A DNA stretch of 24,050 nucleotides, taken from positions 1 through 24,050 of the IMG/VR virus record IMGVR_UViG_3300021957_000299. One strand, written 5' to 3'. Source of the DNA: a virus. The position numbers were made by a program, and so were the translations under genes. Shown here piece after piece: positions 1 to 24,050 of this stretch. The first letter of the stretch is position 1. Every line of letters starts with the position of its first letter. The notes beneath the pieces are model-generated. The model worked only from the letters and a program-made list of their open reading frames with translations, was not told the origin of the DNA and did no database searches.

Positions 1-43
1 TTGTGTTATCATATATAACGATTAAAAATTAAGTAGGGTTTGT

Positions 44-643
44 GTGAACGCAAAAACAATCAATTCAAACAACAACGAATATTATTTTGAGATACCTAAA
101 GAATCTAAGGTATCAGACAAAATGTATCTTCAAGCAATCAATGCACATAAAGATTTATGGCATGATTTTTATAATCTTGCAGGACTACCTACGGTTAAAG
201 TTTTAGTGGCAGGGAATGATTGGGAAATGGATTCTTGGTGGGGACGTTTATATAATGCTCACCCGTTTACAGCCGGGATCGCTAAGCTAGAAGCTCATTC
301 ATATTATGACTGGCATATAGATACAGACAGAGGAGTTAGACTTAATATGTTACTGAACAATTGGGACACAAGTCATAGTATGTTTAACCCTTTTATGAAA
401 CGAGGCGAAAGTGCTTATAATGTACAGTTAGCTAGCTTGAAAGATGGAGAAAGAAAGATTGTTGAGTTAAAGTACAAGCCACAAAGATACTACTTGTTTA
501 ACACTCAGATTGCACACACTATATATAATTTTGCAGATACTGCAAGATATTCATTAACCTTAGATTTTGACGAAGACTTATCTAAATTAACATATGAACA
601 GCTATTAGAAGAGTTAATTCGTGAGCAGTGGTGGAATGAGTAA
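44..643 (+). CDS. 2OG-Fe(II) oxygenase-like protein (first of two tandem paralogues)
   Basis: This 199-aa protein looks like a small double-stranded beta-helix dioxygenase that would use 2-oxoglutarate, O2 and Fe(II) to hydroxylate a substrate. The metal triad is visible as H91-x-D93 (in YYDWHIDTDRG) and H158 (in AHTIYNF), and R168 ten residues later is placed to bind the 2OG carboxylate. The conserved LNMLLNNWDTSH and KPQRYYLFN segments fit the core strands. The start is GTG, preceded by AGGG at 35-38 with 5-nt spacing; the next Met is 27 residues in and would remove the NEYYFEIP block shared with the paralogue. Its end overlaps the start of the next gene. Asp/Asn beta-hydroxylase-like and prolyl-hydroxylase-like families are both possible. 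The substrate is unknown; protein, small molecule or modified base cannot be told apart here. It ends in an acidic/WW tail (REQWWNE) also seen in the paralogue. Confidence 0.72.
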   Translation: MNAKTINSNNNEYYFEIPKESKVSDKMYLQAINAHKDLWHDFYNLAGLPTVKVLVAGNDWEMDSWWGRLYNAHPFTAGIAKLEAHSYYDWHIDTDRGVRLNMLLNNWDTSHSMFNPFMKRGESAYNVQLASLKDGERKIVELKYKPQRYYLFNTQIAHTIYNFADTARYSLTLDFDEDLSKLTYEQLLEELIREQWWNE

Positions 644-1175
644 CGAATATTTTTTTGAAATACCTGAAGATTCAGTAGCTTCAGAGTTAATGTATATTAG
701 AGCAATGACTGCACATAAGGATTTATGGCAAGGGTTTTATAATTTTCAAGCTTTAGAGGTGAAAGATGACTGGGTAGTTGACCCTTGGTGGAAATATTTA
801 TATAGGTCTCATCCGTTTAAAGCAGGGATTATTAAATTAGATTCTAAGACTTACTATGACTGGCACGTTGATACCGATAGAGGAGTAGGTATCAATATGT
901 TACTGAACAATTGGGATACTAGCCATTGCATGTTTAACCCTAATTTAAAACGTGGGGAAAATGTAGAACATGGCAACGTAAAAGCTAAGTTTATTGAGCT
1001 AAAGTACAAACCCCAAAGGTATTACTTGTTCAACGCACAAGTTGCTCACACAGTATATAATTTTGGAGATAACACTAGATATTTATTCAGTGTAAATTTT
1101 GAAGAGGATAGAACTAAATTAACTTATGATCAACTACTTGCGGAAATGAATAGCGAGCGTTGGTGGGAGAAATAA
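636..1175 (+). CDS. 2OG-Fe(II) oxygenase-like protein (second of two tandem paralogues)
   Basis: The 179-aa product is clearly homologous along its whole length to the preceding protein, sharing EIPxxS, AHKDLW, DWHxDTDRGV, NMLLNNWDTSH and KYKPQRYYLFN. The putative iron ligands are H77, D79 and H138, and R148 is the 2OG-binding candidate, so both copies look catalytically competent. A GTG at 621 would extend the frame by 5 residues. I prefer ATG 636 because it lines up with the SNEYFFEIP start block of the paralogue and overlaps the upstream stop by 8 nt, suggesting translational coupling. This copy lacks a short insertion the first copy has after AHKDLWHDFYNLAG and another after KRGESAY. It arose by gene duplication and has diverged at many surface positions, so a different substrate or a heteromeric pair is possible but not shown. 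Confidence 0.72.
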   Translation: MSNEYFFEIPEDSVASELMYIRAMTAHKDLWQGFYNFQALEVKDDWVVDPWWKYLYRSHPFKAGIIKLDSKTYYDWHVDTDRGVGINMLLNNWDTSHCMFNPNLKRGENVEHGNVKAKFIELKYKPQRYYLFNAQVAHTVYNFGDNTRYLFSVNFEEDRTKLTYDQLLAEMNSERWWEK

Positions 1176-1176
1176 T

Positions 1177-1446
1177 ATGACTTTAACAGAAGGCGCATTT
1201 ATTCTAACAGTAAGTCTTAGTGGTAACTATGACGACCTAGAATTCGTTGGATATTTTAATAATTGCGAGACGGCGATAGCATACTACCATGAGAACTGCA
1301 GTGAATATATGGCGGCGAGTTGTTTATTAACGGAGTATAGCAATCTCCCTGACGATCACCCTGATGTATTTGGATTTGAAATAACCGAACCACAATCCTG
1401 TGGCTTCGTCGGAGTAGACCCTAAAACTTTTATAAAGGATAAATAG
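1177..1446 (+). CDS. Hypothetical protein, 89 aa
   Basis: I do not recognise this protein. It starts 1 nt after the previous stop with a very good ribosome-binding site (GGGAG at 1165-1169, 7-nt spacing), which supports it as a real gene. It is acidic and rich in aromatic and cysteine residues (FNNCETAIAYY, HENC, ASCLL, QSCGF), with no signal peptide or membrane segment. The alternation of FILTVSLSG and FVGYFNNCETAIAYY suggests a small alpha/beta fold. It sits in the oxygenase-cupin run and its stop codon overlaps the GTG start of the next small gene. No function is assigned. Confidence 0.6.
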   Translation: MTLTEGAFILTVSLSGNYDDLEFVGYFNNCETAIAYYHENCSEYMAASCLLTEYSNLPDDHPDVFGFEITEPQSCGFVGVDPKTFIKDK

Positions 1447-1583
1447 TGGCAAAGATTAAACAAACGGAACAAGTAAGAGAACCTATACATAAACGAACCA
1501 GTCAAGGCGGACGAGTAGCCAAGACTTCTACCATGAACAAGTCAATGAAAAGATGTTTTAAAAAGAACAGGGGCCAAGGATAG
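1446..1583 (+). CDS. Small basic conserved phage protein, 45 aa
   Basis: A GTG at 1446 shares its G with the preceding TAG stop. It is preceded by AAAGGA (1434-1439) with 6-nt spacing, and opens a 45-codon frame ending TAG at 1581-1583. The product is strongly basic: it begins MAKIKQTEQ, has HKRTSQGG in the middle and MNKSMKRCFKKNRGQG at the end. The pattern RTSQG...MNK..KR..KK.RGQG matches, from memory, a tiny basic protein often seen in marine phage genomes. I know of no assigned function; nucleic-acid binding would fit the charge. It fills what would otherwise be a 140-nt gap, and the next gene starts 3 nt after it. Confidence 0.65.
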   Translation: MAKIKQTEQVREPIHKRTSQGGRVAKTSTMNKSMKRCFKKNRGQG

Positions 1584-1586
1584 ATA

Positions 1587-2111
1587 ATGATTGATCCTAG
1601 CCAAGATGAACTGTCGCATTTTGCTCATTGGTATTTAAGCGGGCACGTTGACAAGGTTTACCCGCCAATGAAAAAGGGGTTATTTTTTTATGAGGGAATA
1701 AGCGGATTAGTTTTGTTTAGACAAGGTTCTTTTCAAGTTGAATTATTTTTATGCCCACCTAATACAGTTATACCTGAGCATACACACCCCGACGTAGATA
1801 GCTATGAATGTTTTTTACAAGGAATGGAATTTAGTCTTAATGGAGAAATTATAACTAGCCAAGAAGAAGCATCAAAAGAACAAAATGGATTCCCTATTAA
1901 ATTGCACAGCACTATAAGAGTTAAACCAAACGAACGTCATGGAGGTACATCATCTAGTAAAGGAGGCGCTTTTATATCTATTCAACACTGGTTAAATGGT
2001 GTAGAACCATCAAATGTAGGTTTGAATTGGGACGGCAAAACAATGGGTAATACTCATACAAATCATTTAAACAAAACTATGGACAGCAAGGAAAACAATG
2101 GAGATATATAA
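1587..2111 (+). CDS. Cupin-domain protein
   Basis: The 174-aa product contains a single cupin (small beta-barrel) domain, roughly residues 45-140. Cupin motif 1 is seen as HTHPDVDSYECFLQG, with H65, H67 and E74 as likely metal ligands. Motif 2 is seen as VKPNERHGG, with H118 as the fourth ligand. All four ligands of the standard 3-His/1-Glu site are present, so it probably binds Fe, Mn or a similar metal. It could be a dioxygenase, an isomerase or a sensor; the reaction cannot be read from sequence. The start has AAGGA (1576-1580) at 6-nt spacing. The C-terminal 25 residues are polar and probably disordered, and the gene overlaps the helicase start by 14 nt. It is the third beta-helix/barrel-type protein in a 2-kb stretch. 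Confidence 0.7.
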   Translation: MIDPSQDELSHFAHWYLSGHVDKVYPPMKKGLFFYEGISGLVLFRQGSFQVELFLCPPNTVIPEHTHPDVDSYECFLQGMEFSLNGEIITSQEEASKEQNGFPIKLHSTIRVKPNERHGGTSSSKGGAFISIQHWLNGVEPSNVGLNWDGKTMGNTHTNHLNKTMDSKENNGDI

Positions 2112-3657
2112 AGACAAAGCATTAATTGTAAATACAAATAAACCTGATGATATTTTAAACTCAATAGACAAAAGCACATTGTTAAAAACATTTGATAATG
2201 GAGTTTCAAAAGTAGCAGTCAAATGGGGGTTAGATGAAGTATTAAAATTATCAGCATTAAGATTAAAAAATATAGTTTCTCCTATATCTAAAGAGTATGA
2301 TTGGCCTGGTATATTCAAGCCTTTTAATCATCAGAAAACAACAGCAGAATTTCTATCTGCGTATAAAAGAGCATATTGTTTAAGCGAAGCAGGTACAGGT
2401 AAAACAGGTGCAGTTATATGGGCAGCTGATTATTTGATGAACAAAAAGAAAATAAATAGAATGCTTGTTGTTTGTCCTCTTTCTATTATGCAAGCAGCTT
2501 GGCAGGCAGACTTTTTTAAAACTGCTATGCACAGAACTGTAGCTTTAGCTCATGGAACTGCAGAAAAAAGAAAAAAGATATTAGCTGAAAAAACTGATGT
2601 AGTAATAATTAATTACGATGGTATTGAAATAGTTGAAAAAGAGATAGCGGAAGGTGGGTTTGATTTAATAGTAGTGGATGAAGCTAACTATATTAAAACT
2701 GTAACAACTAGAAGATGGAAAGCTCTAAAAAGAATTGTAAATGATGACACGTGGATATGGCTATTGACAGGAACCCCTGCAGCGCAATCACCTGCAGATG
2801 CGTATGGTTTAGCTAAACTTGTTAACCCTAAATCAGTACCAAAATATTTTGGAACATTTAAAGATATGGTAATGCAAAAGGTAAGTCAATTTACTTGGAT
2901 ACCTAGAAAAAATGCTCAAGATATAGTTTTTAAAACATTACAACCTGCTGTTAGATACACTAAAGAAGAATGTCTAGACTTGCCTGATGTTACATACCAA
3001 ACAAGAGATGTGCCTTTAACACCTCAACAAGATAAGTATTACAAAAAACTTAAAAAAGAAATGTTTATAGAAGCTGCAGGAGAAGAAATAACTGTAGTTA
3101 ACGCAGCAGCAATGTTGACTAAATTACTACAGGTCAGTGCAGGATCAATTTACACAGACAAAAAAGAAGTTATAGAGTTTGATGTTAAGAATAGAATGAC
3201 TGCGTTAAAAGATATTATTACCGAAGCAAGCCACAAAGTTATTGTGTTTGCTCCTTTTAGAAATAGTATTGAATTAATATTAACGGAGTTAACAAAGTCA
3301 AAAATATCCTGCGATTGTATACATGGTGGTATCACAATGAACAAACGATCTCAAATATTTAAATCATTTCAAGAATCAAAAGATCCACAAGTATTAGTTA
3401 TACAACCACAATCAGCTTCACATGGTGTAACACTTCACGCAGCTAACGTTGTTGTATTTTGGTCACCTGTTGTGTCAGTAGAAACATATATACAATGTTG
3501 TGCTCGCATGGACAGAGCAGGGCAAAGAAACCCAATGACTGTAGTTCATTTACAAGGTAGTCCTGTAGAATCAAAGATATACAAGATGCTACAAGGTAAG
3601 ATTGACGATCATGTTAAGTTAGTAGACTTATATAAAGAAGAACTAGGAATTGAATAA
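2098..3657 (+). CDS. SNF2-family DNA helicase/translocase
   Basis: This 519-aa superfamily 2 ATPase is of the SNF2-like type common in tailed phages, where it probably acts in replication, recombination or fork remodelling. Two RecA-like lobes are visible. Lobe 1 has a Q-like entry (FNHQKTTAEF, residues 77-86), Walker A EAGTGKTG (97-104), motif Ia VVCPLSI, Walker B VVDEAN (192-197) and motif III LLTGTP (222-227). Lobe 2 has motif IV VIVFAPFRNS (381-390), IHGGI (408-412), motif V around SHGVTLHAA (441-449) and motif VI QCCARMDRAGQ (466-476) with both arginines. No nuclease or zinc domain is fused. Motif II is DEAN instead of the usual DEAH/DEAD. The start has AAGGA (2088-2092), and the gene overlaps the cupin gene by 14 nt, so it belongs to the upstream operon. 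Confidence 0.9.
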   Translation: MEIYKDKALIVNTNKPDDILNSIDKSTLLKTFDNGVSKVAVKWGLDEVLKLSALRLKNIVSPISKEYDWPGIFKPFNHQKTTAEFLSAYKRAYCLSEAGTGKTGAVIWAADYLMNKKKINRMLVVCPLSIMQAAWQADFFKTAMHRTVALAHGTAEKRKKILAEKTDVVIINYDGIEIVEKEIAEGGFDLIVVDEANYIKTVTTRRWKALKRIVNDDTWIWLLTGTPAAQSPADAYGLAKLVNPKSVPKYFGTFKDMVMQKVSQFTWIPRKNAQDIVFKTLQPAVRYTKEECLDLPDVTYQTRDVPLTPQQDKYYKKLKKEMFIEAAGEEITVVNAAAMLTKLLQVSAGSIYTDKKEVIEFDVKNRMTALKDIITEASHKVIVFAPFRNSIELILTELTKSKISCDCIHGGITMNKRSQIFKSFQESKDPQVLVIQPQSASHGVTLHAANVVVFWSPVVSVETYIQCCARMDRAGQRNPMTVVHLQGSPVESKIYKMLQGKIDDHVKLVDLYKEELGIE

Positions 3658-3662
3658 AAGTC

Positions 3663-3691
3663 TTGACATTGTCTGAAACCCCTAATATACT
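3663..3691 (+). promoter_or_regulatory. sigma70-type promoter for the replication operon
   Basis: A perfect -35 box TTGACA (3663-3668) is followed after 17 bp by TATACT (3686-3691), one mismatch from the -10 consensus. It lies in the only sizeable gap of the left arm (3658-3720), just after the helicase stop. It is followed by an AGAGGA ribosome-binding site and the ATG at 3721. An overlapping TAATAT at 3683-3688 would give a 14-bp spacer and is less likely. This implies that host RNA polymerase transcribes the downstream replication genes. Confidence 0.75.
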
Positions 3692-3720
3692 TGTAATCCA
3701 TTTAACGAGAGGACCAACAT

Positions 3721-4128
3721 ATGGAACTAGATGATAATCAGCTTGAAAAGCTTATGCAAGCTGATATTAATATGAGAGAGTCAATATCAACACTTGAATC
3801 TCAGATAAGCGAAATAAAAACTAAACGTGCACAAATACAAGAAGCTTTGAATGAAGCATGCAGGACTTTGAATGTTTCAAGTATTAAAACTAGTGCAGGT
3901 ACACTAACTAGAAAATTAAAAACTAGATATTGGACAAGTGATTGGCCTGAAATGTATAAGTTTGTAAAAGAACATGATGCTTTTGAGTTGTTTGAAAAAC
4001 GAATACAGCAGACTAATATAAAACAATTCATAGCAGATAACCCTGATGTGGCCCCTCCAGGACTACAATCAACATCTGAATATGCAGTATCAATACTTAA
4101 AAACCGTAAAAAAGAGGAGAAATTATGA
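3721..4128 (+). CDS. Conserved phage protein with N-terminal coiled coil, 135 aa
   Basis: This is the first gene after the promoter. Residues 1-48 form an obvious amphipathic helix or coiled coil (DNQLEKLMQADINMRESIS continuing through LESQISEIKTKRAQIQEAL). A compact C-terminal region follows, with aromatic and charged blocks RYWTSDWPEMYKFVKEHDAF and a proline-rich end. The RYWTSDW...EHDAF...RIQQTN...NPD..PPGL pattern is familiar to me from phage proteins of unknown function near replication or recombination genes. That is recall, not a search. The coiled coil suggests an oligomer, and a role as an accessory to the adjacent possible ssDNA-binding protein is inferred from position only. The stop overlaps the next start (ATGA). 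Confidence 0.65.
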   Translation: MELDDNQLEKLMQADINMRESISTLESQISEIKTKRAQIQEALNEACRTLNVSSIKTSAGTLTRKLKTRYWTSDWPEMYKFVKEHDAFELFEKRIQQTNIKQFIADNPDVAPPGLQSTSEYAVSILKNRKKEEKL

Positions 4129-5063
4129 GCACAGACGTAGATATATTTTCACAAGGTGGAGCAGTTGCAACTACAGGCAGTAGAGATGACGGCTTTACAA
4201 GTAACATAACAGGCAGTTCAATTACATCAAAACGTATTTCAATACGTAATAATGTGTTTAGACTAATGGTCAATGGTAAAGAGATTGACAAAAGTGATGA
4301 GCGTCATATAGACGTAGTCATAGTTAATGCTTCACCATCAGTACACAGAATGTATTTTGCAGGTGAATACAAACCAGGAATGAAGTTATCTCCTCCTGCG
4401 TGTTGGACATCAGATAGTGTTAAACCTGATGCTGAAGTTGATGCACCTCAAAACGCTACCTGTGCTGAATGTCCTCAGAACATTAAAGGATCAGGACCTA
4501 ATGGAACTAAAGCATGTAGATTTAGCAGACGTATAGCTGTAGTCAGAGCAGATGATTTAAATGGCGATGTGTTTCAAGTGACATTACCATCACAATCTAT
4601 ATTTGGTAACGGCACTGCTGAACGTAGACCACTGCATGAATACACTGACTATGTGAGAGCTAACAGTCAAAACCTTATGTCGGTTGTATCAAGAATGTCT
4701 TTTGATATGGACTCATCAAGTACTAAAGTAGGATTCAAACCTATTAGAATACTTAATGACGAAGAATATAATTTATGTTCTGAAAAAAGTAAAAGTGATG
4801 ATGCAAAAAGAGCTATAACTTTGTCCGTAAATATAAACAAAGATGAGAGTGGTCAAACACCTCCCCCTGCACCTACAGCTGAACCTGCACCAAAACCTAG
4901 GCCTGTAGATGCTTTCTCTGAAACTAAACCTGCAGAAGAAGACAACATACCTGAACCAACAAAAAGAGCAGAACCAAAGGCAGAGCCTAAAGCAAAAGCT
5001 CCTGACCCTACACCTGCTAAAGGCGATGTAAGTCTTGATGATCTTGTAGACGATTGGACATAG
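4125..5063 (+). CDS. Possible ssDNA-binding protein with Cys4 cluster and acidic C-terminal tip
   Basis: The 312-aa product has three parts. A folded N-terminal two thirds (about 30-240) contains a four-cysteine cluster C93-x19-C113-x2-C116-x14-C131 that could bind zinc. A Pro/Ala/Glu/Lys-rich disordered linker spans about 243-300. The acidic tip is DVSLDDLVDDWT. A disordered linker plus an acidic, aromatic-ended tip is the hallmark of replication ssDNA-binding proteins (bacterial SSB, T7 gp2.5, T4 gp32); gp32 also carries a structural zinc. The position between a coiled-coil protein and the primase-helicase fits. I see no OB-fold signature I can be sure of, so the role is an inference. It has a strong GAGGAG ribosome-binding site (4114-4119, 5-nt spacing) and overlaps the previous stop by 4 nt. 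Confidence 0.6.
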   Translation: MSTDVDIFSQGGAVATTGSRDDGFTSNITGSSITSKRISIRNNVFRLMVNGKEIDKSDERHIDVVIVNASPSVHRMYFAGEYKPGMKLSPPACWTSDSVKPDAEVDAPQNATCAECPQNIKGSGPNGTKACRFSRRIAVVRADDLNGDVFQVTLPSQSIFGNGTAERRPLHEYTDYVRANSQNLMSVVSRMSFDMDSSSTKVGFKPIRILNDEEYNLCSEKSKSDDAKRAITLSVNINKDESGQTPPPAPTAEPAPKPRPVDAFSETKPAEEDNIPEPTKRAEPKAEPKAKAPDPTPAKGDVSLDDLVDDWT

Positions 5064-5071
5064 GAGGGTAT

Positions 5072-5311
5072 ATGAGAGGATATTCACAAATTGTAATAGA
5101 AGCTAATCAAGCTGCTGAAACTACATTGGGTGTTGAGCTAGGTGCTATATGCATCAAGCTAAAACACCCAGTGCAGAAGGTTTCAGAAAGTCTTAACATA
5201 TCAAGACAAACAGTATATGATTGGTTCTCAGGTAAAGCAAACCCTACTAGACTTAAAAAAGATGAAGTCAAACAATTAATAAGAGAACTATCAAAAAACA
5301 TAAAGGTTTAA
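5072..5311 (+). CDS. Small helix-turn-helix protein, 79 aa
   Basis: The start is ATG 5072, with a near-ideal AGGAGGG ribosome-binding site at 5062-5068. A TTG at 5054 could extend the frame by 6 codons but has no such site and would read through it. A helix-turn-helix is visible at about residues 33-54 (HPVQKVSESLNISRQTVYDW). The second helix, SRQTVYDWFSG, is typical of Xre/transposase-like DNA-recognition helices, and a basic helix follows (LKKDEVKQLIREL). It may be a regulator of the early promoter or a replication accessory factor. It lies between the possible ssDNA-binding protein and the primase-helicase, and its stop is 1 nt before the next start. Confidence 0.7.
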   Translation: MRGYSQIVIEANQAAETTLGVELGAICIKLKHPVQKVSESLNISRQTVYDWFSGKANPTRLKKDEVKQLIRELSKNIKV

Positions 5312-5312
5312 A

Positions 5313-8165
5313 ATGCAAACGAAAGAATTTTTAGACCTTGTATGGTCTGATCAGGGGTACTACTGCGTTGTAAGCAAGGACCAACAAGATAATGTAACAC
5401 CTATATTCTTAAATACAGTTGATGATGCAGTAGCTAAAGTTAATGTTTTGCTGAAGAACAAGTTAGATGTGTACTACACATGTTCAACTTGGGTAGAGAA
5501 CACAGACAGAAAAGCTAAAAATGCAAGAGAGCAGAAGATATTTTGGCTTGACATTGATTGTGGTTTCGATGCTAAGAAGCGCAGGTATAAAGACTACAAA
5601 ACTAAAGAAGATGCTATGGTTGCGTTGAGAAAGTTTACAGACGCAACTAAACTCCCTGCACCAATGGTAGTAGATTCAGGTAATGGGTTGCATTGTTACT
5701 GGCCGTTTGTTGATCCTGTTGCACCTGCTGTGTGGAAACCTATAGCACAGGGACTTAAGTTTCTCTGTGTTAAACATGGTTTTAAATCAGACTCTGTTTG
5801 TACTTCAGACATATCAAGAATACTTAGAGTGCCTGGAACTAAAAACTTTAAGGATGTAAAAAACCCAAAAAGCGTGACCGTACTACAGCCTTGTAGTCCG
5901 TTTCTATTTGATGATCTAGCAGCAGTCATTCCTGCGGAAATAATAACCCATGCTAACAAACCAAAGAGACCTATGGACGAAGCTACCAAAGCAATACTGG
6001 GTAACCATTCTTCTAGGTTTAGAAAGATAATGGAACGTTGTAAAGTAAACGATGGTTGCAATCAACTTGAACACATAGCTATAAAACAAAATGAAATAGA
6101 AGAACCACTATGGAGAGCAGGTTTGTCCATTGCCGTACACTGTGAAGATAGAGATATAGCTATACACAAAATATCTAGAGGTCATGTTGACTACGATTAT
6201 GAACTAACAGAGAAGAAAGCCGATAGCATACCAGGCCCACACTCATGTAAACAGTTTGAAATGCAAAGGCCTGAAGGGTGTAAAAATTGTCCACACAAAG
6301 GCAAGATAACAACACCTATTCAGCTTGGTAGAGTTGTTGCCAAAGCAAGGGGTGCTGATAATGTAATAGAAGCACACAGCGAAGCACTTGATCAAAAAGT
6401 TACTTTTAAAATACCTGACTACCCATACCCATACTTCAGAGGTAAAAACGGAGGCATATATAAAACTATGCCTGATGATGACGATGACGGTGTTAAGATT
6501 TATGACTATGATTTTTATTTAGTAGAAAGACTACACGACCCTACATTAGGTGAGTGCTCATGGTTTAAACTACATCTACCAAAAGATGGAGTTAGAGAGT
6601 TTATAGCTAGAACTTCTGACCTGCTTACTAGAGACAGAGCAAGACAAATTTTAGTTGATTATGGAGTTATAGTGCATGGTAAGCAGATGGAGTTAATGAT
6701 TGATTACATAGTTAACTCGGTTCAAACCCAACAACGTACAAACGAAGCGTCACTAATGTATAAACAGTATGGTTGGAATCCAGGGTCTATAGAAACTAAA
6801 AACAAAATACTTATAGGCAATAGAGAGATAAGTGCGTTTGGTGTTAAGTATGTACCTGTAGCTGATGAACTTAACGAGATAAACCCTACACTGCAAAAGA
6901 AAGGGGACTACGAAGAATGGAAAAAAGGTGTGTCTATTTATGAAAGACCAGGTATGGAGCTACGTGCTTTTGGGTTCTTTTGTGCTTTTGGTTCTTTACT
7001 TATGCCTTTCTTTGAGCATAGGGAAAAATCAGCCATAATAAATTTATATAACCCTGAAACAGGACAAGGTAAAACTTCTATACTACAGGCTATGACTAGT
7101 GTGTATGGTAATCCTGATCTTAATTCAAAACTTGTGCAGGTGTGGGGCGATACAGAAAACTCTATTATTCATCGTATGGGTTACATGAACAACTTACCTG
7201 CTGCAGTAGATGAGATGACAGATATAACACCTCGAGAACTACATAAGTTTTTAAAATTTATATCAACAGGTCGTGGACGTAATAGGTTAGGTAACGGAGT
7301 TAACAAAGAAAGAGCAAACGATACTGTGTTTAACTTGATATGTGTAGTGTCTAGTAACACAGATTTTAGACAAGTTATGTTTTCTGATAGAGCAAAAGCT
7401 AGTGGTGAGATGGCTAGGTTTATTCAGTTACCTATAGAGTTAGATGAGACTATATCTAAGTCTGAAGCTGATGAATACTTTAGTAAGTTCTTTGACAACT
7501 ATGGACACGCAGGTGAAGTCTATGCACAATACTTGATAGCAAATTTAGATCAAGTGAAAAAACAATTGAAAATAACACAACAAAAGATAGATAAAGAACT
7601 CAACATTAAAGGACAAGATAGAAAGTTTTCAGCTACGTTAGCTGCAGTATTTTTAGGTGCAGTCATTGCTAAGAAACTAGGCATACACAATATAAATATT
7701 GATCCTGTATATAAAGCCATAGCTAAAGAACTAAGTAGATCTAAAGTATCGCTACAAGAAGCAGACTTTGATGCTGTTCAAACGCTAGGTGACTTTATTA
7801 ACACAGCTAAAAACAGCACCTTGGTTATAAACAGTAAGGCTGATTCAAGAGGGGGACTAGTAGAAGCACCGATGTTAAGGCCCAATCATGATTTAAAAGT
7901 ACGTGTAGAGCCTGACACTAACACTATCTATATACCTGCATCTATAATGAGAGAGTATGTAAACAGTAAAAAAATTGACTATAGTGACTTTATTAAAGGT
8001 TTAAAGTCAAACGGAGTGCTTAAAGAAGCATCGAAACTAAAAGTACTACATAAGGGTCTAGAGATTAGTGGACCTTCAGTTAGATGTATATGGGTTGACA
8101 ATTCATCATTTGATGAAATTAAAACAGATAATTTAGACTTGGATATACCGAAAAATGTTAACTAA
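5313..8165 (+). CDS. Primase-helicase fusion (AEP/PrimPol-like domain + DUF927-type ATPase)
   Basis: The 950-aa protein probably both primes and unwinds DNA at the phage replication fork. The N-terminal part (about 1-200) has archaeo-eukaryotic primase hallmarks: an acidic pair in WLDIDCG (D80, D82), the SGNGLHCYW motif (S122-W130, catalytic H127), a further Asp near 166, and RILRVPGTKNFK. A Cys/His cluster C312-x10-C323-x2-C326-x-H328 could bind zinc. The C-terminal ATPase has Walker A GQGKTS (584-589), a Walker B-like VDEMTD (632-637) and a sensor-like VVSSNTD (678-684), resembling the DUF927/SF3-like helicases of phages and SCCmec. About 240 further residues follow. The start has AAAGG (5302-5306) at 6-nt spacing. 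No DNA polymerase lies in the window, so one must be elsewhere in the genome or supplied by the host. Confidence 0.82.
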   Translation: MQTKEFLDLVWSDQGYYCVVSKDQQDNVTPIFLNTVDDAVAKVNVLLKNKLDVYYTCSTWVENTDRKAKNAREQKIFWLDIDCGFDAKKRRYKDYKTKEDAMVALRKFTDATKLPAPMVVDSGNGLHCYWPFVDPVAPAVWKPIAQGLKFLCVKHGFKSDSVCTSDISRILRVPGTKNFKDVKNPKSVTVLQPCSPFLFDDLAAVIPAEIITHANKPKRPMDEATKAILGNHSSRFRKIMERCKVNDGCNQLEHIAIKQNEIEEPLWRAGLSIAVHCEDRDIAIHKISRGHVDYDYELTEKKADSIPGPHSCKQFEMQRPEGCKNCPHKGKITTPIQLGRVVAKARGADNVIEAHSEALDQKVTFKIPDYPYPYFRGKNGGIYKTMPDDDDDGVKIYDYDFYLVERLHDPTLGECSWFKLHLPKDGVREFIARTSDLLTRDRARQILVDYGVIVHGKQMELMIDYIVNSVQTQQRTNEASLMYKQYGWNPGSIETKNKILIGNREISAFGVKYVPVADELNEINPTLQKKGDYEEWKKGVSIYERPGMELRAFGFFCAFGSLLMPFFEHREKSAIINLYNPETGQGKTSILQAMTSVYGNPDLNSKLVQVWGDTENSIIHRMGYMNNLPAAVDEMTDITPRELHKFLKFISTGRGRNRLGNGVNKERANDTVFNLICVVSSNTDFRQVMFSDRAKASGEMARFIQLPIELDETISKSEADEYFSKFFDNYGHAGEVYAQYLIANLDQVKKQLKITQQKIDKELNIKGQDRKFSATLAAVFLGAVIAKKLGIHNINIDPVYKAIAKELSRSKVSLQEADFDAVQTLGDFINTAKNSTLVINSKADSRGGLVEAPMLRPNHDLKVRVEPDTNTIYIPASIMREYVNSKKIDYSDFIKGLKSNGVLKEASKLKVLHKGLEISGPSVRCIWVDNSSFDEIKTDNLDLDIPKNVN

Positions 8166-8349
8166 CGGAACAGACTATCAAATAGATTGGCCTTCTTTTA
8201 CACCAGGAACATCTATATTCTTACCTGCAGTAGATACTAAAGCAGCATTAGCAGCTATAGAAAAAGAAAGTAAAAGACTTGAGTTTGAGTATGTGCATAA
8301 AATAGTTATAGAAGATGGCATACAAGGCATTAGAGTCTGGCGACTATAA
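8155..8349 (+). CDS. Conserved small protein downstream of primase-helicase, 64 aa
   Basis: The ATG at 8155 overlaps the primase-helicase end by 11 nt. There is no strong ribosome-binding site (only GGA at 8141-8143), so translation is probably coupled. The sequence has a compact alpha/beta look: DWPSFTPGTSIFLPAVD, then a helix AALAAIEKESKRLEFEY, then a strand pair HKIVIEDGIQGIRVWRL. The 'PG-S-F-P' start and 'GIRVWR' end resemble, from memory, short phage proteins of unknown function that sit behind replication helicases. No function is assigned. It is the last gene of the rightward operon and ends 2 nt before the stop of the leftward operon. Confidence 0.6.
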   Translation: MLTNGTDYQIDWPSFTPGTSIFLPAVDTKAALAAIEKESKRLEFEYVHKIVIEDGIQGIRVWRL

Positions 8350-8351
8350 AT

Positions 8352-11300
8352 TTATTTAGTATTAAAGAGAGGTAAGTTTGCCTGCACTCTAATTTTAGGT
8401 ACGCTTTTTAATACTTTATTTAAATTAACATCTATTTCTCTTAGCTTTTTAGCTTTAGCTTGAGCGCTTAGTTTTTCGTCGTTGATAATTACTTTTCTTT
8501 TATCTCTTTGTGTTTTAATTCTTTTGTTTAAAGTGTTTATTTGACTTCTTTTAGATATTATAAATTTATTATCTTCTTTATATTCTTTTAACCTTTCACC
8601 TGTATAGTTACCTAAAGAGTTAGTTACTCTATCAGACATTTCTTTTAAGTCATAAAATTGATTTAGCGCTGCTCTACCATTGGGACTATACATAACAGCA
8701 CTGATGCCAGGCAATTTATCTATTGGCGTACTTGGTAGTGGGTTATTTACAAATTGATTTATTACCCCATCAATTATACCTAGCCCTGCTGAACCAAGAG
8801 TTCCAAAAGTGCCTCTTAATAAATGATCAACTTTTAATGGTGAGAAACCTAATTCACCAAAACCCCTTGCAACATATGAAGTACCTGCATTAACTTGTAA
8901 ATCAGTTTCTTTTCTTTCTTGGAATGGACTTACAATAGGACTACCTGTAAACAAGTTGTAATTCATTGCTACTTCAATAGGAGCTTTTATTGCTTGAGGA
9001 AATAGAGCCGGAAATAGAAGCCCTCCAGCTAAGCTTTCAGAAACTGCTTGTCTTACTCTTCTACCATCTATTTCTTGATCTGTGCCTTCTTTAGTAATAA
9101 GGTTATACAAACCTTCAGGTAATAATTTATACAAAAACGCTAACTCACCACGAAGTGGCAGCTTCATACCGGTGCCTGGTATTATATAAGACCTAAGTTT
9201 TTCATTATCAGGCAGTTTTTCATACTCATCATCGCCTCCGACTATCATTGCATAGATAGCATTGAGCACCATAATTTTTGCTGAAGTTATAGCAAATAAT
9301 TTTAAAGCATTTTTTTTGTCTGTAGCTGTTAAAAACTTACCTCTCATTACATTTGTAAGAATATCCATACCTTGTAAGTACGCATTTAAAAATGGTATGG
9401 TGTGAGTAAGTAATCTTAAACCTGCACTGTTACCTCGTTTGTTCCAGTTAATAATATTTATAGCTTTGTTAACAGCTTCTATTTCATTTCCACCTACTAT
9501 AGTTCCATCAGGTTGTAGTTCACCACCAGTTTCTAATAATGTTTGTTCATATATAGCTTTACGTTGAGCTAAATCAGAATGTGTGGCTAGATCTTCAAAG
9601 TATGCAGCAGCAGCCCTTGCTTTACTTTCAGGTAATAAATTAAACTCTCGTCTAGTCTTTCCTATAATCTCATCAGCTGTTAAGCCGTACCCACCAGTAA
9701 CCCCTGCTCTTCTCATTTGTTGAATTATAGGAGAATTAGGATCGTTAATAATTTCAGTGTAACTACTTAAAACTCTTTTTGCTAATTGAAATGGGTTTTT
9801 AACTCCTGAGTAAGCCGCAGCACTTATTGAGTCGTTAAATACTTGATACCCTTGAAATATCGGGTTTGCTGTAATAGTCTGTCTTAGCAAAGTAGCTAGT
9901 GCAGCGGGGACATGAGTGTCTACTAATGGTTGTTCAGGGCCTCTAACAGCAACTGCAAACCCAGGATCTGAGTAATCAACAAATACTCGTTCCCCATTAA
10001 ACATCACTGGTGCAGTATATCCAGACCTACCTGAAGGAATGTCTGCTTCGCTTTCATAGGTCACTAAGTCATTAGGATTTTCGTCTCTTATACGTTCAAG
10101 TTGTTTTCTTTGTTTTTCATCTAGACCTTTACCTACTTTGTCTTCTGCCTCTAAAGCTGCAATTTTTTCTTTGTTTCTCATTCCAACAAAGCTACTTGCT
10201 TCTTGATTGCCATGGTTTCTTAAAGCTGCATTTACAGACCAGAAATGTTTCATTACAAAATTATCTAATACATTATCAACTTGTTTATCGCTACCACCTT
10301 TATATTTAAACTCTTGACCTATATCAGTATAGCCTTTAAAAAACTCTTTTATTCCGTTTTGTGAAGCTTCTAACTCATCAAGAGTTTTGTGTAGAGGCAC
10401 GTACCAATCACGACTTCTAAATACATCTGCTTTTTCTTTACTATACACACCGGTAGCTTCTAACAAATCAATGTTATGTTGTTGTATTTGGTTTAACATA
10501 GTAGATATAGTTTTAAGTTCAGGGTGCTGTTGTTCAGATACAAGATAATCTTTATCAGCTAAAACACGCATATCATCGTCTGACATCTTTGTTTTTTCTA
10601 CATTCTTTATATTATTAATTTTTTGAGTTAGTTTTTTTCTTTCACTTTTATTTTTAGTGTTGGATCTTTCGTTTTCTAATTCGCTTATTCTTTTATCACG
10701 ATTTTCGTTTAGCTGTTGTTCACCTTGCAATCTTCTACCAATTAAATACTCTTGCACCATTTTGTTAGCTTCTTTTACTCCTACCTTGTCAGCTAATTTT
10801 GTAACTTGATTAAACACACCTTTAAGAGTAGCGTTATCTTGAATGATTTTAGGCATTCCGTTTTCTTGAATTGTTACAAACCCCATGTCAGCTGCGCTAG
10901 CTGCTATTGCATTAGATTGTAGTGTAGTGTCCATAATAATGTCAGTTCTAGCTCTTCCAGACAGTGCATCGTTTACTACTTTATTAAAGCTTTTTGTCTG
11001 AGCTTCTTCTTGTATGGCTGCACTAGAATTAGCAAAATGAGTTCTTGCTCTAATAAATAATCCAGATAATGATTTATCAGGATAATCAACAGCTGTCGGT
11101 CTTCTAAATATTCCTTTAACAATTCTTTTAAATACACCATCACTATTAGTTTTTACATCAAACTTTCTTTCTCTAAATTCTTCTTTTGTTTCGTTTTCAC
11201 GTGGTTTATTGTATAAAGGATCTGAACCTACAATTCTATTAGGAGGGCCATCTAATAAGTCTTGGGCTACTACCAAGTAATCATTAAGTAATGAATTAGG

Positions 11301-14300
11301 TACATTAGTAGAGAAGTTAAACAATCTTTTTATTGCAGTAACAAGATCAGACCATAAAGAATTTAAATTATTTTTAGGGTTAAGAGGTGCTGTCTCACTT
11401 AAAAATCTTTGGAATTGCACATCTTGAAGTGCGTAGTTAACAAATTCAAACACGTTATTTAGTTCTCTATCAAACCTGCCATTAGCAGCTGCTTGTGCTC
11501 TTTCGTATATTTTGTTTATATATCTACCAGCTTCGTTTTTAGGTTTACCGCTTCTAGTGAATGCATCATTCATTTTCTTAGCTTGAACAGCATGAAGAGC
11601 TTCATGGATTATAGTACCTATATTTGCATTGGGGTGTACACGCACATTGTTAGTGTCAGCTGTATAGGCTCCATAAGCTCCACCACCATCTCTAGTTCTT
11701 ACTTGTTCAATTGAAAACCCTGTTGTTTGCAGGTTAGGAACTTTTAACATTGTGTCAAGCAATACAGTTTCTACTTCGCCCAACACATTACCGTACTCAG
11801 ATTTAAGTATTTGTAAAGCCCTTTTTAAGTTTTTAACACCTTTAAATCTGTTTATTTGATCAGGACGTTGTACATAATTAGGGTTACCTGCAGTGTGGAA
11901 ATCATCTGTTTCAGGATTAAAGTCTGCTAAATCTTCCTTTGCATATCTTTTTGCTAAACTTTTCGCATCATTTGATTCAAGACCTAATTCTACTAATAAT
12001 TGTTCTTCTATTTTTTGCTGAGCTTTTCTTTCTTGTTGCTCTGATAACTCAGCTTTAGGTTTGACTATTTTTTGTTCTTTTATTCTTTCATTTCCTTCTT
12101 CTATATAATTTTTAATATCAATTGGAGTATTAAAATCATCTTGAGCTTCAAGTATAAAATCTTCATTTTCGCTTCGTCTTATGCTTAACCTACTAATAAT
12201 CTTACGAAGCTTTGTTTTATCTCTATTTAGTTCTGTTGGTAAAGCTATTCTTTCATTGTTTTCATTAGTTGAAACCTCGATTAAACCTTCTGATACTAAA
12301 GAGTCTATTTGTTCAGGGGTAGAGCCGGTAGCTTCTGTTATTTGTGTAAACGTCACACCTTTTGGTCTTTTACCAATGTATTCAACAGTTTGATTAGATG
12401 TTTGAATTACTGGAGCGTTAACAACTTTAACTGGTGGTTTTTCTACTTGTTCTTTTTCTACTTGTTCTTTTTCTACTTGTTCTTTTACTACTTGTTCTTC
12501 TACTACAGGTGTTTTAGGTGCTTCTTGATTTACGTCATTTAATACAGCTTGTAGTGGATTAACTGGAGCTTTTACTTTTTCAGGAGTTGCTTGAATTTTT
12601 TGTACAGACTTGTTGTTTTTAACTTGTGTAGTTACATCTATACCAGGAAACACAGGTAACTGATTAATTAGTGTTTTTAGTTGCGCAGGATTAATCTTTA
12701 TACCTGCACCGCTTAAAGCTCTTTTTAAGGTTGAAGGAGTGTATGATTTTTTAGGGTCTACTTTTATAAAGTCTACAATTTGTCCTCTTACATCTTCAGT
12801 TAGTGAATCGTCGACATTTCCTTTTCTTGTTCTAGATCCAGGAGCAGTTGATATATTGTTGACCACTCCTTCTCCGTCAAGATCTGCAGTTCCTTCGGCA
12901 TTGGTTTTTTGGCCGGCTCTCCGTGGGCCAAGTACTGTAGTCCTTCCTGTATTTGCACTAGACTGAGATTCTTTGTTAAAGTTGTATTTGACATTAGGAT
13001 TATTCTCCTCTATTAAAACTGTAAAATCATTAATAGCTTGTTCGTTTATTTTACCAGTATGTTTATCTAAGGTGTCTAAAAATAATTTAGTATTGTTTGG
13101 CTTGTTTAAGTTTAAATGTGTTAGGCGTTTAAATGCTTTAGAGTTAGGGTTTAAACCAAACGAAGTTAACGTATCTTTATCAAGGACACCTGGTGTTACT
13201 GTAGCTTTTACATTTTTATTTTCTTTGTAAAAATCTTTTAGTACATTTTGAGTATCTTTTAATAAATCATCAACCGCTTTCTTTTGAGTTTCAACGCTTT
13301 GCATAGTGACAGATTCATCAAGTTCATTTTGAGCTTTAGCTATTATTTTTCTAAGTCTGCTTTTTTCTGGTGCGTTGTTATCTAAAGAATTTTCTGCTTC
13401 AACTGCTACTTCTAAAGCCGCTTGCACTGGGTTTGCATCTTTTTGAGCCGCATCAAACATAGCTCGATTAGGTAATAAACTAACAAGAGCTGCATTAGAA
13501 TCTAAATCTTTCTTAACTTCCTCTGCTTTAATATCTGCTCTAGCATCACTTCTTGCCTTCACAGCTGAAACAGGAGATAAACCACCTGTTAAAGTTGTTA
13601 ACGCTGCTACCTCTTTATACTCGGCTATAGCTTCTTCGCTAAATGGATCTGCACCTGCTTGTATTTTAGTAATAATTTCTTGACCTACTTCAGTAGGGAC
13701 TTCAGATCCGGCTATTCTTACGAAACCTTTAGCAGAAGCTTTAGTAAGACCTTCTTCAGCTATTTTTTTACGTAGTGCACCAGGGGGTAGTTTCTTTTCT
13801 ATCCCTATTAACCTTGTTAACCCTGAAGCTTTTAGTCCTATAAGATCTAAAGCTACTTGGGGCACAGTAGCTAATGCAGCTGTAGCAGTATCAATATCTA
13901 CAGGTCGCCCTGCTTTTATATCTTCTTGAGCTTGTTCAGAAATATTACCACCGAATTGAGGAAAGAAAGATCCAAGAGCTGCGCCTACAATACCACCAGC
14001 TACTGTTCCTACTCCTGGAACTACCGAACCTATAGCCGCACCCGTTGCACCAGATGCAAGAGAAGGAAATATCATACCTATAGCTTCACCAAATCCACCA
14101 GGAAGTTGTTTAAAGAGTTCCATAGTGCCTTCTACACCACCTTCATCCCATGCATTTTCTATGTCAGCAAAGCTAAATCTAGTTCTTGGGTTAGCTGCTT
14201 GATCTGCATTAAATTCTTGTAAAGCTTCTACACCTGTATCACCACCAGGTAGTGTAGCACTTAATCCGACATCCGCTATGCCTAGAGTATCGCTTATACC

Positions 14301-14474
14301 ACCGCCTAAAGATTCAAAGAATTTTGCATATTCTTTTTCTTGTGGAATTGGTTCTGCTGGAGGAGGTATAGTAGGTAGTATATCTTTAACAATAGCTGCT
14401 TCTATTTGTTCTGGCGTCATGCCGTCTTCAAATTCTACTATGCCTACCCCTTCAATATTGACTGGTTGAGTCAT
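8352..14474 (-). CDS. Giant polyvalent virion/ejection protein with zinc-metalloprotease and LPD38-like regions
   Basis: The 2040-aa product is probably an internal virion protein ejected into the host. The N-terminus carries GVGIVEFEDGMTPEQIEAAI, a short block common at the start of podoviral internal proteins. A glycine-zipper hydrophobic stretch (about 128-175) could cross or disturb a membrane. Residues about 320-900 are charged and largely helical or disordered, with a PxV/EKEQV repeat (about 659-678). HEALH (H957, E958, H961) plus E1010 in FEFVNYAL forms a gluzincin-type zinc protease signature, as in phage polyvalent proteins. A long helical region follows. An LPD38-like C-terminal region (about 1690-1960) has PFLNAYLQGMD, a hydrophobic segment near 1720-1745 and a final charged coiled coil. 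It is the last gene of the leftward operon, 5 nt after the 605-aa gene, with AGGGA upstream. It contains an embedded +1-frame ORF (12800-12994). Confidence 0.78.
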   Translation of the reverse strand: MTQPVNIEGVGIVEFEDGMTPEQIEAAIVKDILPTIPPPAEPIPQEKEYAKFFESLGGGISDTLGIADVGLSATLPGGDTGVEALQEFNADQAANPRTRFSFADIENAWDEGGVEGTMELFKQLPGGFGEAIGMIFPSLASGATGAAIGSVVPGVGTVAGGIVGAALGSFFPQFGGNISEQAQEDIKAGRPVDIDTATAALATVPQVALDLIGLKASGLTRLIGIEKKLPPGALRKKIAEEGLTKASAKGFVRIAGSEVPTEVGQEIITKIQAGADPFSEEAIAEYKEVAALTTLTGGLSPVSAVKARSDARADIKAEEVKKDLDSNAALVSLLPNRAMFDAAQKDANPVQAALEVAVEAENSLDNNAPEKSRLRKIIAKAQNELDESVTMQSVETQKKAVDDLLKDTQNVLKDFYKENKNVKATVTPGVLDKDTLTSFGLNPNSKAFKRLTHLNLNKPNNTKLFLDTLDKHTGKINEQAINDFTVLIEENNPNVKYNFNKESQSSANTGRTTVLGPRRAGQKTNAEGTADLDGEGVVNNISTAPGSRTRKGNVDDSLTEDVRGQIVDFIKVDPKKSYTPSTLKRALSGAGIKINPAQLKTLINQLPVFPGIDVTTQVKNNKSVQKIQATPEKVKAPVNPLQAVLNDVNQEAPKTPVVEEQVVKEQVEKEQVEKEQVEKPPVKVVNAPVIQTSNQTVEYIGKRPKGVTFTQITEATGSTPEQIDSLVSEGLIEVSTNENNERIALPTELNRDKTKLRKIISRLSIRRSENEDFILEAQDDFNTPIDIKNYIEEGNERIKEQKIVKPKAELSEQQERKAQQKIEEQLLVELGLESNDAKSLAKRYAKEDLADFNPETDDFHTAGNPNYVQRPDQINRFKGVKNLKRALQILKSEYGNVLGEVETVLLDTMLKVPNLQTTGFSIEQVRTRDGGGAYGAYTADTNNVRVHPNANIGTIIHEALHAVQAKKMNDAFTRSGKPKNEAGRYINKIYERAQAAANGRFDRELNNVFEFVNYALQDVQFQRFLSETAPLNPKNNLNSLWSDLVTAIKRLFNFSTNVPNSLLNDYLVVAQDLLDGPPNRIVGSDPLYNKPRENETKEEFRERKFDVKTNSDGVFKRIVKGIFRRPTAVDYPDKSLSGLFIRARTHFANSSAAIQEEAQTKSFNKVVNDALSGRARTDIIMDTTLQSNAIAASAADMGFVTIQENGMPKIIQDNATLKGVFNQVTKLADKVGVKEANKMVQEYLIGRRLQGEQQLNENRDKRISELENERSNTKNKSERKKLTQKINNIKNVEKTKMSDDDMRVLADKDYLVSEQQHPELKTISTMLNQIQQHNIDLLEATGVYSKEKADVFRSRDWYVPLHKTLDELEASQNGIKEFFKGYTDIGQEFKYKGGSDKQVDNVLDNFVMKHFWSVNAALRNHGNQEASSFVGMRNKEKIAALEAEDKVGKGLDEKQRKQLERIRDENPNDLVTYESEADIPSGRSGYTAPVMFNGERVFVDYSDPGFAVAVRGPEQPLVDTHVPAALATLLRQTITANPIFQGYQVFNDSISAAAYSGVKNPFQLAKRVLSSYTEIINDPNSPIIQQMRRAGVTGGYGLTADEIIGKTRREFNLLPESKARAAAAYFEDLATHSDLAQRKAIYEQTLLETGGELQPDGTIVGGNEIEAVNKAINIINWNKRGNSAGLRLLTHTIPFLNAYLQGMDILTNVMRGKFLTATDKKNALKLFAITSAKIMVLNAIYAMIVGGDDEYEKLPDNEKLRSYIIPGTGMKLPLRGELAFLYKLLPEGLYNLITKEGTDQEIDGRRVRQAVSESLAGGLLFPALFPQAIKAPIEVAMNYNLFTGSPIVSPFQERKETDLQVNAGTSYVARGFGELGFSPLKVDHLLRGTFGTLGSAGLGIIDGVINQFVNNPLPSTPIDKLPGISAVMYSPNGRAALNQFYDLKEMSDRVTNSLGNYTGERLKEYKEDNKFIISKRSQINTLNKRIKTQRDKRKVIINDEKLSAQAKAKKLREIDVNLNKVLKSVPKIRVQANLPLFNTK
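12441..12500. repeat. 15-bp in-frame tandem repeat, 4 copies
   Basis: Three exact copies of TTCTACTTGTTCTTT (12441-12485) are followed by a fourth with two changes (12486-12500). On the minus strand they encode the KEQVE pentapeptide run in the disordered part of the giant virion protein. Confidence 0.9.
12800..12994 (-). CDS. Probable overprinted small gene inside the giant gene, 64 aa
   Basis: This ORF is on the same strand as the 2040-aa gene but in the +1 frame, overlapping its codons 494-558. ATG 12994 is preceded on the minus strand by AGAGGAG with 10-nt spacing. The product is soluble and gene-like: it has SLVQIQEGLQYLAHGEP, then KPMPKELQ, then LTEKEWSTIYQLLLDLEQEK, with an amphipathic helix and few odd residues. 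The pattern L..QEG..YL..G...PMP..L..LT..EW......L..EKE resembles, from memory, a stand-alone small protein of marine podovirus-like phages. In contrast, the main frame here is a low-complexity G/T/R/N linker (e.g. TGRTTVLGPRRAGQKTNAEG). Local G+C is high: 29 of 50 bases at 12883-12932 by my count, in an otherwise A+T-rich gene. Either both frames are used, or a small gene became trapped in a gene fusion. Confidence 0.55.
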   Translation of the reverse strand: MSNTTLTKNLSLVQIQEGLQYLAHGEPAKKPMPKELQILTEKEWSTIYQLLLDLEQEKEMSTIH

Positions 14475-14479
14475 AGTAT

Positions 14480-16297
14480 TTAATTCCCTGCTGGTTTATA
14501 ACCACCTTTTGTACTGTATGTACCCATACTAGACCCGGCTCCCATAGCATCTGCATAAGATTTAGGATCAGGATATTTTTCTATAAAAGCATCGCGACTA
14601 GCTTCCAACTCTGGCGTATCACTAAGCAATTTAACGTACTCTCTGTACTCTTGCATATACTGAGCTGGTTTAGAAGTAGCAGCGTACATACTTGATGGTG
14701 GTGTTATAGCTTTCATAATTTTTTCTGCATCTACAGTTCCATCTGGTTTTTGGAAAGCTGGACTTGTGGATAACTTTTCAAACATTTCAGCCTTGCCTCC
14801 TAGTTTTCTTGCTTGTATTCCTGCTACATCAAGGTTTGTTTGTCTACTTATTTGAGCTTTCATCATATCATTTCTGCCCTGGTACCCTGCAATTAAAGCT
14901 TGATTGAAATTAGTGAAAGTGTCTCTATCAAAGGCATCTAATTTTTTTTCTGCCGCCGCTGTTAAATCACTAGCAGCTTTAACGTTACCTTGTTTGTACG
15001 CTATATCAGCACCTTTTAACGCTAGGTCCATTTTCTTAAGTTCTCTATCTTCTCCTCTTAAGCCTTTAAGTGCTTGTGCATATTCTGTAACAGCTGGTGC
15101 TGCATCTCCAAGATTACCTTTTTGCATCCACAACAACCCTGCTTTTATAAATGCCATACTGCCTGCATCGGATTTAGCTTTATCAAGTAGATCTCTTTCT
15201 TTTTCTAGATCTTTTCTATCTTGATCAAAAGGATTATCAAACAACCCTGCTTTTTTGTTAGTTGCTAGTACTTGATCTAAAGCGTCTTCCGATGATAATA
15301 CTGTAGGTCTATTAGCTTTTCTATCAGAGAACATTTTTTCTTGATCAGGACTTAGTAGGCTAGGTAACTCCAAATCAGCAATATCTAGTTTACTGTCTGT
15401 GTCTACTGTGTCTACTGTGTCTACTGTGTCTACTGTCTCTGTAACGTCCATGCTTGTGGGCACAACATTTGAATCTTCAGTAGCTGTAGCTACATCATCA
15501 GTAGTTGTTTCTCTATCAAACACATTAGTAGTTAACATTCCAGGAACGTTTTCAGTTACGGCCTGCATACTGTTTACAGTATATTTATCTTGAGCTTCTT
15601 CTATTACAGGATCACTTAGCTCTTTATCTCTTTGGGCTATTGTTTCTTCGGCCGTTATTCTATCAAGAATATCTCTTTTTTCTCTTTCTCTCCTTGCAAT
15701 TTCTTCTTTTGTGTCAGCAAACCTATCACCAACACCACCTACTACTTTTCCTGTAATAGGATCAACTCTAGGGTTATACGTGTCCATGTAGCTTAAAGGG
15801 TTTAAATAACTAGCTGCATCGCCTATAGCTGTACCTAATGGGTAAGCAACAGGGCCATTTTCAAAACCTAACTCTGAACCTAAAAATCTATTTCTTTGTG
15901 CTTTTTTTACTAAATCACCAGCTGCATACCCTACAATCCCACCGTCATTCATTTCTTTTACAGCACCAGGATTTAGTTGACCTATGCCTTTTGATGCAAG
16001 CATTGCTGGATTTATTGGTTCTTGAGGTTGAGGTGTACCTACCCCTGCAGTAGGTTGAGACATAGGATTTTGAGTCATTTGATTACCTATACCTTGCTCT
16101 GCTACTAAGTCATCAACAACAGTTGTTTGTTGTTGAGCTTTTACACCTTGATATTTTTCTCTGGTTTCTTTTCGTCGTTTTATTTCACCTAAAGCTAAAT
16201 AACTAGGAACTTGACCTGTAGGTCTTTTAACGAAGTTAACTAAATCTTGATCAGATACATTTTTTAAATCATCTTGTATTTGTATTATATTAGCCAT
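14480..16297 (-). CDS. Probable internal virion protein, 605 aa
   Basis: The N-terminal ~50 residues (IQIQDDLKNVSDQDLVNFV, then RPTGQVPSYLALGEIKRRKE) are familiar from podovirus-type internal virion proteins of marine phages. There is a DGGIVGYAAGD block near residues 115-125. A Val/Asp/Thr-rich acidic middle contains a VDT repeat (about 288-299). The C-terminal half is Ala/Lys/Asp-rich and helical (about 340-560), with a flexible Gly/Ser/Tyr end. There is no signal peptide or clear membrane segment. AGGGA lies 6 nt upstream of the ATG, and the gap to the preceding 490-aa gene is 3 nt. Position just before the giant protein and after the 490-aa protein supports a role in the ejected core. The exact counterpart in T7 or P22 cannot be assigned from sequence. 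Confidence 0.65.
   Translation of the reverse strand: MANIIQIQDDLKNVSDQDLVNFVKRPTGQVPSYLALGEIKRRKETREKYQGVKAQQQTTVVDDLVAEQGIGNQMTQNPMSQPTAGVGTPQPQEPINPAMLASKGIGQLNPGAVKEMNDGGIVGYAAGDLVKKAQRNRFLGSELGFENGPVAYPLGTAIGDAASYLNPLSYMDTYNPRVDPITGKVVGGVGDRFADTKEEIARREREKRDILDRITAEETIAQRDKELSDPVIEEAQDKYTVNSMQAVTENVPGMLTTNVFDRETTTDDVATATEDSNVVPTSMDVTETVDTVDTVDTVDTDSKLDIADLELPSLLSPDQEKMFSDRKANRPTVLSSEDALDQVLATNKKAGLFDNPFDQDRKDLEKERDLLDKAKSDAGSMAFIKAGLLWMQKGNLGDAAPAVTEYAQALKGLRGEDRELKKMDLALKGADIAYKQGNVKAASDLTAAAEKKLDAFDRDTFTNFNQALIAGYQGRNDMMKAQISRQTNLDVAGIQARKLGGKAEMFEKLSTSPAFQKPDGTVDAEKIMKAITPPSSMYAATSKPAQYMQEYREYVKLLSDTPELEASRDAFIEKYPDPKSYADAMGAGSSMGTYSTKGGYKPAGN
15399..15434. repeat. 9-bp in-frame tandem repeat, 4 copies
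   Basis: Four exact copies of GTGTCTACT occur in a row. On the minus strand they encode repeated Val-Asp-Thr in the acidic middle of the 605-aa virion protein. Exact copies suggest recent slippage. Confidence 0.92.
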
Positions 16298-16300
16298 TAT

Positions 16301-17773
16301 TTATCCCTGTCCCATCATATTATAAAGCCCTAAGCCTGCTAGACCTAGTCCACCAATTTGAGATGCCATACTTGGAGCTGCTGCATACTGTGTTTGAGTT
16401 GAACCTAATGCACCTGCAGTACCCCGTAGTAGATTAGATTGATACTCTAACATAGCCCTTTGAGCGTTTGCATTTTCTAAGTATTTTTGTTGAGCTGCAT
16501 TTAAATACTCTTGATCCATTGCTTGTTGTTCTGCACCAGAAGCTGCTAGAGCCTGAATTCTTTGTAGGTCTGTTTGTTGATCTAGTGCACCTAATTGACC
16601 TAGTTGCCCACCTAACGTGCTTTGAGCTTGTAGTCCACCTAAACCTAATTGTCTATTTAAGTCTGCACCAAACTGATCGCCTGCTTGTTGCATTCCCTGC
16701 ATTTGCAACCCAGTTGCTTGATTTAACTGTTGTGCTTGTAGGTCGGCAGCTTGATTTAACTGTTGTGCTTGTAGGTCGGCAGCTTGGTTATACTTTTGAC
16801 CTTGTTGCATTAGTTGTTGTGCCTGTAGGTCAGCTGCTTGATTAGCTGTATTTGCTTGCAAACTACGAGCTTGGTCTTGTGTAAATGCTTGTTGTCCTTG
16901 TTGATAAGCTTGTTGACTTCCAGTCGCTTGTATTTGTCCTAGTTGAGTTGCTAAGGCTCTGTCTGCTTCAGCCTCCATTAGAGCTTGTCTACCACCACCA
17001 AAAGTACCTCTACTTATAGAACCTAAACCTCTTGATGCTTTAGCAATGTCAGCCTGTCTTCTGGCTTCTTGAGTTTGTACATCAACCACTTGTTGCTGAT
17101 AGGGGTTCATGTAATTTGCTGCCATACCTGGGTCGGTAAATCTATCTGTGGTTAATGTGTCATCTGTAATTGTTTCTGTTACATCATCACTTGCTACAGT
17201 ATCACTTGTTACAGTATCACTTGTAATTGTGTCGGGTCTGTAAGCTCTTGCTGCATTTAGCCCACCCATTGCAACATTAGCCCCTGTTAAACCTCTGTTT
17301 AATGCACCCGTTCCTTGTGCTATTTGAATAGGGTCTCTTAAATTCCTTGTATTTGCTTGGGCTGCCATTTGATCTGGTAAAAATCCAGCAACTCTAGGCC
17401 CTTGATATACAGGAGCGTTCCTAACACCCGTTACATTACCTGATGAGTCAGTATTATAAGATAGTCTTGCTCCTTGCTTCATCTGCTCTTCATAGAACGG
17501 CTTAGCATATTCAGGAAGGTTAGAAGAGTATGAAGTAGTTTCATTTGTTGTTGAAGCGGGAGTCGATGAACCACCACCACCACCAAGAAATTCAACTAAA
17601 CCTGTCGCTGGGTTTATAGTTCCTGAACCCCCTACTGATTTAAGTAAGCCAGCTTCATAGTCATTAATATGAGCAAGTTGGGTATCACCCATACGACCTT
17701 CAGCAGCTATATCTTTATATAGACGCTTTAGTAGCCATACTTTAATTTTTTTAGGTATTATTTTTAATAACAT
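16301..17773 (-). CDS. Ala/Gln-rich internal virion protein, 490 aa
   Basis: A basic helical start (KKIKVWLLKRLYK) is followed by the motif MGDTQLAHI...E...L.....GSGTINPATGLVEF (residues 28-62), which is shared with the 820-aa protein. Next come a poly-Gly stretch, a region with YAKPFYEEQ and APVYQGPRVAGF, a TSDTV repeat (about 182-196), then MNPYQQQVVDVQTQEARRQ and GTFGGGRQALMEAEADRA. The C-terminal half is a long Gln/Ala helical region with NQAADLQAQQL repeats and an apolar Gly/Leu end (IGGLGLAGLGLYNMMG). The NPYQQ...GGRQ..MEAEADRA pattern recurs, from memory, in virion proteins of marine short-tailed phages. An ejected, channel- or core-forming role is likely but not proven. GGAG lies 8 nt before the ATG. 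Confidence 0.68.
   Translation of the reverse strand: MLLKIIPKKIKVWLLKRLYKDIAAEGRMGDTQLAHINDYEAGLLKSVGGSGTINPATGLVEFLGGGGGSSTPASTTNETTSYSSNLPEYAKPFYEEQMKQGARLSYNTDSSGNVTGVRNAPVYQGPRVAGFLPDQMAAQANTRNLRDPIQIAQGTGALNRGLTGANVAMGGLNAARAYRPDTITSDTVTSDTVASDDVTETITDDTLTTDRFTDPGMAANYMNPYQQQVVDVQTQEARRQADIAKASRGLGSISRGTFGGGRQALMEAEADRALATQLGQIQATGSQQAYQQGQQAFTQDQARSLQANTANQAADLQAQQLMQQGQKYNQAADLQAQQLNQAADLQAQQLNQATGLQMQGMQQAGDQFGADLNRQLGLGGLQAQSTLGGQLGQLGALDQQTDLQRIQALAASGAEQQAMDQEYLNAAQQKYLENANAQRAMLEYQSNLLRGTAGALGSTQTQYAAAPSMASQIGGLGLAGLGLYNMMGQG
16716..16781. repeat. 33-bp in-frame tandem repeat, 2 exact copies
   Basis: Two identical 33-bp units lie end to end (16716-16748 and 16749-16781). They encode the 11-residue unit NQAADLQAQQL on the minus strand. 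Diverged copies continue to about 16850, so the Gln-rich helix has grown by repeated duplication. Confidence 0.9.
17186..17230. repeat. 15-bp in-frame tandem repeat, 3 imperfect copies
   Basis: Three units of about ATCACTTGTTACAGT (17186-17200, 17201-17215, 17216-17230) encode TSDTV/ASDDV-type pentapeptides in the 490-aa virion protein. The first two differ by one base; the third is more diverged. Confidence 0.8.
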
Positions 17774-17787
17774 TTTTATTACTCCAA

Positions 17788-18201
17788 TTATAAATTTTTC
17801 TCTACTACACTCGTTACGGGCTGTAACCCTAATTTTAATCTAAATAACCTTGCTTGAGCTTCTTTTGCATAAGCCCTTATTTTAGTGACTCCTTGTAACC
17901 TTGCCCAGTCTTCATATTGTTGAACAGTATTTTTACTAAACACTTTTTTACCCCCCATACAAGTAGTTAAAGCAACTCGGTGATTAGTGTAATCAATAAG
18001 CTCTACAGTGTAAGCTCCAACTATTTCCTTGTTATTTACCACCAAAAACAAGTGCTGTCTACCGCTAACTAATTCTTCTTTTAGGTATTCTAAACCATAA
18101 TCAAGATTATCGTCATTAAGAAAAGCTATATTTAATAAAGAACTAGCTTCTTCCCATACTTCACAAACTTTATCTTTTGGTACCGTATAAACCTGACTCA
18201 T
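17788..18201 (-). CDS. GNAT-like protein of the virion module
   Basis: The 137-aa product looks like an acetyltransferase-fold (GNAT) domain. HLFLVVNNKEIVGAYTVEL and HRVALTTCMGGKKV fit the central strands. The helix VQQYEDWARLQGVTKIRAYA followed by ARLFRLKLGLQPVT fits the final helix-strand unit with the usual '-LG(F/L)-' turn. A GNAT-type protein in this place is common in short-tailed phages, between tail and internal-protein genes. Whether it acetylates anything or is structural is unknown; the acetyl-CoA loop (normally Q/RxxGxG/A) is poorly matched around CMGGKKV. The start is ATG 18201, not the TTG one codon upstream. The ATG shares its A with the TGA of the 820-aa gene (TGATG), and there is no clear ribosome-binding site, so translation is probably coupled. 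Confidence 0.65.
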   Translation of the reverse strand: MSQVYTVPKDKVCEVWEEASSLLNIAFLNDDNLDYGLEYLKEELVSGRQHLFLVVNNKEIVGAYTVELIDYTNHRVALTTCMGGKKVFSKNTVQQYEDWARLQGVTKIRAYAKEAQARLFRLKLGLQPVTSVVEKNL

Positions 18202-20663
18202 CAAGCGGGCATAAACCTTTCTGGAACTATTTCTGGTGATTGTTTTTTCCTACCAGTCCTAGCCATTCTAACTCTATCCATCATACCATAAAATTCTTTT
18301 GCCCCTGCTTCAGAAGAGCCGTTACCTATGTGACTAACTACATCAGCTGGTATTACAAACTCACCTTCTGATAAAGCCGCTGGTTGTTCGTTATCAATGT
18401 TTGCAGGTATATCATCACTCATACCATCACCTTGAACATTTATATCTCCACCACCTAAGTATCCGCCTTCTGCAAACTGCGCAATTCCGGCTGCAGGTCC
18501 ACCATAGCCTGAAAAAGCAGTTGGCATACTAAATTGATTGGGTGCACCATTGCCACCACCAATTCTAAAAGGCATATGTACAGGTTTTGATTTTTCCCAT
18601 TTTTTTGTATCCTTATTATATGTGTGACTTGCCTGTGTAGGTTGGGTATACCCTGAATAAATATTACCTTGTCCGCCTGGTGATCCAGGGGTGTAATCAA
18701 TAGGAACTTCATACCCACGTAGCATTTTAAAATGAGTATCTCTAAGAGCTTGATTAGGTGACTTTCCTATAGTTCCTGAACTTACGTTTAAAGAACCTAC
18801 GCCTCCTGTTAAATTAGAAGGTGTACCTCTAAATCCCCCTACATTTATATTAGAGACTCCTACAGGGGCAGATACAGGGGCAGATACAGGGGCAGATACA
18901 GGGGCAGATACAGAGGCAGGCGGTGTATAGGTTCTTCCTATATTTCTAGCTATAGCTGCTTCCATTCCTTGTTCTACAGCACCACCCTCTGCAAATCTAT
19001 TAACATACCCGTAAGCATTAGTTCGATCACTATTAAAATAGTTGCCAGCAGGAGGTGTTCCTTTTACGTACGTACCATCTTTTAGCTGATAGTGACTTGG
19101 TTTTCTACCTCCAAACACAGACTTCACTCCAGGGTCATAATCAATAGGCACAGTCATTTGTGTTCCATACGCACCTGTCATTATTCTTGTTTTAGGTTTA
19201 GCCGCTTCTGCAGCTATAGCATTAGGTGATTGTCCTGTAGTTCCTGTATTAACATTTAAAGAACCTAGGTCATTAAAATTAGAAATACCACCAGTATTTA
19301 CATTAGAAGCAGGTGCAGGTGCAGGTGGGTTATATGATCTACCACTATTTCTAGCTATAGCTGCTTCCATTCCTTGTTCTACAGCACCGCCTTCTGCGTA
19401 TCCGTAGCCCCCTGCTGTATAACCATAAGGATTATTTAAATTTAATCCAGTCTGACCTGATAGATTAAGTTGCCCATCAGGACCTCTAAATCTACGGTCT
19501 TCAAATTGAGTCATGTCTATGCTTTGTTGTTCAAAATCTTCTGGTTCTAGTCCACCCGCTATTCCTCCAGCAACAGGTAAACCAAACTTCATTGCCATAT
19601 CTATGTTATCTAGAGGTACTGCCTTTGACATTGTGTATGATTTTATAGATCCATCAGGATTAAATACCGGCACTTGTTCAGATTGAGTACCTAATATTTC
19701 TGTAGCTCTATCATAATCATTAACTAATGTATCAATACCTCTACCCATGTTGCTAACTCTATTTCCAGCTCTATTAGCTAAACCTGTTAACCCATCTTCA
19801 GAAACTTGTCCGTAAACAGCTTCTCCAGGAACTCCTGAACCTGGCATTTTAAATTTAGTAGCTGTATCTGCAGTGGCTTGAAACCCTGGTCCTTGAGGGT
19901 AAGCAGGGTTAGCTGCAACGGGAAGATTATTAACTGGTGGACTACCAGTTACTCCTCCGCTTTGAGTATAATTTCTATACATAGTTGGTTTGTTAGCTGG
20001 AGGAGATTGAAATCCAGGTCCTTGAGGATAAGCAGGATTAGTACCGGCTAAATTAGGGGTAACGTTTCTAGGTATTGATCCAACGTTAGTACCTTGGAAT
20101 TCAGGTCCTTGAGGGTAAGCAGGGTTAACAGCAGCAGAGCTTAATCCACTTTTTATTCCCATAGTACCGCCACCTGCTGTGCTTGAAAAACCTGTCATAC
20201 CTGGACCTGATGGTCCCGCGATAGTCGGGTTCATATTAGAAAGGTTTTGTTGTATTTGATCTGTTACAATCTCACCTGTTGTACTCCCTATTGGAACTGA
20301 TTCTGCTCCTAACAAATCAAGAGATTTTCCTAAACTAGCGCCACCGTAAGCACCTAAACCAGCCCCTATACCAGCACCAAGATCATTTTCTAATACAGCA
20401 GTTGCTCCACCTAACATAAGCCCCGCCATCATTGGGTCCATACCTGCCGCTGCTAATCCAACTCCAGCAACCATAGGAAGTAAACCCCTTAAATTAAAGG
20501 CTTCTGGCATTCCAGTATTAGGGTTTACAGTTAGTGAAGTACCGTTAGCTTGAGCTAGTTGTTGAAGCCCTGCTACTTCTTCTGGTTGCATATGCACTAA
20601 AGTAGAGTCTCCTCCTCTACCTAAAGTAGCCAATCCTTGCGCTGTGTTTTGATAGTCTACCAT
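18201..20663 (-). CDS. Large repeat-containing virion protein with AEGG modules, 820 aa
   Basis: Residues 18-56 carry the GDSTLVHM...E...L.......TVNPNTGMPEAF motif shared with the 490-aa protein. Residues 62-118 are an apolar Gly/Ala/Leu-zipper. Three NPAYPQGP(G/E)FQ repeats lie at about 180-262. Two related modules beginning AEGGAVEQGMEAAIARN (about 421-556 and 557-727) each contain a SLNV(N/S)(T/S)G...SP block. A conserved end starts with AEGGYLGGGDI, followed by GDGMSDDIPANI, ALSEGEFVIPADVVSHIGNG and a basic tail. From memory, the GDGMSD(D/S)IPA...EGEFV(I/V)PADVVS..GNGSS block is widespread near the C-terminus of podoviral virion proteins. This looks like an internal or tail-assembly protein. 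AGGA lies 6 nt before the ATG, and it follows the only real gap in the leftward operon. Confidence 0.7.
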   Translation of the reverse strand: MVDYQNTAQGLATLGRGGDSTLVHMQPEEVAGLQQLAQANGTSLTVNPNTGMPEAFNLRGLLPMVAGVGLAAAGMDPMMAGLMLGGATAVLENDLGAGIGAGLGAYGGASLGKSLDLLGAESVPIGSTTGEIVTDQIQQNLSNMNPTIAGPSGPGMTGFSSTAGGGTMGIKSGLSSAAVNPAYPQGPEFQGTNVGSIPRNVTPNLAGTNPAYPQGPGFQSPPANKPTMYRNYTQSGGVTGSPPVNNLPVAANPAYPQGPGFQATADTATKFKMPGSGVPGEAVYGQVSEDGLTGLANRAGNRVSNMGRGIDTLVNDYDRATEILGTQSEQVPVFNPDGSIKSYTMSKAVPLDNIDMAMKFGLPVAGGIAGGLEPEDFEQQSIDMTQFEDRRFRGPDGQLNLSGQTGLNLNNPYGYTAGGYGYAEGGAVEQGMEAAIARNSGRSYNPPAPAPASNVNTGGISNFNDLGSLNVNTGTTGQSPNAIAAEAAKPKTRIMTGAYGTQMTVPIDYDPGVKSVFGGRKPSHYQLKDGTYVKGTPPAGNYFNSDRTNAYGYVNRFAEGGAVEQGMEAAIARNIGRTYTPPASVSAPVSAPVSAPVSAPVGVSNINVGGFRGTPSNLTGGVGSLNVSSGTIGKSPNQALRDTHFKMLRGYEVPIDYTPGSPGGQGNIYSGYTQPTQASHTYNKDTKKWEKSKPVHMPFRIGGGNGAPNQFSMPTAFSGYGGPAAGIAQFAEGGYLGGGDINVQGDGMSDDIPANIDNEQPAALSEGEFVIPADVVSHIGNGSSEAGAKEFYGMMDRVRMARTGRKKQSPEIVPERFMPA
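18862..18909. repeat. 12-bp in-frame tandem repeat, 4 copies
   Basis: Four exact copies of ACAGGGGCAGAT occur, followed by a partial diverged copy. On the minus strand they encode repeated Val-Ser-Ala-Pro in the linker of the second AEGG module of the 820-aa protein; the first module lacks it. Confidence 0.92.
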
Positions 20664-20696
20664 TTGAGTTCCTATTTATTTAAGTTGTATAATACC

Positions 20697-20729
20697 ACGT
20701 AATATGCTACGTATAAACCGTTTTATACG
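20697..20729. other. Pair of adjacent inverted repeats in the intergenic gap
   Basis: In the 59-nt gap between the 113-aa and 820-aa genes there are two perfect inverted repeats. The first is ACGTA-6 nt-TACGT (20697-20712). The second is CGTATAAA-4 nt-TTTATACG (20710-20729). They overlap by 3 nt, so the hairpins may compete. The second stem includes the TAA stop of the 113-aa gene. There is no T-run after either stem on the minus strand, so a classical terminator is unlikely. An RNA-processing or regulatory site is possible. Confidence 0.5.
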
Positions 20730-21064
20730 GCTTCAGCTCCTGATATAGTTATAGTAAGTCCTGTTGAACTACCCAAAACTTGTATCGTATCTCCAGGATT
20801 AGTTATCTGTAACCCTGACCAATGTAAATACTCTTTTGTTGCTACTGTTTTGTTGTATATAAGAGCATTAGAAGTAGCTGCTGCACCCCCACTTGCAACA
20901 ATATATACTTGCACATCAAGTGAACCGCCCGTAGTATTGGCTACCATAATATCTTTTATATAAGTACGTGTGTTAGCTGGAGTTTCATACACAATAGCTG
21001 CAGTTGCAGTAACAGCTGCTTGCCCTAATTTTTTACCTGTTAAGTCTTGAAATTCTCCTGACAT
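20723..21064 (-). CDS. Beta-rich phage structural protein, 113 aa
   Basis: The start is ATG 21064, which shares its A with the preceding TAA (TAATG) and has GGGG 5 nt upstream; the TTG five codons earlier is not preferred. After MSGEFQDLTGKKLGQAAV the sequence is a run of beta-strands. The pattern is VYETPANTRTYIKDIMVANTT, VQVYIVASGG, NKTVATKEYLHWSGLQITN, GDTIQVLGS and LTITISGAEAV. The strand pattern TPANT...IK.I..ANT.....V.VY......IY......L.......GD.I.V......LT..ISG is typical of small beta-sandwich virion proteins in many tailed phages. Known homologues by memory are annotated only as structural or hypothetical. Function may be head decoration or tail accessory. Confidence 0.65.
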   Translation of the reverse strand: MSGEFQDLTGKKLGQAAVTATAAIVYETPANTRTYIKDIMVANTTGGSLDVQVYIVASGGAAATSNALIYNKTVATKEYLHWSGLQITNPGDTIQVLGSSTGLTITISGAEAV

Positions 21065-21246
21065 TATATCCCCAGCCAATGCATCACATTGTTAGTGTGT
21101 AAGTTAGTTATCTCATCTAAGTGTGCTTTATCTAGTTGTGCAAAGTATAACCTTAGTTGATTCTGTAATTGGTTCTGTTGGTCTTCACTATATTCTATTC
21201 TAGGAAGCGCTAAGTTAGGTGCTTTAGGTTGTACGACGTGTGACAT
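21064..21246 (-). CDS. Small conserved virion-module protein, 60 aa
   Basis: ATG 21246 overlaps the TAA of the 131-aa gene (TAATG), and GGGAG lies 9 nt upstream inside that gene's last codons. A proline-rich start (VVQPKAPNLALPRIEYS) is followed by one amphipathic helix (EDQQNQLQNQLRLYFAQLDK) and a short end with LHTNNVMHWLGI. The 'LP..EYS..QQ.QL...LRLYF.QLD' helix recurs, from memory, in very small proteins of the virion module in marine phages. No function is known to me. It is translationally coupled on both sides. Confidence 0.65.
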   Translation of the reverse strand: MSHVVQPKAPNLALPRIEYSEDQQNQLQNQLRLYFAQLDKAHLDEITNLHTNNVMHWLGI

Positions 21247-21641
21247 TATCTCATTCTCCCACGAGTCTTACCACGTTGAGCTATACCGTCTCTGCCTTTA
21301 GCTTTCTTGACCTTACCACCTTTTTTCATACCAAGTGAAGGACCTAACACTTTTTTTATTTTATATAAAGTATCGTTTGAATTTGGGGATGTTTGTGTTC
21401 CTGCAGGAAGCCCATTATCTTTTGAGTTACGAATTGCCTTTAAAAACTTATCATCAGGATTATTAGTTCCGTAAGTGTTTAATATTTTATCTAAACCACG
21501 AAGCCTTTCTCCGTGAGAACCAGATACACCAGCACCTAATATTGTTCTTTTTTTAACGTTGGTAGGGCTAGATTGTTTACCTGTATTAACATTTAAACTT
21601 GGTAGTTTTTTTATATTCATTGCTTTTTTACCTTCAGCCAT
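21246..21641 (-). CDS. Basic virion-module protein with KKGGK...RGKTRGRM tail, 131 aa
   Basis: The start has GGGG with 5-nt spacing and lies 1 nt after the previous stop. Residues 15-26 (SLNVNTGKQSSP) match a block found twice in the 820-aa protein. The middle is polar (GERLRGLDKILNTYGTNNPD). The C-terminal 30 residues are highly basic: GMKKGGKVKKAKGRDGIAQ followed by RGKTRGRMR. The DGxAxRGKTRGRM ending is a recurring pattern in small phage virion-module proteins, known to me only as hypothetical or structural. Charge suggests contact with DNA or with acidic virion proteins; that is inference. Confidence 0.68.
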   Translation of the reverse strand: MAEGKKAMNIKKLPSLNVNTGKQSSPTNVKKRTILGAGVSGSHGERLRGLDKILNTYGTNNPDDKFLKAIRNSKDNGLPAGTQTSPNSNDTLYKIKKVLGPSLGMKKGGKVKKAKGRDGIAQRGKTRGRMR

Positions 21642-21642
21642 A

Positions 21643-23832
21643 TTATCCCCTCATTCCATCTGGTTTAGCATCGACTCTTGTATCACCGAGTTGCCATTGT
21701 GTGCCTAGAGTATCTGATGATATTTTAAAGTTCATTTGTCGTCCTCGTGCTCTTATAAATACTTGATTTGTATATTGGTCTATTGTCGCTGCTGTTGTAG
21801 TAACACCTCTAGTTAATGTTGCTCCCGCTACATCCGTAGTCTGTGTCGCGGCTCCTGGAAACTTAGTGACTGCAATTGCCATATCGACTGCAGGTGTTAG
21901 TGTGGCTCCTGTTACAGGATTGACTGTTTGTGATGCAGTAAAGTCTACATCAGGTATAACTTTCTTAGTCAACATATAAAACTCACCATCAGCTATATCC
22001 ATAAAGGCTGACTCAATGTATGAGTTGATAGCCAGAGGTGCTGCACCTAAAGGCTGTCCATTATTAGGACCTTTCTCATGTGAGTATAAGTATCCACCAG
22101 AAGTAGCTAGTGCATATTCGTTAACTCCTGCATCTACCCAAGTTGTTCTGTTAAGTTGTCCATAATACCAAATATCATCACGGTAGTTGTAGATTACATA
22201 ACGATCAATTGTAACCGAAGGTGTTGCTCCGCCAGAACAATAGAACCATATGACTTCATTAAATTCTTTGTTTGTACCACCATAAACAAGTTGACTTTGT
22301 TCTCTATTAATATCTTCAAATACATATCGTAGTAAAGGACACTTAAGAACATTAACTCTACCATCATATACAAAGAAGTTATCTGTTCCCATCCAATACA
22401 TATTGTTATTAACACTTGCCCACGCATTAGGCCCCATAATGTTAGTATCATTAGATAAAAGTTGTAACCCAAATACTTCAGCTGTTCCTAAAAATTGTAG
22501 TGTACTAAGTGATGTGTCTGTCCATATAAGAGTTTCTTGTCTTACATTAGCACCGGTAACAATTTTGGAACCCTCTTTAACAAATAAGAACCCTGCTGTA
22601 TTAGCAAGTTCAGGTTTCCACACTTCTGGTTTAGGACCTATATCTGCATTAACATCAGCAAATCTAATTAACATTGGATCAAATGTGCCACCACTATAAG
22701 AGATAGATTGATAACTTCCTGCAACAGAAGCAGGGGACGTAGTAGACGCTGATAGTGTGTACGTAAAAGTCGTTGTGCTTGTTACTGTAATTTGATAGGT
22801 ACCTGAATAAGCAGTTGTTGTTTGACCAGAAAGATATACATAGTCATTAGTAGATAATCCATGAACACTTCCGGTAGTTACCGTAGCTGTTGTGCCACTA
22901 CTTGTAATACTTGAAATAGTAGCTCCCGCAGTAGATACTTCACTATATGCACTAGCTCCTAAAGATAGTAAATGACCACTAGGTGCAAAAAGTATTTTTT
23001 CATTTGCAGCCGGTACAGCAATTGAACCAGATAAAGAACTTAGTAATACCGCTCTATTATTAAAACTTACATTATAAGTCCAGTAGTAAATAGCTCCTTG
23101 ATTGTTTAGATTAAAGATTAAGTCGTTATTAAAGTTGTCCATAAACACTAATCGTACATCTACGATAGCTGGAAGTGTAGCTCCTGAACCCCAAGTTCCT
23201 CGACTCCATGTACCTGCACCCCAACCATAGCCTGCAATAGAAGAATCGGCTCCAATATTAATCTCAAACTCTGCAGTAATTCCAGTACCACCACCGGTAG
23301 CGGCAGAAGTAGCAGTACCTGCTGTTTGGATAGTAAATGTACTACTAGTTAAAACCGTTACTTCGAAGTTTAAATTAAGTTGTGGGGCTGTAATACCACC
23401 AACTGCAGCTGCACCAGTAAAAGTAACAAAGTCTCCTGTAGTAGCTCCATGACCTGCAAGTGTAACTAAAACTTGACCCTCAGTACCTGTAGTAGTATTA
23501 GTAGTAAAACAATTATCTGTAGAAGGAGTAGTTGAAGTAGTAAATGTAGCTCGTATAGGAGTTATATCGTAAAGAGTTGTACCGGCACGAATGTAGATTT
23601 TTTTAGTTGTTGCTAAACCTGCAATAGCTGCACCTGTATCTATAGCATAAACAAATAGTTTGACTGCTTCTCCTACATAGGGAGTAAAAGTAGCTGCTTC
23701 CCAGCCTCCTATTTTTTCAGGAAAACCTTCTCTAAACCGTATCATGTTGCCATCATACCAACCGCCCATTTGGGCTAAATCAGTTTTATCTCGGTTTATG
23801 CCAGGTCTAAATTTTAATTTACTAAGCGGCAT
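21643..23832 (-). CDS. P22 gp10-like tail/DNA-stabilisation protein with two inserted beta domains, 729 aa
   Basis: The N-terminus FRPGINRDKTDLAQMGGWYD, then RFREGFPEKIGGW (residues 8-44), is the signature start of P22 gp10-like packaged-DNA stabilisation proteins. These form a ring at the head-tail junction or tail hub. Repeated W/Y/G-rich beta segments (GYGWGAGTWSRGTWGSG; NNMYWMGTDNFFVYDGRVN; YNYRDDIWYYGQLNRTTW) fit a propeller-like fold. Two similar inserts interrupt it, centred on GHGATTGDFVTFTG (127-140) and VHGLSTNDYVYLSG (323-336). Each continues to a TSSTFT/TSTTTFTYTL strand, and they resemble the small beta domain that phage annotations call E1_FCCH-like. The C-terminus returns to FIRARGRQMNFKISSD...WQLGDTRVDAKPDGMRG. 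AAAGGA of the ribosome-binding site overlaps the end of the endolysin gene. Confidence 0.78.
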   Translation of the reverse strand: MPLSKLKFRPGINRDKTDLAQMGGWYDGNMIRFREGFPEKIGGWEAATFTPYVGEAVKLFVYAIDTGAAIAGLATTKKIYIRAGTTLYDITPIRATFTTSTTPSTDNCFTTNTTTGTEGQVLVTLAGHGATTGDFVTFTGAAAVGGITAPQLNLNFEVTVLTSSTFTIQTAGTATSAATGGGTGITAEFEINIGADSSIAGYGWGAGTWSRGTWGSGATLPAIVDVRLVFMDNFNNDLIFNLNNQGAIYYWTYNVSFNNRAVLLSSLSGSIAVPAANEKILFAPSGHLLSLGASAYSEVSTAGATISSITSSGTTATVTTGSVHGLSTNDYVYLSGQTTTAYSGTYQITVTSTTTFTYTLSASTTSPASVAGSYQSISYSGGTFDPMLIRFADVNADIGPKPEVWKPELANTAGFLFVKEGSKIVTGANVRQETLIWTDTSLSTLQFLGTAEVFGLQLLSNDTNIMGPNAWASVNNNMYWMGTDNFFVYDGRVNVLKCPLLRYVFEDINREQSQLVYGGTNKEFNEVIWFYCSGGATPSVTIDRYVIYNYRDDIWYYGQLNRTTWVDAGVNEYALATSGGYLYSHEKGPNNGQPLGAAPLAINSYIESAFMDIADGEFYMLTKKVIPDVDFTASQTVNPVTGATLTPAVDMAIAVTKFPGAATQTTDVAGATLTRGVTTTAATIDQYTNQVFIRARGRQMNFKISSDTLGTQWQLGDTRVDAKPDGMRG

Positions 23833-23835
23833 ACT

Positions 23836-24050
23836 TTATCCTTTTGACATAAATAGCGCATGTTCTGCTATTCGTCTTCTAATTAATCCTTTAAGCTTTC
23901 GCCCCCCGGCATAGCAATACTTCAAAAGAACTTCGCCAGCTCTCTTTTTATCACCACGCACAAAAGCCGAACGAACTGTACTCCTTTGAAAGCATCCCAA
24001 GCCAAGATTAAAGCTAAAGCTAACAAGAGCATCAAACTCAGATTGATTTG
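23836..24050 (-). CDS. Phage endolysin, GH24 lysozyme family (C-terminal part; 5' end outside window)
   Basis: The last 70 codons of a leftward gene run from the window edge to TAA at 23836-23838. The sequence has NQSEFDALVSFSFNLGLGCF, then STVRSAFVRGD, AGEVLLKY, AGGRKLKGLIRRRIAEHALF. This matches the C-terminal lobe of GH24 (T4 e / P22 gp19-type) lysozymes, whose typical pattern is Q.(E/A)FDALVSF.FN.G...F..STL......GD.......W..AGG....GL..RR..E...F. GH24 enzymes cleave the MurNAc-GlcNAc bond of peptidoglycan for lysis. The catalytic Glu/Asp/Thr lie N-terminal and are not in the window. It ends 3 nt before the gp10-like gene and is part of the same operon. Confidence 0.85.
   Translation of the reverse strand, partial: NQSEFDALVSFSFNLGLGCFQRSTVRSAFVRGDKKRAGEVLLKYCYAGGRKLKGLIRRRIAEHALFMSKG

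Follow-up and report, generated by a model that had tools for sequence, protein, structure and literature searches.

The best-known overprinted genes are those of small RNA or ssDNA viruses. The overprinted genes of viruses, as reviewed, use an alternative frame of a linker-like, tolerant region to encode a new protein, with a codon use that is atypical (PMC8227390). In the lambda spanins, Rz1 is a small gene on the same strand as the larger phage gene Rz, in its +1 frame and fully nested within it, a conserved pair often missed by gene callers (PMC6139136). Another class that must be considered is that of the polyvalent proteins, which are encoded near late genes and are believed to be injected, with processing by a metallopeptidase of their own (Iyer et al., 2017; PMC5512222); in a word search of that paper, LPD38 appears once and the word "overlapping" is absent.

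The locus described here has features of all three. It lies in what we call the window, the whole 24,050-base IMG/VR virus record of a marine phage that was analysed, and it consists of a 64-codon ORF on the minus strand (12800-12994; ATG 12994-12992, TAA 12802-12800), the product of which is MSNTTLTKNLSLVQIQEGLQYLAHGEPAKKPMPKELQILTEKEWSTIYQLLLDLEQEKEMSTIH (64 aa), inside a long minus-strand gene (8352-14474) for a 2040-aa LPD38 polyvalent/virion-type protein. The same-strand, +1-frame, 64-aa ORF of the initial annotation is thus confirmed, the offset of 1480 from the start of the long gene setting the phase at +1. It shares with Rz1 its small size, strand, phase, full nesting and the conservation of the pair; in contrast, Rz1 is a lysis lipoprotein with a signal peptide and a lipobox, and the embedded protein looks soluble, acidic and helical, lies inside a giant virion-type gene and shows no sign of a lysis function. 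Inspection of the alignment of 21 sequences found no cysteine and no hydrophobic leader; the small protein has neither lipobox nor leader and is not a spanin. As in the reviewed virus cases, a tolerant, linker-like region carries a protein in its alternative frame, and the codon use of that frame is atypical; unlike the best-known of these, the gene belongs to a large-genome dsDNA phage and has lasted although its host gene has diverged deeply.

The long gene is the last in a cluster of long minus-strand ORFs of late, virion type, and among its upstream members there are matches to a DNA ejection protein and to a virion structural protein. Its LPD38 domain (PF18857, E=2.5e-22; aa 1748-1907, positions 8754-9233) scores 80.3 bits against a curated cut-off of 27, and the domain is above the cut-off in 12 of 12 related records. 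The HExxH motif HEALH (aa 957-961, positions 11592-11606), invariant in an alignment of five proteins, is a candidate zincin-type metallopeptidase motif, and a glycine-zipper-like membrane stretch (aa 142-170, positions 13965-14051) is indicated by a sub-threshold match to PF13488 together with inspection. With LPD38 over the cut-off, an HExxH motif and late neighbours, the long protein fits the polyvalent proteins (PMC5512222), its peptidase activity being a prediction, whereas the small protein carries neither LPD38 nor any other Pfam domain. A conserved domain of the form TLTSxGLxxxSxAxKxL...HTGKINE (aa 428-490, positions 13005-13193), present in all the homologues found, lies directly 5' of the embedded gene, and the DNA of the embedded gene itself encodes, in the long frame, a low-complexity linker (aa 495-558, positions 12801-12992). 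This linker had been recognized in the initial annotation, and it is indeed loose and fast-changing, with 26-30% identity to divergent relatives.

Other observations concern the long protein and its surroundings. In the linker after the embedded gene (approximately 12348-12524, minus strand; aa 651-709) there are EQVVKEQVEKEQVEKEQVEKPP-type repeats, and its relatives have similar acidic or proline repeats of varying length. The N terminus is of one type in L002 (L002:6305-6900) and L014, and of another in L003, L013 and the window, as though the protein underwent modular exchange over its first few hundred residues. The virion-type protein at 21643-23832 has about 28-35% identity to proteins of roseophages CRP-901/902 and Pelagibacter phages HTVC023P/027P, which makes the window a distant relative of these phages. 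An acetyltransferase-like gene (17788-18204, minus strand; PHROG 1249) is found in the virion cluster, and the gene in that position in CRP-901 is annotated as GNAT. At 8155-8349 (plus strand) a further ORF of 64 aa converges on the end of the long gene and overlaps the last part of a 950-aa primase/helicase-like gene; an ORF of like size occupies the same place in L001-L004, and a PHROGs search with it gave no match.

Besides the window, 24 related contigs, all of the sequences being metagenomic, were obtained with three queries: the small protein, the long protein or parts of it, and the domain upstream of the small ORF. The embedded ORF is in all 24, with place and +1 phase unchanged (in L004 the edge of the contig cuts it), even in those contigs, obtained with no use of the small ORF as query, where the long protein is just 23-26% identical; those found solely by the long protein or the flanking domain were not chosen for the small ORF. 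It always begins shortly 3' of the conserved domain, and it is in single copy per record in the 15 viral records searched. The 21 distinct full small proteins have 55-65 aa, end in (I/L)H and differ in length in-frame. Among the relatives found there is no outgroup with the flanking domain and without the nested gene, and a scan of bacterial genomes gave no relative of the small protein or of the long one. In L001 the small protein is 97% identical to that of the window, and the downstream part of the long gene is far more diverged than in L003, a pattern that suggests recombination within the long gene.

Purifying selection on the embedded frame is strong and exceeds what the long frame would impose. 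Within the overlap, the identity to the window in the small frame is 84% in L003, 83% in L002, 62% in L013 and 44% in L014, against 64, 56, 30 and 26%, respectively, in the long frame of the same bases. Between the window and L003, the substitutions in the overlap fall 17/9/3 at long-frame codon positions 1/2/3, the 17 being taken by position 1, which is the mostly silent third position of the small frame, whereas outside the overlap position 3 changes most. In clade B (10 sequences, 45 pairs), the differences at small-frame positions 1/2/3 are 553/213/949, and the rate at long-frame position 3 in the overlap, 0.084, is below that of every other one of the 1728 windows (median 0.499). In clade A, the ratio of change at position 3 to that at positions 1 and 2 is nowhere as low outside the overlap. 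These pairwise counts share ancestry and are not independent events, although the pattern recurs in separate clades. When the observed substitutions were placed at random, none of 4000 trials retained as many identical small-frame residues in four of the pairs; in the closest pair, 0.025% of trials did.

The long frame is itself maintained, as both its openness and its first-position composition are kept; the statement in the initial annotation that the embedded frame is the selected one thus stands with regard to the strong selection on that frame, but not in leaving the long frame free of constraint. When the long protein of the window was recoded with the codon use of its gene, a 64-codon +1 frame stayed open in 0.07% of trials (0.03-5% with the homologues), a rarity by which the embedded ORF is more than chance; in the +1 and +2 frames of either clade, no stretch open in every aligned sequence is longer than the one that coincides with the embedded ORF. 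Conversely, when the small protein was recoded in the same way, the long frame was open in 0-1.6% of trials, and it is actually open over the overlap in every homologue. The third-position G+C of the small frame is 0.52 in the window, against 0.17 for the long gene, and 0.45-0.84 in the homologues, against 0.15-0.31 at the third position of the same genes, as would be the case if the first position of the long frame constrained these bases. The local rise in G+C noticed originally, 29/50 at 12883-12932 against 37% in the whole window, was counted correctly, but about nine other places of the window also reach 29/50, and thus G+C alone is not diagnostic of the embedded gene. An antisense ORF (12739-12966, plus strand), open throughout group A but not in group B, was taken to be a by-product.

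The small protein is confidently predicted to be a compact helical fold: AlphaFold2 with 21 sequences gave a mean pLDDT of 88.2 and a pTM of 0.67 for the L036 protein, with helices at 6-17 and 32-53, an earlier model of the window's own protein with 11 sequences having reached a pLDDT of 76.6. It is acidic in 21 of 21 sequences (net charge -1 to -8). Sequence searches of PHROGs, Pfam, NCBIfam, PADLOC and the PDB gave nothing significant or credible, a weak match of three members to PHROG 20714 (best E=0.0089) not being accepted, and the fold search of a viral library with the model gave no match. In the PDB the best fold match, a homeodomain (Z 4.5, 3.1 Å over 54 residues), is in the range of a common helical arrangement and was rejected. 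Among overprinted nested genes, a kind already known, the small protein represents a new family.

With regard to initiation, the window reads AATAGAGGAGAATAATCCTA-ATG at the embedded start, with a Shine-Dalgarno-like AGGAG (13005-13009, minus strand) 10 nt 5' of the ATG, a spacing that is a little long and counts against it. The motif is spelled by GAG-GAG in the long frame, where GAG makes up just 13% of the Glu codons. All 21 distinct sequences have, ahead of the start codon, a Shine-Dalgarno-like match of at least 4 nt; this codon is ATG except in L061 and L081, which use GTG. In the window an in-frame TAG (13010-13012, minus strand), which overlaps the Shine-Dalgarno stretch, closes the embedded frame five codons 5' of the ATG, leaving it open from 13009, and its position favors internal initiation over entry by frameshifting.

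Explanations other than a nested, internally initiated gene have to be weighed against these data. The local conservation and the raised G+C could reflect an RNA or DNA signal, in which the nucleotides and not a protein would be conserved, yet this is hardly credible, because the substitutions are three-periodic and track the silent positions of the small frame, the length changes stay in-frame, and start, stop and Shine-Dalgarno-like motif are all kept. A programmed +1 frameshift, yielding a truncated long protein that ends in the small sequence, would agree with a phase that is invariably +1; it is nevertheless very improbable, given that an in-frame stop stands 3-15 codons before the small-frame start in 20 of 21 sequences, that the Shine-Dalgarno-like motif lies in or near the gap between this stop and a conserved ATG or GTG, and that a non-systematic inspection revealed no shared slippery site. 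Since each relative found keeps it at one and the same place, the embedded ORF very probably makes a real protein, and there remains the matter of its origin. The initial annotation had favored a fusion, in which the two neighbours of a separate small gene joined into one and the resulting long frame came to run across it; such a history would suit a small protein predicted to be well folded, its location where domains of the long protein meet, as expected of a former gene junction, and the syntenic last gene of roseophage CRP-901, which has just 760 aa. However, every homologue is nested in the same long gene. The stand-alone homologues suggested for related phages were not found, either by tblastn with seven natural versions and a hand-written consensus against 50,697 phage records, which gave solely matches of E>=5 judged to be chance, or with a small-protein profile against 22 phage genomes, which gave no match and had no positive control among isolates; of the tblastn matches looked at and rejected, H68 is in the annotated frame of a larger gene and H69 in a helix-turn-helix-like ORF. 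The small gene gp84 of the late cluster of HTVC023P, considered as a separate version, is an unrelated membrane-type protein, and CRP-901 gp31 is also unrelated. Nor are the flanking genes split in the 24 relatives, with the exception of L033, where one recent frameshift (8911-8918, by comparison with the 93%-identical L039), well downstream of the small ORF, leaves the long gene as two ORFs, perhaps through an error of sequencing or assembly. Finally, the codon use of the small frame is atypical, its mean log codon frequency being -1.58, against -0.86 (SD 0.12) for windows of the long gene and -1.15 for the long frame in the overlap; rare codons are the usual mark of a newcomer and would point to overprinting on an older long frame, although codon use can be distorted by the long co-existence of two frames, and so would indicate the order of ages without proving it. 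With neither a stand-alone homologue nor a split host, and with this codon use, a fusion is unlikely, and the most likely origin of the small gene is that it was overprinted on the older long frame, within a tolerant linker.

In summary, we consider it highly probable that this is a real and ancient protein-coding gene, fully nested in the +1 frame of a giant LPD38 gene, translated by internal initiation and, as its most likely origin, overprinted on a linker. If we accept this, ribosomes would initiate internally on the late mRNA at the small gene's own Shine-Dalgarno-like site, a small acidic helical protein and the giant protein would be made from the same message, and the former might act as a partner of the latter, or of its complex, in assembly, storage or ejection. 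The constant linkage at one site suggests that the two products work together, and from location and conservation we tentatively propose the role of small partner, as a possibility ahead of its competitors. The main rival, to which we give somewhat less credit, is an effector, aimed at the host or at its defences, that does no more than make use of the late message, as the protein is small, acidic and has no virion homologue, and the polyvalent proteins of phages are believed to carry effectors of this sort (PMC5512222). Nevertheless, its linkage with the long gene is invariant and one-to-one, at one site and in a single copy per record, and there is no match in PADLOC. Effector genes are usually gained and lost easily, which also counts against it. 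Returning to the partner role, it seems improbable that it would go so far as that of an obligate partner or inhibitor, binding the nascent giant chain and holding the HExxH peptidase or the membrane segments inactive until ejection; if it were so, the nested gene would be a co-produced safety device for an injected multi-effector protein.

The arrangement has persisted while the host protein has dropped to about 25% identity, and thus the phage probably requires both products. On comparative evidence that is strong, a fully nested gene of deep conservation is in this way added to those of the large dsDNA phages, where gene callers tend to miss such genes, and the pair offers a tractable case for how overprinted genes arise and last, as well as a handle on the assembly and control of a giant ejection protein.
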